Shown: in pieces, positions 1-64,000 of the stretch
Numbering within the stretch: position 1 is the stretch's first letter
Layout of the letters: every line of letters begins with the position of its first letter
Assembly: GCF_017833035.1 (NCBI RefSeq)
Contig: NZ_JAFIBM010000001.1
Span: forward strand, 1,860,001-1,924,000
From: Frigoribacterium sp. PvP032
Lineage (GTDB): Bacteria > Actinomycetota > Actinomycetes > Actinomycetales > Microbacteriaceae
Direction of reading: 5' to 3'
Length of the DNA: 64,000 bases
Notes under the pieces: model-generated
Seen by the model: the letters and a program-made list of their open reading frames with translations, nothing else
What the model was told of the DNA's origin: nothing
Database searches by the model: none
Program-made: the position numbers and the translations under genes

Positions 1-1047
1 GCGGCCGAAGAAGTTCTCGCGGACGTACGCGCCGCTCTCGGCCTTGTAGGTCTGGAAATCACCGTCGGGCGTCGTGTTCATCAGGTTGAGCAGGGCACCC
101 TCGGTGTCCCGCTTGAGCAGGTCGTCCCACTCGCGGCCCCAGACGACCTTGATGACGTTCCAGCCCGCGCCGCGGAAGAAGCTCTCGAGCTCCTGGATGA
201 TCTTGCCGTTGCCGCGGACCGGTCCGTCGAGGCGCTGAAGGTTGCAGTTGATGACGAAGTTGAGGTTGTCGAGCCCCTCGTTGGCCGCCACCTGGAGCTG
301 GCCGCGGCTCTCGACCTCGTCCATCTCGCCGTCGCCGAGGAACGCCCAGACCTGCTGGTCGGAGGCATCCTTGATGCCGCGGTTCGTCAGGTACTTGGCG
401 ACCTGGGCCTGGTAGATCGCGTTGATCGGCCCGAGGCCCATCGACACGGTCGGGAACTGCCAGAACTGCGGCATGAGCCGGGGGTGCGGGTACGAGCTGA
501 GGCCGCCGGTGGGGTGCGACTTCTCCTGGCGGAACCCGTCGAGCTGATCGGTGCCGAGGCGCCCCTCGAGGAAGGCGCGGGCGTACATGCCGGGGGAGGC
601 GTGGCCCTGGAAGAAGACCTGGTCGCCGCCGCCGGCGTGGTCCTGGCCACGGAAGAAGTGGTTGTAGCCGACCTCGTAGAGGGCAGCCGAGGAGGCGTAG
701 GTCGAGATGTGGCCGCCGACCGAGACCCCGGGCCGCTGCGCGCGGTGCACCGTGACGGCCGCGTTCCAGCGGACCCAGCGGCGGTAGCGACGCTCGAGTT
801 CTTCGTCACCGGGGAACTCCGGCTCGTCCTCGGGGGCGATCGTGTTCACGTAGTCCGTCTTCGGGACCATGGGCACGCCGAGGTGCAGCTCGCTCGAGCG
901 AGACAGCAGGCTCTTCATGATCTGACGTGCGCGTTCGTGACCCTGCGCCGCGACGAGGGAGTCGAGCGACTCCCTCCACTCGGCGGTCTCCTCGGGATCC
1001 TGGTCGGTCGTGTCGACCGTGTACGGATCCTGATCGTTTACCGTCAC
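1..1047 (-). CDS. aceE: Pyruvate dehydrogenase E1 component, homodimeric type (N-terminal part; cut by window edge)
   Basis: Thiamine-diphosphate-dependent E1 subunit that decarboxylates pyruvate and acetylates the lipoyl group of E2. The 349 residues present are the N-terminal part of a family about 900 residues long; the rest lies beyond the left edge. The chosen start is GTG at 1047 (reading [14 protein letters not shown]), preceded by AGAGG. Visible family features are [16 protein letters not shown], the substrate-channel segment [15 protein letters not shown], and the ThDP/Mg motif GDGEMDE followed by NFVINCN. E2 (34468-36006) and E3 (36097-37470) of the complex are in this same window but not adjacent. 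The gene is divergent from the peroxiredoxin at 1293. Identity is secure. Confidence 0.97.
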
Positions 1048-1292
1048 CCTTGACCTCTATCACTCGTGTGTGGTGGACAACAGCCGCCGCCCCACGGGGG
1101 CGCACGGCGGCCAGCTCGACACGGCTCGGGTCCCGAGTCGGCGTCGCGCACTGGCCTGGCGAGTCTAGTTGCCTCCGCCGACGGAGGCTCGGCACGCCCT
1201 GGGAGAACGTCCTCGCGCGGGGCCGTCGGAGGCGTAGCATCGCTCATCGTGTTGACGTCGGTCGCCCGGACCGGCGCGGAAGGAACGTGCTC
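1048..1292. promoter_or_regulatory. Divergent promoter region between aceE and the peroxiredoxin
   Basis: Seen: a TAGCAT hexamer at 1235-1240 suits a -10 box for the rightward peroxiredoxin gene, and TAGACT read on the minus strand (1162-1167) suits a -10 for aceE. Directly upstream of the latter is a hairpin, GCCTCCG / CGGAGGC with a 4-nt loop (1171-1188), which could be an operator for aceE. The -35 regions are not obvious. Assignment is inference from position and hexamer match. Confidence 0.4.
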
Positions 1293-1766
1293 ATGGCTCT
1301 GGAGAACGACATCCAGGCTCCCGACTTCGATCTGCCGAACCAGTTCGGCGAGCACGTGCGCCTGGCGGACTACCGCGGCGTGCGTCCCGTCGCCCTCGTG
1401 TTCTTCCCCCTGGCCTTCTCCAGCACGTGCACGGCCGAGCTCTGCACGCTGCGCGACAACCTCTCGATGTTCCAGGACGCCCGCGTCGAGCTGATCGGCA
1501 TCTCGGTCGACTCGAAGGCGACCCTGCGGGCCTTCGCCGAGGAGGAGGGCTACGACTTCACCCTCCTGGCCGACTTTTGGCCGCACGGCGAGGTCTCGAA
1601 GGAGTACGGCGTGTTCCTCGAGCACAAGGGCTTCGCCACCCGCGCCACCTTCCTCATCGACGTCGACGGCGTCATCCGCGAGCACTTCCTGACGGAGCCC
1701 GGCCAGGCGCGGTCGCTGGCCGACTACCGCGCGGCGCTCGACCAGCTCACGTCCGTCCCGGCCTGA
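1293..1766 (+). CDS. Peroxiredoxin, AhpE/Bcp-like (thioredoxin fold)
   Basis: Thiol peroxidase of 157 residues reducing hydroperoxides in the cytosol. The peroxidatic motif PLAFSSTCTAEL places the reactive cysteine at about residue 46; a second cysteine lies only five residues later (Cys51), so resolution may be 1-Cys or local 2-Cys. The start ATG 1293 has a good ribosome-binding site (AAGGAA, about 8 nt upstream). The PLAF-type active-site context most resembles mycobacterial AhpE. It is divergent from aceE, and a perfect hairpin terminator follows nine bases after the stop. Function as a peroxiredoxin is clear; the exact subfamily is less so. Confidence 0.88.
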   Translation: MALENDIQAPDFDLPNQFGEHVRLADYRGVRPVALVFFPLAFSSTCTAELCTLRDNLSMFQDARVELIGISVDSKATLRAFAEEEGYDFTLLADFWPHGEVSKEYGVFLEHKGFATRATFLIDVDGVIREHFLTEPGQARSLADYRAALDQLTSVPA

Positions 1767-1774
1767 GGGGCGGG

Positions 1775-1795
1775 GGAGGCGCACAGTGCGCCTCC
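1775..1795 (+). terminator. Hairpin terminator after the peroxiredoxin gene
   Basis: Perfect 10-bp arms GGAGGCGCAC / GTGCGCCTCC with a single-base loop, followed by TT. It separates the peroxiredoxin from tRNA-Val. Confidence 0.7.
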
Positions 1796-1839
1796 TTCGC
1801 GATAGCGTGTCTCCTGCTCGCCCGGCTCGACCGGCGCGA

Positions 1840-1912
1840 GGGCCTTTAGCTCAGTTGGTAGAGCGCCACGTTTACACCGTGGATGTCATCGGTTCGAGCC
1901 CGGTAGGGCCCA
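1840..1912 (+). tRNA. tRNA-Val (anticodon UAC)
   Basis: A complete cloverleaf can be folded by eye: acceptor GGGCCTT pairs with AGGGCCC (1905-1911), D arm GCTC/GAGC, anticodon arm CCACG-TTTACAC-CGTGG with anticodon TAC, a 5-nt variable loop, and T arm ATCGG-TTCGAGC-CCGGT. The discriminator is A1912. The sequence continues CCG, so the terminal CCA is not fully encoded and must be added enzymatically, as is common in actinobacteria. It stands alone, with no neighbouring tRNA genes. Confidence 0.95.
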
Positions 1913-2037
1913 CCGTCGTCTGACCGTGCGACTCCCGGCGTCGAGGCACGTACTGTCAGGGCCCGTCAGACGGGCTGGCGACCGAGTTGGCTCGCAGGAG
2001 CAGGCCACGAGGGCCCGCGTCTGCGTGAGGAACCATC

Positions 2038-3624
2038 GTGCTCGGTCTCGAGATCGTCGTCGTGCTCGGCGCCGCCGTGCTCATCTGCAGCGGCCTGGCG
2101 AGTCGCCTGCACGTCGCCCCGCCGATCCTGCTGCTCGCGACCGGGATCCTGCTCGGCTTCGTCCCGGCCCTGCGCGAGGTCCAGCTGCCGCCGGAGGTCG
2201 TCCTGTTCCTGTTCCTCCCGGCCTTGCTGTTCTGGGAGAGCCTCACCACGTCGCTGCGCGAGATCAGTGCGAACCTCCGGGGCATCGTGCTGACGAGCAC
2301 GGTGCTCGTCGTGGCGACGGCTGCCGCGGTGGCGACCGTCGCGCACCTCCTCGGCATGCCCTGGGGTCCCGCCTGGGTGCTCGGCGCCGCCGTCGCCCCC
2401 ACCGACGCGACCGCCGTGGGCGCCTTCACGAAGTCGCTGCCGCGCCGCACGGTGACGACCCTGCGCGCCGAGAGCCTGGTGAACGACGGCACCGCGCTCG
2501 TCATCTACGGGCTCGCGGTCGCCGTCGTGGTGGGGGAGGACGAGGCGACGCCGTTGCGGATCAGCTGGCTCGTCGTGCTCGCCTACGGGGGAGGCGTGCT
2601 CATCGGGCTGGCACTGGCGTGGGCGGTGAAGCGGGTCAGGGCTCGGCTCGACGACCCGCTCCAGGAGACGGTGATCACGATCCTCACCCCGTTCGTCGCG
2701 TACCTGGTCGCCGAGTCGGTGGAGTCGTCCGGCGTCCTGGCGGTCGTCATCGCCGGGCTGGCGCTGAGCCAGGCGGCACCGAGGCGGGACCGCGCCGCGA
2801 CCCGGCGCCAGTCGGACGCCTTCTGGAGCCTGTCGACGTTCTTGCTCAACGCCTCCTTGTTCGTCCTCGTGGGGCTCGAGCTGCAGACGGCGGTGCGCGG
2901 ACTGGACGGACGTCTCGTCGCCACCGGCGTCCTGTCGGTGGTCGTCATCAGCGTCACGCTGATCGTCGTCCGGATCGCGTTCCTGTTCGTCGCGGCGTAC
3001 ACGATCCGAGCTGTCGACCGGCGGCCGCAGCAGCGCCTGCGGCGGGTGAGCGACCGGGCGCGGATCCTCAGCGGGCTGTCCGGGTTCCGCGGAGCGGTGT
3101 CGCTCGCGGCGGCGCTCGGCGTGCCGCTCGTGCTCACGACCGGGAACGACTTCCCCGACCGCGACATGATCGTCTTCGTCACCTCCGGCGTCATCGTGGT
3201 CACGCTCGTCGTGCAGGGGCTGCTGCTGCCCGCCGTCGTCCGCTGGGCGTCGCTGCCCGAGGACACCGGCGTCGTCGAGGAGCGCCGTCTCGCCGAGACC
3301 ACCGCAGCCGAGGAGGCACTGGACGCCCTCGCCGAGGTCGCCCGCGACCTCGAGGTGGACCAGGAGGTCGAGGACCGTGCCCGCGAGGAGCAGGAGGCGC
3401 ACCTGCGCGTCGTCGAGGCCGGCGACGTCTCGGCCGAGGAGGACGACGACGTGCGCCGCGACCAGCAGTACCGGGAGCTGCGGCTCGAGCTGCTGCACCG
3501 CAAGCGCGGCACCGTCGTCCGCCTCCGCGACGAGGGGCGCATCGACGACACGGTGCTGCGCCAGGTGCAGGCGAGGCTCGACGCCGAGGAGGTGCGGCTC
3601 GCCCCGGGCGAGCTGTCCGACTAG
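2038..3624 (+). CDS. Na+/H+ antiporter, CPA1 (NhaP/NHE) family
   Basis: Integral membrane cation/proton antiporter of 528 residues. The start GTG 2038 follows GTGAGGAA. About twelve hydrophobic segments run from residue 3 to about 405. The core contains the CPA1 signature AAVAPTDATAVGAF with the ion-binding Asp, followed by LVNDGTALVIY, and a later FRGAVSLAAALGVPL segment. After the last membrane segment a hydrophilic, highly acidic and arginine-rich cytosolic tail of about 110 residues extends to the end and may be helical and regulatory. The gene stands alone and ends in a convergent intergenic region with a strong palindrome. Ion specificity (Na+ or K+) cannot be read from the sequence. 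Confidence 0.93.
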   Translation: MLGLEIVVVLGAAVLICSGLASRLHVAPPILLLATGILLGFVPALREVQLPPEVVLFLFLPALLFWESLTTSLREISANLRGIVLTSTVLVVATAAAVATVAHLLGMPWGPAWVLGAAVAPTDATAVGAFTKSLPRRTVTTLRAESLVNDGTALVIYGLAVAVVVGEDEATPLRISWLVVLAYGGGVLIGLALAWAVKRVRARLDDPLQETVITILTPFVAYLVAESVESSGVLAVVIAGLALSQAAPRRDRAATRRQSDAFWSLSTFLLNASLFVLVGLELQTAVRGLDGRLVATGVLSVVVISVTLIVVRIAFLFVAAYTIRAVDRRPQQRLRRVSDRARILSGLSGFRGAVSLAAALGVPLVLTTGNDFPDRDMIVFVTSGVIVVTLVVQGLLLPAVVRWASLPEDTGVVEERRLAETTAAEEALDALAEVARDLEVDQEVEDRAREEQEAHLRVVEAGDVSAEEDDDVRRDQQYRELRLELLHRKRGTVVRLRDEGRIDDTVLRQVQARLDAEEVRLAPGELSD

Positions 3625-3774
3625 GGCAGGAGACCCGGGCCCTCTCACGGACCCTGGCTCGCTGCCGAGGGTGTCTTTCTCGAATTCGAGAGAGATCGGA
3701 CCGCGGATCACCGGCGAACCGGCTCGCGGGGGCGACTGAGGCACCGATCTCTCTTGCTTTGCGGCAGGTCGCTC
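3625..3774. repeat. Nested inverted repeats in a convergent intergenic region
   Basis: This gap holds a perfect 14-bp palindrome TCTCGAATTCGAGA (3678-3691) and an 11-bp inverted pair AGAGAGATCGG (3689-3699) / CCGATCTCTCT (3744-3754) enclosing 44 nt. No gene is visible. The long-range pair could fold the 3' end of the antiporter mRNA, or mark a degraded element; no transposase remnant is seen. Confidence 0.55.
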
Positions 3775-3801
3775 CAGACGACGTCATGTCGACGTCGTCT
3801 G
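3775..3801. terminator. Bidirectional hairpin terminator
   Basis: Perfect 11-bp arms CAGACGACGTC / GACGTCGTCTG with loop ATGTC lie between two genes that converge here (antiporter ending at 3624, unknown protein ending at 3811). No T-run follows on either side. Confidence 0.5.
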
Positions 3802-3810
3802 CCACCGTCG

Positions 3811-4200
3811 TCACTGGCGCATGAGCTCCTCGTGCACGGCGGGGAACATCTCGCGAAGCCGGTCGACATCGACCACGTCGCTCCCCGTGGGGACGTCGGC
3901 ACCCGTCAGCTCCCGTGCCTCGGCCATGGCGGCCCTCTCATCCGATGTCGGCGAGCGCAGCACGCCGAGGGATCGCAGCCAGGTCCACAGCTCGGTGAAC
4001 GACTCGGTCGGGTAGCCCTTGAAGTCGTCGCGGGCCCAGGCCCATGCCTCGTGTCGGCGTGCTCGGAACGGCAGCCTCGCCCTGACGTGCTCGGGGACGT
4101 GGCGCAGGACGCGAGGGTCGGCGGACGAGTTCCGGACCTCGCGCTCGAAGTAGGCGAAGGCGACGTCGTCGATGCCCGCCGGCAGGTGTCGGTCAATCAC
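3811..4200 (-). CDS. Hypothetical protein, 129 residues
   Basis: I do not recognise this family. It is a soluble-looking protein, rich in Arg, Glu and Trp, with no signal peptide and no membrane segment. A cluster reading AWAWARDDFKGYPTESFTELWTWLRSLGV sits mid-protein (quoted in part: EAWAWARDDFKGYP at about residues 51-64). The start is GTG 4200 (MIDRHLPAG), with GGGAG about ten bases upstream. Third-position GC bias supports real coding. It converges on the antiporter and diverges from the TasA-like gene; neither neighbour explains its role. Confidence 0.6.
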   Translation of the reverse strand: MIDRHLPAGIDDVAFAYFEREVRNSSADPRVLRHVPEHVRARLPFRARRHEAWAWARDDFKGYPTESFTELWTWLRSLGVLRSPTSDERAAMAEARELTGADVPTGSDVVDVDRLREMFPAVHEELMRQ

Positions 4201-4528
4201 GGTGAGGGGCTCCCGTTCTCGAGCTCGGGTGGTCTGCGACGAGCCGTGCCGTCACGGCGTCCGCCGGCACGAGTTCGTCGCCAGCTCCAGTGTGGCCTCG
4301 AGGGGACGACGTACGCAGAACGAGTGTCGACGTCCGGCCGCGTGGCGGAGCAGGCGCAGAAACGCGCGGGGTACAGCCGCATCCCCCTCTCTGGGGACAC
4401 CCGACCCCTTACCGCCTCGGCGCCCCGTCGGTACCGTCCCCTCATCGGCACCGTGCCGACCCTCGTGAGTCCCACCCCGACCGGCACCACCGGGGGCTGC
4501 CGAGGCGCTACCCGAGAGACCTCCCGAC
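4201..4528. other. Intergenic region upstream of the surface-fibre locus
   Basis: This 328-bp divergent gap contains no gene that I can support. Seen: an 8-bp CGGGGTAC at 4367-4374, matching eight of ten positions of the reverse complement of the GCGTACCCCG motif repeated upstream of the polysaccharide synthase (24801-25097); a TCCCC-CTCTCT-GGGGA inverted repeat just after it; and a TACCGT hexamer at 4432-4437 that could be a -10 box for the TasA-like gene. Promoter assignments are inference. Confidence 0.4.
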
Positions 4529-5134
4529 ATGTCCCGAACGATCAGCCGCGCCCGCTGGACGCGCCGTGCCCGCTGGGCAGCCCTGCCCGTCGCCGTGATC
4601 GCCTCCGGCGCGATCATCTCGACCGCCTCGTACTCGGCGTTCTCCGCCACCACGTCGAGCCCGACCAGCAACTGGTCGACCGGCACCGTCCAGCTCTCGG
4701 ACGACGACTCCGACGTCGCCCTGTTCTCGGCGTCCGGTCTGAAGCCCGGCGACACGGGGAGCAAGTGCATCACGGTCACGTCGAAGGGCACCCTGCCGTC
4801 GGCGGTCAGGCTCTACGGCACCTCGGCCACGACGACGAACTCGCTCTCGTCCTACCTCGACCTGCGCGTCGTGCAGGGCACCGGCGGGTCGAGCGCGTCG
4901 TGCGACGGGTTCACGCCGGCGACCCAGGACGCCCAGGTCTGGTCGGGCACGCTCGCGGACTTCGCGAGCCAGCGCGCCGGCTACGCGACCGGCGCGCCTA
5001 CCTGGTCGCCGTCGGGCACCGCCCCCGAGTCGCGCTCGTTCCAGTTCACGTACACGCTGAGCTCGGCCACGCCGAACACCGGGCAGGACTCCCGTGCCGC
5101 CCTCGCCTTCACCTGGGAGGCCCAGACCCGCTGA
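4529..5134 (+). CDS. TasA/CalY-like secreted fibre protein with SipW-type signal peptide
   Basis: Exported protein of 201 residues resembling the TasA/camelysin family, which in Bacillus forms extracellular amyloid-like fibres and needs the dedicated signal peptidase SipW. Residues 1-16 are strongly basic, 17-33 hydrophobic, then SYSAFSATTS marks the processing region (cleavage near residues 39-40). The mature part carries the family pattern: a short NWSTGTVQL strand, then a GLKPGDTGSKCITVTSKGTL block with the PGD motif. There is no LPXTG anchor and no membrane segment at the C-terminus. The next gene, 44 bp downstream, encodes a SipW-type peptidase, which strongly supports the assignment. 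Whether it forms fibres is inferred from the family. Confidence 0.82.
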   Translation: MSRTISRARWTRRARWAALPVAVIASGAIISTASYSAFSATTSSPTSNWSTGTVQLSDDDSDVALFSASGLKPGDTGSKCITVTSKGTLPSAVRLYGTSATTTNSLSSYLDLRVVQGTGGSSASCDGFTPATQDAQVWSGTLADFASQRAGYATGAPTWSPSGTAPESRSFQFTYTLSSATPNTGQDSRAALAFTWEAQTR

Positions 5135-5178
5135 CCATCGGTCGACCCTGGTCGACCGCGGAGAGCGGGAGCTCTGTC

Positions 5179-6582
5179 ATGACCACCACCATCGCGCCGC
5201 AGCACGGCCGCACGGCCGTCTCCTTCTGGGGTGCCCTGTGCGTGGCGACGTGTGCGCGGATGGTCCTCACGACGGCCGTGTGCCTCCTCCTCTGGGCAGC
5301 CGTGCCGGCCCTCTGGGGCTGGTCGCCCACCACCGTCGTCTCGGGGTCGATGGCGCCGACGATCGTGGCGGGCGACGTCGTGGTGGCGATGCCCCTGGAC
5401 GCCGACGAGCTCGTCCCCGGGCAGGTCCTGCTCGTGGACGACCCCGACCGACCGGGCGAGCTGCGGCTGCACCGGGTGGTCGAGAGCACCGCCGACGGGC
5501 TCCGGCTGCAGGGCGACGCCAACGCGACGGTCGACTCGAGCCCGGTCCCTGTCGAGGACGTCCACGGCGTGGGCGTCCTGCTCGTGCCCGCCGTCGGCTC
5601 CCTGATGCTCTGGCACGGCGGCGACCGCGTCGCCGGTGGCCTGCTGGCGTCGCTCGTCGTGCTGGCGCTGATCGCCCTGACCCGGCTCGAGCCGAGGGGC
5701 GACGAGGAGGCGGTCGACCCGCTCGGCCCGTCCCGCCATCGTGCGCGTGCCCCCGTGACGACGAGGACCTGGGCGGCCAGGGCGTCGGGGACGTTGCTCG
5801 CGGTCGTCAGCAGCGTGGCCGTGCTGCTGCTCGTGGTGGGCTCGAGCCACTCCGCGTTCGCCGGCACGACCTCGACGGCGAGCAGCCTCGCGACGTCCCG
5901 CTTCGCCTGCCTCGATCGCCCGGTGGCCGCGCAGGCGCACTTCGCGTACCAGTACAACGACGGAGTCGGGACGTCGCTGCGGGACGGCAGCGGCAACGGG
6001 CGCGCGGGCACGCTCACGCAGGGCGCGGCGATCCAGAGCGGGTCGTGCGCGTCCGGCCCGAGTCCGTGGCTGACGCTCGACGGGGTGACCGGGCAGGTCA
6101 CGACGGCCGAGAGGCTGAGGGCGCCCCAGGTCTTCTCGATCGAGACGTGGTTCCGGACGACGACGACCTCCGGCGGCAAGCTCGTCGGCTTCGGCAACAG
6201 CCAGGCGGGGGCGTCGACCCAGTATGACCGGCACCTCTACCTCACGAACCGGGGCACGCTCGTCTTCGGCGTGTACAGCGGCCAGCAGTACACGATGTCG
6301 AGCACCGCCTCCTACGCCGACGGGGCGTGGCACCTCGCCACCGTCACCCTCGACGGGTCCGGCATGGCCATGTACGTGGACGGGGCGCAGGTGGCGTCCT
6401 CGCCGCAGGCCTCGGCAGAGAACTTCTTCGGCTGGTGGCGGATCGGCTACGACACGGTGGGGGGAGTGTGGCCGGAGGCGCCGTCGAGCCCGCACTACCG
6501 AGGCGATCTGGAGAACACCGCGGTCTACGACGTCGCCCTGACGGCGGCCGACGTGGATGCCCGCCACGCCGCCGGGCGCTGA
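5179..6582 (+). CDS. SipW-type signal peptidase I fused to a C-terminal LamG/concanavalin-like domain
   Basis: A 467-residue fusion. Residues 1-about 190 are an ER-type (S26B) signal peptidase: a membrane segment at 28-48, nucleophile Ser57 in SGSMAP, His98 in RLHRV replacing the Lys of classical SPase I, GDAN with Asp113, then a second membrane segment at about 145-165. A third hydrophobic stretch at about 200-220 ends in SSHSAFAGTTS (222-232), nearly the same as the processing site of the upstream TasA-like protein (SYSAFSATTS) and containing an A-x-A site at 226-228. Residues from about 245 to 465 form a LamG-like jelly-roll (FSIETWFRT, DGAWHLATVTLDGSGMAMYVDG). The natural reading is a peptidase carrying its own exported substrate. 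The start ATG 5179 follows GGGAGC. Confidence 0.85.
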   Translation: MTTTIAPQHGRTAVSFWGALCVATCARMVLTTAVCLLLWAAVPALWGWSPTTVVSGSMAPTIVAGDVVVAMPLDADELVPGQVLLVDDPDRPGELRLHRVVESTADGLRLQGDANATVDSSPVPVEDVHGVGVLLVPAVGSLMLWHGGDRVAGGLLASLVVLALIALTRLEPRGDEEAVDPLGPSRHRARAPVTTRTWAARASGTLLAVVSSVAVLLLVVGSSHSAFAGTTSTASSLATSRFACLDRPVAAQAHFAYQYNDGVGTSLRDGSGNGRAGTLTQGAAIQSGSCASGPSPWLTLDGVTGQVTTAERLRAPQVFSIETWFRTTTTSGGKLVGFGNSQAGASTQYDRHLYLTNRGTLVFGVYSGQQYTMSSTASYADGAWHLATVTLDGSGMAMYVDGAQVASSPQASAENFFGWWRIGYDTVGGVWPEAPSSPHYRGDLENTAVYDVALTAADVDARHAAGR

Positions 6583-6661
6583 GCGTGTTCGCCACCACGG
6601 GGCGAGGGGCCGGGACGTCCGTGACGGCCCGGCGCACCCCCGCGACGGCAGCGGTCGTCGC

Positions 6662-6943
6662 CTAGCGGCGGGCGGCGCTGCGTCGGCCCGAGACGGCGAC
6701 CCAGATCGCGAGGACGACGATCGCGCCGATGATCGAGCCGATGATGCCGGCGGGCTGGAAGAAGCCGTCGGTCGGGTCGTGCTGGAAGAGCAGGAAGCCG
6801 AGGAAACCGCCGACGAACGAGCCGATGACGCCGAGGAGGATCGTCATGGCGATCGAGAGGCCCTGACGTCCGGGCACGACCGCCCGGGCGATGAACCCTG
6901 CGATGAGGCCGATGACGAGCAGGCTGATGATGAGACCGATCAT
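6662..6943 (-). CDS. GlsB/YeaQ/YmgE family membrane protein
   Basis: Small membrane protein of 93 residues with three hydrophobic helices and glycine-rich turns ([46 protein letters not shown]), the pattern of the transglycosylase-associated/GlsB stress-response family. The start ATG 6943 has a near-ideal AAGGAG ribosome-binding site. The biochemical role of the family is unsettled; members are usually linked to envelope or general stress. It is transcribed against the SipW-LamG gene and divergently from the response regulator at 7063. Confidence 0.88.
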
Positions 6944-7062
6944 GGTGTTCTCCTTCCGGGAGAGGTGAGCGACGGGCACCGTCGGTGCCGCGGCGTCGCA
7001 CAGCTCAGCAGACCACCCCTGCAGGTGTGGCGGCACACCCCTCGGGGTGGGATGGTGTCGTC

Positions 7063-7731
7063 ATGACCCTCGCCCCGCCCCGCTCGATCACCGTCGCGCT
7101 CGTCGACGACTACGACGTCGTGCTGGCCGGCCTCGCCCACATGTTCGACCGGTACCGCGACCGGGTCGTCGTCGCCGAGATCGACGCCACCACCTCCTTG
7201 TCCGACCAGGTCGACGTCGTCCTCTACGACTCCTTCGCGCAGCCCGAGTCCGACCACCACGAGCTCGCCGAGCTCGTCGCCAACCCCGCGGCCGGCAAGG
7301 TGGTCGTCTACACCTGGAACTTCCACCCCGAACTGGTGGAGGCGGCCCTCGCGCAGGGCGTGCACGGCTACCTCTCGAAGACCCTGACCGCGCGCGAGCT
7401 CGTGGAGGCGCTCGAGGCGGTCCACCACGGGGAGCAGGTCGTCAGCGACGTGCGCGGTCGTGCGCCGAGCGCGCCCGGCCTCGACTGGCCCGGTCGCCGG
7501 GAGGGCATCACCGACCGCGAGTCGGAGATCCTCGCCCTGATCACGCAGGGCAAGAGCAACGCCGAGGTCGCGGCCCTGACCTACCTGAGCCCGAACACGG
7601 TCAAGTCGTACATCCGGTCGGTCTACCGGCGGATCGGCGCGACGAGCCGCACCCAGGCCGTTCTCTGGGGCGTGCAGAACGGCTTCCAGCCTGACCATCA
7701 CCGGATCGACCACTGGCTCGGCGGCCCCTAG
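7063..7731 (+). CDS. Orphan response regulator, NarL/FixJ (LuxR-type HTH) family
   Basis: DNA-binding response regulator of 222 residues. The receiver domain (about 8-125) keeps the acidic pair Asp15-Asp16, phospho-acceptor Asp56 in VVLYDSF, a Thr at about 84 and Lys106 in GYLSKTL, so phosphorylation is plausible. The C-terminal LuxR-type helix-turn-helix (about 148-210) reads ITDRESEILALITQGKSN followed by LSPNTVKSYIRSVYRRIGA. No histidine kinase is encoded nearby. The start ATG 7063 lacks a Shine-Dalgarno sequence. Its divergent neighbour is the GlsB-type protein, a possible target by position only. Confidence 0.85.
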   Translation: MTLAPPRSITVALVDDYDVVLAGLAHMFDRYRDRVVVAEIDATTSLSDQVDVVLYDSFAQPESDHHELAELVANPAAGKVVVYTWNFHPELVEAALAQGVHGYLSKTLTARELVEALEAVHHGEQVVSDVRGRAPSAPGLDWPGRREGITDRESEILALITQGKSNAEVAALTYLSPNTVKSYIRSVYRRIGATSRTQAVLWGVQNGFQPDHHRIDHWLGGP

Positions 7732-7806
7732 GCTGCTCTGCCGCCGCCTCCGGCGGGTACGGTGCGCCTCCTCCGCCCCTGCCTCCGTGCGTGGTCTGCT
7801 GGGCGC

Positions 7807-8838
7807 ATGCCTGAGACGAGCGAGCTGACCACCTACCTGCCCTGGGCGGTCGCCGCCGTCCTGCTCATCGCGCTGATCGTGCTGGTGGTGCTGCTCCGTC
7901 GACGCGCGAAGGCGGCGCAGGAGGCGGTCGCGGCCCGCGAGGACGCGCACCGGAGGGCCGTCGCCGATGCGCAGGACGAGCGCGAGCGCGCCGAGCGCGC
8001 CGCCGCCGACGCGCACGCCCGCGAGCTCGCCGAGGTCGAGGCGCGTCGCGTCGACGCCGAGACGAGCGCGCAGCAGAGCCGTGCGCTCGTCGCCGCCGGC
8101 GCCAAGTGGGAGGAGACCTCCCGCTGCATGCTGCTCGACGCGGTCACCGACCTCGGCCTCGACGGCGTCCTCGTGACGAACCTCGTGTTCGTGCCCGTCG
8201 ACGCGACCCGGACCCGTCGGTTCGTGGCGCAGGTCGACCACGTGCTCCTGCTGCCCACGGTCGCCCTCGTGATCGAGAACAAGGGGTGGAAGGGCGTCGT
8301 GCTCGACGGCGTTCACCCGAGGGACGCCGGCTCGTCGTTCGCGACCCTCCTCGGCGACCTCGAGCTCGAGCCGCCCTTCGCGGTCCAGGTGAAGCGCGAC
8401 TCCCTCACCTCGCTCGAGCTGCGCACGCACGACGCCGGCCACTCGCCCCGACGTCAGGTTCGCCGTCAGGCGAGCCGGATCGCCGAGCTCGTCCGGACGG
8501 AGACCCATCGCAAGCCCTGGTTCGACACCGCCGTGCTCTACTCGCACCCCGACGCCGACGTGCACGCCGACCCGCGTGCCGACGACGAGGGCGTGAGCAC
8601 CGTCGTCATCGCCAGCCAGGCCCAGCTCCGCGCGCACCTCGAGGACCTCGTCCGTCGCCGTCGCCCCGGCCCCGACAGCCCGCGGATCGACGAGCTGTCG
8701 GCGCTGTTCGCCGGGCTCGGGGCCGAGGTGACGCCCTTCGGCCAGCCGCTCGACCGCGTGTCGGCGACGGCGACGGCGACGACGGCGGGCCCGGCACGCC
8801 AGCACGACGACGCGGGCGCCTCGCCCACGCAGCCGTAG
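7807..8838 (+). CDS. Membrane-anchored NERD-domain protein
   Basis: Protein of 343 residues. One membrane helix (about 10-32) is followed by a charged, probably coiled-coil Ala/Glu/Arg-rich stalk (about 33-95). A NERD (nuclease-related) domain follows at about 105-175: FVAQVDHVLLL matches the qIDhvlv motif and ALVIENKGWKGVV the IEvKnwkG motif, so the Asp/Glu/Lys triad of this restriction-endonuclease-like fold is present. The C-terminus is low-complexity. The family is thought to act on nucleic acids, but substrates are mostly unknown; placement at the membrane face is unusual. The start ATG 7807 is chosen because it precedes the membrane helix. Confidence 0.7.
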   Translation: MPETSELTTYLPWAVAAVLLIALIVLVVLLRRRAKAAQEAVAAREDAHRRAVADAQDERERAERAAADAHARELAEVEARRVDAETSAQQSRALVAAGAKWEETSRCMLLDAVTDLGLDGVLVTNLVFVPVDATRTRRFVAQVDHVLLLPTVALVIENKGWKGVVLDGVHPRDAGSSFATLLGDLELEPPFAVQVKRDSLTSLELRTHDAGHSPRRQVRRQASRIAELVRTETHRKPWFDTAVLYSHPDADVHADPRADDEGVSTVVIASQAQLRAHLEDLVRRRRPGPDSPRIDELSALFAGLGAEVTPFGQPLDRVSATATATTAGPARQHDDAGASPTQP

Positions 8839-8992
8839 CACCCTGCCGGGCCAGCGCCTCCTGCAGTCCCTGCACGGCGCAGGCCGATGCTCGGCCTCCT
8901 CGGGGCGTCCTGCCAGGCACCGGTTGCGGCGGGGCCCCTACCGTCGACCCCCTCGGCGCCGGTCCGGCGCGAGGACGACGGGAGACGCGCCG

Positions 8993-10648
8993 ATGAGGCT
9001 GACCGACACGAGCGACCTGTGGTGGAAGACCGCGGTCTTCTACAACCTCGACGTCGAGACGTACCTCGACTGGGACGACGACGGCGTCGGCGACCTCGAG
9101 GGGCTCGCGCACCGGCTCGACCACCTCGCCGAGCTCGGCGTCACCTGCCTCTGGCTCGCGCCCTTCTACCCGTCGCCCCAGCGGGACAACGGCTACGACA
9201 TCGAGGACCACTACGGGGTCGACCCCCGCTACGGCCACCTCGGCGACCTCGTCGAGGTCGTGCGCACGGCCCACGACCGGGGCATGCGCGTCATCGTCGA
9301 CCTCGTCGTCAACCACACCTCCGACCAGCACCCCTGGTTCCGGGAGGCGCGCAGCAGCCCCGACAACCGGTACCGCCGGTTCTACCAGTGGCGCGACGAC
9401 GTGCCGGAGGACGCCCCTGAGAGCATGTTCCCCGACGTCGAGGACGGCGTCTGGCGGTTCGACGACGAGGCAGGCCAGTACTACAAGCACTCCTTCTACC
9501 GGCACCAGCCCGACCTCGCCACCGACGACCCGGTCGTCCGCGAGGAGATCGCCAAGGTGATCGGCTTCTGGCTGCAGCTCGGCATCGACGGGTTCCGGGT
9601 CGACGCCGTGCCGCACCTGATCGAGGGCGACGACGGCCCCGAGCACGACTTCCTGCGGACCCTTCGGCGCTTCGTGGCACGGCGCAGCGGCCACGGCGTG
9701 CTGCTCGGCGAGGTCAACCTGCCCTACGACGAACAGCTGGCGTTCTTCGGCGACGAGGACGGCGACGAGCTCACCATGCAGTTCGACTTCGTCGGCAACC
9801 AGGCGCTGTACCTGTCGCTCGCGCGTCAGGACGCGACCCCCTTGAAGGAGGCGCTGGAGGCACGCCCTGCCCTCGCGCGCGGCAACCAGTGGGGGAACTT
9901 CGTGCGCAACCACGACGAGCTCACCCTCGACCAGCTGAGCGAGACCGAGCGCGGCGAGGTCTTCACGGCGTTCGCGCCGGAGGAGGGGCAGCGGATCCAC
10001 GGGCGCGGCATCACCCGCCGCCTGCCCCCGATGCTCGAGGGAGACCCCCGCCGCGTCCGCATGGTCTACAGCCTGCTGTTCTCGCTGCCCGGCTCTCCGG
10101 TGCTCTACTACGGCGAGGAGATCGGGATGGGGGAGGACGCCCGCGTCGAGGGCAGCCGCGGCGCCGTCCGCACCCCCATGCAGTGGACAGCCGAGACGAA
10201 CGGCGGCTTCTCCGGGGCCCCGGCCGACGACCTCGTCGCAGCCGTGGTGACGGGCGGCAACGCGCCAGAGCACGTGAACGTCTCGCAGCAGCGGCACGAC
10301 CCCGACTCCCTGCTCGCCTTCGTCTCGCAGCTGACCCGCTCCTACCGCGCGGCGCCCGAGATCGGCTGGGGCGAGCTGGCCGTGCTCGACCAGCCGCACG
10401 CCTGCGTGCTCGCCCACAGCGTCGACAGCGAGCTCGGCCTGCTCGTCGCCACGCACAACTTCGCCCCCGACGGCCGGTCGTTCCGCGTCGAGCTCGAGGG
10501 CGCGACCGACGAGTGGCAGGTGGTGGACGTCCTGACCGGCGACGGTGCGGCCCGGCCCCTCGACGACGGCGGCGTCGAGATCGAGCTGGAGGGCTACGGT
10601 CACCGCTGGCTGCGCGTCGTGCGCCCGGGGGAGAAGCGCCTCCTCTGA
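8993..10648 (+). CDS. GH13 alpha-amylase family enzyme, trehalose-synthase-like
   Basis: Cytosolic GH13 enzyme of 551 residues with a (beta/alpha)8 barrel. Catalytic residues by family pattern: nucleophile Asp204 in GIDGFRVDA, acid/base Glu240 in LLGEVN, and Asp308 in VRNHDE. The WWKTAVFYNLDVETYLDWDD opening (quoted in part), RDNGYDIEDHYGVDPRYG and NQWGNFVRNHDELTL are characteristic of the TreS (maltose/trehalose interconverting) group, although VFYNLDVETY replaces the usual VFYEVHVRSF. The C-terminal beta domain (about 450-551) is present and there is no fused maltokinase. A plain alpha-glucosidase or alpha-amylase is possible. It ends 21 bp from the convergent cardiolipin synthase gene with no visible terminator. 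Confidence 0.82.
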   Translation: MRLTDTSDLWWKTAVFYNLDVETYLDWDDDGVGDLEGLAHRLDHLAELGVTCLWLAPFYPSPQRDNGYDIEDHYGVDPRYGHLGDLVEVVRTAHDRGMRVIVDLVVNHTSDQHPWFREARSSPDNRYRRFYQWRDDVPEDAPESMFPDVEDGVWRFDDEAGQYYKHSFYRHQPDLATDDPVVREEIAKVIGFWLQLGIDGFRVDAVPHLIEGDDGPEHDFLRTLRRFVARRSGHGVLLGEVNLPYDEQLAFFGDEDGDELTMQFDFVGNQALYLSLARQDATPLKEALEARPALARGNQWGNFVRNHDELTLDQLSETERGEVFTAFAPEEGQRIHGRGITRRLPPMLEGDPRRVRMVYSLLFSLPGSPVLYYGEEIGMGEDARVEGSRGAVRTPMQWTAETNGGFSGAPADDLVAAVVTGGNAPEHVNVSQQRHDPDSLLAFVSQLTRSYRAAPEIGWGELAVLDQPHACVLAHSVDSELGLLVATHNFAPDGRSFRVELEGATDEWQVVDVLTGDGAARPLDDGGVEIELEGYGHRWLRVVRPGEKRLL

Positions 10649-10669
10649 CGTCGGCCTGCCGCGTCGGGC

Positions 10670-12142
10670 CTACTGGACCGACGCGGTCAGCCGTGCCACG
10701 TTGTCGAGCACCTGGAGGCCCGCGGGGCGGGACAGCCAGCCCTCGAGGGTGATCTCGCGCGACTTGCGGCGGTAGTCGTCCTCGATCAGGCGGACCTCGT
10801 CGACGAACGACTTGCCGTGCACCATCAGCGACACCTCGAAGTTGAGGCTGAACGAGCGCATGTCCATGTTGCTCGAGCCGATCACGGCGACGGTGTCGTC
10901 GACCGTGAAGTGCTTCGAGTGCAGCACGATCGGGCGCTCGTAGAGGAAGATGCGGACACCGGCCCGCAACAGCGTCTCGTAGTACGAGCGCTGGGCGTGG
11001 TAGACCATGAACTGGTCGGCCACCTCGCACGCGAAGAGCTGGACCTCGACGCCGCGCTCGGCAGCCGTCGTGATCGCGTAGAGCATCGAGTCGTCGGGCA
11101 CGAAGTAGGGGCTCGCGATGATCAGCCTCTCCTGTGCGCCGTAGACGAGTGCGTTGAACAGGCGCAGGTTGTTCTCGCCGTCGAAGCCCGGGCCGCTCGG
11201 CACGACCTGGCACTCGAGGCTGTCCGGCCCCTGCCGCTGCTCGATCAGGGGCTCGGCCTCGGCGTCGGTGGGCAGCTCGTCGGTCTCGCTGTACCAGTCG
11301 GTGATGAAGAGGGCGTTGAGGCCGACGGCGGCGGGGCCCTCGAGCCGCACCATGAGGTCCTTCCACTGCAGCCCGCGCTTGATGTTGCCGCGCTTGTTGT
11401 AGCTGGGGTCCGTCATGTTCTGCGAACCAGTGAAGGCGACGTCGCCGTCGATCACGACGATCTTGCGGTGGTTCCGCAGGTCGGGTCGGCGCCAGGCGCC
11501 CTGGAACGGGCGGAAGGGCAGCATCTCCTCGAACCGGATGCCCGAGTCGCGCAGCCACTGCCGGGTGACCCGGCCCTGCGGGTTCCGCATCGTCGCCCAG
11601 TGGTCGTAGAGCACCCGGACGGCGACGCCTCGTGCGTGCGCCCGCTCGAGCGCCTCGAAGAAGAGGAAGGTCGACTCGTCACGGGTGAGGATGTAGAACT
11701 CGACGTGCACGTACCGCTCGGCCTCGTCGACGGCGGCGGCCATGGCCGCGATCGACTCGGCGTAGTCGGGCAGCAGGGTCGCCGTGTTGCCGGGCAGCAA
11801 CGGCATGGCCCCGAGCGTGCGGTTGAGGGTCACGACGGTGCCGAACCACGGGGGGCGCGGGTCCGTCACCGCGTGCACGTCGTCGATGCCCTTGGTCGCG
11901 TCGAGGATGCGGTCGTTGATCTCGCGCTGCTTGTCGCGGCGGTCCTGCGGCAGCTTCGAGCTGCCGAGCAGGCCGAAGAGCACGCTGCCGGGGATCGGCG
12001 ACACGAAGATGGCGAGCAGCCAGGCCATCGCCGAGCTCGGGCGCCGGTTGCGGGGCACGGCCACCACGGCCACGATCCGGATGAGGATGTCGACGACCAA
12101 GATCACCGTCGGGAAGTGCTTGAAGATCCTGCGCCACGTCAT
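10670..12142 (-). CDS. cls: Cardiolipin synthase (phospholipase D family)
   Basis: Membrane enzyme of 490 residues that condenses two phosphatidylglycerols, or transfers phosphatidyl groups, to form cardiolipin. Two N-terminal membrane helices (about 10-60) precede two phospholipase D HKD motifs: first DLRNHRKIVVIDGD with downstream GSQN, second VLHSKHFTVDD followed by GSSNMDMRSF. Length and layout match ClsA-type enzymes. There is no Shine-Dalgarno sequence before ATG 12142, but CAAGAT lies 6 nt upstream on the minus strand (12149-12154), suggesting a leaderless transcript. The upstream gap is shared divergently with the tetR operator region. Confidence 0.93.
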   Translation of the reverse strand: MTWRRIFKHFPTVILVVDILIRIVAVVAVPRNRRPSSAMAWLLAIFVSPIPGSVLFGLLGSSKLPQDRRDKQREINDRILDATKGIDDVHAVTDPRPPWFGTVVTLNRTLGAMPLLPGNTATLLPDYAESIAAMAAAVDEAERYVHVEFYILTRDESTFLFFEALERAHARGVAVRVLYDHWATMRNPQGRVTRQWLRDSGIRFEEMLPFRPFQGAWRRPDLRNHRKIVVIDGDVAFTGSQNMTDPSYNKRGNIKRGLQWKDLMVRLEGPAAVGLNALFITDWYSETDELPTDAEAEPLIEQRQGPDSLECQVVPSGPGFDGENNLRLFNALVYGAQERLIIASPYFVPDDSMLYAITTAAERGVEVQLFACEVADQFMVYHAQRSYYETLLRAGVRIFLYERPIVLHSKHFTVDDTVAVIGSSNMDMRSFSLNFEVSLMVHGKSFVDEVRLIEDDYRRKSREITLEGWLSRPAGLQVLDNVARLTASVQ

Positions 12143-12203
12143 GCGTCGATCTTGTCAGCCCCGGGGCCGGCTCGTCGTTGCCGTTCGCCCGCAGGACATG
12201 CAC

Positions 12204-12230
12204 ATTGCACTATTGACCGCAGAGTGCAAT
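12204..12230. promoter_or_regulatory. Palindromic operator, probably for the adjacent TetR regulator
   Basis: A perfect inverted repeat, ATTGCACT (12204-12211) and AGTGCAAT (12223-12230) with an 11-nt spacer that contains TTGACC. It lies 71 bp before the tetR start and between tetR and cls. TetR repressors that control an adjacent exporter usually bind such a palindrome in their own promoter, so autoregulation of tetR and the DHA2 pump is the likely role. Confidence 0.65.
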
Positions 12231-12301
12231 CATCTCCGGTGGGCACCCGCCCTCCGGCGACGTCGCCGCACCGCGCACCGACGACCGAGAGGAGGCGCTC
12301 C

Positions 12302-14747
<2,446 letters not shown>

Positions 14748-14760
14748 GGTCGGGGCAGCA

Positions 14761-14790
14761 GGAGGGCGCCCGGCGGCGGAGGCGCCCTCC
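14761..14790 (+). terminator. Hairpin terminator after the DHA2 exporter
   Basis: Perfect 10-bp arms GGAGGGCGCC (14761-14770) and GGCGCCCTCC (14781-14790) with a 10-nt loop, 14 bp after the stop codon. Confidence 0.65.
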
Positions 14791-14871
14791 ACGGGCACGG
14801 GAGCAGGAGATGTCCCGGTCGCACCGGCGAGTCCGCCGGGCGCAGGACGTGCGCGGACGTACGATCCGACC

Positions 14872-16224
14872 ATGAGTGAGAGCACCGGCACGACGGAGTG
14901 GGACGTCGACGTGTTCCCCGTCGAGGCGCCGCCCTCGCCGCGAGGAGCCCGCACCGCCGTCCCGGCCCCTCCCGCCGCCGACCCCATCACCTCGCCGCAG
15001 GCACCTGCGACGCACGAGCAGGAGCACCGCCCCGTGACACCCGTCCTCGCACCCGAGGCCCCCGCAGCACCGTCCGACGTCCTCGTCACCCGCCGCGATC
15101 CGCGTCCGGTCTCGGTGCCTTCGCACCGCGCCGACACGGCGGACGACGTCGTGCCCACCGACCCGACCGAGCCGCGTCCGGCGAGCGTCGCCCGGCACTC
15201 GGTCGAGACGTCCGCGATCACCCTCCCCGTGTTCGCGCCGGACGTCGACCCCTCCCTGCCCCAGCCGCCCGATCGCCTGACCCTCGACGACGACGTCCTC
15301 GTGAGGATGGTCGAGCGCCGCCTCGACGACACGGCGACCGTCGACCTCATGGCCGTCGTCCAGGCCCAGCTGCAGGCGCGTCGCGTCGAGGCGGCCCGCT
15401 TCGCCTCGTGGGCGCGCGAGATGGACCGCGTCGGCACCGACGAGGCAGCCGACGCCCTCGAGCGCACCCGGCTCCGCTTCACGGGCGTCATCGACGTCGT
15501 GCTGCCCCTCGACCTCGACGACGTCGGCGGCGCCTCGTCCGAGGCGCCGCAGGATCGAGCGTCCGGCGAGGCGTCGTCGGGCTCGGTCGTTCCTCCCTCC
15601 GATGCCTCGGCCGAGGTGGCCCAGGACGGTGCGTCCGCATCGGCGACCGCATCCGAGCCCGTGGCCGAGCCTGCCTCCGTGGCCGCCCCGGCAGCTCACC
15701 CCGCCGCTCCCGCTCCCGCTCCCGCTCCCGCTCCCGCCGCCGTCGAGCCGGCCCGGCCGACCGCCCAGGGCGAGCGGCCCGTTCGTCCCGCGTCGCGCCT
15801 CCTCGTCGTCGTCGGCCTCGTCCTCGCGGGCCTCGTCGTCCTCGCTGCGGTCGTGCTCACCCTCGTCGCTCCTGCCCTCCTCGCCTCCGCCGTGCTCGCC
15901 ACGGTGGCGGTTCCCGTGGCCGGCGGCCTCGGCGCGGCAGCCGCCCTGCTCGCGGTCGTCCACGGCCCGACGGACGCGGAGCGCGTGGCGGTCCGTGGAC
16001 CCGTCGCGGTCGTCGCGGGGATCGTCGTGTCCGCCGCCCTCGGCTACGGCGTCCTCGTGACCGTGCCGGCGTCGCTCGCCTGGCAGGGCTGGCTCGTCCG
16101 GCTCGTCGGCTTCACGGGCATGACGCCAGGGGTCGCCGTCGTCGCCGCGGTCCTCGTGGCGGCTGCCGCCGCCTTCGTCGTGGCCGTGCTCACGACGGGC
16201 CTGCGCCCGACCTCCCGCCGCTAA
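14872..16224 (+). CDS. Hypothetical membrane protein with long disordered N-terminus
   Basis: A 450-residue protein whose family I do not recognise. Residues 1-140 and 210-305 are Pro/Ala/Ser/Glu-rich and presumably disordered, including an alternating Pro/Ala tract near 282-294. Residues about 140-205 (DDDVLVRMVERRLDDTATVD onward) look helical and may be a coiled coil. Four hydrophobic segments fill about 308-448. There is no signal peptide, so the N-terminal part is probably cytosolic. A TACGAT hexamer at 14860-14865 ends 6 nt before the ATG and there is no Shine-Dalgarno sequence, which indicates a leaderless mRNA. It precedes the Nif3 gene by 9 bp. Confidence 0.6.
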   Translation: MSESTGTTEWDVDVFPVEAPPSPRGARTAVPAPPAADPITSPQAPATHEQEHRPVTPVLAPEAPAAPSDVLVTRRDPRPVSVPSHRADTADDVVPTDPTEPRPASVARHSVETSAITLPVFAPDVDPSLPQPPDRLTLDDDVLVRMVERRLDDTATVDLMAVVQAQLQARRVEAARFASWAREMDRVGTDEAADALERTRLRFTGVIDVVLPLDLDDVGGASSEAPQDRASGEASSGSVVPPSDASAEVAQDGASASATASEPVAEPASVAAPAAHPAAPAPAPAPAPAAVEPARPTAQGERPVRPASRLLVVVGLVLAGLVVLAAVVLTLVAPALLASAVLATVAVPVAGGLGAAAALLAVVHGPTDAERVAVRGPVAVVAGIVVSAALGYGVLVTVPASLAWQGWLVRLVGFTGMTPGVAVVAAVLVAAAAAFVVAVLTTGLRPTSRR

Positions 16225-16233
16225 GCTGAGGGG

Positions 16234-17049
16234 GTGTCCACCCTCGCTTCCGTCAACGCCGTCGTCGAACGACTCTGGCCCCTCGCGGGCGCCGAGCCGT
16301 GGGATTCTCCGGGCATCGTCGTGGGCGATCCCGACCAGCCCGTGACCCACGTCCGCCTCGCCGTCGACGCGGTCCTCGAGGTCGTCGACGAGGCCGTCGA
16401 CATCGGCGCCGACCTGCTGCTCGTGCACCACCCGCTCCTGTTCCGCGGCGCGACGACGATGGCCGAGAGCACGACGAAGGGCGCGGTCGTCTCCCGCCTC
16501 GTGCGGGCCGGGTGCGCCCTGATCGCCGCCCACACGAACGCGGACGTGGTCGAGACCGGCACCTCGCGCGTCGTCGCCCACCAGCTCGGCCTCGTCGACC
16601 AGCGGCCGATCACCGAGGGGGCCACTAGCTCGACCGGGCTCGGGGTGACCGGCCGCCTGCCCCGGCCCATGAGCCTCGTGTCGTTCGCGCGGCAGCTGGG
16701 CGAGCTGCTGCCTCCCACCGCCGCGGGCATCAGGGTCGCCGGCGACGCCGAGCGCGTGGTCGAGACCGTCGCCCTCTGCGCCGGGGCGGGCGACTCCCTG
16801 CTCGGTCACCCCGACGTCCTCGCGGCGGACGTCTACCTGACGAGCGACCTGCGGCACCACCCCGCGAGCGACGCCCGCGACCTCATGCTGCTCGGCCGCG
16901 GTCCCGCCCTCGTCGACGTCTCGCACTGGGCGAGCGAGTGGCTGTGGCTCGACACGGCCGCCGCCCAGCTGCGCGAGGCGCTCGACGACGTCGAGGTCAC
17001 CCTGAGCGACCTGCGCACCGACCCCTGGGACTTCACGGTCGTGCAGTAG
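16234..17049 (+). CDS. Nif3-like dinuclear metal centre protein (GTP cyclohydrolase I type 2 family)
   Basis: Protein of 271 residues of the Nif3/YbgI family, hexameric toroids with a dinuclear metal site. Metal-site motifs visible: LLLVHHPLLF (two His), IAAHTNAD, and C-terminal DVSHWASEW with His and Glu. The middle PII-like insert found in longer members is absent. Its function is unproven in most species. The start GTG 16234 has TAAGCT ending 6 nt upstream (16222-16227), overlapping the stop codon of the previous gene, so a separate leaderless transcript is likely. The CT398-like gene follows, as is common in actinobacteria. Confidence 0.9.
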   Translation: MSTLASVNAVVERLWPLAGAEPWDSPGIVVGDPDQPVTHVRLAVDAVLEVVDEAVDIGADLLLVHHPLLFRGATTMAESTTKGAVVSRLVRAGCALIAAHTNADVVETGTSRVVAHQLGLVDQRPITEGATSSTGLGVTGRLPRPMSLVSFARQLGELLPPTAAGIRVAGDAERVVETVALCAGAGDSLLGHPDVLAADVYLTSDLRHHPASDARDLMLLGRGPALVDVSHWASEWLWLDTAAAQLREALDDVEVTLSDLRTDPWDFTVVQ

Positions 17050-17129
17050 CCGACCCCCGCCTCCTCGTCTCCGGGCCGACCGGCGACGCCCCGTCACGAC
17101 CGCTGCACCACGACCACGAAGCAGGCACC

Positions 17130-17870
17130 ATGGCCCTCCAAGCAAGCCCCGCCGACCAGGCGCTCCTCCTCGACCTCCAGGCTCTGGACACGACGCTGCA
17201 GCAGCTCGCCCACCGCGCCGCGAACCTGCCCGAGATCGCCGTGCTCGCCACGATCGACGGCGACGCCTCGCGCCTCCGCAGCCGCCTCTCGTCCGAGCAG
17301 GGCGCCTGGGAGGACGCGCAGACCGAGCTGACGCGCATCGAGTCCGACGTGGCCGTCGTGGTGGCCAGGGCCGAGCGCGACCGCACGCGGCTGGCGTCGT
17401 CCTCGTCCGTGAAGGACGTCGCGGCCCTCGAGGGCGAGCTCGTCGCCCTCGCCCGTCGGCAGAGCGACCTCGAGGACGCGCAGCTCGAGGTGATGGACCG
17501 GGTCGAGTCGCTGGGCGCCGTCGCGGCGCTGACGAAGTCCGAGCTCGACCAGATCGAGACCCGGCGTGCCGAGGCCGCCGAGGGCCGCGACGCCGGGCTC
17601 GGCAGGCTCGAGGTCGAGAAGCGCGAGGTCGAGGCCGACCGTGCCGCGATCGCCGAGAAGGTGCCGGCCGAGCTGCTCGCCCTCTACGAGCGCCAGCGGG
17701 CGCGCTACGGCGTCGGCGCGTCGCTGCTCCGCGGCGGGGTCTCCAGCGCGAGCGGCGTGACGCTCACCGGCAGCGACCTCGCGGCCGTGCGGTCCGCCTC
17801 CGCGTACGACGTCGTGCTCTGCCCCGACAGCGACGCGATCCTGGTGCGCACGGGCGAGTCCGGCATCTGA
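17130..17870 (+). CDS. CT398-like coiled-coil protein with degenerate C4 zinc ribbon
   Basis: Protein of 246 residues from the family that follows nif3 in actinobacteria. Residues about 10-190 are heptad-rich helical coiled coil (LDLQALDTTLQQLAHRAANLP; quoted in part: LDLQALDTTLQQLAHR). The C-terminal zinc ribbon normally has two CxxC pairs; here the first pair reads GVSSASG without cysteine and the second VLCPDSDAILVRT keeps only Cys231, so zinc binding is very probably lost. Fold and length are otherwise kept. The start ATG 17130 has a weak upstream GCAGG. Located between nif3 and rnpB. Function unknown. Confidence 0.8.
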   Translation: MALQASPADQALLLDLQALDTTLQQLAHRAANLPEIAVLATIDGDASRLRSRLSSEQGAWEDAQTELTRIESDVAVVVARAERDRTRLASSSSVKDVAALEGELVALARRQSDLEDAQLEVMDRVESLGAVAALTKSELDQIETRRAEAAEGRDAGLGRLEVEKREVEADRAAIAEKVPAELLALYERQRARYGVGASLLRGGVSSASGVTLTGSDLAAVRSASAYDVVLCPDSDAILVRTGESGI

Positions 17871-17901
17871 CCTGCCCGTCGCGGGGGCGCGCGACGCCCG
17901 C

Positions 17902-17907
17902 TAGCAT
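17902..17907 (+). promoter_or_regulatory. Likely -10 box of rnpB
   Basis: TAGCAT ends 6 nt before the predicted 5' end of the RNase P RNA, the spacing expected of a primary-sigma promoter. No convincing -35 is visible. Confidence 0.5.
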
Positions 17908-17913
17908 GGTCGA

Positions 17914-18305
17914 CGCGGATGGGTCGGCAAGACGGTCGCGTCACCACGGGGTCCGCCCCGCGGTGCCGAGGAACGTCCGGGCTCCACAGAGCAGGGCGGT
18001 GGGCAACACCCACCCGGGGCGACCCGCGAGACAGTGCAACAGAGAGAAGACCGCCCCGGTCGTCGTCGAGAGGCGGCGCCGGGGTAAGGGTGAAACGGCG
18101 GTGTAAGAGACCACCAGCGGTTCGGGTGACCGACCGGCTATGTAAACCTCGCCCGGAGCAAGGTCAGACAGAGGACGCCGAGGCTGCTCGCCGAGTCCTC
18201 GGGTAGACCGCTAGAGGGCTGCGGCAACGCAGTCCCGAGAGAGATGGCCGTCCATGGTGCTCACGCACCGGGACAGAACCCGGCGTATCAGCCGGCCCGT
18301 CCGCC
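17914..18305 (+). ncRNA. rnpB: RNase P RNA, bacterial type A
   Basis: Catalytic RNA that matures tRNA 5' ends. Diagnostic conserved segments: GAGGAACGTCCGGGCTCCAC followed by AGAGCAGGG near the 5' end, ACAGTGCAACAGAGAGAAGACCGCC (in part: GTGCAACAGAGAGAAGACC), GGGTGAAACGG, and near the 3' end ACAGAACCCGGCGTATCAG. The ends are set by the P1 helix, 5' GCGGATGGGTCGGC (from 17915) with 3' GCCGGCCCGTCCGC (to 18304), paired with G-T wobbles. Exact termini may differ by a few bases. A perfect 62-bp palindrome follows as terminator. Open reading frames on either strand here are not genes. Confidence 0.97.
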
Positions 18306-18328
18306 TCAGCCGTGCACGCGGCTGACCA

Positions 18329-18390
18329 CACGACGAGAGGGACCCTGGTCCAGGAGGCGCGCCTCCTGGACCAGGGTCCCTCTCGTCGTG
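18329..18390. terminator. 62-bp perfect palindrome, bidirectional terminator of rnpB and ppgK
   Basis: Each arm is 31 bp (18329-18359 and 18360-18390) and there is no spacer: the centre is GGCG/CGCC. It lies between rnpB on the plus strand and ppgK on the minus strand. As RNA it would form a very stable stem with only an enforced tip loop. No U-tract follows. Confidence 0.8.
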
Positions 18391-18407
18391 ACGGGGCCGG
18401 GTCCGCC

Positions 18408-19169
18408 TCAGGCGGCCGGCTGCGAGCTCGCGGCCAGGGCGGCCGCGCCCATGATGCCCGCGTTGTTGCGCAGGACTGCGGGCACGATCTCGGCACGCAG
18501 GTCGAGCAGGGGGAGGAACTCCTCGTGGTGCTTCGAGACGCCGCCGCCCACGATGATGCGCCGCGGGTAGAGCAGCGCCTCGAGGTGGGAGTAGTACTTC
18601 TGCAGGCGCTTGGCCCAGTGCTTCCAGCTGAGGTCGTCGCGCTCCTTGGCAGCGTACGAGGCCTTCGTCTCGTAGTCCTTGCCGCCGATCTCGAGGTGGC
18701 CGAGCTCGGCGTTGACGATCAGGACGCCGTCGTTGATGAGGGCGGTGCCGATGCCCGTGCCGAGCGTCGTCATGACGACGAGGCCGGGCACGTCCTTCGC
18801 CGCACCGTAGCGGGTCTCGGCGTAGCCGGCCGCGTCGGCGTCGTTCACGAAGTGGATCGACCTGCCGAGGGTGCTCTCGAACAGCTCCTCCGCCTCGAAG
18901 CCGATCCACTTCTTCGAGACGTTCGCCGCCGACAGGGTCTTGCCGTCCATGATGGCGGCCGGGAAGCAGACGCCCACGGGGATCGCGTCGTCGTCGAGGC
19001 CGAGCTCGTCGACGATCTGCTTCACGACCGCGACGATGGCGTCGGGCTCGCCGCCCTCGGGGGTCGGCTTCTTGATGCGGTCGGTGAGGAGCTCGCCCGA
19101 CTCGACGTCGACGATCGCCCCCTTGATGCCGGTGCCGCCGATGTCGATGCCGACTGCCTTCTGTGCCAC
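18408..19169 (-). CDS. ppgK: Polyphosphate glucokinase
   Basis: ROK-family kinase of 253 residues that phosphorylates glucose using polyphosphate (and usually ATP), an actinobacterial speciality. The phosphate-binding motif GIDIGGTGIKGAIVD is at the N-terminus, the second phosphate motif reads TTLGTGIGTAL, and the sugar-binding region includes NDADAAGYAE and ELGHLEIGG. The ROK zinc-finger motif is absent, as usual for PpgK. The start GTG 19169 follows AAGGACG. It lies 28 bp downstream of map, probably in one transcript, and ends at the long palindrome. Confidence 0.95.
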   Translation of the reverse strand: MAQKAVGIDIGGTGIKGAIVDVESGELLTDRIKKPTPEGGEPDAIVAVVKQIVDELGLDDDAIPVGVCFPAAIMDGKTLSAANVSKKWIGFEAEELFESTLGRSIHFVNDADAAGYAETRYGAAKDVPGLVVMTTLGTGIGTALINDGVLIVNAELGHLEIGGKDYETKASYAAKERDDLSWKHWAKRLQKYYSHLEALLYPRRIIVGGGVSKHHEEFLPLLDLRAEIVPAVLRNNAGIMGAAALAASSQPAA

Positions 19170-19197
19170 GGGTCGTCCTTCTTCCTGGTGCTCGTCG

Positions 19198-20061
19198 TCA
19201 ACTGAGGGTGAGGACGTCGGCACCGCGTTCGGTGACGACGAGGGTGTGCTCGAACTGGGCCGTGAGCGACTTGTCACGGGTGGTGACCGTCCAGCCGTCG
19301 GCCCAGATGTCCGCCTCGACGCCGCCGAGGGTGAGCATGGGCTCGATGGTGAAGACCATCCCGGGCACCATGACGTCGTCGAACTGCGGAGCGTCGTAGT
19401 GGGGGATGACGAGGCCGGAGTGGAAGGCACGACCGACGCCGTGGCCGGTGTAGTCGCGCACGACCCCATAGCCGAAGCGTGCGGCGTACGACTGGATCGC
19501 ACGGCCGATCACGTTGACCTCGCGACCGGGGGCCACCGCCTTGATGCCTCGTCGCAGGGCCTCTCGGGTGCGGTCGACCAGGTCGATCGTCTCCTGCGGC
19601 GCGTCGCCCACCAGCAGGGTGCGGTTCAGGTCGCCGTGCACGCCGTCCTTGAACGCCGTGATGTCGATGTTGACCAGGTCGCCCTCGACGAGCACGGTGT
19701 CGTCGGGGATGCCGTGGCAGATGACCTCGTTCACCGAGGTGCAGACCGACTTGGGGAAGCCGCGGTAGCCGAGGGTCGACGCGTAGGCGTCGTGGGCCAC
19801 CAGGAACTCGTGCGCTACCCGGTCCAGCTCGTCGGTCGTCACGCCGGGGCGGACCGCGGCCTCGACGGCGTCGATCGCCTGCGAGGCGATGCGGCCGCTC
19901 GCGCGGATCAGCTCGACCGTGGGGGCGTCGTACACGTCGCCGCCCGTGTAGGGAGCGGGCCCCGCCTTGCCGACGTACTCGGGTCGGGCGATGGAGGAGG
20001 GGACCGGGCGCAGAGGCGAGACCCGGCCAGGGGTCAGTGATCCGTCGAGGTCCCTGGGCAT
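19198..20061 (-). CDS. map: Methionine aminopeptidase, type I
   Basis: Removes N-terminal Met from nascent proteins. Length is 287 residues, with an N-terminal extension of about 40 residues typical of the actinobacterial MapB (type Ic) class. The metal ligands are visible in order: Asp pair in [18 protein letters not shown], His in GHGVGRAFH, Glu in FTIEPM and Glu in AQFEHTLVV; the substrate His is in CHGIPDD. A TAAGCT box on the minus strand (20069-20074) ends 7 nt before the ATG and no Shine-Dalgarno is present, suggesting a leaderless mRNA. Confidence 0.96.
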
Positions 20062-20156
20062 GCCGTCCAGCTTAGGGGGAGGGCGGCTCCGCCGGACGCG
20101 TCGGCGTCGGGGACGTCGCCCGGGACGACGACGCGGCCGAGCGGTAACCTCGGCCC

Positions 20157-20330
20157 ATGACGACAGAGTTCTGGTTCAACACCCGCACGCACGAGGTCGA
20201 GGAGGGCAAGGTCTCGCCCGCCGTGGACCGTGCCGGCCCCTACTCGACCCGCGAGGAGGCGGCGGCCGCGATCCGCACGATCCAGGAGCGCAACGCCCGC
20301 CTCGACGCCGAGGACGCGGCGGACGACTGA
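20157..20330 (+). CDS. Small conserved-looking protein of 57 residues (SPOR-like annotation in relatives)
   Basis: Reads [20 protein letters not shown] onward and ends AEDAADD. It is a short soluble alpha/beta protein with the pattern [20 protein letters not shown]; such tiny proteins in actinobacteria are often labelled SPOR-domain, but that is weak here. Third-position GC bias and a TAACCT box ending 6 nt before the ATG (20145-20150, leaderless layout) support a real gene. Divergent from map and upstream of glnA2. Function unknown. Confidence 0.7.
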
Positions 20331-20403
20331 CGGATCCGAGACTGCCGTGACCTTTGCCGACGGACGCGTCCACTAGCCTCGACGCAGAGCAGAAAGGCTG
20401 TCG

Positions 20404-21741
20404 ATGGACAAGCAGAGGGACTTCGTCCTCCGGACGATCGAAGAACGCGGCATCAAGTTCATCAGGCTCTGGTTCACGGACGTGATCGGCACCCTGAAGT
20501 CGGTGGCCATCGCCCCGGCCGAGGTCGAGGGCGCGTTCGCCGAGGGCATCGGCTTCGACGGCTCCGCGATCGAGGGCCTCACCAGGTCGTACGAGGCCGA
20601 CGTGCTGGCGCAGCCCGATCCGACCACGTTCCAGATCCTGCCGTGGCGCGGCGAGATCGACCCCACGGCGCGGATGTTCTGCGACATCACGACGCCCGAC
20701 GGGCAGCCGGCCGTCGCCGACCCCCGCAACGTGCTCAAGCGGACGCTGGCCAGGGCCGGTGAGCGCGGGTTCACGTTCTACACGCACCCCGAGGTCGAGT
20801 TCTACCTCCTGAAGGACGCGCAGGGCGGCCCCGACGGCCCCCAGCCGGTCGACTCGGCGGGCTACTTCGACAACGTCCCGGGCGGCACCGCGCACGACTT
20901 CCGCCGCCGCTCCGTGCGCATGCTCGAGGACCTGGGCATCTCCGTCGAGTTCAGCCACCACGAGGCAGGCCCCGGCCAGAACGAGATCGACCTCCGCTAC
21001 GCCGACGCCCTGACGACCGCGGACAACATCATGACGTTCCGCACGGTCATCAAAGAGGTGGCGATCGAACAGGGCGTGTACGCCACGTTCATGCCCAAGC
21101 CCTTCAGCCAGCACCCCGGTTCGGGCATGCACACGCACATGTCGCTGTTCGAGGGCGACGGCAACGCCTTCTACGAGGCGGGGGCCGAGTACCAGCTGTC
21201 GCGCATCGGTCGCCAGTTCATCGCGGGCCTCCTGCGCCACGCTCCCGAGATCACGGCGGTGACGAACCAGTTCGTCAACAGCTACAAGCGCCTCTGGGGC
21301 GGCGACGAGGCCCCCAGCTTCGTCACGTGGGGCCACAACAACCGCTCGGCGCTCGTCCGCGTGCCGCTCTACAAGCCCAACAAGGGCAACTCGAGCCGGG
21401 TCGAGTACCGGGCGATCGACTCGGCGGCGAACCCGTACCTCGCCTTCTCGCTCATGTTGGCCGCTGGCCTCAAGGGCATCGAGGAGGGCTACGAGCTGCC
21501 CGCCGAGGCGGAGGACAACGTGTGGGGCATGAGCGACGCGGAGCGTCGCGCCCTCGGCTACAAGCAGCTGCCGGCGAGCCTCGACCACGCGCTCTCGATC
21601 ATGGAGGACAGCGAGCTGGTGGCCGAGACCCTGGGCGAGCAGGTCTTCAACTACGTGCTGCTCAACAAGCGGCAGGAGTGGAAGTCCTACCGCGCGCAGG
21701 TGACGCCCTTCGAGCTGCGCTCCAACCTCGAGATCCTCTAG
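20404..21741 (+). CDS. glnA2: Glutamine synthetase, GlnA2-type
   Basis: Type I glutamine synthetase of 445 residues, closely following the actinobacterial GlnA2 pattern (MDKQRDFVLRTIEERGIKFI). The active-site metal and substrate segments include EVEFYLL, SHHEAGPGQNEIDLRYADAL, GSGMHTHMSLF and NRSALVRVP. The position of the adenylylated Tyr in GlnA1 is Trp here (EDNVWGMSDAERR), so this enzyme should not be controlled by GlnE although glnE starts 15 bp downstream. In some actinobacteria GlnA2-like enzymes act on other gamma-glutamyl acceptors; which substrate applies here cannot be seen. RBS AAAGG is weak. Confidence 0.92.
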   Translation: MDKQRDFVLRTIEERGIKFIRLWFTDVIGTLKSVAIAPAEVEGAFAEGIGFDGSAIEGLTRSYEADVLAQPDPTTFQILPWRGEIDPTARMFCDITTPDGQPAVADPRNVLKRTLARAGERGFTFYTHPEVEFYLLKDAQGGPDGPQPVDSAGYFDNVPGGTAHDFRRRSVRMLEDLGISVEFSHHEAGPGQNEIDLRYADALTTADNIMTFRTVIKEVAIEQGVYATFMPKPFSQHPGSGMHTHMSLFEGDGNAFYEAGAEYQLSRIGRQFIAGLLRHAPEITAVTNQFVNSYKRLWGGDEAPSFVTWGHNNRSALVRVPLYKPNKGNSSRVEYRAIDSAANPYLAFSLMLAAGLKGIEEGYELPAEAEDNVWGMSDAERRALGYKQLPASLDHALSIMEDSELVAETLGEQVFNYVLLNKRQEWKSYRAQVTPFELRSNLEIL

Positions 21742-21756
21742 CGGGCCGGCACCGTC

Positions 21757-24702
21757 ATGCCCCGAGCCGCGACGGCGCTGTCCGACCTGGCACGGCTCGG
21801 GTTCGCCGAGCTCGGCACCGCGCGCGAGCGACTGGACCGCCTCGTCGAGGCGACCCCGTCGCTCGCGTCGGCGGTCGCCTCCTTCGCCCGAAGTCCCGAT
21901 CCCGACCAGGCCCTCCTCCACCTCGAGCGCCTGCTCGAGCGTGCACCCGAGGGCGTCGTCGACCTGCTCTCGGCCGGGGGAGGGGAGCGGCTGCTGCGCC
22001 TCTTCGGGTCGTCGTCCGGCCTCGCCGAGTTCCTGGTGCGCCGTCCGGCCGAGCTCGACCTGCTCGCCCGCCCGGTGCCCGCTCCCTTCTCGCACGACGT
22101 CTACGTCGACGACCTCGTCTTGCGCGTGGCCGGGCTCGTGGACGAGGAGGCGAGGGTCGCCCTCCGCGTCGGCTACCGCCGTCACCTCGTGCAGATCGCC
22201 AGCTGGGACCTCGACCGCCCCGACCCCGTCGAGGCGCTGCCCGTCGTCGCTGCCGCCCTGGCCGACCTGGCGGGCGCCGCGCTGCACGCCGCCCTCGACG
22301 TGGCCAGGCGCGAGGTCCCGTTCCCCGCGGACGACGTGGCCCGCTCCCGCCTCGCCGTCATCGGGATGGGAAAGGCCGGTGCCCGAGAGCTCAACTACCT
22401 GAGCGACGTCGACGTCGTGTGGGTCGCCGAGGGCGCCGACGGCCTCGAGAACGGGCGGGCCGTCGAGATCGGCACCCGGCTGGCGATGCACACCGTGCGC
22501 GCGATCACCGACCTCGCCCTCGAGCCCGAGCTCTGGGAGGTCGACTCGAACCTGAGGCCGGAGGGCAAGGACGGCGCCCTCGTCCGCACGCTCGAGTCGC
22601 ACGTCGCGTACTACGAGCGGTGGGCGAAGGGGTGGGAGTTCCAGGCGCTCCTCAAGGCGCGACCGCTGGCAGGGGACGCCGACCTGGGCGAGCGGTACGC
22701 CGAGCGCATCGCTCCCTTCGTCTGGTCCGCCGCTCAGCGGGAGGCCTTCGTCGAGTCGGTGCAGGCCATGCGCGAGCGCGTGACGGACCTGCTGCCCGCG
22801 GACGAGGTCGACCGCCAGCTCAAGCTCGGCCCCGGCGGCCTCCGCGACGTCGAGTTCACGATCCAGCTGCTGCAGCTCGTCCACGGCCAGGCCGACGACG
22901 GCGTGCGGCAGCGGTCGACGCTGGAGGCGCTGGCCGCCCTGGCGAGGCGAGGCTACGTCGGCCGCGCCGAGGCCGCGGAGTTCGACCGCGACTACCGGGT
23001 GCTCCGCGTGCTCGAGCACCGCGTCCAGCTGACCGACCTGCGCCGGACGCACCTGATGCCCACCGACGAGAACGCGCTCCGTGTCCTGGCCAGGGCCTCG
23101 GGGCTCAGCTCCTCGGGCACCGGCCTCGTCGAGACCTGGCACGAGGTGAAGCGGCGCGTCCGTACCCTGCACGAGCGTCTCTTCTACCGGCCCCTGCTCT
23201 CGGCGGTCGCCGCGCGCCCCGAGGAGGACCTGGCGCTCAGCACCGACCAGGCCGCCGCCCGGCTCGCCGCGATCGGCTTCGCGGACCCCCGTGGCGCCCT
23301 GGGGCACATCGCTGCGCTGACCGGGGGAGTCTCCCGGCGCGCGAGCATCCAGCGTCACCTGCTGCCTGCGATGCTGCAGTGGTTCGCGGACGGCACCGAC
23401 CCCGACCTCGGGCTGCTCGCCTTCCGCCGGCTCAGCGACGGGCTCGGGGAGTCGTACTGGTTCCTCCGCATGCTGCGGGACTCGTCGGGGGCCGCCCACC
23501 GTCTGACGACCGTGCTGTCGTCGTCGACCTTCGTCGCCGACCTGCTCGACCGCACGCCCGAGGCAGCCGCGTGGTTCGAGTCCGACTCCGAGCTGCAGCC
23601 GCGGACACTGGCGAGCCTCCTCGACGAGACCCGCGCCACCGTGGGTCGACACGAGTCGCGGGAGGCGGCGGCCGGCGTGCTCCGGCAGGCTCGGCGCCGG
23701 GAGATCCTGCGCTTGGCGATCTCGGGGATCCTGGGGCTCGTCACCATCGACCAGCTCGCGCAGGGACTGACCGACGTGACGACGGCAACCATCACCGGCG
23801 CCCTCGCGCTGGCCCGCCGTGACGTGCCCGACGTCGAGATGGTCGTCGTGGCCATGGGCCGCTACGGCGGACGGGAGCTCGGCTTCGGGTCGGATGCCGA
23901 CGTGCTCTTCGTCCACCGCGGGGCCGAGGGCGACGACACGGCCCAGCGCCGCGCGGCCGGCGTGGTCGCCGAGATGGGCCGGCTGACCTCTGACGCCCTC
24001 GTCCCGCTCGACCTCGACACGGGGCTCCGCCCCGAGGGGGGCAACGGGCCGGTCACGAGGTCCCTCGCCTCCTACCGGGCCTACTACGCCCGCTGGTCGC
24101 TCACGTGGGAGGCGCAGTCCTTGCTGCGCGCCCGCGTCGTGGCCGGCGACGTCGGCCTGGGAGCCGAGTTCACCGCGTTGGCCGACGAGGTGCGCTACCC
24201 GGCCTCGCTCTCCGAGCAGGAGGTGCGCGAGGTCAAGCGCATCAAGGCACGCGTCGAGGCGGAACGCCTCCCCAAGGGCGCGGAGCCCTCCCGTCACCTC
24301 AAGCTCGGCCGCGGCTCGCTGAGCGACGTCGAGTGGTTCGTCCAGCTGCTCCAGCTGCAGCACGCGCACGACGTTCCCGGCCTCCGCACCACCTCGACCC
24401 TGGCCGCCCTCGACGCCGCCGAGAAGGCCGGGCTCGTCGACGCCGACGACGCGGTCAAGCTGCACGACGCGTGGCTCATGGCCTCGCGCGCCCGCTCGGC
24501 GGTCGTCCTCTGGACCTCCCGGACGTCGGACGTCCTGCCGACCGACCGTCGCCAGCTCGAGGGTGTCGCACGCCTGATGGAGTACCCGCCGGGGTCCGCG
24601 ACGCGGCTCGAGGAGGACTACCTCGCGGCGACCCGGCGTGCCCGCGCCGTCTTCGAACGCGGCTTCTACGGGCTGGACGAGGGGCCGGAGCCTACTGCCT
24701 GA
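21757..24702 (+). CDS. glnE: Bifunctional glutamine synthetase adenylyltransferase/deadenylase
   Basis: Controls glutamine synthetase by adding or removing AMP on its regulatory Tyr. The 981-residue protein has the expected duplicated plan: an N-terminal nucleotidyltransferase domain (about 205-330, MGKAGARELNYLSDVDVV) followed by its helical DUF294-like domain, then a C-terminal one (about 700-830, MGRYGGRELGFGSDADVLFV) and a terminal helical domain. Both G-x-x-E-L-x-x-x-S-D-x-D active sites are intact. It starts 15 bp after glnA2; its likely target GlnA1, which keeps the Tyr, is 5.4 kb away on the opposite strand. Confidence 0.96.
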   Translation: MPRAATALSDLARLGFAELGTARERLDRLVEATPSLASAVASFARSPDPDQALLHLERLLERAPEGVVDLLSAGGGERLLRLFGSSSGLAEFLVRRPAELDLLARPVPAPFSHDVYVDDLVLRVAGLVDEEARVALRVGYRRHLVQIASWDLDRPDPVEALPVVAAALADLAGAALHAALDVARREVPFPADDVARSRLAVIGMGKAGARELNYLSDVDVVWVAEGADGLENGRAVEIGTRLAMHTVRAITDLALEPELWEVDSNLRPEGKDGALVRTLESHVAYYERWAKGWEFQALLKARPLAGDADLGERYAERIAPFVWSAAQREAFVESVQAMRERVTDLLPADEVDRQLKLGPGGLRDVEFTIQLLQLVHGQADDGVRQRSTLEALAALARRGYVGRAEAAEFDRDYRVLRVLEHRVQLTDLRRTHLMPTDENALRVLARASGLSSSGTGLVETWHEVKRRVRTLHERLFYRPLLSAVAARPEEDLALSTDQAAARLAAIGFADPRGALGHIAALTGGVSRRASIQRHLLPAMLQWFADGTDPDLGLLAFRRLSDGLGESYWFLRMLRDSSGAAHRLTTVLSSSTFVADLLDRTPEAAAWFESDSELQPRTLASLLDETRATVGRHESREAAAGVLRQARRREILRLAISGILGLVTIDQLAQGLTDVTTATITGALALARRDVPDVEMVVVAMGRYGGRELGFGSDADVLFVHRGAEGDDTAQRRAAGVVAEMGRLTSDALVPLDLDTGLRPEGGNGPVTRSLASYRAYYARWSLTWEAQSLLRARVVAGDVGLGAEFTALADEVRYPASLSEQEVREVKRIKARVEAERLPKGAEPSRHLKLGRGSLSDVEWFVQLLQLQHAHDVPGLRTTSTLAALDAAEKAGLVDADDAVKLHDAWLMASRARSAVVLWTSRTSDVLPTDRRQLEGVARLMEYPPGSATRLEEDYLAATRRARAVFERGFYGLDEGPEPTA

Positions 24703-25235
24703 GCTCGCTCCGCTCGACCGATCACCCGGGCGCCGAGTCCGACACGCCCGGGATAGCCTCACCCGGGGGGTGACGCCCGAATTGGTCACGGGTGATTTTC
24801 GCGTACCCCGAAAAGGGGGCGCGTACCCCGGTCGAGATGTCCGTCGCGTTTCGGCCACGTCACGGCCGGATGTGCCTACGATCTCGATTCCCTGCGGTTC
24901 CCTCACGTCGTCGCCCTGGGTCGACGCCGGCGGCCCGGGATGCAACACGGTCGTGAACTGGGATTTCACAGCGGCTCGCCGCGGCCGCCCTGCTGAGCGA
25001 CGTCCGAGCATTCCCTGACGTCCGAGCCGTCGCGACAGGCCGTCCTGCCCTGTCGGCATTTCGTGCGACACCGATGAGGGGACACGTGCGTACCCCGCGG
25101 CATCGAGTCGAGTCCCCGAACGGGTGGCTGGTTGTGAGTCACCTCCGAACCGCCGCAAGATTGCACCGACCCGACAGACCCCCTTTCCTCGATGACGCGG
25201 AATCATCCTTTTCCCATCCCCGTGAGGCGGCCCTC
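24703..25235. promoter_or_regulatory. Long leader/control region of the polysaccharide cluster with repeated motifs
   Basis: A 533-bp stretch without a gene. Seen: three exact copies of GCGTACCCCG at 24801-24810, 24821-24830 and 25088-25097, the first two exactly 20 bp apart (about two helix turns, same DNA face); two copies of GACGTCCGAGC at 24999-25009 and 25017-25027, 18 bp apart. Base composition is less coding-like than in neighbours. These are probably regulator binding sites for the downstream synthase gene; the regulator is unknown. I could not fit a known riboswitch. Confidence 0.55.
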
Positions 25236-26888
25236 GTGTTGACTTTCATCCTCCAGATCCGTTCGATGGCAGGCGGCCACGCCGAGCTGTACCTGTTCGC
25301 GGTCTACTCGGCCTTCATCTGGATCCTGTGGATCATCAAGGTGCTGCTCTCGCGGCGCTACCGCCCGTTCACCGGCGAGTTCTCCGGCACGACGAGCGTC
25401 GTCGTCCCGGTGGTCGACGAGCCCCTCGACCTGTTCCGCGACGTCATCGGCCGCATGGTCGAGCAGCAGCCAGGCGAGATCATCGTCGTCATCAACGGCA
25501 AGCCGAACCCCGAGCTGGCGGCCGTCTGCGACGAGTACGCCCCCCTCGTCCGCTGGGTGCACACCCCCATCCCGGGCAAGCGGAACGCCGTCATGATCGG
25601 CACCGAGCTCAGTCGCGGCGACATCACCGTGCTGGTCGACTCCGACACAGTCTGGACGCCGGGCACGCTCTCCGAGCTCGTTCGTCCGTTCGCCCACGAG
25701 AACGTCGGAGGCGTCACCACGCGTCAGCGCATCCTGGAGCCCGAGCGCAGCTGGATCACGCGCTGGGCCGACTGGCTCGAGAACTCGCGGGCCCTCTACT
25801 CGATGCCGGCGCAGAGCGTCCTGGGCCAGATCGGCTGCCTCCCCGGCCGGACGATCGCGTTCCGTCGCGAGATCCTCGTCCGCGTCATGGACAAGTTCAT
25901 GACCGAGAAGTTCATGGGCGTCTTCCTGGAGGTCAGCGACGACCGGACCCTCACGAACCTCACCTTGAAGGAGGGCTACCGCACGGTGTACCAGCACACG
26001 AGCCTCGTCTACACCGACGCTCCGCTCGAGGTGAAGAAGCTCTTCAAGCAGCAGCTCCGCTGGGCCCGCGGCAGCCAGTACAACACCTTCCGGATGATGC
26101 CCTGGATGCTCGGGCACGCCCCGATGCTCGCGTTCTTCTTCGCGATGGACATCGTCCTTCCCTTCCTGCTGATGGGCGTGATCGGCGGCTGGATCTACCG
26201 GGGGATCACGGGCCAGGGGATCAACCTCTACCGCGGCATCCTCGCGGAGTACGGGGTCTCGACCGGGCTGATCAGCATCGTGGTCCTCATGGTGCTGTCG
26301 TCCGTGCTCAGCATGGCCATCCGACAGATGCGGCACCTCGCCGAGAAGCCGTCCGACTTCCTCCGCCTGCCGGTCTTCATCATCGTGTCCACCTTCTTCC
26401 TCATGCCGATCCGCGTGATCGGGTTCTTCCGGATGGGGCACGCCAGCGGCTGGGGCACCCGAGCCGGGGCCTACGCGGGCGGCGCCGCGGACGACGCGGC
26501 GCAGCAGATGGCGCACGAAGCGACGGGTGACGACTCCCTGCGGGTGCTCGAGCGTGAGTTCGACGACGAGTCCGACCCCGGCGTGGACGCTCTCTTCGAC
26601 TTCGGCGGCTCCTCGAGCCCGGCCGGCCCCACGTCGGACGCGACGACCGTCCGACGCGACGACACCGGCGTGGTGCTGGTCCGCAGCCACCGCGCCGAGA
26701 CCGCTGTCGAGACCGCGCCGTCGCCCCTGGGCGACGCCGTGACGACCTCGTCGGCGACCGCCTTCGCGGCCGCTTCTGCTCCAGTGGCCGCAGCCGCGCC
26801 TCCTCGTCGTCGCCTCAACCCCAAAGCCGGCTTCCCGTACCTGATCGGTGCCGTCATCATCGCCCTGGAGGTCTGGTTCATTGTCTGA
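25236..26888 (+). CDS. Processive family 2 glycosyltransferase (hyaluronan/cellulose-synthase-like)
   Basis: Membrane polysaccharide synthase of about 550 residues. A membrane helix (about 12-37) precedes the GT-A domain: SVVVPVVDEP, DxD Asp135/Asp137 in VLVDSDTVW, the acceptor-site acidic pair in EVSDDRTL (Asp235/236), and the processive motif QQLRW (272-276). Four to five helices follow (about 290-430), then a disordered Asp/Thr/Ala-rich stretch and a last helix at the extreme C-terminus, which is unusual. GTG 25236 after GTGAGG is chosen; ATG 25266 is possible. It overlaps the GH26 gene by 8 bp, and ugd follows, so a uronic-acid-containing polymer is a plausible product, by inference. Confidence 0.87.
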   Translation: MLTFILQIRSMAGGHAELYLFAVYSAFIWILWIIKVLLSRRYRPFTGEFSGTTSVVVPVVDEPLDLFRDVIGRMVEQQPGEIIVVINGKPNPELAAVCDEYAPLVRWVHTPIPGKRNAVMIGTELSRGDITVLVDSDTVWTPGTLSELVRPFAHENVGGVTTRQRILEPERSWITRWADWLENSRALYSMPAQSVLGQIGCLPGRTIAFRREILVRVMDKFMTEKFMGVFLEVSDDRTLTNLTLKEGYRTVYQHTSLVYTDAPLEVKKLFKQQLRWARGSQYNTFRMMPWMLGHAPMLAFFFAMDIVLPFLLMGVIGGWIYRGITGQGINLYRGILAEYGVSTGLISIVVLMVLSSVLSMAIRQMRHLAEKPSDFLRLPVFIIVSTFFLMPIRVIGFFRMGHASGWGTRAGAYAGGAADDAAQQMAHEATGDDSLRVLEREFDDESDPGVDALFDFGGSSSPAGPTSDATTVRRDDTGVVLVRSHRAETAVETAPSPLGDAVTTSSATAFAAASAPVAAAAPPRRRLNPKAGFPYLIGAVIIALEVWFIV

Positions 26889-28482
26889 GTCACCGCAGAC
26901 GTTCGTCGCCCCGCTGCACGTCCAGTCCGGAGCCTGGTGGGCCTCGTCCCACGGGAACGCCCGGCGCACCGCCCTCGGCGCGACCGCCGCCGTGGTCCTG
27001 TTGGCCATGATCTCGTGGCTCATCTGGATCTCGCCGTCGGACAACCCCGTCCGCACGGCCGTCCAGCAGGCGGTCGGCACCTCGCCCGCCCAGGTCACGG
27101 CCATGAAGGAGGACCGCTCGGCCCTGCTCGACCAGCTCGTCGCGGCGAAGCAGCAACTGGCGGCGAGCAAGACACAGCTCGCCGACGTCCAGCAGCAGGC
27201 GTGGACGTCGGAGGGGCAGCTCACCGACGCACAGGCCCGTCTCGCCTCGGCGCAGGACGCGCTGCGGGACGCTCAGGCGGCCACCGGGGGCGACTCGGCG
27301 TCCGGAGGCTCCGGGACGGCGAACGGCGCGGGCGGCGGCGGCTCTGGCAGCGGCTCTGCCGCGGTCGTCCCCGGGACGAAGGGCGGTGGCTCGGGCAACG
27401 GGAACGGCTCCGGCTCCGGCAACGGGAGCGGCAACGGCAACGGCAACGGGAGCGGCAACGGCTCCGGCGACGGGGGCGGCACGACGGGTCCCGTCCCGAT
27501 CACGGCTCCCTCCCTCGCGGACATCGTGTCGCCCGAGTCGCGCTACTTCGGCCTCTACACGACCCAGTCGCCGTTCAGCTGGTCCGAGTTCGACGACGTC
27601 AGCGCGAAGGTCGGCGTCCAGCCGAACATGGCCGGCTACTTCCAGGGCTTCGACCAGGAGTTCAACGCCACGGCCGTGAACCGGTCGTGGGCGAAGGGCG
27701 ACCTGCCGTTCCTCACGTGGGAGTCGCGCCCGATCGCCGCCGCGAACGACGCGGTCGTCGAGCCCGACTACGAGCTCAGCAAGATCGTCGACGGCGACTT
27801 CGACGAGTACCTGACGCGCTGGGCCGACGCGCTCGTGGCCAACGGACTGCCCATGGCCATCCGCCTCGACCACGAGATGAACGGCAACTGGTACCCGTGG
27901 GCGGAGGGCGTGAACGGGAACGAGAAGGGCGAGTACGTCGAGATGTGGAAGCACGTGCACGACCTCTTCGAGGCCCGTGGCGCCAACGAGCTCGTCGCCT
28001 GGGTCTGGGCCCCCACCCGGGTCGAGGGCGTGCCCACCAAGAACAGGGGCGTCGAGTACACGGAGAGCCTCTACCCCGGCGACGACTACGTCGACTGGGT
28101 CGGCATGACCGGCTACCTGCGCAACAGCGTGGAGACGCCCCAGAGCGGGGACTTCCAGGGCACCTTCGGCAAGACCCTGACGCAGCTGCGCCAGATCACG
28201 TCGAAGCCGATCATCCTCGCCGAGATGGGCGCGGCCGAGCTCGGCACGACGAAGGACGCCCAGAAGCCCAGGTGGATCGACTCGCTGTTCACCGAGCTCG
28301 CGAAGCCGGAGAACGACGACATCCTCGGCTTCTCCTGGTTCAACCTCACGGCCACGACCGTGTCGAGCGGCTCGTACCTGACGAACGACTGGCGGATCGC
28401 CTCCCGGCAGGACTCCCTCGAGGCGTTCCGGCGCGGGATCGCCAGGACCGACACCGACTTCGCATTGAGGACCGCGCCGTGA
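26881..28482 (+). CDS. Membrane-anchored GH26-like glycoside hydrolase
   Basis: A 533-residue protein. One membrane helix (about 33-52) anchors it facing outward, then a coiled-coil stalk (about 75-135), then a long Gly/Ser/Asn linker (about 140-205) built of repeating SGNGNG units, then a GH26 (beta-mannanase-type) catalytic domain (about 215-525). Acid/base Glu332 lies in RLDHEMNGNWYPW and nucleophile Glu448 in ILAEMGA, both intact. The start TTG 26881 is chosen because GGAGG lies 9 nt upstream; it overlaps the synthase stop, showing translational coupling. The role is probably trimming or release of the polymer made by the preceding synthase, like BcsZ in cellulose systems (inference). Confidence 0.83.
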   Translation: MSESPQTFVAPLHVQSGAWWASSHGNARRTALGATAAVVLLAMISWLIWISPSDNPVRTAVQQAVGTSPAQVTAMKEDRSALLDQLVAAKQQLAASKTQLADVQQQAWTSEGQLTDAQARLASAQDALRDAQAATGGDSASGGSGTANGAGGGGSGSGSAAVVPGTKGGGSGNGNGSGSGNGSGNGNGNGSGNGSGDGGGTTGPVPITAPSLADIVSPESRYFGLYTTQSPFSWSEFDDVSAKVGVQPNMAGYFQGFDQEFNATAVNRSWAKGDLPFLTWESRPIAAANDAVVEPDYELSKIVDGDFDEYLTRWADALVANGLPMAIRLDHEMNGNWYPWAEGVNGNEKGEYVEMWKHVHDLFEARGANELVAWVWAPTRVEGVPTKNRGVEYTESLYPGDDYVDWVGMTGYLRNSVETPQSGDFQGTFGKTLTQLRQITSKPIILAEMGAAELGTTKDAQKPRWIDSLFTELAKPENDDILGFSWFNLTATTVSSGSYLTNDWRIASRQDSLEAFRRGIARTDTDFALRTAP

Positions 28483-28582
28483 CCGCGGAACGTCCGTCAC
28501 GGCCACGGTCGCCGCGGCCACGGCCCACCACCACCTCACCAGCACCCCTGACTGCAGCACCCCAGATCGCGAGGAGCGCATC

Positions 28583-30028
28583 ATGAGCAAGAACACCAGC
28601 CCGGTCGACAGCGCCGGCACCGACCCCCAGTCCGTCGACGCCGCGGTGACGTCGGCCTCGACCAAGCCCCGCATCAGCGTGATCGGCACCGGCTACCTCG
28701 GCGCCACGCACGCTGCGGCGATGGCCGAGATGGGCTTCGACGTCATCGGGGTCGACACGGACCCCGCCAAGGTCGAGGCGCTCAGCCAGGGCCGCGTGCC
28801 CTTCTTCGAGCCAGGGCTGCCCGAGCTCATCCTCCGCCACGTCGAGTCGGGGCGCCTGCTCTTCACGACCGACATCGCCGAGGCCGTCGCCCTGTCCGAC
28901 GTGCACTTCATCTGCGTCGGCACGCCGCAGCGGCGGGGGAGCCACGCCGCGAACCTCAGCTACGTGGAGGAGGCCACCCGCAAGGTGGCCCAGTCGCTCA
29001 GCCACGACGGCCTGATCGTCGGCAAGTCCACCGTGCCGGTCGGCACCGCAGCGCGGCTCCGCGAGATCGTCGCGGGCGCCCTGCCCGCCGGGGTGTCGGC
29101 GGACGTCGTCTGGAACCCCGAGTTCCTCCGCGAGGGCCACGCCGTCGAGGACACCCTGCGACCCGACCGCATCGTCTTCGGCGGGACGGACACGCGCACC
29201 GAGGCGATCCTCCGAGAGGTCTACGCCGAGCCGATCGCGACGGGCACCCCCGTCATCTCGTGCGACCTGCCGACGGCCGAGCTCGTCAAGGTGAGCGCGA
29301 ACGCGTTCCTCGCGACGAAGATCTCGTTCATCAACGCCATCAGCGAGCTCTGCGAGGCAGCGGGCGCGAACGTCACGACCCTCGCTGACGCCCTCGGCTT
29401 CGACGACCGGATCGGCCGCAAGTTCCTCAACGCCGGCCTCGGCTTCGGCGGCGGCTGCCTGCCGAAGGACATCCGTGCCCTGATGTTCCGCGCCAACGAG
29501 CTCGGGGCGCACCGGGCCGTCGGGCTCATGCAGCAGGTCGACGAGATCAACATGGCCCAGCGCCAGCGGGTCATCGACCAGGCCATCGACGCCTGTGGTG
29601 GTTCGGTCCTCAACCGGCGCATCGCCGTCCTCGGCGCGGCCTTCAAGCCGCACACGGACGACGTCCGCGACTCGCCGGCCCTGAACGTGGCCGCCGCCCT
29701 GCACCTGCGCGGCGCCCAGGTGCTGGTGGTGGACCCGGAGGCGACCCAGACCGCCCAGCGCAGCTTCCCGACGCTGTCGTTCGCCGACACCATCGAGGAG
29801 GCGGTGTCCGACGCCGACGCCGTCCTCCTGCTGACGGAGTGGCCCGAGTTCGTCCACGCGGAGCCCTCCGCCCTCGCCGACCTCGCGGCCAACCCCGTCG
29901 TGATCGACGCGCGCAACGTTCTCGACGCCGAGGTGTGGTCGGGCGGCGGCTGGGAGGTGCGTCCCCTCGGGGGCCGTCGCACCCCGGCTCAGCGTCGCGT
30001 CCTCACCGGGAGCAGCATCCCCGCCTGA
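28583..30028 (+). CDS. ugd: UDP-glucose 6-dehydrogenase family protein
   Basis: NAD-dependent enzyme of 481 residues oxidising UDP-glucose (or a related UDP/GDP-sugar) to the uronic acid. After a 30-residue Ser/Thr/Asp-rich extension comes the Rossmann motif ISVIGTGYLGATHAAAMAE, then the catalytic Glu region NPEFLREG, the catalytic Lys segment VKVSANAFLATKISFIN and nucleophile Cys in GFGGGCLPKD. The C-terminal UDP-binding domain reads AFKPHTDDVRDSPAL. ATG 28583 has AGGAGC upstream. 100 bp after the GH26 gene and terminated by a hairpin, so it closes the polysaccharide operon and should supply its activated sugar. Confidence 0.92.
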   Translation: MSKNTSPVDSAGTDPQSVDAAVTSASTKPRISVIGTGYLGATHAAAMAEMGFDVIGVDTDPAKVEALSQGRVPFFEPGLPELILRHVESGRLLFTTDIAEAVALSDVHFICVGTPQRRGSHAANLSYVEEATRKVAQSLSHDGLIVGKSTVPVGTAARLREIVAGALPAGVSADVVWNPEFLREGHAVEDTLRPDRIVFGGTDTRTEAILREVYAEPIATGTPVISCDLPTAELVKVSANAFLATKISFINAISELCEAAGANVTTLADALGFDDRIGRKFLNAGLGFGGGCLPKDIRALMFRANELGAHRAVGLMQQVDEINMAQRQRVIDQAIDACGGSVLNRRIAVLGAAFKPHTDDVRDSPALNVAAALHLRGAQVLVVDPEATQTAQRSFPTLSFADTIEEAVSDADAVLLLTEWPEFVHAEPSALADLAANPVVIDARNVLDAEVWSGGGWEVRPLGGRRTPAQRRVLTGSSIPA

Positions 30029-30041
30029 CGACCGTCCCGCA

Positions 30042-30088
30042 CACGGCAGGAGGCCCGCACCCCCGAGGGGTGCGGGCCTCCTGCCGTG
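30042..30088. terminator. Bidirectional terminator between ugd and glnA1
   Basis: Perfect 22-bp arms (30042-30063 and 30067-30088) with loop CGA, between two converging genes. Confidence 0.8.
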
Positions 30089-30144
30089 CCGGCGGCCGAC
30101 GCGAACGGGACGCGACCGGATCGGTCACGCCCCGTCGGCCTCGG

Positions 30145-31569
30145 CTAGACGCCGAAGTAGAGCTCGAACTCGAAGGGGTGCGGGCGCTGCGCCATCGGCA
30201 GGATCTCCTTCTCGCGCTTGTACGCGATCCAGGTCTCGATGAGGTCCTCGGTGAAGACGTTGCCCTTCGTGAGGAACGCGTGGTCGGCCTCGAGCGCGTC
30301 GAGGGCGCCGTCGAGAGACGCGGGCACCTGGGGGATGCCCTTGGCCTCCTCGGGGGGCAGCTCGTAGAGGTCCTTGTCGACGGGCTCGTGCGGCTCGATG
30401 CGGTTCTGGATCCCGTCGAGGCCGGCCATCAGCTGGGCCGCGAACGCGAGATACGGGTTCGACGCCGCGTCCGGGACGCGGAACTCGATGCGCTTGGCCT
30501 TGGGGTTCGTGCCGGTGATCGGGATGCGGATCGCGGCCGAGCGGTTTCCGGCCGAGTAGACCAGGTTGACGGGGGCCTCGAAGCCGGGGATCAGGCGGTG
30601 GTAAGAGTTGATCGACGGGTTCGTGAACGCGAGCACGGCGGGTGCGTGCTTGAGCAGGCCGCCGATGTACCAGCGGGCAAGGTCGGAGAGCCCGCCGTAG
30701 CCGTTCTCGTCGTAGAACAGCGGCTTGCCGTCGCTCCAGAGCGACTGGTGGGTGTGCATGCCCGAGCCGTTGTCGCCGAAGAGCGGCTTGGGCATGAAGG
30801 TCGCGACCTTGCCCCACTGCTCGGCCGTGTTCTTGACGATGTACTTGAACTTGAGGATGTCGTCGGCCGCGTGGACCATCGTGTCGAACTTGTAGTTGAT
30901 CTCCTGCTGGCCGCCGGTGCCCACCTCGTGGTGCGCGCGCTCGAGCTCGAGGCCGGAGTCGATCAGCTTGAGGCTGATGTCGTCGCGGAGGTCGGCTGTC
31001 TTGTCGACCGGGCTGACGGGGAAGTAGCCGCCCTTGTAGGCGGTCTTGTTTGCGAGGTTGCCGCCCTCCTCGACGCGGCCCGTGTTCCAGGCGCCCTCCT
31101 CGCTGTCGACGCTGTAGAAGCTGGCGTTCTGCTTCACCTCGTAGCGCACGTCGTCGAAGATGTAGAACTCGGCCTCGGGGGCGAAGAACGCGGTGTCGGC
31201 GATGCCGGTCGAGGCGAGGTACTTCTCGGCCTTCTTGGCGACCTGGCGCGGGTCGCGGCTGTAGAGCTCGCCGTTCCGCGGGTTGAAGATGTCGAAGACG
31301 AGCACGAGCGTGAGCTCAGCACGGAAGGGGTCGACGTAGCCGGTGGTCACGTCAGGGATGAGCTGCATGTCCGACTCGTGGATCGAGGCGAAGCCGCGGA
31401 TGGAGGACCCGTCGAAGAGCTGGCCGACGGAGAAGAACTCCTCGTCGACGGTGGACGCGGGGATGTTGAAGTGCTGCTGGACGCCGGGGAGGTCCGTGAA
31501 CCGGATGTCGAGGAACTTGACGTCGTTGTCCTTGATGAACGTCAGCACCTCGGAAGAATCGGTGAACAT
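30145..31569 (-). CDS. glnA1: Glutamine synthetase, type I beta (primary nitrogen assimilation)
   Basis: Forms glutamine from glutamate, ammonium and ATP as a dodecamer. The 474 residues show DGSSIRGF, the metal segment APEAEFYIF, the ammonium/glutamate segment [28 protein letters not shown] and NRSAAIRIP. The adenylylation site is intact: Tyr in [17 protein letters not shown], the target of GlnE. The start ATG 31569 follows GGAGAG. A tandem GlnR-type box lies 74-111 bp upstream (31643-31680), indicating nitrogen-limited activation. It shares its terminator with ugd. Confidence 0.97.
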
Positions 31570-31642
31570 CTAGGTGTCTCTCCAATGGGCTCAGATCGGT
31601 CAGACTGCCGGTCGCAGCCTTCGATGACGCTAGGGGGGCGCG

Positions 31643-31680
31643 GTTTCGTCGCGGTGTCCCCATTGTTTCAGAGATGTTAC
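31643..31680 (-). promoter_or_regulatory. Double GlnR box upstream of glnA1
   Basis: Read on the minus strand, four half-sites occur with exact 6-bp spacers: GTAAC, GAAAC, GACAC, GAAAC. This fits the actinobacterial GlnR consensus gTnAC-n6-GaAAC repeated twice. Position in front of glnA1, a classic GlnR target, supports it. Confidence 0.75.
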
Positions 31681-31707
31681 GGGTGGCGCGTCGATAGGCT
31701 CGTCGTC

Positions 31708-32148
31708 ATGCACGACGACCGCTCCCGCCCTCCGTCCGACCCCCTCGACGGCGGTGCGGCCCCGCGGCAGGACTGGCCGGGCCAGCGTCTCGGCCTGCCG
31801 CGCACGGGCCCGCGCTCGATCGCGCGACTCGGTCGCCGGATCGCCGGGGTGACGATCGACTGGGGCCTCGCCTACGTCGTCGCATTCGCCTTCTTCGACG
31901 GCCAGGGCCTCGCCATCACGGTGATCTTCAGCGTCGTCCAGATCGTGTTCCTGGTCACGCTCGGCGGCACCGTCGGCCATCTCGTCCTCGGGATGCGCCT
32001 CGTGCCGATGGCGGGCGGGCGCATCGGCCTCTGGCGCCCGGTCGTCCGCACGCTGCTGCTCGCCCTCGTCATCCCCGCGGTCGTCTGGGACCAGGACCAG
32101 CGGGGCCTGCACGACCGCGTGGCCGGCACGGTGCTCGTCCGCGTCTGA
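31708..32148 (+). CDS. RDD family membrane protein
   Basis: Protein of 146 residues with three membrane helices after a polar Arg/Pro-rich N-terminus of about 35 residues. The RDD signature is seen as RLGRRIAGVTIDWGLAY in helix 1 and the C-terminal DQRGLHDRVAGTVLV. Family function is unclear; some are transport-related. TAGGCT at 31695-31700 ends 7 nt before the ATG with no Shine-Dalgarno, a leaderless arrangement. Divergent from glnA1 and converging on the DUF4191 gene, a conserved actinobacterial neighbourhood. Confidence 0.9.
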   Translation: MHDDRSRPPSDPLDGGAAPRQDWPGQRLGLPRTGPRSIARLGRRIAGVTIDWGLAYVVAFAFFDGQGLAITVIFSVVQIVFLVTLGGTVGHLVLGMRLVPMAGGRIGLWRPVVRTLLLALVIPAVVWDQDQRGLHDRVAGTVLVRV

Positions 32149-32158
32149 CGACGACCGG

Positions 32159-32207
32159 ACAGACGGAGGCGCCCGTCCCCTCGAGGGGGACGGGCGCCTC
32201 CGTCTGT
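32159..32207. terminator. Bidirectional terminator between the RDD and DUF4191 genes
   Basis: Perfect 22-bp arms (32159-32180 and 32186-32207) with a 5-nt loop TCGAG, between converging genes. Confidence 0.8.
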
Positions 32208-32235
32208 GGCTGGTTCGATCAGCGGATCGCGTCGA

Positions 32236-32958
32236 TCAGCGCGGACGCCCGGCGCGGACCTTGAACGGGTCGACGCCCTTGGGGATCGGGAGGCCGTTCT
32301 TGCCGAGCGACTGGAGGCGGTTGCTGACGGCGAGCACCTCGTTCCGGTTCAGCGACGACTTGATCTTGTTCATGCGGCCCGCGATCTTGTGCAGCGGGAC
32401 CGACTCGGCGTCGGGTCCGACGTTCAGCACCGTGATGGGGACGTTCGGCAGGATCCGGGCGACCTTGCGACGCTCCTCGTCGACGAGCTTCTTGGTCTGG
32501 GCGACCGAGCCCTCGCCGATCAGGACGACGCCGCCCTTGCCGACGGCCCGGTAGACGGCGGCCTGGGAGCGGCCCTGCACGGCGACGGGCATCTCGGCTG
32601 CACGCCACGATCGGCGCAGGCCGCTCTTCATGACGGCGCCCACCGCCCCGGGCTGGCCCTCGATCTGCGAGTACGCGGCCCGCTCGGCCTTGCGGCCGAG
32701 GACGATCAGCAGCAGCAGGATGCCGAGCATCAGGCCGACCACGATGTAGAGCACGAGTGCCAGGACGTTGCCGGCGGAGAGGAAGATCCCCGCGAGCACG
32801 CCGGCGGCCACGGGCAGCAGCAGTGCCAGCAGCATCAGCGGCAGCGCAGTCTTGTCGACGCGGCGGGTCATCTTGAACACCTGCCACATCTGCTTGAAGC
32901 GGCCCGGTTCCTTGGGCGGCTTCGGGGACGTGTTCTCCGGTGACGTGCGACGTGCCAT
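32236..32958 (-). CDS. DUF4191 membrane protein
   Basis: Conserved actinobacterial protein of 240 residues. A basic N-terminus ending VFKMTRRVDKTALPLML leads into two closely spaced membrane helices (about 38-92), followed by a soluble domain with ERAAYSQIEGQPGAVGAVM, RRSWRAAEMPVAV and VVLIGEGSV. Function unknown; in many actinobacteria it neighbours lipoate synthesis genes and glnA, but lipA/lipB are not next to it here. TATCCT on the minus strand (32966-32971) ends 7 nt before the ATG, so the mRNA is probably leaderless. Confidence 0.9.
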   Translation of the reverse strand: MARRTSPENTSPKPPKEPGRFKQMWQVFKMTRRVDKTALPLMLLALLLPVAAGVLAGIFLSAGNVLALVLYIVVGLMLGILLLLIVLGRKAERAAYSQIEGQPGAVGAVMKSGLRRSWRAAEMPVAVQGRSQAAVYRAVGKGGVVLIGEGSVAQTKKLVDEERRKVARILPNVPITVLNVGPDAESVPLHKIAGRMNKIKSSLNRNEVLAVSNRLQSLGKNGLPIPKGVDPFKVRAGRPR

Positions 32959-33082
32959 GCAGATCAGGATACGGGGTCGCGAGCCGCCGTGGGTCCTCCC
33001 CGGGTCGGCCACGGTCGCCGTCCCTCCCCACCGCACCCGAGGAGGGGCGGCTCTGGGCCTGCCCGTCGGCCACGATGGCCCC

Positions 33083-34426
33083 ATGGTCACCTCCTCGCTC
33101 GGTCCGTACGTGCTCGCGCCGGGCCGTTCCTGGCCCCCCGGCCGGGACGAGAGCGCGGAGGGCACGGCCCCCGACGGGCGCCGAGTCGTCCTCCGGCGGG
33201 CATCGCCGGCCTTCGTGGCAGTGGTCAGCTCGATGCCGCACCCGCACCTCCTGCAGCCCGTCGACGTGCTCGCCGACGACGACGGCGCCCTGGTCGTGGT
33301 CTCGGCCGAGCCCGGCGGGGAGCGTCTCGACACCTGGGCGCGGCGACGCGGGACGATGTCCGCGGGAGAAGCCGTGACCGTCCTGCTCCCGGTGCTCGCT
33401 GCCGTGTCGCACCTCGCCCGGCGTGGGGCGGTGCTCGGAGGCATCGGTCTCCAGCACGTCGTGATCGACGACCGGGGCGCACCCGTCCTCGTGGGCGGCG
33501 TCGTCGCGGCGTACCCCGTGCGCCGGCCTCCGACCCCGGGGCGTCTGCCGCCCGAGACCGTGCCGGAGGGCGCGCGTACCTTCGTCGAGGCCCTGGCCCT
33601 CCAGCTGTCCCCTCACGACAGGGACGAGCTCCTGGGGTCGGAGGGCATCGGCACGAACATGGACGAGCTCGTCGAGCTGGTCCACGACCTGGCTGCGCCG
33701 GTCGCGTTGCCGACGACGACGCCCGGCAGCGGCGTCGAGGAGGCGTCGGTCGTCTGGCGCCCGCCGCCGGGGGAGCCGCCGAGGTCCGGCTGGACCAGCG
33801 CGCTGCCCGAGTCCGCCCTGCTGGACGGCCTGGCGGACTGGTGGGAGGCGGTGTCGGCCGTGCCGATCGTGGAGCGGTTGCGTGCCGTGCGACCGCGTTC
33901 CTGGGCACTGGGCGGTCTCGTGGCGGTCTCGCTCGTGATCGGGGTGGCCCTCGTCCCCGACGGGGCGTCACCGGACGTCCCGACGTCGGACGCGTCCGGT
34001 CTCGGTGCGCCGGCACCGGACCCGGACCCGGACCCGGGCCTCGCTCACGGTCCCGCGACCAGTCCCACTGCCACGGCGACGGCGACGGCTTCGCGCACGG
34101 ACGAGGCCTCAGTGCGGGGCGACGACGCAGCGGCCGCGACGGCGGTCCTGCTGCGCGCCCGGATCGACTGCGTCAGGGAACCCTCTACGTCGTGCCTCGC
34201 GGCCGTGGACCAGGCCGGGTCGCCCGTGGCCGGTGACGATGCCCGGGTCCTGGACGATCCCGCGTCGACGGACGGCCTCGTCCTCCCTGTCCGGGTCGAG
34301 TCCGAGGTGCAGCGACTCGGGGAGACAGTGCTGCTGGCGTGCCGGACGGCGGACGACGAACCGGCCTCGGTCCTCGTGGTGAGGACCGAGGCCGGTTGGC
34401 GTCTCAGGGAGGTTCTGCAGCGCTGA
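33083..34426 (+). CDS. Pseudokinase-like single-pass membrane protein
   Basis: A 447-residue protein. Residues about 5-165 resemble a bacterial Ser/Thr kinase lobe arrangement (HPHLLQPVDVLADDDGALVVV as strand/hinge; in part HPHLLQPVDVLADD), but the ATP Lys is replaced (RRVVLRRA), the catalytic HRD loop reads GIGLQHVVIDDRG without the Asp, and DFG is missing (PVLVGG), so catalysis is unlikely. A membrane helix lies at about 275-295, then a Pro/Asp/Thr-rich linker, then an outside domain (about 340-447) with three Cys. The kinase relation is judged by eye and moderate. The stop codon lies inside a tandem 18-bp duplication. Confidence 0.6.
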   Translation: MVTSSLGPYVLAPGRSWPPGRDESAEGTAPDGRRVVLRRASPAFVAVVSSMPHPHLLQPVDVLADDDGALVVVSAEPGGERLDTWARRRGTMSAGEAVTVLLPVLAAVSHLARRGAVLGGIGLQHVVIDDRGAPVLVGGVVAAYPVRRPPTPGRLPPETVPEGARTFVEALALQLSPHDRDELLGSEGIGTNMDELVELVHDLAAPVALPTTTPGSGVEEASVVWRPPPGEPPRSGWTSALPESALLDGLADWWEAVSAVPIVERLRAVRPRSWALGGLVAVSLVIGVALVPDGASPDVPTSDASGLGAPAPDPDPDPGLAHGPATSPTATATATASRTDEASVRGDDAAAATAVLLRARIDCVREPSTSCLAAVDQAGSPVAGDDARVLDDPASTDGLVLPVRVESEVQRLGETVLLACRTADDEPASVLVVRTEAGWRLREVLQR

Positions 34427-34444
34427 GAGGTTCTGCAGCGCTGA
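34409..34444 (+). repeat. Tandem 18-bp duplication spanning a stop codon
   Basis: Two exact adjacent copies of GAGGTTCTGCAGCGCTGA (34409-34426 and 34427-34444). The first supplies the last five codons and TGA of the pseudokinase-like gene; the second would encode the same five residues and stop again in frame. Confidence 0.95.
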
Positions 34445-34467
34445 CGCACCGCATCAGACGGACGAGG

Positions 34468-36006
34468 TCAGATGCCCAGCACGCCCGCGAAGTCGCCGGC
34501 CTCGAGACGGGCCTTGACCGCCACCAGGAACCGGGCGGCGTCCGCACCGTCGACGATGCGGTGGTCGTACGAGAGGGCCAGGTAGACCATCGACCGGACC
34601 GCGATCGCGTCCGCTCCGTCGACCGAGACGACGACGGGTCGCTTCACGACGACGCCGGTGCCCAGGATGGCGACCTGGGGCAAGAACACCACGGGCGTGT
34701 CGAAGAGCGCCCCGCGCGAACCGGTGTTCGTCACCGTGAAGGTGCCCCCGGCCAGCTCGTCGGGCTTCAGCTTGTTGTCGCGGGTCCGCTGCGCGAGGTC
34801 CGCGATCTGGGCGGCGATGCCGGCCAGGTCGAGGTCCGACGCGTCCTTGATGACGGGCGTGAGCAGACCTCGTTCCGTGTCGACGGCCATGCTGACGTTC
34901 TCGTGGTCCGGGTAGACGATGGAGTCGCCGTCGACCGTCGCGTTCAGCTTGGGGTGCGCCTTGAGGGCCTCCGCCGCCGCCAGGGTGAAGAACGGCAGGA
35001 ACGACAGCTTGTTGCCGGTCTTCTCCAGGAACGCGGCCTTGTTGGCGTCGCGGAACTTCGCCACGGCCGTGACGTCGACCTCGACGACGCTCGTGAGCTG
35101 CGCCATGGCCTGCATCGACTGGACGGCGCGCTCGGCGACGACCTTGCGGAGACGCGTCATGGGCACGGTCGTGCCGCGCAGCGGCGAGACCTCGACAGGA
35201 GCCGGCGCCGACGTGGCGGCGGACGACGCGGACGAGGCGGCCTCGGCCGCGGCGAGCACGTCCTCCTTGCGGATGCGACCGCCGACCCCGCTGCCGCTGA
35301 GGGTGGAGATGTCGACGCCCTTCTCGTTCGCGAGCTTGCGGACGAGAGGGGTGACGTAGCCCGTCGGAGCAGAGGACGTGTCGGCCGGGGCCGACGACGC
35401 GGCGGCGGCGGGAGCAGCTGCGGCGGGTGCCGGAGCTGCTGCTGCCGGAGCTGCCGCTGCCGGTGCTGCGGGAGGCGCCGCGGCCGCGGGCGCCGCAGCC
35501 GCCGCAGGGGGTGCCGCCGCAGCCGGGGCGGTGGCGGGGACGGCCGGGGCCTGGTCGGCAGGCTGCTCGGCTGCAGGGGCCGGGTCCACGTCGTCGGCCG
35601 GGGCAGGAGCGTCGGAGTCCGCCTCCTCGCCGGGGGCCGGTGCCGCAGCGGACGCGACGACGGCGTCGTCCGCGTCGTCCTGGCCGCCCTCGGCGGGGGC
35701 CTCCGGCTGCTCGGCCTCGGTGGTCTCCTCAGCGGGGGCGTCGTCGGCGGAGTCGCCGCCCTGGCCGGAGCCGTCGCCGATGCGGACCAGCGCGGTCCCC
35801 ACCTCGACGGTCTCGTCCTCGGCCACGAGGATCTCCTCGACGACGCCTGCGACGGGGGAGGGGATCTCCGTGTCGACCTTGTCGGTCGAGACCTCGAGCA
35901 GGGGCTCGTCGACCTCGACCCGGTCGCCGACGTTCTTCAGCCAGCGGGTGACCGTGCCCTCGGTGACACTCTCTCCGAGTGCCGGGAGGTTGACGGATTC
36001 GCTCAT
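34468..36006 (-). CDS. sucB: Dihydrolipoamide acyltransferase, E2 of 2-oxoacid dehydrogenase complexes
   Basis: Core acyltransferase of 512 residues. One lipoyl domain (about 1-80; lipoylated Lys in [12 protein letters not shown]), a very long Ala/Pro/Asp/Glu linker (about 85-215), the E3-binding domain (about 220-260, [20 protein letters not shown]), and the catalytic domain with [15 protein letters not shown] holding the active His. Relatives are annotated SucB, but in actinobacteria one E2 often serves both pyruvate and 2-oxoglutarate complexes; with aceE and lpdA in this window a PDH role is likely. ATG 36006 follows GGAG. It lies 90 bp after lpdA, in the same direction. Confidence 0.93.
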
Positions 36007-36096
36007 GCGGGGGACTCCTTCGAAGACATCGTGTGTCTCTGTGATCGGGTGGTACGGAAGTGTGGTGCGGGTGCAGCGGAGGTGGTGCCCACCGGG

Positions 36097-37470
36097 CTAC
36101 ATGGCGTGGAGCGGCTTGCCGGCCAGGGCCAGCATCGCCTCTCCGAGTGCCTCGTTCTGGGTCGGGTGCGCGTGCACGAGCGGGGCGACGTCCTCGGGGT
36201 AGGCCTCCCAGTTGACGGCCAGCTGGGCCTCGCCGATCAGCTCGCCCACCCGGGCGCCGATCATGTGGACGCCGACGACGGGGCCGTCGACGACCCGGAC
36301 GACCTTGACGGAGCCGCTCGTGCCGATGATGTGGCTCTTGCCGTTGCCGGCGAGGTTGTAGTCGTAGCTCGTCACCTTGTCGGCGCCGTGCTTCTCCACG
36401 GCCTTCGCCTCGGTGAGGCCCACGGACGCGACCTCAGGGTCGGAGTAGGTCACCTTCGGGATGTTGGTGTCCTCGATGACCTGCGGCGCGAGGCCGGCGA
36501 TCTCCTCGGCCACGAAGATGCCCTGCTGGAAGCTGCGGTGGGCCAGCTGCAGGCCAGGGACGATGTCCCCGATCGCGAACACGCCGGGCACGCTGGTGTG
36601 GAGCCGCTCGTCGGTGATGACGAAGCCGCGGTCGATGGTGACGCCCACCTCCTCGAAGCCGAGGCCCTGGGTGGAGGGCCCGCGCCCGACGGCCACCAGG
36701 AGGAGGTCGGCCTCGATGGTCTTGCCGTCCTCCAGGGTCACGACGACGCCGTCGTCGTTCTGCGTCACGCTCTGGAACCGGACGCCCAGCGAGAAGCCGA
36801 TGCCGCGCTTGCGGAAGGCGCGCTCGAACTGCTTCGAGATGGACTCCTCCTCGTTCGGGACGAGGTGCGGGAGGGCCTCCACGATGGTGACCTCGGAGCC
36901 GAAGGACTTCCAGACGCTGGCGAACTCGACGCCGATGACGCCGCCGCCGAGGATGGCGACCCGCGCCGGCACGTGGTCGAGGGCCAGGGCCGCCTCGCTC
37001 GTGATGACCTTGCCGCCGATCTCGAGGCCGGGGAGGCTGCGCGAGTAGGAGCCGGTCGCCAGGACGACGTTCTGGCCGGTGAGCGTGGTGTCGCCGACCT
37101 GGACGGTCGTCGGGGACGTGAGGCGCCCCTCGCCCTCGACGACCGTGATGCCGCGGGCCTTGACCAGGCCCTGCAGGCCCTTGTACTTGCTGGCGACGAC
37201 GCCCTCGCGGTAGGCCGTCACGGCCGGCACGTCGATGCCGTGGAAGTCGGTCGACACGCCGTACTTCGCGGACTCCCGCGAGACGTCGGCGACCTCGGCC
37301 GAGTGCAGCAGCGCCTTGGTCGGGATGCAGCCCCGGTGGAGGCAGGTGCCGCCGAGCTTGTCCTTCTCGACCAGCGCGACGCTCAGCCCCAGCTCGGTGG
37401 CCCGCAGGGCCGCGGCGTACCCGCCGCTGCCGCCGCCGAGCACCACCAGGTCAAAATTCTGTTCCGACAC
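36097..37470 (-). CDS. lpdA: Dihydrolipoyl dehydrogenase (E3)
   Basis: FAD enzyme of 457 residues re-oxidising dihydrolipoamide. The N-terminal FAD motif VVLGGGSGGYAAALRA is followed by the redox disulfide GGTCLHRGCIPTK, the NAD motif ILGGGVIGVEFASVW, and the C-terminal dimer-interface HAHPTQNEAL providing the active-site His-Glu pair. GTG 37470 (VSEQNFDLVV) with GGGAG upstream is the start. It heads the lpdA-sucB pair and lies 153 bp after pepA in the same direction. Confidence 0.97.
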   Translation of the reverse strand: MSEQNFDLVVLGGGSGGYAAALRATELGLSVALVEKDKLGGTCLHRGCIPTKALLHSAEVADVSRESAKYGVSTDFHGIDVPAVTAYREGVVASKYKGLQGLVKARGITVVEGEGRLTSPTTVQVGDTTLTGQNVVLATGSYSRSLPGLEIGGKVITSEAALALDHVPARVAILGGGVIGVEFASVWKSFGSEVTIVEALPHLVPNEEESISKQFERAFRKRGIGFSLGVRFQSVTQNDDGVVVTLEDGKTIEADLLLVAVGRGPSTQGLGFEEVGVTIDRGFVITDERLHTSVPGVFAIGDIVPGLQLAHRSFQQGIFVAEEIAGLAPQVIEDTNIPKVTYSDPEVASVGLTEAKAVEKHGADKVTSYDYNLAGNGKSHIIGTSGSVKVVRVVDGPVVGVHMIGARVGELIGEAQLAVNWEAYPEDVAPLVHAHPTQNEALGEAMLALAGKPLHAM

Positions 37471-37623
37471 CCAGCAACTCCCTCGTGCGTTCGGAGGTGC
37501 CCGAGGCGGTGGAGGCGCCGTCGTGGTGACGTCGGCGTCGCGTCCGCGTCCACCTCGGTGAGGAGGAGGCGGCGTCGCCCGGGGAACCGATCTCGGCGGG
37601 TCGCTCCCGCCTCCTCGACCCTA

Positions 37624-39099
37624 CTACGCGGCCGAAAACTCGCGGGCCAGCTCTAGCAGCGTTCTCACGGAAACACCGGTGGAGCCCTTGCCGGTGTAGC
37701 CCCAGCCGCCGCCCTTGTTGTTCGACGGCCCGGCGATGTCGAGGTGCGCCCACGGCAGCGGTGCGCCAGTGGCCTTCCTCTCGCCCACGAACTCGTTCAG
37801 GAACACGCCGGCGAGGAGCATCCCGGCGGCGGTGTTGCCCGGGGTGGCGTTGACCAGGTCGGCCACGTCGGACTTCAGACGGCTGCGGAGCTCGCCGGGC
37901 AACGGCATGCGCCAGGCGGCCTCGCCGGCCAGGTCGGCGAGCTCGACCACGCGCGAGGCGAGCTCGTCGTTGCCCATGACGCCGACGGTGCGCGTGCCGA
38001 GCGCGACGACCTGGGCGCCCGTGAGCGTGGCGACGTCGACGACCGCGTCGGGCTGCTCCTCGCTGGCGGCGACGAGGCCGTCCGCCATGACCAGGCGGCC
38101 CTCGGCGTCGGTGTTCGTCACCTCGACGGTGGTGCCGCCGCGGATGGTGAGGACGTCGTCGGGCCGGATGGCCGTGCCGCTCGGCATGTTCTCGGCGACG
38201 CAGAGCCAGGCGGTCAGGCGGACGGGCAGCTCCAGGCGTGCGGCCGCGACGATCACGGCGAGGACGGTGGCCGCCCCCGTCATGTCGTCCTTCATGCCGA
38301 GCATGCTGCCGGCGGGCTTCAGCGAGAGGCCGCCGGTGTCGTACGTGATCCCCTTGCCGACCAGGGCCAGGTGCTTGGCGGCGCCCGAGGGCGAGTAGGC
38401 GACCTTGACGAGGCGCGGGCCGCGGCTCGAGCCCTGGCCGACTCCGAGGATGCCGCCGAAGCCGCCCTCGCGCAGCTCGTCCTCGGCGAGGACGGTCACG
38501 TCGAGCGGCAGGTCCGCCGCGAGCTCGGCGGCGTGGTCGGCGAGGGCCTGGGGGAACATCTGCTGCGGGGGAGTGTTGGCGAGGTCCCGGACGGTGTGGA
38601 CGGCCTGCGCGACCACGGCCGCCTGCCGCACCGTCGCCTCCTCGACCTCGAGCTCGGTCGCGAGCACCAGGGTGCGGGCGTGACGGCGCGACTCCGAGGC
38701 GGACGAGCCGCGGAACGCGTCGAACTCGTAGGAGGCGAGGGCCGCGCCCTCGAGGACGGCCAGGGCCTCGGCCTCGGTCGAGACGGGCAGGTCGAGCACG
38801 ACGCGGTCGACGCCCGTCAGCTGGCGGACAGCGGCACCGGCCGCGTAGCGCAGGGACTCGGCGTCCACGACGTCGCCGAGGCCCACGAGGGCCGTCACGG
38901 TCGCCGAGCCGGTGCCGGGGAGCCGCACGAGCTCGTCACGGGCGCCGCTGACGCCGAGTGCACGGAGATCGGCGGGCAGGCCCGGCAGGTCGCGGGTGAC
39001 CGAGGGGCCGTCGGCTCCCGTGAGGACGCCCACGACGAGGACGTCGGCCTCGACCTCGGCTGCGGGGGAACGGGTGGTGGACAGGAAGAGCTCGGTCAT
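37624..39099 (-). CDS. pepA: Leucyl aminopeptidase (M17)
   Basis: Dinuclear metal aminopeptidase of 491 residues. The N-terminal macro-like domain occupies about 1-165; the C-terminal catalytic domain has the ligands in VGKGITYDTGGLSLKP, MKDDMTGAATV and the signature NTDAEGRLVMAD. Genomic order pepA-lpdA-sucB is common in actinobacteria. TACGAT on the minus strand (39106-39111) ends 6 nt before the ATG with no Shine-Dalgarno, pointing to a leaderless mRNA. Divergent from the PAC2 gene. Confidence 0.96.
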   Translation of the reverse strand: MTELFLSTTRSPAAEVEADVLVVGVLTGADGPSVTRDLPGLPADLRALGVSGARDELVRLPGTGSATVTALVGLGDVVDAESLRYAAGAAVRQLTGVDRVVLDLPVSTEAEALAVLEGAALASYEFDAFRGSSASESRRHARTLVLATELEVEEATVRQAAVVAQAVHTVRDLANTPPQQMFPQALADHAAELAADLPLDVTVLAEDELREGGFGGILGVGQGSSRGPRLVKVAYSPSGAAKHLALVGKGITYDTGGLSLKPAGSMLGMKDDMTGAATVLAVIVAAARLELPVRLTAWLCVAENMPSGTAIRPDDVLTIRGGTTVEVTNTDAEGRLVMADGLVAASEEQPDAVVDVATLTGAQVVALGTRTVGVMGNDELASRVVELADLAGEAAWRMPLPGELRSRLKSDVADLVNATPGNTAAGMLLAGVFLNEFVGERKATGAPLPWAHLDIAGPSNNKGGGWGYTGKGSTGVSVRTLLELAREFSAA

Positions 39100-39185
39100 C
39101 CCTCGATCGTAGCCACCGCGGGTGTTCGCTCAGGGCACGTCGCCGGAGTCGGCCGGTGCCGGACTGGTTGCCTAGCATTGGAGGC

Positions 39186-40100
39186 ATGCACGACCCCGCC
39201 GGACTCTACGACCTCGCTCTCGACGCCTCCGACGTGCCCGAGGGGCTGCCCCTCGTGGCGGGCCTGACGGGCTCCTCCGACGCGGGGGGCGCGGTCGGCC
39301 AGCTGGCGGAGTTCCTCGTGGGCGAGCTCGACCACTCGCTGGTCGCCTCCTTCGACGCCGACGAGCTGCTCGACTACCGCGCTCGTCGTCCCGTCTTCAC
39401 GTTCGACCAGGACCACATCTCGGAGGTCGCGACCGCGACCCTCTCGCTCCGGCTGATGACCGACGACATCGGCCAGCCCTTCCTCTTCCTGTCGGGCTTC
39501 GAGCCCGACTTCCAGTGGCAGCGGTTCACGTCGGCCGTCGTCGACCTCGTCCGCCGCTACCGGGTGTCGACGACCACGTGGGTCCACTCGATCCCGATGC
39601 CCGTGCCCCACACGCGTCCGATCGGCGTGACCGTGAGCGGCAACCGCGCCGACCTCGTGGAGTCGCTGTCGGTGTGGCGGCCGGTCACCCAGGCGCCGGC
39701 GAACGCGCTGCACCTGGTCGAGCAGCGGCTCGGCGACTCCGGCCACCCCACGGCCGGCTTCGTGCTCCTCGTGCCGCACTACCTGGCCGACACCGAGTTC
39801 CCCGACGCCGCGGTGGCGGCCCTCTCGAGCATCAGCGCCGCGACCGGCCTGATCTTCCCCACCGACAGGCTGCGGTCCGAGGGGCGCGACTTCCTCGCCA
39901 AGGTCGACGAGCAGGTCCACGGCAACCACGAGCTCTCCCGCCTCGTGTCCACGCTCGAGGAGAGGCACGACACCTACATGGAGGGCAACCCGCTGCCCTC
40001 GCCGCTCACCGACCAGGACGGACAGGTCCCGTCCGCCGACGTCCTGGCCGCCGAGCTGGAGCGGTTCCTCGCGGGGCGCCGCGCGGACGAGGAGTCCTGA
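39186..40100 (+). CDS. PAC2 family protein
   Basis: Soluble protein of 304 residues of the PAC2 (proteasome assembly chaperone 2-like) family, seen in LPLVAGLTGSSDAGGAVGQL, the ARRPVFTFDQDH segment, and FVLLVPHYLADTEFPDAA. In actinobacteria it occurs with or without a proteasome; its role is unknown. TAGCAT (39173-39178) ends exactly 7 nt before the ATG, placing the transcription start at the A of ATG: a leaderless gene. Possibly co-transcribed with the MFS gene 76 bp downstream, although that has its own -10-like box. Confidence 0.9.
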   Translation: MHDPAGLYDLALDASDVPEGLPLVAGLTGSSDAGGAVGQLAEFLVGELDHSLVASFDADELLDYRARRPVFTFDQDHISEVATATLSLRLMTDDIGQPFLFLSGFEPDFQWQRFTSAVVDLVRRYRVSTTTWVHSIPMPVPHTRPIGVTVSGNRADLVESLSVWRPVTQAPANALHLVEQRLGDSGHPTAGFVLLVPHYLADTEFPDAAVAALSSISAATGLIFPTDRLRSEGRDFLAKVDEQVHGNHELSRLVSTLEERHDTYMEGNPLPSPLTDQDGQVPSADVLAAELERFLAGRRADEES

Positions 40101-40176
40101 CCGACGCGGGCCCTCGACGGTCGCGTCGTCAGCCGTCAGCCGTCTGCAGGGGCAGGTCGGAGGCTAGGGTCGTCGG

Positions 40177-41517
40177 GTGAACTCGTCGCGTGCCTGGATC
40201 GTCTGGGGCGCCGCCGTCCTCGCCTACGTCGTCGCCGTGCTGCAGCGGTCCTCGCTCGGCGTCTCCGGCGTCGAGGCCCAGCAGATCTTCGGCATCTCGG
40301 CCTCGACCCTCTCGACGCTCGCCGTCGTCCAGCTCGTCGTCTACGCGGGCCTCCAGATCCCCGTGGGCGTGCTGCTCGACCGCGTCGGCCCGCGGGCGCT
40401 CATCGTCGCGGGTGGCGTCCTGCTCGTCGTCGGGCAGGCCGTCGTCGCCCTCGCGCCCCCGCACATCGGTCTGGCGATCCTCGGGCGCGTCCTCGTGGGC
40501 GCCGGCGACGCGATGACCTTCATCAGCGTCATCCGACTGCTGCCCGCCTGGTTCCGCGGGCCGATCCTGCCCCAGATCTCGCAGTGGACCGGCAACGTCG
40601 GCCAGCTCGGGCAGGTGCTCTCGGCCGTGCCCCTGTCGCTCGTCCTGCACGGCAGCGGCTGGCGGCCGGCCTTCCTCGGCGCGGCCGGCCTCTCGGTCGT
40701 CGCCGTCGTGCTGGTCGTCCTCCTCGTGCGCGACTCGCCGCTCGGCCGTCCCGCCGAGTCGGCAGGGACGACCTGGCGCGACGCCGGCCGTCAGCTCGGC
40801 GAGAGCATCCGTCGACCAGGCACGCGCCTGGGCTTCTGGTCCCACTTCGTGACGCAGTCGTCCGGGACGGTGTTCAGCCTGCTGTGGGGCGTGCCCTTCC
40901 TCGTCGGGGCACTCGGGTTCTCCGCGGCGCAGGCCTCAGGGATGCTGACGCTGCTCGTCGCGTCCGGCGTCGTCGCGGGGCCGGTCCTCGGCCTGCTCAC
41001 CGCCCGCTTCCCGCTGCGCCGGTCGAACCTCGTCCTAGGCATCGTCACGGCGCTGGGGGCCACGTGGACGGTCCTGCTCGCCTGGCCGGGGCAGCCGCCG
41101 CACTGGCTCGCCTACGTGCTCGTCGTGGTGCTGGGCGTCGGCGGGCCCGGCAGCCTCATCGGCTTCGACTTCGCTCGCTCGTTCAACCCGATGCGCAGCC
41201 TCGGCGTCGCCAACGGCATCGTCAACGTCGGGGGGTTCCTGGCGAGCTTCGTGATGATGTTCCTCATCGGCGTCGTGCTCGACCAGCTCGACGCGGCGCG
41301 GGTGGCGGGCGGGGCGCCGAGCGATCTCTTCTCGTTCGAGTCGTTCCGCATCGCGTTCCTCGTCCAGTACGTGGTCGTCGGGGCAGGTGTCGTCGGCCTC
41401 GTGCGGGAGCGTCGCCGCACGCGGCGGCTCCTGCACCTCGAGGAGGGAATCCAGGTGGCCCCCCTGTGGGTTGCACTGAACAGGAAGTGGCAGGCCAGGA
41501 GGCGCCGGAGGTCCTGA
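40177..41517 (+). CDS. MFS transporter
   Basis: Carrier of 446 residues with twelve predicted helices. Motifs: VVYAGLQIPVGVLLDRVGPR (loop 2-3, DRxGxR) and, in the second half, LTARFPLRRSN. The C-terminal tail after the last helix is Arg-rich (RKWQARRRRRS). The nearest subgroup by eye is the nitrate/sialate-like ACS branch, but the substrate is not predictable. GTG 40177 is preceded by TAGGGT (40165-40170) at 6 nt without a Shine-Dalgarno, so leaderless expression is likely. Confidence 0.88.
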   Translation: MNSSRAWIVWGAAVLAYVVAVLQRSSLGVSGVEAQQIFGISASTLSTLAVVQLVVYAGLQIPVGVLLDRVGPRALIVAGGVLLVVGQAVVALAPPHIGLAILGRVLVGAGDAMTFISVIRLLPAWFRGPILPQISQWTGNVGQLGQVLSAVPLSLVLHGSGWRPAFLGAAGLSVVAVVLVVLLVRDSPLGRPAESAGTTWRDAGRQLGESIRRPGTRLGFWSHFVTQSSGTVFSLLWGVPFLVGALGFSAAQASGMLTLLVASGVVAGPVLGLLTARFPLRRSNLVLGIVTALGATWTVLLAWPGQPPHWLAYVLVVVLGVGGPGSLIGFDFARSFNPMRSLGVANGIVNVGGFLASFVMMFLIGVVLDQLDAARVAGGAPSDLFSFESFRIAFLVQYVVVGAGVVGLVRERRRTRRLLHLEEGIQVAPLWVALNRKWQARRRRRS

Positions 41518-41712
41518 CGGCCGATGGCGCCCGTGGTCGGCGTGGCCGACCAGACGTGCAACAATGGGAGTCGGACCCGTTCATGTCCCGTGCAGGTGCT
41601 CGACTCTCGTCGGTGTGCTCAGCCGCGAGGACTTGACATGGGTCCTAGTACTGCCCGAAAGGCCCGTGCACTGCCCTCAAGGCCCAGTGCAGAAGAAGTG
41701 GAAGGTGTTCGC
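41518..41712 (+). promoter_or_regulatory. Promoter and leader of the primary sigma factor gene
   Basis: This 195-bp leader holds an AACAAT-like -10 candidate near 41559-41564, a perfect TTGACA hexamer at 41633-41638 that lacks a matching -10 at 16-18 bp, and a hairpin TGCACTG (41667-41673) / CAGTGCA (41685-41691), with inner CCT/AGG pairing, 21 bp before the start codon. The hairpin sits just ahead of the GGAAGG ribosome-binding site and could affect initiation. Which promoter is used is unclear. Confidence 0.35.
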
Positions 41713-43020
41713 ATGGCTACTCGCAGCAAGGCGACCACGGTCGCCGACGAGACCGTGACCGACGGCGCGGTGCTCGAGACCGAGCCCGCGACGACCGACG
41801 AGGCGCCTGCGGCGCCCGAGAAGGCCCCCGCCAAGCGGGCGCCTGCCAAGAAGACGACGGCTGCGAAGGCACCCGCCGCCAAGAAGGCGGCACCCGCGAA
41901 GGCGGCCCCGTCCAAGGCGGCAGCCGCCAAGGCGGCGAAGGCTGCAGAGCCGGAGGACGAGGCCGAGCCCGTCGACGCCGACGCGGCCGACACCGACGTG
42001 GACGGCGACGGCGACAAGCCCGCAGCTCCCGAGCTGCTCCCCAAGGGCGCGCTCGTCATCTCGCAGGACGACGACGACGAGATGCCCGTCTACTCGACGA
42101 CGATCACCGGCGCCACCGCCGACCCCGTCAAGGACTACCTGAAGCAGATCGGCAAGGTCGCCCTGCTGAACGCCGCTGAGGAGGTCGAGCTCGCCATGCG
42201 CATCGAGGCCGGTCTCTTCGCCGAGGACAAGCTCTCGAACAGCACCGGCCTCAGCAAAGAGCTGGAGCGCGAGCTGCGCTGGGTGTCCCGCGACGGCCAG
42301 CGCGCCAAGAGCCACCTCCTCGGGGCCAACCTGCGCCTCGTGGTGAGCCTCGCGAAGCGCTACACCGGCCGGGGCATGCAGTTCCTCGACCTGATCCAGG
42401 AGGGCAACCTGGGCCTCATCCGTGCGGTCGAGAAGTTCGACTACACCAAGGGCTTCAAGTTCTCGACGTACGCCACCTGGTGGATCCGGCAGGCCATCAC
42501 CCGCGCCATGGCCGACCAGGCCCGCACCATCCGCATCCCCGTGCACATGGTCGAGGTCATCAACAAGCTGGCCCGCGTCCAGCGCCAGATGCTGCAGGAC
42601 CTCGGCCGCGAGCCCACGCCCGAAGAACTCAGCCGCGAGCTCGACATGACGCCCGAGAAGGTCGTCGAGGTCCAGAAGTACGGGCGCGAGCCCATCTCGC
42701 TGCACACGCCCCTCGGCGAGGACGGCGACAGCGAGTTCGGCGACCTCATCGAGGACACGGAGGCGGTGGTCCCGGCCGACGCCGTGGGCTTCACCATGCT
42801 CCAGAAGCAGCTCGAGTCGCTGCTCGACAGCCTGTCCGAGCGTGAGGCCGGCGTGATCCGCATGCGCTTCGGCCTCGGCGACGGCATGCCCAAGACGCTC
42901 GACCAGATCGGCGACACCTTCGGCGTCACGCGTGAGCGGATCCGACAGATCGAGTCCAAGACGATGGCCAAGCTGCGCCACCCGTCCCGGTCGCAGTCGC
43001 TCCGCGACTACCTCGAGTAG
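41713..43020 (+). CDS. sigA: RNA polymerase primary sigma factor
   Basis: Group 1 sigma-70 factor of 435 residues. Residues 1-about 110 are a low-complexity Lys/Ala/Pro then acidic region, as in other actinobacterial primary sigmas. Region 1.2 reads [25 protein letters not shown] (in part [16 protein letters not shown]); regions 2.3-2.4 [20 protein letters not shown]; region 3; region 4.2 helix-turn-helix [20 protein letters not shown]. The C-terminus [14 protein letters not shown] is family-typical. ATG 41713 has GGAAGG upstream. The MurT-like gene starts 4 bp after its stop. Confidence 0.97.
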
Positions 43021-43024
43021 GCCC

Positions 43025-44284
43025 GTGCGATACCTCCTGCCCGTGCTCGCGGGCCGTCTCGTCCGTGCGGTGGCGCGTCTCCGCGGCGGCGGGTCGGCCT
43101 ACCCGGGCCGCACCGTCCTCGCGCTGGCGCCCGACTTCCTCACCCATGTCTCGTCCCAGTTCGAGCAGGGCGTCGTCTTCGTCCTCGGCTCCAACGGCAA
43201 GTCGACGACGACGATGATGCTGACCGAGACGCTGCGGGCCCACGGGCTCCGCGTCTTCACGAACCCCACGGGCGCCAACCTGCCGCAGGGCATCGCCTCG
43301 GCGTTCCTCCGCGAGGTGACGCCCTTCGGGAACGTCAGGCACGACATCGGCGTGATCGAGGTCGACGAGGCCTTCGCCGTCGAGCTCACCCGGTCGCTGC
43401 ACCCGTCGACCGTGCTGATGCTCAACGTGCAGGTCGACCAGCTCTACAGGTTCTTCGAGACCGAGCGCGTCGGCACGATGATGACGGACACCGCCGCCTT
43501 GGCCACGCGCTTCGTCGTGACCAACCGCGACGACCAGCACCTCGCGCCGTACGAGGCGCGGCCGGGCCAGACGGTCACCCGCTTCGGCGCCTCGGCCGAC
43601 GTCGTGGCGGCCGCGCCCAACGGGCTGCAGAACGCGAACGACTTCTCCCGCGAGGCGGACTCCACACGTCCCGTCGAGGCCGAGGTCGTCAGCATGGACG
43701 GCGACCGGGCGGGCATCAGGGTCGGCGAGACGACCGTCGACGTGCGGCTGCCCGCCCGCGGGCTGCACTACGCCGTCGACGCCGCCGCAGCCCTGCAGAC
43801 CGCGTCCGTCGTCCTCGGACGGCCCGTCGACCAGGAGGCGGTGGCTCGCGCCTTCGACACGATGAAGCCGGCCTACGGACGGGGCGAGCGCATGTCGCTC
43901 GGCGCCGACGAGGCCGAGTTCATCATGTTCAAGAACGCGGCGAGCCTGCAGCTGAACCTCGACGCCCTCCCGCAGGACACCGAGCAGGTCATGCTCGCGA
44001 TCGACGAGGGCACGCCCGACATCTCCTGGATCTACGACATCGACTTCTCGCGCCTCGACCACGTCGACGTGCTCGCCGGCGCCAAGGCCTGGCAGCTGGC
44101 CCTGCGCCTCGAGCACGAGGGGATCCCGGTGCACGTGATCGAGGAGGACATCGCGAAGGCGATCAAGCTGATGCGTGCGCTGCCCTCGCCGAGCGACCAC
44201 ACGAAGCACTTCGTCACCAACTACGAGCAGATGATGCTGGCCCGTCGCATCCTCGGCCACCCCGACCTGGAGAAGACCGCGTGA
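43025..44284 (+). CDS. murT: MurT-like Mur ligase (lipid II D-Glu alpha-carboxyl ligase subunit), variant without zinc ribbon
   Basis: Mur-ligase-fold protein of 419 residues. The P-loop GSNGKSTTT (55-63), the GANLPQGIASAF segment, the QVDQLYRFFE helix and the C-terminal DUF1727 domain with DISWIYDIDF (Asp332 at the place of S. aureus MurT Asp349) identify the family, which activates the alpha-carboxyl of D-Glu in lipid II. The four-cysteine zinc ribbon in the middle domain of S. aureus MurT is absent and the protein has no cysteine. The NPAG motif of S. aureus MurT reads NAAS. GTG 43025 starts 4 bp after sigA; the gene overlaps gatD by 4 bp. The product may not be iso-glutamine. Confidence 0.85.
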   Translation: MRYLLPVLAGRLVRAVARLRGGGSAYPGRTVLALAPDFLTHVSSQFEQGVVFVLGSNGKSTTTMMLTETLRAHGLRVFTNPTGANLPQGIASAFLREVTPFGNVRHDIGVIEVDEAFAVELTRSLHPSTVLMLNVQVDQLYRFFETERVGTMMTDTAALATRFVVTNRDDQHLAPYEARPGQTVTRFGASADVVAAAPNGLQNANDFSREADSTRPVEAEVVSMDGDRAGIRVGETTVDVRLPARGLHYAVDAAAALQTASVVLGRPVDQEAVARAFDTMKPAYGRGERMSLGADEAEFIMFKNAASLQLNLDALPQDTEQVMLAIDEGTPDISWIYDIDFSRLDHVDVLAGAKAWQLALRLEHEGIPVHVIEEDIAKAIKLMRALPSPSDHTKHFVTNYEQMMLARRILGHPDLEKTA

Positions 44285-45036
44285 GCGCCGACACCCTCCG
44301 CATCGTCCACCTCTACCCCGAGCAGCTCGGCGTCAGCGGCGACCGGGGCAACGTGACGACGCTCGTCGCTCGTGCTCGGCGCGCCGGCCTCGAGACCGAG
44401 GTCGTCGAGTACCGGGCCGGCGACGGCGTGCCGACGGTGGCCGACGTCGTGCTCCTCGGGCACGGGCCGCTCTCGGGCGTCCGCTCCGTGAGCTCCGACG
44501 CCCAGCGTCTCCTGCCGGCGCTCGAGGGATTCGCGGCTTCCGGCGTGCCCGTCATCGGCGTCGGCGGCGGCATGGAGCTGCTGACCAAGGGCGTCGTCAC
44601 CGACGAGGGCGAGACAGTCCCCGGCATCGGGTTCTTCGACGCCGTGGTGCGCCGTGGTGCTCCGCGCCGCACGAACTACTTCCAGGTGACGACGACCTAC
44701 GGCGGGGACGAGCTCACCCTCTTCGGCTTCGAGGACCACGCCGCCCACCTCGAGCTCGGTGCCGGCGTCGAGGCCTTCGGCCGGGTGGTGCACGGCGGGG
44801 GCAACGGTGCCGACGGCGCCGAGGGCGTCGTGCGCGGCGCCTCCTTCGGCACACAGCTGAAGGGACCCTTGCTGCCGCTCAACCCCGCGCTGAGCGACCG
44901 AGTCCTGCGGGCGGCGCTGACGCGTCGCAGCATCTCGTACCACCCCGGAGACGCGCACGCGAAGCTCGACGAGTACGCGGCGCAGTCCCAGCGGGTCGTC
45001 CGCGAGAACCTCGAGCGGGCCTTCAAGGCCATGTGA
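44281..45036 (+). CDS. gatD: GatD-like class I amidotransferase subunit lacking both catalytic residues
   Basis: A 251-residue partner of the MurT-like ligase. Compared with S. aureus GatD, the nucleophile elbow TICGGYQ reads GVGGGME (Gly95 for Cys94) and the catalytic His of GTYLHGP reads GTQLKGP (Lys194 for His189). The protein has no cysteine at all. The rest of the fold is kept: GDRGNVTTL at the start, GVPVIGVGGGMELL, GFEDHAAHLELG, GPLLPLNPALSD. It therefore cannot release ammonia from glutamine by the known mechanism, yet looks conserved, not decayed. Start and murT stop overlap as GTGA, so the two are translated together. Confidence 0.88.
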   Translation: MSADTLRIVHLYPEQLGVSGDRGNVTTLVARARRAGLETEVVEYRAGDGVPTVADVVLLGHGPLSGVRSVSSDAQRLLPALEGFAASGVPVIGVGGGMELLTKGVVTDEGETVPGIGFFDAVVRRGAPRRTNYFQVTTTYGGDELTLFGFEDHAAHLELGAGVEAFGRVVHGGGNGADGAEGVVRGASFGTQLKGPLLPLNPALSDRVLRAALTRRSISYHPGDAHAKLDEYAAQSQRVVRENLERAFKAM

Positions 45037-45074
45037 CCCCGGCACGGTGTGCTCGCGCGGCACCGTGCGGTCGC

Positions 45075-45112
45075 ACGAAGGGCCCGCATCCAGGAGGATG
45101 CGGGCCCTTCGT
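45075..45112. terminator. Bidirectional terminator between gatD and the DUF7455 gene
   Basis: Perfect 17-bp arms (45075-45091 and 45096-45112) with loop AGGA, between converging genes. Confidence 0.8.
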
Positions 45113-45144
45113 CACGTCGCCGGGGTGCTGCGCCCCGGACGACC

Positions 45145-45372
45145 TCAGTTCTGGTGGAGCTTCGAGCTCTCGTCCAGCCACTCGACGGCGGTGGGCTGGA
45201 GCTTGTCCTTGACCTTGGCACCGTGGTGCGCGCAGAAGAGGAGCTCGCCGCTCGCCATGGTGACGCGGACGTAGGCCTGGGCCCCGCAGCTGTCGCAACG
45301 GTCGGCGGCGGAGAGCTGGTAACGGGAGCCGAGCTCGTCGACGGCGGTGTGGTCGGTGGCCATCTGAGTCAT
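45145..45372 (-). CDS. DUF7455-type small zinc-site protein
   Basis: A 75-residue protein with a likely metal site: CDSCGAQAYVRV then LLFCAHHG, giving Cys-x2-Cys and Cys-x2-His. It belongs to a short actinobacterial family often encoded beside the topoisomerase IV B gene, as here (divergent). ATG 45372 is preceded by AGGAGGAGC, one of the strongest ribosome-binding sites in the window, suggesting abundant expression. Function unknown. Confidence 0.85.
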   Translation of the reverse strand: MTQMATDHTAVDELGSRYQLSAADRCDSCGAQAYVRVTMASGELLFCAHHGAKVKDKLQPTAVEWLDESSKLHQN

Positions 45373-45521
45373 GTGATGCTCCTCCTGACGATGGTGCTGC
45401 GGATGTGTTGCCCTCATCAAAACACGCGCTCCCGAGTATCGGGTGCGATCCGAGCCGATTTCGCTCATCGCGTAGTGACGGAGGGGGGACGAGCGCCTCC
45501 CGGGACTGTCCGTGGACGCTC

Positions 45522-45591
45522 GTAGGATGGAACCAGACCCCCGCCTCCGGAATTCCCGCCGGTCGGCTCTGCCTCGCGTCAGGAGATCACC
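45522..45591 (+). promoter_or_regulatory. parE promoter -10 and Shine-Dalgarno before a non-standard start
   Basis: TAGGAT at 45522-45527 is a good -10 box. About 55 bases later AGGAG (45581-45585) sits six bases before ATC 45592, the ideal spacing for a start codon there. Between the in-frame stop TAG at 45523 and GTG 45628 no ATG, GTG or TTG exists in the parE frame. Confidence 0.55.
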
Positions 45592-47688
<2,097 letters not shown>

Positions 47689-47731
47689 CCGACCGAGACC
47701 GGTGGCCCGGCCGTCTCGACGACGGCCAGGC

Positions 47732-47769
47732 CGGGCTCATCGGGCTCATCCGGGCTCCGGGCTCCGGGC

Positions 47770-47770
<1 letters not shown>
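47732..47770. repeat. Short tandem repeats between parE and parC
   Basis: Two copies of CGGGCTCAT (47732-47749) followed by three copies of CCGGGCT (47750-47770), the last touching the parC stop codon. Upstream, GCCCGGCC / GGCCGGGC (within 47704-47735) can form a stem and may terminate parE. Confidence 0.8.
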
Positions 47771-50367
<2,597 letters not shown>

Positions 50368-50397
50368 TCACGGAGCCGCTGTGCCAGACTGGTGCCG

Positions 50398-51534
50398 ATG
50401 ACGACCATCGTACCGGCGCGTCCCCCCGGCGCGGTGAGCCTGGCCGACGTCCTCCCGTCCGTCCTGGCCGCCCTGACCGGCGGCGCCGGGGCCGTCCCGC
50501 TGCCGCCCGCCCGCTCGGCCGTCGTGCTGCTCGTCGACGGGCTGGGCTCCGCGGCCCTCGGAGCCCGTCGCGGCCACGCCCGGCACCTCGGCAGCGTCTC
50601 CGGCAGCCTCTTCTCCGGTTTCCCGACGACCACGGCCTCCGCCCTCACGACCTTCACGACGGGCCGGCTGCCGGGCGAGCACGGGCTCGTCGGCTACTCG
50701 GTGCTCGACGCCGAGCGCGACCGCGTCGTCAAGCAGCTGTCCGGCTGGGACGCCGGCATGCGGCCCGGCACCTGGCAGCTCAGCCGAACCGTGTTCGAGG
50801 CCGCCGCCCATCTCGGCGTCCGGAGCGCCGCCGTGGGCCCTGCGCGCTACGCCAGGTCCGGTCTCACCGAGGCTATCCTCCGAGGGGCGTCGTACGAGGC
50901 GGCCGAGTCGATCGCCGACAGGTTCCGGCGTGCGCGTGAGCTCGTCGCGGCTCCCGGTGCGACGATCGTCTACCTCTACGTGCCCGAGCTGGACATGATC
51001 GCGCACCGCCTCGGCTGGCAGAGCGACGAGTGGACGGCCGCCCTCGAGGAGGTGGACGGCGAGGTCGGGAGGCTCGCCGCCTCCCTGGGGCCCGACGAGG
51101 GACTGCTCGTCACGGCCGACCACGGCGTGCTCGACGTGGGGGAGCGCGGCCGCGTCGTCTTCGGCGACCAGGCCGCGCTCGTGGACGGGGTGCGCCACGT
51201 CGCGGGCGAGCCCCGCTGCCTGCAGCTGCACTTCGAGCCGGACGCGTCGGAGGCCGTGCGCGCGAGCACGCTGGCGGCCTGGCGATCGACCGAGGCTGAC
51301 CGCGCCTGGGTCGTCACCCGCGAGGAGGCGGTGCAGGCAGGCTGGTTCGGTCCCGTCGACGGCGTGGTCGCGCCGCGCATCGGGGACGTGCTGGTCGCCG
51401 CCCGCAAGGGCGTCGTCTGGTACGACGGCCGCTCGACCGGCGGCCAGGCCGGATCGATGGTCGGCCAGCACGGCTCGTGGTCGAGCGACGAGACCCAGGT
51501 GCCCCTGCGCAGGTTCGGCGCCTTCGCCCGCTGA
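50398..51534 (+). CDS. Alkaline phosphatase superfamily enzyme (nucleotide pyrophosphatase/phosphodiesterase type)
   Basis: A 378-residue two-metal hydrolase. Motifs in order: AVVLLVDGLGSAALG (metal Asp), SGFPTTTASALTTFTTG with nucleophile Thr, VPELDMIAHRLGW (Asp/His ligands), TADHGVLDVG (Asp-His), and C-terminal GQHGSWSSDE (His). This is the type I phosphodiesterase/nucleotide pyrophosphatase pattern. No signal peptide is visible, so it is probably cytosolic; the physiological substrate is unknown. Divergent from parC. CAGACT ends 7 nt before the ATG, possibly another leaderless promoter, though a weaker match. Confidence 0.87.
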   Translation: MTTIVPARPPGAVSLADVLPSVLAALTGGAGAVPLPPARSAVVLLVDGLGSAALGARRGHARHLGSVSGSLFSGFPTTTASALTTFTTGRLPGEHGLVGYSVLDAERDRVVKQLSGWDAGMRPGTWQLSRTVFEAAAHLGVRSAAVGPARYARSGLTEAILRGASYEAAESIADRFRRARELVAAPGATIVYLYVPELDMIAHRLGWQSDEWTAALEEVDGEVGRLAASLGPDEGLLVTADHGVLDVGERGRVVFGDQAALVDGVRHVAGEPRCLQLHFEPDASEAVRASTLAAWRSTEADRAWVVTREEAVQAGWFGPVDGVVAPRIGDVLVAARKGVVWYDGRSTGGQAGSMVGQHGSWSSDETQVPLRRFGAFAR

Positions 51535-51589
51535 GCGAGCCGCTACCCGCGTCGGGCGCGTTGCCGCCGGGAGGCCGGCCGGGCCCGGC

Positions 51590-52780
51590 TCAGGCGGGGT
51601 CGTCGTCCGAGCGGGCGCCGAACACGATCTCGTCCCAGCTGGGCATCGAGGCGCGGCCCCGCGCCTTCTTCGCTCCGCCCTGCCCGGGCACGATGCCGTC
51701 CGGTCCCGGCACGGGACGTCGCCCGCCGCGGACCTGACCGACCGTGCGGGGGCGCTGTTCGCCTCCTGCGACGGGTGCCGGAGGCCCAGGCAGGACAGCC
51801 TGAGGAGTCGTCTCGCCCTCTGGCAGGCCGAAGTCGTCCAGCGGCACGTCGATGACGCGGATGGAGCTGGTCGCGAGGTCGTCCCGTGACGAGTCGTCCG
51901 AGAAACGGGCAGCCTCGCGTTCGCCCCGACGTCGGCGGAGCGCCTCGAGCAGGTCGGCCGTCTGGGCGTGCGGGTCTCCCGCCGAGGCCTCGGGGTCGCG
52001 GTTGGTGGCCGCGAGGGAGGCGGGGGAGCGGACGTCCTGCCGGGCGAGCGCCGCGGGGCGGTCGCCCCTGTGGTCCTCGGGCGCTGCCTGGTCCGGACGC
52101 TCGTCCTCGGCGTCCTGGGGCTCGACGAGGAACGCGCCGCTGTCGAAGCGCCCCGTCACCGGCTCGTCGTCCCCTGGCAGGAGGCTGACGGCACGGAGGC
52201 GGGGCACGAGCGGCCCGGCGTCGGCCGAGTGCTGGGAGAGGGTCCGGGCGTCGCCGGCGTGCGGGACGAGCGAGAGCGCCTTCGGGTCGAAGCGCCAGGT
52301 GGCGTCGCGCGCCACCTCCTGCGTCACGTAGGAGACGGACACGAGCCAGCCGTGCTCGGCGTCCTTGTAGCTGGTCCAGTGACGGTCAGTCGCGGCGGCC
52401 GTGTCGAGACGGGCCTCGATGACGCCCCCGAACGACGAGGAGTCGCCGTCCGGCTGGACGTCCGAGGCGACGGTGACCGCGACGCCGAGGGCGTTGCGGA
52501 GAGCGTGCGACCTCTCGGCGAGGACGGGGCCCTCGAAGCGGCGGACGTAGGCCAGGTCGGCTCCCGTGCGCTCGGCCGTCTGCTCGGGCGAGAGCCCGGA
52601 GCGGATCAGGGACTGGATCTCACGCGGCGGCGCCTTGCGCTCGACCGGCGTGCTGTCGGGGGCGGCGGCGCGCAGCTGCGACCTCAGCGACGGGGTGACG
52701 GGCAGCCGGTACTCGGCCCCGCCGTCGGCGGCGACCACGAGCGCTCCGCTCTCGACCCCGATGACCCTCAGATCCTGCAT
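51590..52780 (-). CDS. sepH: Septation protein SepH (DUF3071)
   Basis: Cell-division protein of 396 residues; in Streptomyces SepH promotes FtsZ assembly. The N-terminal conserved domain starts MQDLRVIGVESGALVV and contains a helix-turn-helix-like stretch PREIQSLIRSGLSPEQTAER then GADLAYVRRFEGPVLAER. A long disordered Pro/Asp/Arg-rich region (about 190-370) precedes the conserved C-terminal RASMPSWDEIVFG. ATG 52780 is chosen for the family N-terminus. Divergent from the DUF4193 gene, as in other actinobacteria. Confidence 0.93.
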   Translation of the reverse strand: MQDLRVIGVESGALVVAADGGAEYRLPVTPSLRSQLRAAAPDSTPVERKAPPREIQSLIRSGLSPEQTAERTGADLAYVRRFEGPVLAERSHALRNALGVAVTVASDVQPDGDSSSFGGVIEARLDTAAATDRHWTSYKDAEHGWLVSVSYVTQEVARDATWRFDPKALSLVPHAGDARTLSQHSADAGPLVPRLRAVSLLPGDDEPVTGRFDSGAFLVEPQDAEDERPDQAAPEDHRGDRPAALARQDVRSPASLAATNRDPEASAGDPHAQTADLLEALRRRRGEREAARFSDDSSRDDLATSSIRVIDVPLDDFGLPEGETTPQAVLPGPPAPVAGGEQRPRTVGQVRGGRRPVPGPDGIVPGQGGAKKARGRASMPSWDEIVFGARSDDDPA

Positions 52781-52944
52781 CTCGCACGCCTTTCCACCGT
52801 CGTGTCCTGGCCAGAAGCGTCCCACGTCAGAGGCGTGTTCCCGGGAATGGAACGGGCGTGCCGCGAGTTCCTCCAGGGCGGCCGAGAGGCCCCTTCGGCG
52901 GGTTTGCTATTCGACAACGAGTGATGCAAACTGTGCCCGCCGAA

Positions 52945-52972
52945 TTCGGTACACGAACTTCGGTACACGAAC
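52945..52972 (+). repeat. Tandem 14-bp repeat in the sepH/DUF4193 promoter gap
   Basis: Two exact copies of TTCGGTACACGAAC (52945-52958, 52959-52972). Each has partial dyad symmetry (TTCG...CGAA), like a regulator half-site pair. It lies 21 bp before the DUF4193 start. Confidence 0.85.
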
Positions 52973-52992
52973 TATTGAAGAACTGGATGGGC

Positions 52993-53286
52993 ATGGCCAC
53001 CGACTACGACGCACCTCGCAAGAACGACGACGACGGCTCGGAGTCGATCGAGGGGCTCAAGGAGCGCACCCCCGACAAGACCACCGGAGTGATCGACGAC
53101 GACGCGGACAACCCGGGCTCGTTCGAGCTCGCCGGCCAGGACCTGTCCGACCTCGACCTCGACGTGGTCGTCCTGCCCCCGCAGGTGGACGAGTTCACCT
53201 GCGTCGAGTGCTTCCTGGTGAAGCACCGCTCGCAGCTCGACCACGAGACCAAGCTCGGCGCTATCTGCCGGGAGTGCGCTGCCTGA
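52993..53286 (+). CDS. DUF4193 protein
   Basis: Acidic actinobacterial protein of 97 residues, MATDYDAPRKNDDD at the start, ending in a zinc-binding-looking module TCVECFLVKHRSQ ... AICRECAA (two CxxC pairs). Function unknown; always in this division/dUTPase neighbourhood. ATG 52993 is preferred over ATG 52987 because the family begins MATDYDAPR. Its 3' end overlaps the convergent DUF3093 gene by 26 bp. Confidence 0.92.
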   Translation: MATDYDAPRKNDDDGSESIEGLKERTPDKTTGVIDDDADNPGSFELAGQDLSDLDLDVVVLPPQVDEFTCVECFLVKHRSQLDHETKLGAICRECAA

Positions 53287-53716
53287 GCGCCTCCAGGCGA
53301 CGGACGACCTCGTCGGGCCGTCGCGTCGACACCAACCAGTAGGGTGCGGGATCCGTCTCGTCGGTGAGGGAGATCCTCACCACCGGCCTCACCCAGCCAC
53401 GGAAGAGGGTCCAGGCTCGCGCGTCGAGCCTGGGCCCTCTCTGCTGTGTGGCCTCGGCTCCCGAGAAGCCCCGCACCTCGCCGATCTCGTGCGGGAAGAG
53501 GCGGGCGCGCCCGGCGGAGAAGCCCTCGTCGTCGATGGTGAGCACCGGCGAGGTGAAGACGAGGGCGACCACGGTCGCCGCGTAGAAGAGCACGGCCACG
53601 ACCACGCCGACGAGCTGGTCGATCGGCAGGAAGACGAGCAGCGTCGCCGGCACCACCAGGGCGGTCGCGACGAAGACGGTGGCCGGCGGCGTGAGCCGTT
53701 CGCGGTACGGGTTCAT
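53261..53716 (-). CDS. DUF3093 membrane protein
   Basis: Protein of 151 residues with two membrane helices near the N-terminus (about 12-55) and a soluble PH-like domain: SPVLTIDDEGFSAGRARLF, then RAWTLFRGWVRPVVRISL and APYWLVSTRRPDEV. Function unknown; conserved between DUF4193 and dut in actinobacteria. The last nine codons overlap DUF4193 antisense, so the two genes cannot share a conventional terminator. Confidence 0.92.
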   Translation of the reverse strand: MNPYRERLTPPATVFVATALVVPATLLVFLPIDQLVGVVVAVLFYAATVVALVFTSPVLTIDDEGFSAGRARLFPHEIGEVRGFSGAEATQQRGPRLDARAWTLFRGWVRPVVRISLTDETDPAPYWLVSTRRPDEVVRRLEALRQRTPGR

Positions 53717-53754
53717 GGGTCCATTCGACCAGACTTCTGCACTAGCCTCGACAC

Positions 53755-54243
53755 GTGACCCCGACCCTCGACGTCCTCTTCACGGCCGACCGAGCCGGCG
53801 CCTCCTCGTCCCAGGGCGACCAGGCACCTCGCTACGCGCACCCGGGGGACGCCGGCGCCGACCTGCTCTCGTCCGAGGCGCTCGTCCTCCGCGCAGGGCA
53901 CCGTGCCCTCGTGGGCACGGGCGTGTCGATCGCTCTGCCCGACGGCCACGCGGCCTTCGTCGTCCCGCGCAGCGGGCTGGCCGCCAAGCACGGCATCACC
54001 GTGGTGAACAGCCCCGGAACGGTCGACGCGGGCTACCGCGGCGAGATCAAGGTCACGCTCCTGAACACCGACCTCGAGTCGGACCACCAGATCGAGGTGG
54101 GCGACAAGATCGCCCAGCTCGTCGTCGTGCCCGTCGTCAGGGCCGTCTTCGTCCCCGTCGACGAGCTGCCGGAGAGCAGCCGGGGCACGGGCGGCTTCGG
54201 CTCGACGGGCTACGCACACACCACCGGAGGCACCGCATCATGA
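53755..54243 (+). CDS. dut: dUTP diphosphatase
   Basis: Hydrolyses dUTP to dUMP, keeping uracil out of DNA; homotrimer of 162 residues. All five motifs are seen: HPGDAGADL, VPRSGLAAKHGI, NSPGTVDAGYRGEIKV, GDKIAQLVV and the C-terminal RGTGGFGSTG. GTG 53755 has TAGCCT (53743-53748) ending 6 nt upstream and no Shine-Dalgarno, so it is probably leaderless. Its stop overlaps the DUF3710 start as ATGA. Confidence 0.97.
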   Translation: MTPTLDVLFTADRAGASSSQGDQAPRYAHPGDAGADLLSSEALVLRAGHRALVGTGVSIALPDGHAAFVVPRSGLAAKHGITVVNSPGTVDAGYRGEIKVTLLNTDLESDHQIEVGDKIAQLVVVPVVRAVFVPVDELPESSRGTGGFGSTGYAHTTGGTAS

Positions 54244-54953
54244 GGAAGTCGAAGCGCGAGGCGCAGCAGCTGGCCGAGATCGAGGTCGAGACCGCCGACG
54301 TGACCGACGTCGAGGTCGACATCGAGGGCCTGGACGACGCGGAGGTCGAGGTGTTCGACGACTCGAAGTCGGCACCGGCCGACCGGGCCGACGAGGGCCC
54401 GCTCGACGAGACCGAGGCCAACCCCGTCCGCCCCTACGTCGACCTCGGCGGGGTGAAGATCGTCCCCCGCGACGGCCTGCACCTGCGGCTCGAGGTGGAG
54501 GAGGGCAGCAAGCGCGTCGTCGCGGTCGGCCTCGACTTCGCGAAGTCGACCTTGCAGGTCCAGCCCTTCGCGGCTCCGCGCACCACGGGCCTCTGGAACG
54601 AGATCCGCGAGCAGATCAGCGAGCAGATCCAGAAGCAGGGCGGCACGACCACCGAGGTCGACGGCCCCTTCGGCCCCGAGGTCCGCGCCGAGATCCCGCT
54701 GATGGGCGGCGACCCCGGCAGCACGCGCCTGGCGCGGTTCATCGGCGTCGACGGCCCGCGCTGGTTCCTCCGCGGCGTGATCGCCGGCGACGCCACCGTC
54801 GACGACGAGGCGGCCGCCAAGATCGAGGAGCTGTTCCGCAGCATCGTCGTCGTCCGCGGCACCACCCCGATGCCTCCCCGCGAGCTCATCCCGCTCAGCA
54901 TGCCGAAGCCGAGCGCGGTCGACGCGTCCGCGGGCGCCGCCGACGAGGCCTGA
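54240..54953 (+). CDS. DUF3710 protein
   Basis: Actinobacterial protein of 237 residues. The first 60 residues are charged and acidic (VEVDIEGLDDAEVEVFDD); the conserved domain follows with PYVDLGGVKIVPRDGLHLRL, TGLWNEIREQI and RWFLRGVIAGDATVD. Function unknown. Translationally coupled to dut (4-bp overlap) and followed after 5 bp by the DUF3159 gene, so one operon. Confidence 0.93.
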   Translation: MRKSKREAQQLAEIEVETADVTDVEVDIEGLDDAEVEVFDDSKSAPADRADEGPLDETEANPVRPYVDLGGVKIVPRDGLHLRLEVEEGSKRVVAVGLDFAKSTLQVQPFAAPRTTGLWNEIREQISEQIQKQGGTTTEVDGPFGPEVRAEIPLMGGDPGSTRLARFIGVDGPRWFLRGVIAGDATVDDEAAAKIEELFRSIVVVRGTTPMPPRELIPLSMPKPSAVDASAGAADEA

Positions 54954-54958
54954 CCCTC

Positions 54959-55744
54959 GTGCAGAGCGACGGGGCGGCCCGGCCCGACGACGAGCGACCT
55001 GGGCCCGGCGACGAGTCGCCCCTCGACGACCCGCGCGTCTCGCTGGCAGCCCAGCTGCGCGCCGCCGCCCAGAAGGCCGGCATCGGGCAGGTCGCACCCG
55101 GTGAGGTGCCCACCGCCTCCGCTCTCCTGACGGCCATCGGCGGGGTCCGCGGCCTGGCGGAGTCGATCGTCCCCGGGCTGGGCTTCGTGGTCGTGTACAC
55201 GATCACCGGCGAGCTGCTGCCGTCGGTGCTGATCCCCGTCGCCCTCGCCGTGCTCTTCGTCCTCTCCAGGGCCGTGCAGCGCGGTCCGGTCGCGCAGGCC
55301 CTCGCCGGCGTGCTCGGCGTCGCGTTGTCGGCCGGGATCGCCCTGCTGAGCGGCCGCGCCGAGGGCAACTTCGTGCCCGGCGTCGTCATCAACGCGATCT
55401 CGCTCCTGGCGATGGTCGTCAGCATCGCCGTCCGCTGGCCACTGGTCGGCATCGTCGTCGGCCTCCTGACGAACGAGGGAGGCGCGTGGCGGCAGGACCG
55501 TGCCAAGCGCCGCGTCCTCGTGCTCGTCACCTGGCTGTGGGCCGGGCTATTCGCGGCCCGCCTCGCGGTGCAGCTCCCGCTCCTGCTGAGCGGCCAGGTC
55601 ACGGCGCTCGCCACCCTGAAGCTGCTGATGGGCGTGCCGCTCTACGCCGGCCTGCTCTGGGTCACGTGGCTGCTCGTCCGGACCGTCTACCGAGCGCGAG
55701 CCTCGGGCGACGACGAGGTCGACGCGCGAGGCGCCGTCAGCTAG
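54959..55744 (+). CDS. DUF3159 membrane protein
   Basis: Membrane protein of 261 residues with about five hydrophobic helices after a polar 50-residue N-terminus. Signature segments: TAIGGVRGLAESIVPGLGF, SGRAEGNFVPGVVINA and WLWAGLFAARLAVQLPL. Function unknown; some relatives resemble intracellular septation protein A. GTG 54959 begins 5 bp after the DUF3710 stop. Confidence 0.92.
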   Translation: MQSDGAARPDDERPGPGDESPLDDPRVSLAAQLRAAAQKAGIGQVAPGEVPTASALLTAIGGVRGLAESIVPGLGFVVVYTITGELLPSVLIPVALAVLFVLSRAVQRGPVAQALAGVLGVALSAGIALLSGRAEGNFVPGVVINAISLLAMVVSIAVRWPLVGIVVGLLTNEGGAWRQDRAKRRVLVLVTWLWAGLFAARLAVQLPLLLSGQVTALATLKLLMGVPLYAGLLWVTWLLVRTVYRARASGDDEVDARGAVS

Positions 55745-55767
55745 TCCACCGCCTCCGGTGCTAGGTT

Positions 55768-55785
55768 TGTCTCGACATCAAGACA
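55768..55785. promoter_or_regulatory. Imperfect 18-bp palindrome upstream of aconitase
   Basis: TGTCTCGACATCAAGACA matches its own reverse complement at 14 of 18 positions. It lies about 110 bp before acnA, in its promoter gap, and has the size and symmetry of a dimeric repressor site. The regulator is unknown. Confidence 0.5.
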
Positions 55786-55895
55786 GTTCGACGACAGGCG
55801 CCCCTGCATCCGTCGACGACTTAGGCTGACCTCGCTGGTGCGGTCCCTCGTCGTCGGGTGATGATGAGGGCGAAGTCCAGCAAGGGAGACGGCAC

Positions 55896-58712
<2,817 letters not shown>

Positions 58713-58721
58713 CCCGTTCCC

Positions 58722-58761
58722 GAGGCCCTCGACGTCGTGTCCGCACGACGCCGGGGGCCTC
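58722..58761 (+). terminator. Two-tier hairpin terminator after acnA
   Basis: Outer stem GAGGCCC (58722-58728) / GGGCCTC (58755-58761), inner stem CGTCGTG (58733-58739) / CACGACG (58744-58750) with loop TCCG. Confidence 0.65.
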
Positions 58762-58830
58762 CCGGCGTTCCCGGCGGTCCGCGCCTAAACTGAGGGTCGC
58801 CGCCTCCGGGCTGCCGGAAAGGAAATCCCG

Positions 58831-60771
58831 ATGAGCATCCTCGAGACGATCAAGGGTCCCCGCGACCTCGATCACCTCACCGACCAGCAGATGATCGCGC
58901 TGGCCGCCGAGATCCGCCGCTTCCTCGTGACCGAGGTCTCCAAGACCGGCGGGCACCTGGGGCCGAACCTCGGCGTGGTCGAGCTGACGCTCGCGATGCA
59001 CCGGGTCTTCGAGTCGCCGCACGACGCCTTCGTCTTCGACACCGGTCACCAGTCGTACGTGCACAAGCTCGTCACCGGCCGACAGGACTTCAGCGGGCTG
59101 CGGCTGCGCGGCGGCCTCGCCGGCTACCCGCAGCGCTCCGAGTCCGAGCACGACATCGTCGAGAGCTCGCACGCGTCCAGCAGCCTCTCGTGGGCCGACG
59201 GCATCTCGCGCGCCTTCCAGCTCACGGGGCAGTCGGACCGCCACGTCGTCGCGGTGGTGGGCGACGGCGCCCTCACCGGCGGCATGACGTGGGAGGCGCT
59301 CAACAACATCAGCGACGACAACGGTCGCCGGCTGATCATCGTGGTCAACGACAACGGCCGCTCGTACGCCCCGACGATCGGCGGCATGGCGCGGTTCCTC
59401 AACACCGTCCGCACCCGCAGCACGTACCGCGACATGCACCGCGGCTCCGAGGCCGTGTTCGACCACCTCGGGCACCCCGGACGCGCGCTCTACCGGGGGG
59501 TGCGGGGCGGCCTGCACGGGTTCCTCAGCCGGTTCACGAACAACGAGGCCCTCTACTCGAACCTCGACATCAAGTACCTCGGCCCGGTCGACGGCCACGA
59601 CCAGAAGGCGATGGAGGAGGCGCTGACGCAGGCGAAGGACTACGGCGCCCCGGTCATCGTGCACGCCATCACGGAGAAGGGCCGGGGCTACGACCCCGCC
59701 CGCGCCGACGTCGCCGATCAGTTCCACGCCGTCGGCCAGATCGACCCGGAGACCGGCGAGCCGCTCGAGACGACCAACGCCCCCTCGTGGACGAGCGTCT
59801 TCGCGGACGAGATCGTCTCGATCGCCGAGCGCGACGAGACCGTCGTGGGCATCACCGCCGCCATGCTCCGTCCCGTCGGGCTGCACAAGCTCGCCGAGCG
59901 CTTCCCGAGCCGTGTCCTCGACGTCGGCATCGCCGAGCAGCACGCCGTGACGAGCGCCGCCGGTCTCGCCTTCGGCGGCCTGCACCCGGTCGTGGCCCTC
60001 TACGCCACCTTCGTCAACCGCGCCTTCGACCAGGTGCTGATGGACGTCGGCCTGCACCGCGCGGGCGTGACGTTCGTCCTCGACCGGGCCGGCGTGACCG
60101 GCCCCGACGGGCCCAGCCACCACGGCATGTGGGACCTGGCGCTCCTCCAGATCGTCCCGCACATCCGCCTCGCCGCCCCGCGGGACGCCTCTCGCCTGCG
60201 CGAGGAGCTCCGGGAGGCCGTCGCCGTGACCGACGCACCGACGGTGGTGCGTTTCTCGAAGGGCAGTGTCGGCACCGAGCACGAGGCCGAGTCGCGCCTC
60301 CCGGACGGCGTCGACGTCCTCGCGAGCGACGAGCGGCGCGACGTGCTGCTGGTCTGCGTCGGCCCGATGGCGACCGTCGGCCTCGACGTCGCCGAGCGGC
60401 TCGCGGCGCAGGGGATCGGGGCGACCGTCGTCGACCCGCGCTGGGTCGTCCCCGTGCCGAGGTCCGTCATCGAGCTCGCCGCCGAGCACCGCCTCGTCGT
60501 CACCATCGAGGACGGCGTCCGCGTCGGCGGCATCGGGACCCGTGTCCGTCAGGACCTGCGCGAGGCCGGGGTCGACACGGCGCTGACCGAGCTCGGCCTG
60601 CCCGACGAGTTCCTCCAGCACGGATCACGGGCTGAGATCCTCGAGGAGGCGGGCCTCACCCCCCAGCACATCGCCCGCGACGTGGTGGCCCAGGTGCTCG
60701 GCAGCAAGATCCCCGTCGCCCGGCCCCTCGACGACGTGTCGTCGCGTCGGGTGGACGCCCAGCAGGACTGA
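58831..60771 (+). CDS. dxs: 1-deoxy-D-xylulose-5-phosphate synthase
   Basis: First enzyme of the MEP isoprenoid pathway, joining pyruvate and glyceraldehyde 3-phosphate with thiamine diphosphate; 646 residues. [14 protein letters not shown] and [11 protein letters not shown] at the N-terminus, the ThDP motif [17 protein letters not shown], and transketolase-type [17 protein letters not shown] with the catalytic Glu, then [19 protein letters not shown]. The start ATG 58831 has GGAAAGGAAA upstream. Ends at a perfect hairpin shared with the convergent beta-oxidation genes. Confidence 0.97.
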
Positions 60772-60803
60772 GCGGCCGCCCAGGCGAGCACAGCCCGTGC
60801 TCG

Positions 60804-60848
60804 ACGAGGCAGGGCCCCGACGACCAGGTCGTCGGGGCCCTGCCTCGT
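60804..60848. terminator. Bidirectional terminator between dxs and the beta-oxidation operon
   Basis: Perfect 22-bp arms (60804-60825 and 60827-60848) around a single A. Lies between converging genes. Confidence 0.8.
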
Positions 60849-60890
60849 GACGGGACGAGCGCCTCCTCGACGGACGCCGGGACGTCCGAC

Positions 60891-63035
60891 TCAGGCCGGG
60901 ACGCGCACCGCGTGCTCCGGACCGACCACGAGGGGGTCGTGGAACGTGCGTCCCCGCACCCGCTCGGAGGCCCCGACCCGGTCGAGGTACGGCGTCACCC
61001 CGCCCATCTGGAACGGCCAGCCGGCCCCGAGGACCATGCACAGGTCGATGTCCTCGGCTGCCGCGACCACCCCGTCGTCGAGCATGCGGCCCACCTCGTC
61101 GGCGAGGCCGTCCTCGATGCGGCGCCGCAGCTCGTCGTCCGAGAGGGGAGTGCCCTCGCCGGCGACGAGCGCTACGGCCTTCTTGTCGAAGCCCTTGCGA
61201 CGGCCCTTGGCGTCGCGCTCGAAGACCCGGCCGTGCTCGGCGAGCCGGTGCAGGCCGTCGCTCGCGAAGAAGCGGTCCGGGAACGCCGCGTGGTGCGTGT
61301 CGAGCACGTGCGCGCCGACGGTGAGGCCGACGAGCTCGAGCAGCTCGAACGGGGTCATCGGGAGGCCGAACGGCGCGGTGGCCCGCTCGACCGTCTCGAA
61401 GGGGGTGCCCGTCTCGACGGCGTGCATGGCCTCGCCCAGCAGCTTGGCCAGGATGCGGTTGACCACGAAGCCGGGCGTGTCGGCGGTGATCACGGCGTTC
61501 TTGCGCAGTGCGGCGGCCGTCACCATGGCCGTGCTGAGGGTTGCCTCGTCGGTCGCCGGCGCCTTCACGACCTCGATCAGCGGCATCACCGCGACCGGGT
61601 TGAAGAAGTGGAAGCCGACGAGGCGCTCGGGGTGCGCGAGGCGCGCGCCGATCTGCCCGACGCTGAGCGACGAGGTGTTCGTGGCCAGCACCGTCGTCTC
61701 GGAGACGACGGCCTCGACGTTCGCGAAGACCTCCTGCTTGACGCCGAGTTCCTCGAAGACGGCCTCGATGACCCAGTCCGCGTCGGCGAAGTCGGCGAGG
61801 TCGGTCGTGCCGGTCACGAGCGCGGTGAGCCGGTTCGACTCGTCGCCCGAGATGCGCCCCTTCTCGGCCAGCTGCAGGATCTCGCCGCGGATGCGCTCCA
61901 CCCCGGCGTCCACGCGGGCCTGGTCGATGTCGGTGATGACCACCGGGACCTGCAGCCTCCGGACGAAGAGCAGCGCGAACTGGCTGGCCATCAGGCCGGC
62001 CCCGACGACGCCGACCTTGCCGACCTTGCGCGCCACGTCGGGCGACGGAGCCCCCGCGGGCTTCTTCGCCCGCTTCTGCACCAGGTCGAAGGCGTACATG
62101 CTGGCGTGGAACTGATCGCCCGACACGAGCTCGGCGAGGGCCTCGTCCTCCGCGGCGAAGCCCGTCGCCCGGTCGGTGTTCCGTGCTGCCTCGAGCAGGT
62201 CGAGGGCGACCCAGGGGGAGCGCGCGACCGTGCCGATCTTGGACTCGAGCGACTTGCGGGCGATCGAGATCGCGGCGCCCCACTTCACGGCGCGCTCGAT
62301 CTTGCCTGGCACGTTCGGCCGGGCGACCTTCGTGCGACCCGCCACGACGCCGTCGGCCCAGCGGATCGAGTCCTCGAGGAATGCCGCCGGGCCGAACTCG
62401 ACGTCGACGATGCCGAGCTCGAGGGCCTGCGCGGCCTTGAGCGTGCGGTTGTTCTTGAGCGGGTTCTCGAGCACGACCTTCAGCGCGTTCTCGATCCCGA
62501 TCAGGTTCGGCAGCAGCCAGGCGCCGCCCCAGGCGGGGACGATGCCGAGGAACACCTCGGGCAGGGCGATGGCCGCTGCGGACGAGTCCACCGTGCGGTA
62601 GTCGGCGTGCAGGGCGATCTCGAGACCGCCTCCGAGGGCCAGGCCGTTCACGAACACGAACGTCGGGACCCCGGCGTCGTGCAGCTTGCCGAGCGTCGAG
62701 TGGCCCAGGCGGGCCAGCTCACGAGCGACGTCGCGGCTCGGGATCTGGCTGACCTTGCTGAGGTCGGCACCTGCCGCCAGGAAGTACGGCTTGCCGGTGA
62801 CCGCGATGGCCTGGACCTCGCCGCGGGAGGCGCGGGCCCGGAGGTCGTCCAGGGTCGCGGACAGCTCGACGAGGGTCGCGGGCCCCAGCGTGCTCGGCCG
62901 CTTGTGGTCGCGGCCGTTGTCGAGGGTGACGAGGGCGAGGACGCCGCCAGAGGGCAGCGGCACGTCGCGGACGAACGAGTGCGTCACCACCTCGTCGGCG
63001 CTGAGGGCGGTGAGCTGGTCGACTGCGTTGCTCAC
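60891..63035 (-). CDS. Multifunctional fatty-acid oxidation protein: enoyl-CoA hydratase / 3-hydroxyacyl-CoA dehydrogenase
   Basis: A 714-residue alpha-subunit type enzyme (FadB/FadJ class) performing two beta-oxidation steps. Residues about 1-300 are a crotonase fold with oxyanion segment AAGADLSKV and NGLALGGGLEIALHADYR; one catalytic Glu region reads ALPEVFLGIVPAWGG. From about 330 the dehydrogenase follows: Rossmann VGVVGAGLMASQFALLFV, the NTSSL segment, catalytic His in VGFHFFNPV and ADTPGFVVNR. Start GTG 63035 with GGAAGG upstream overlaps the thiolase stop by 4 bp (GTGA), so the complex subunits are co-translated. Confidence 0.94.
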   Translation of the reverse strand: MSNAVDQLTALSADEVVTHSFVRDVPLPSGGVLALVTLDNGRDHKRPSTLGPATLVELSATLDDLRARASRGEVQAIAVTGKPYFLAAGADLSKVSQIPSRDVARELARLGHSTLGKLHDAGVPTFVFVNGLALGGGLEIALHADYRTVDSSAAAIALPEVFLGIVPAWGGAWLLPNLIGIENALKVVLENPLKNNRTLKAAQALELGIVDVEFGPAAFLEDSIRWADGVVAGRTKVARPNVPGKIERAVKWGAAISIARKSLESKIGTVARSPWVALDLLEAARNTDRATGFAAEDEALAELVSGDQFHASMYAFDLVQKRAKKPAGAPSPDVARKVGKVGVVGAGLMASQFALLFVRRLQVPVVITDIDQARVDAGVERIRGEILQLAEKGRISGDESNRLTALVTGTTDLADFADADWVIEAVFEELGVKQEVFANVEAVVSETTVLATNTSSLSVGQIGARLAHPERLVGFHFFNPVAVMPLIEVVKAPATDEATLSTAMVTAAALRKNAVITADTPGFVVNRILAKLLGEAMHAVETGTPFETVERATAPFGLPMTPFELLELVGLTVGAHVLDTHHAAFPDRFFASDGLHRLAEHGRVFERDAKGRRKGFDKKAVALVAGEGTPLSDDELRRRIEDGLADEVGRMLDDGVVAAAEDIDLCMVLGAGWPFQMGGVTPYLDRVGASERVRGRTFHDPLVVGPEHAVRVPA

Positions 63036-64000
63036 GATCGAGCCGCCTTCCGTGAGTGGTGGGGGTTCTCCCAGATGACGCTGCCGCCCTGGCCGAGGCC
63101 GACGCACATGGCCGTGAGCCCGTAGCGGACCTCCGGGTGCTCTTCGAACTGGCGGGCCAGCTGGATCATCAGGCGGACGCCCGACGACGCGAGCGGGTGG
63201 CCCACGGCGATGGCGCCTCCCCAGGGGTTGACCCGAGGGTCGTCGTCGTCGACGCCGAAGTGGTCGAGCAGCGACAGCACCTGCACGGCGAAGGCCTCGT
63301 TCAGCTCGAACAGGCCGATGTCGTCGATCGTCAGCCCCGCCTTGCGCAGGGCCTTCTCGGTCGAGGGCACCGGGCCGATGCCCATGATCTCGGGCTCGAC
63401 CCCGGCGTAGGCGAAGCTGACGAGGCGCATCTTGACGCCGAGGCCGAGCTCGTCGGCGGCTCCGCGGGAGGCGAGCAGGCTGACGGTCGCACCGTCGTTC
63501 AGCCCCGACGAGTTGCCGGCGGTGACCCGCCCGTGGGGGCGGAACGGCGTGCGCAGCCCGGCCAGCCCCTCCATCGTGGTCTCGGGCCGCGGCGCCTCGT
63601 CGCGCGTCGCGAGGCCCCAGCCCTCTGGCGTCTGCACGGCGACCGGGACGAGGTCGGGCTGGATGTGACCTGCCTCGTAGGCGGCGGCGAGCTTCTGCTG
63701 CGACCGCAGGGCGAAGCGGTCGGAGCGCTCCTTGGTGAGCTGCGGGAACCGGTCGTGGATCCGCTCGGCGGTCGAGCCCATGTTCAGGGCGTCGCCGCTG
63801 ACGAGCTTCTCGGTGAGGAACCGGGGGTTGGGGTCGGCGGCGAAGCCCATCGGGTGCCGGCCCATGTGCTCGACCCCGCCCGCGAGGACGACGTCGTAGG
63901 CGCCGAACGCGATGCCCCCGGCGAGGGTCGTGACGCTGGTCATGGCGCCGGCGCACATCCGGTCGATCGCGAAGCCGGGCACCGACCGGGGCAGCCCCGC
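63032..64000 (-). CDS. Acyl-CoA thiolase (C-terminal part; cut by window edge)
   Basis: Beta-subunit thiolase of fatty-acid oxidation, cleaving 3-ketoacyl-CoA. 322 residues are present; the first about 80 lie beyond the right edge. Seen: the loop holding the nucleophile Cys (DRMCAGAMTSV), GNSSGLNDGA, ELNEAFAVQ, the catalytic His in NPWGGAIAVGHPLASSG, and the second Cys in AMCVGLGQGG. It precedes and overlaps the multifunctional enzyme gene. Confidence 0.95.
   Translation of the reverse strand, partial: AGLPRSVPGFAIDRMCAGAMTSVTTLAGGIAFGAYDVVLAGGVEHMGRHPMGFAADPNPRFLTEKLVSGDALNMGSTAERIHDRFPQLTKERSDRFALRSQQKLAAAYEAGHIQPDLVPVAVQTPEGWGLATRDEAPRPETTMEGLAGLRTPFRPHGRVTAGNSSGLNDGATVSLLASRGAADELGLGVKMRLVSFAYAGVEPEIMGIGPVPSTEKALRKAGLTIDDIGLFELNEAFAVQVLSLLDHFGVDDDDPRVNPWGGAIAVGHPLASSGVRLMIQLARQFEEHPEVRYGLTAMCVGLGQGGSVIWENPHHSRKAARS

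Follow-up and report, generated by a model that had tools for sequence, protein, structure and literature searches.

A MurT/GatD-type pair without glutaminase residues as a candidate founder of the B-type peptidoglycan bridge in Microbacteriaceae

Introduction

What can a MurT/GatD-type enzyme do once the residues of its glutaminase are gone? This question is raised by two overlapping genes in a 64,000-nucleotide stretch of DNA from Frigoribacterium sp. PvP032 (contig NZ_JAFIBM010000001.1, positions 1,860,001 to 1,924,000; hereafter the window), the products of which we call MurX and GatX. MurT enzymes form an acyl phosphate on the alpha-carboxyl of D-Glu. In the cited account they are thought to act like other Mur ligases (PMC6085368). 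An earlier note on this locus had proposed that the ligase joins an amino acid, rather than ammonia, to the carboxyl, and that the pair thereby serves in the cross-bridging of B-type peptidoglycan.

The family to which the organism belongs, the Microbacteriaceae, is described as group B (PMC10978784). In Clavibacter michiganensis, D-Dab links D-Glu and D-Ala (type B2-gamma; PMC9603630); Rhodoluna has a type B2-beta wall, and a Gly-D-Glu peptide is said to mark the B-type (PMC4156110); the diamino acids given for Microbacterium are D-Orn, L-Lys or Dab (PMC10757982). Substitution of the D-Glu alpha-carboxyl is not confined to B-type walls, since Intrasporangium carries Gly there in a wall of type A3-gamma (PMC3035309). 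Among the matches listed in the open-licence literature, none was seen to assign an enzyme to the step that joins the bridge of B-type walls to D-Glu.

Results

MurX and GatX form a MurT/GatD pair without a glutaminase

MurX (419 aa; 43025..44284, plus strand) and GatX (251 aa; 44281..45036, plus strand) are both encoded by open frames, which overlap by 4 nt. They lie in a slot bounded upstream by rpoD (41524..43020, plus strand) and downstream by parE (45556..47688, plus strand, its start codon not settled). MurX scored above the Pfam cut-off for PF08353 and PF08245 (MurT_C and Mur_ligase_M), as did GatX for PF07685 (GATase_3), and the proteins matched the MurT of PDB 6fqb (E=1e-26) and the GatD of 5n9m/6gs2 (E=3.5e-20), respectively. 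The AF2 models agree with these assignments. That of MurX (pLDDT 92.0) retrieved MurT chains at Foldseek ranks 1-13 (TM 0.49-0.67), followed by a MurF (TM 0.68), and that of GatX (pLDDT 95.1) retrieved GatD chains at ranks 1-9 (TM 0.87 to 6gs2_A). Sequence, fold and the order of the genes thus all place the pair in the MurT/GatD group. Only the middle and C-terminal families of MurX were above cut-off, and no family of N-terminal UDP-binding domain was found by Pfam at E up to 1. The pair also fell short of the NCBIfam equivalog cut-offs, with 99.5 bits against 800 and 71.8 against 400.

The ligase half retains a P-loop, GSNGKSTTT (residues 55-63; 43187..43213, plus strand), and the Asp of its DISWIYD motif, Asp332 (codon 44018..44020, plus strand), which by alignment corresponds to MurT D349, the third member of the S. 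aureus triad. These features and the overlapping gene order had all been read correctly in the earlier note. Alignment to S. aureus also bore out its reading of GatX, in which Gly95 (44563..44565, plus strand) stands in place of the nucleophile Cys94 and Lys194 (44860..44862, plus strand) in place of His189; there is no Cys in either protein. Glycine at the first of these positions is the very substitution that abolished amidation when introduced into S. aureus GatD (PMC6085368). Isoglutaminyl synthase is therefore the wrong label for the pair, which lacks the defining glutaminase residues.

Loss of the nucleophile is a family trait

A sequencing error, which would have undone these observations, is unlikely because two congeners have the identical Gly and Lys (G035 and G110, loci L036, L109 and L112; here and below G denotes a genome, L a locus, g a genus and f a family). 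To place the pair among its relatives, 150 genomes of the family were searched with PF08353, of which 103 matched and 91 loci were read, and with a profile, A1, made from 21 type-X MurTs, type X being that of the window. Classes were assigned by hand, members without a read locus being classed by bits or genus. This gave 95 genomes of type X, nine of type Y, two of type Z and one of type W, three with a canonical pair whose MurT bears a zinc ribbon (A'), 11 with only a canonical pair lacking the ribbon (A) and 29 without a MurT-like protein. The last class comes from a loose first look, with at most 11 candidates scored per genome in the family and at most five in the order, which a very divergent copy could escape. 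Two genomes are partial (G038 and G099), and the MurT frame of G101 contains one internal TGA. Besides X, three genomes (G054, G066 and G124) have a canonical pair with Cys and His. Two type-X MurTs were seen in G122 (L059 and L060) and likewise in G113 (L047); at L060 and L047 there is no rpoD beside the pair.

In the 62 type-X loci that were aligned, the nucleophile column holds Gly in 42, Ala in 14, Ser in three, Thr in two and Asn in one, and Cys in none; in the same analysis Cys and His are kept in 28/28 and 3/3 canonical loci. Because it is lost in every type-X locus aligned and kept in the canonical ones, the absence of Cys is not a matter of chance. The expectation that Cys and His would disappear together across relatives held for Cys (62/62) and failed for His, which is kept in 38 loci, the others having Gln (7), Lys (6), Gly (5), Asn (2), Ala (1) or a gap (3). 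Three GatX proteins (L032, L041 and L072), from genomes of 1.1-1.5 Mb, are without the His region. The two columns read His then Ile or Leu in type Y (9/9), Gly then Leu in type Z (2/2) and Asn then Leu in type W (1/1). Where the nucleophile region would lie, the GatDs of type Y (L019-L026, L066, L283 and L284) have a sequence resembling FTHNALEVLG.

Loss of Cys marks the family. In other families of the order, 33 of the 34 loci read keep Cys and His (14/14 of the top-scoring and 19/20 further ones). Profile matches above 500 bits were confined to Microbacteriaceae among 347 genomes of the order. A ribbon-bearing pair outside the family (L314 of G461, family f7) has Arg and Gln at the Cys and His positions.

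The ribbon and the glutaminase were lost separately

Having no Cys at all, MurX has no zinc ribbon, as the earlier note had said. The same note had taken this loss and that of the glutaminase to be explained by one change, an idea that we reject. Two CxxC pairs occur in 0/38 MurT rows of canonical group A, and yet the GatDs of this group keep Cys and His wherever they were read; the MurTs of type Y, with a dead glutaminase, have both pairs in 8/11 rows. The two losses were therefore separate events. A zinc finger is described as present in just a subset of MurT proteins (PMC6113224).

A MurT tree of 133 rows (131 of them different; a quick IQ-TREE run with SH-aLRT support only, in which the branches of W and of some X rows are long) placed X in one clade of 68 rows (SH-aLRT 100) beside the ribbon-less canonical group A. 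A' forms one clade (99), and Y, Z and W group together (95) and are joined with A' (99). Since X lies beside A, and Y/Z/W beside A', there must have been at least two losses of the glutaminase, barring a regain of Cys. Judged from these sequences, the Y/Z lineage lost it separately from X.

Rows L070, L072, L078 and L301, three of them X and one A, were removed before positions specific to X were sought; from another alignment, A3, L154 and L209 were left out. In 65 X rows the X-specific positions are S56 (63 rows), Q88 (63), D252 (64), S307 (64) and K354 (58), where group A (37 rows) has T, R, N, G and R. Asp252 of MurX (codon 43778..43780, plus strand) thus stands where canonical MurT has Asn. 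Common to X, A and A' are Lys59, Asn85, Glu112, Asp114, Glu115, Arg286, Asn304 and Asp332. This pattern fits a working ligase with altered details, and is silent on the choice of nucleophile.

An unrelated ligase occupies the same slot

In 52 long loci, rpoD lies upstream on the same strand in 46, with four more from an overlapping read, and parE downstream in 42, on the same strand in 37. All three type Y loci read with flanks (L066, L283 and L284) have rpoD upstream; one type Z locus (L296) lies between rpoD and parE, the other (L295) elsewhere. We then scanned genomes with a neighbour protein as query, so that absence of the pair would be visible. Of 134 confirmed loci, the 80 best were taken further; Microbacterium stands in the title of 75, and the other five bear the name of a higher taxon alone. 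Eight of the 80 stop before parE. The slot held MurT-GatD of type X in 17 and a CofE-like protein in 63 of these best 80 of 134 loci, both in none and neither in none. The CofE-like protein belongs to an unrelated family, PF01996, and has no glutaminase; a search with its profile at E 0.01 matched no solved structure. In our counts it scored 25-55 bits, separate from ordinary CofE (155-185 bits).

The slot has further tenants. A racemase pair, consisting of a protein with Ala_racemase_C only followed by one with Ala_racemase_N/C (AlrC/Alr), is present in 76 of the best 80 of 134 loci; of the four without a full pair, three end after the CofE-like gene and one after the first racemase gene. A CofE-like ligase without a glutaminase in the same slot, with racemases so regularly beside it, would fit an amino acid as nucleophile. 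The racemase pair (L188:14192-14917 and 14899-15954; L149:14400-16210) comprises two partial alanine-racemase-like proteins, one of which, by eye, has an LKDDAYGHG Lys motif and the other RRDAWGHG plus a Tyr-containing C-domain motif, an arrangement that looks like a single composite active site divided between two proteins. An ATP-grasp protein (PF14397) is found in 59/63 CofE-like and 0/17 X loci of the best 80 of 134. Among the 150 family genomes it occurs in 19/21 with CofE-like only, 5/9 with Y, 2/95 with X and two others, a count that excludes two partial matches (G053 and G058) above cut-off only with neighbours in frame. X may do alone what the CofE-like protein does with the ATP-grasp protein, or the latter may have another job.

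The two ligases exclude each other

CofE-like proteins were found in 23/150 family genomes, distributed as 0/95 with X, 21/29 without a MurT-like protein, 2/2 with Z and 0/24 of the others. X (95) and CofE-like (23) therefore overlap in 0/150 genomes (Fisher 2.5e-12, ignoring kinship). In 16 of the 18 genomes, out of these 23, whose slot was read, the CofE-like gene lies there; of the two exceptions, the slot is empty in G094 and holds the racemase pair only in G053. The exchange recurs within genera: in each of six (g7, g9, g13, g57, g76 and g84) one genome has X and another CofE-like, g58 has Y and CofE-like genomes, and in the order sample swaps between X and CofE-like also occur inside g79 and g85, the latter with 5 X to 10 CofE-like. 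In that sample (347 genomes drawn for MurT, 344 for CofE-like), MurT was present in 131 genomes, CofE-like in 43 and both in 0, counted against 344. In type Z (L295 in G053 and L296 in G123), a very divergent CofE-like protein, a MurT and a dead GatD lie side by side.

Outside the family, CofE-like was found in 32 genomes (f12, f18 and f6), in 30 of them within frames of 809-1181 aa. The nine that were read are the C-terminal part of an AsnB-type protein, which Pfam confirmed for four of five scanned, and the Cys2 motif of the AsnB part is intact in 7/9. In the other two, L330 and L331, it is lost, and the AsnB half looks dead. These fusions (L323-L328 and L330-L332) were never seen with a MurT match in the sampled genomes, and the fused forms make up one group in a CofE-like tree of 35 rows.

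The notion of the pair as the universal B-type enzyme has to be given up as stated. X is missing from 55/150 family genomes; the 29 without a MurT-like protein comprise 21 with CofE-like and eight with neither (G019, G022, G049, G051, G062, G119, G121 and G146), and a further 14 have canonical pairs only, so that 22/150 hold neither a dead pair nor a CofE-like protein. None of the ligase genes was found in the slot in seven of those eight genomes (all except G022), and none of these genes in seven of the 14 canonical-only genomes (G003, G014, G024, G047, G059, G070 and G083) or in G005, of type W. In G049 and G119 the slot holds genes that by eye resemble an amino-acid ABC transporter. If these empty-slot or canonical-only species are B-type, a further route or enzyme must exist.

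Discussion

Our results suggest a model in which MurX-GatX, with its glutaminase dead, would use ATP to activate the alpha-carboxyl of D-Glu2 in a lipid-linked precursor of the wall. An amino acid, perhaps Gly or a D-diamino acid, would then attack the activated carboxyl through its amine, and the interpeptide bridge of the B-type wall would begin with this bond. GatX would be a structural or binding partner. The substrate is suggested by the MurT ancestry of the ligase and the B-type wall by membership of the family; the nucleophile is suggested by the dead glutaminase, the CofE-like replacement and the neighbouring racemases. We consider it probable that the pair joins an amino acid to this carboxyl and so starts the bridge.

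The pair shares with MurT-GatD of S. aureus and S. pneumoniae both folds, the gene order and overlap, the P-loop, the common MurT residues and the triad Asp; it differs in lacking the nucleophile Cys (as does every X locus aligned), His in this organism and the ribbon, and in its X-specific residues. With the amino-acid ligases MurC-MurF, for which an amino acid as nucleophile is the normal reaction and the one proposed here, MurX shares the middle-domain family; unlike them it has a GatD-fold partner and no N-terminal UDP-binding domain family. CofE, in the cited description, adds L-glutamate to a chain-terminal carboxylate and binds GTP in its structures (PMC10861534). The related gamma-glutamyl ligase FbiB falls in the same comparison, in which the CofE-like protein occupies the slot of MurX-GatX but is of unrelated descent, has no glutaminase and often accompanies an ATP-grasp protein. 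Finally, the AsnB-type amidotransferases, described as carrying out glutamine-dependent wall amidation (PMC8554201), are fused to CofE-like in three other families; they differ from MurX-GatX in domains and gene, and the window has none.

Several observations sit awkwardly with an amino acid as nucleophile: the eight genomes with neither ligase and the 14 with canonical pairs only, the two Z genomes that hold CofE-like and MurT/GatD together, and the absence of the racemase pair next to X, both in the window and in numerous other genera. It is also odd, for a lost glutaminase, that Asp332 is kept, and His in 38 of the 62 loci.

A wider proposal is that the slot holds interchangeable, unrelated ligases (MurX-GatX, the Y/Z pairs, and CofE-like with ATP-grasp), all of which would add an amino acid to D-Glu2 and found the B-type bridge. 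Whether the alpha-carboxyl is amidated or bears an amino acid would then be predictable from the glutaminase that accompanies a D-Glu ligase, be it GatD or AsnB, according to whether it is live or dead. We put this forward tentatively, as an idea that might about equally fall as stand. The two ligases could instead share the carboxyl and add different residues, so that the choice between them marks wall subtypes and not equivalent enzymes. In its favour, the ATP-grasp protein goes with CofE-like and hardly with X, and Microbacterium species do vary in their diamino acid as reported in PMC10757982, where D-Orn is given for M. galbinum and M. sufflavum, from which the CofE-type loci L162 and L163 come; among the matches listed in the open-licence literature, the diamino acid of named Microbacterium species of type X was not found. 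Swaps that recur inside genera, and the same racemase neighbours with X and CofE-like in the best 80 of 134 loci of the Microbacterium scan, speak against it, and we regard it as a minority view that deserves to be kept in mind.

Once the glutaminase is gone, only free ammonia or some other amine can serve as nucleophile. MurX might therefore still amidate D-Glu from free ammonia, with GatX as a mere scaffold. In the tree it comes from the side of a clade that amidates, and it keeps the residues common to canonical MurT groups, including Asp332. Moreover, CofE-like can also go with ammonia, because in other families it is fused to an AsnB-type amidotransferase with Cys2 mostly intact, which suggests amidation there. 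Nevertheless, we favour an amino acid over ammonia because the replacement within the family is a stand-alone CofE-like protein without a glutaminase, mostly beside racemases, because the glutaminase was lost twice, and because three genomes retain a canonical Cys/His pair alongside X; several positions are also fixed differently in X. Free ammonia thus seems unlikely.

It is less likely still that the pair has left lipid II for another substrate, such as a recycled peptide or a wall polymer. Several MurX sites and GatX have diverged, and the Foldseek identity of the two proteins to solved GatD and MurT is merely 20-27%, but Asn85, Glu112, Asp114-Glu115 and Arg286, which canonical MurT also has, are retained in MurX, and canonical-side MurT and CofE-like never occur together in genomes of three other families. 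That GatX is a decaying pseudogene, as the missing catalytic Cys and His, the His region absent from three of its relatives and a dN/dS of 0.34-0.50 against two genomes of the next genus (g5) might suggest, is scarcely credible given its retention beside MurX in 91/91 loci searched, its confidently modelled fold and a dN/dS of 0.10-0.13 against two congeners (G035 and G110), similar to that of MurX. Both genes, at 0.10-0.14 within the genus, are under purifying selection, and at these values GatX is not decaying there.

MurX-GatX and its CofE-like replacement are thus concrete candidates for the D-Glu-linked bridge step of B-type walls. If the proposal is correct, the loss of the ammonia supply would have accompanied a change from amidotransferase to amino-acid ligase at least twice.
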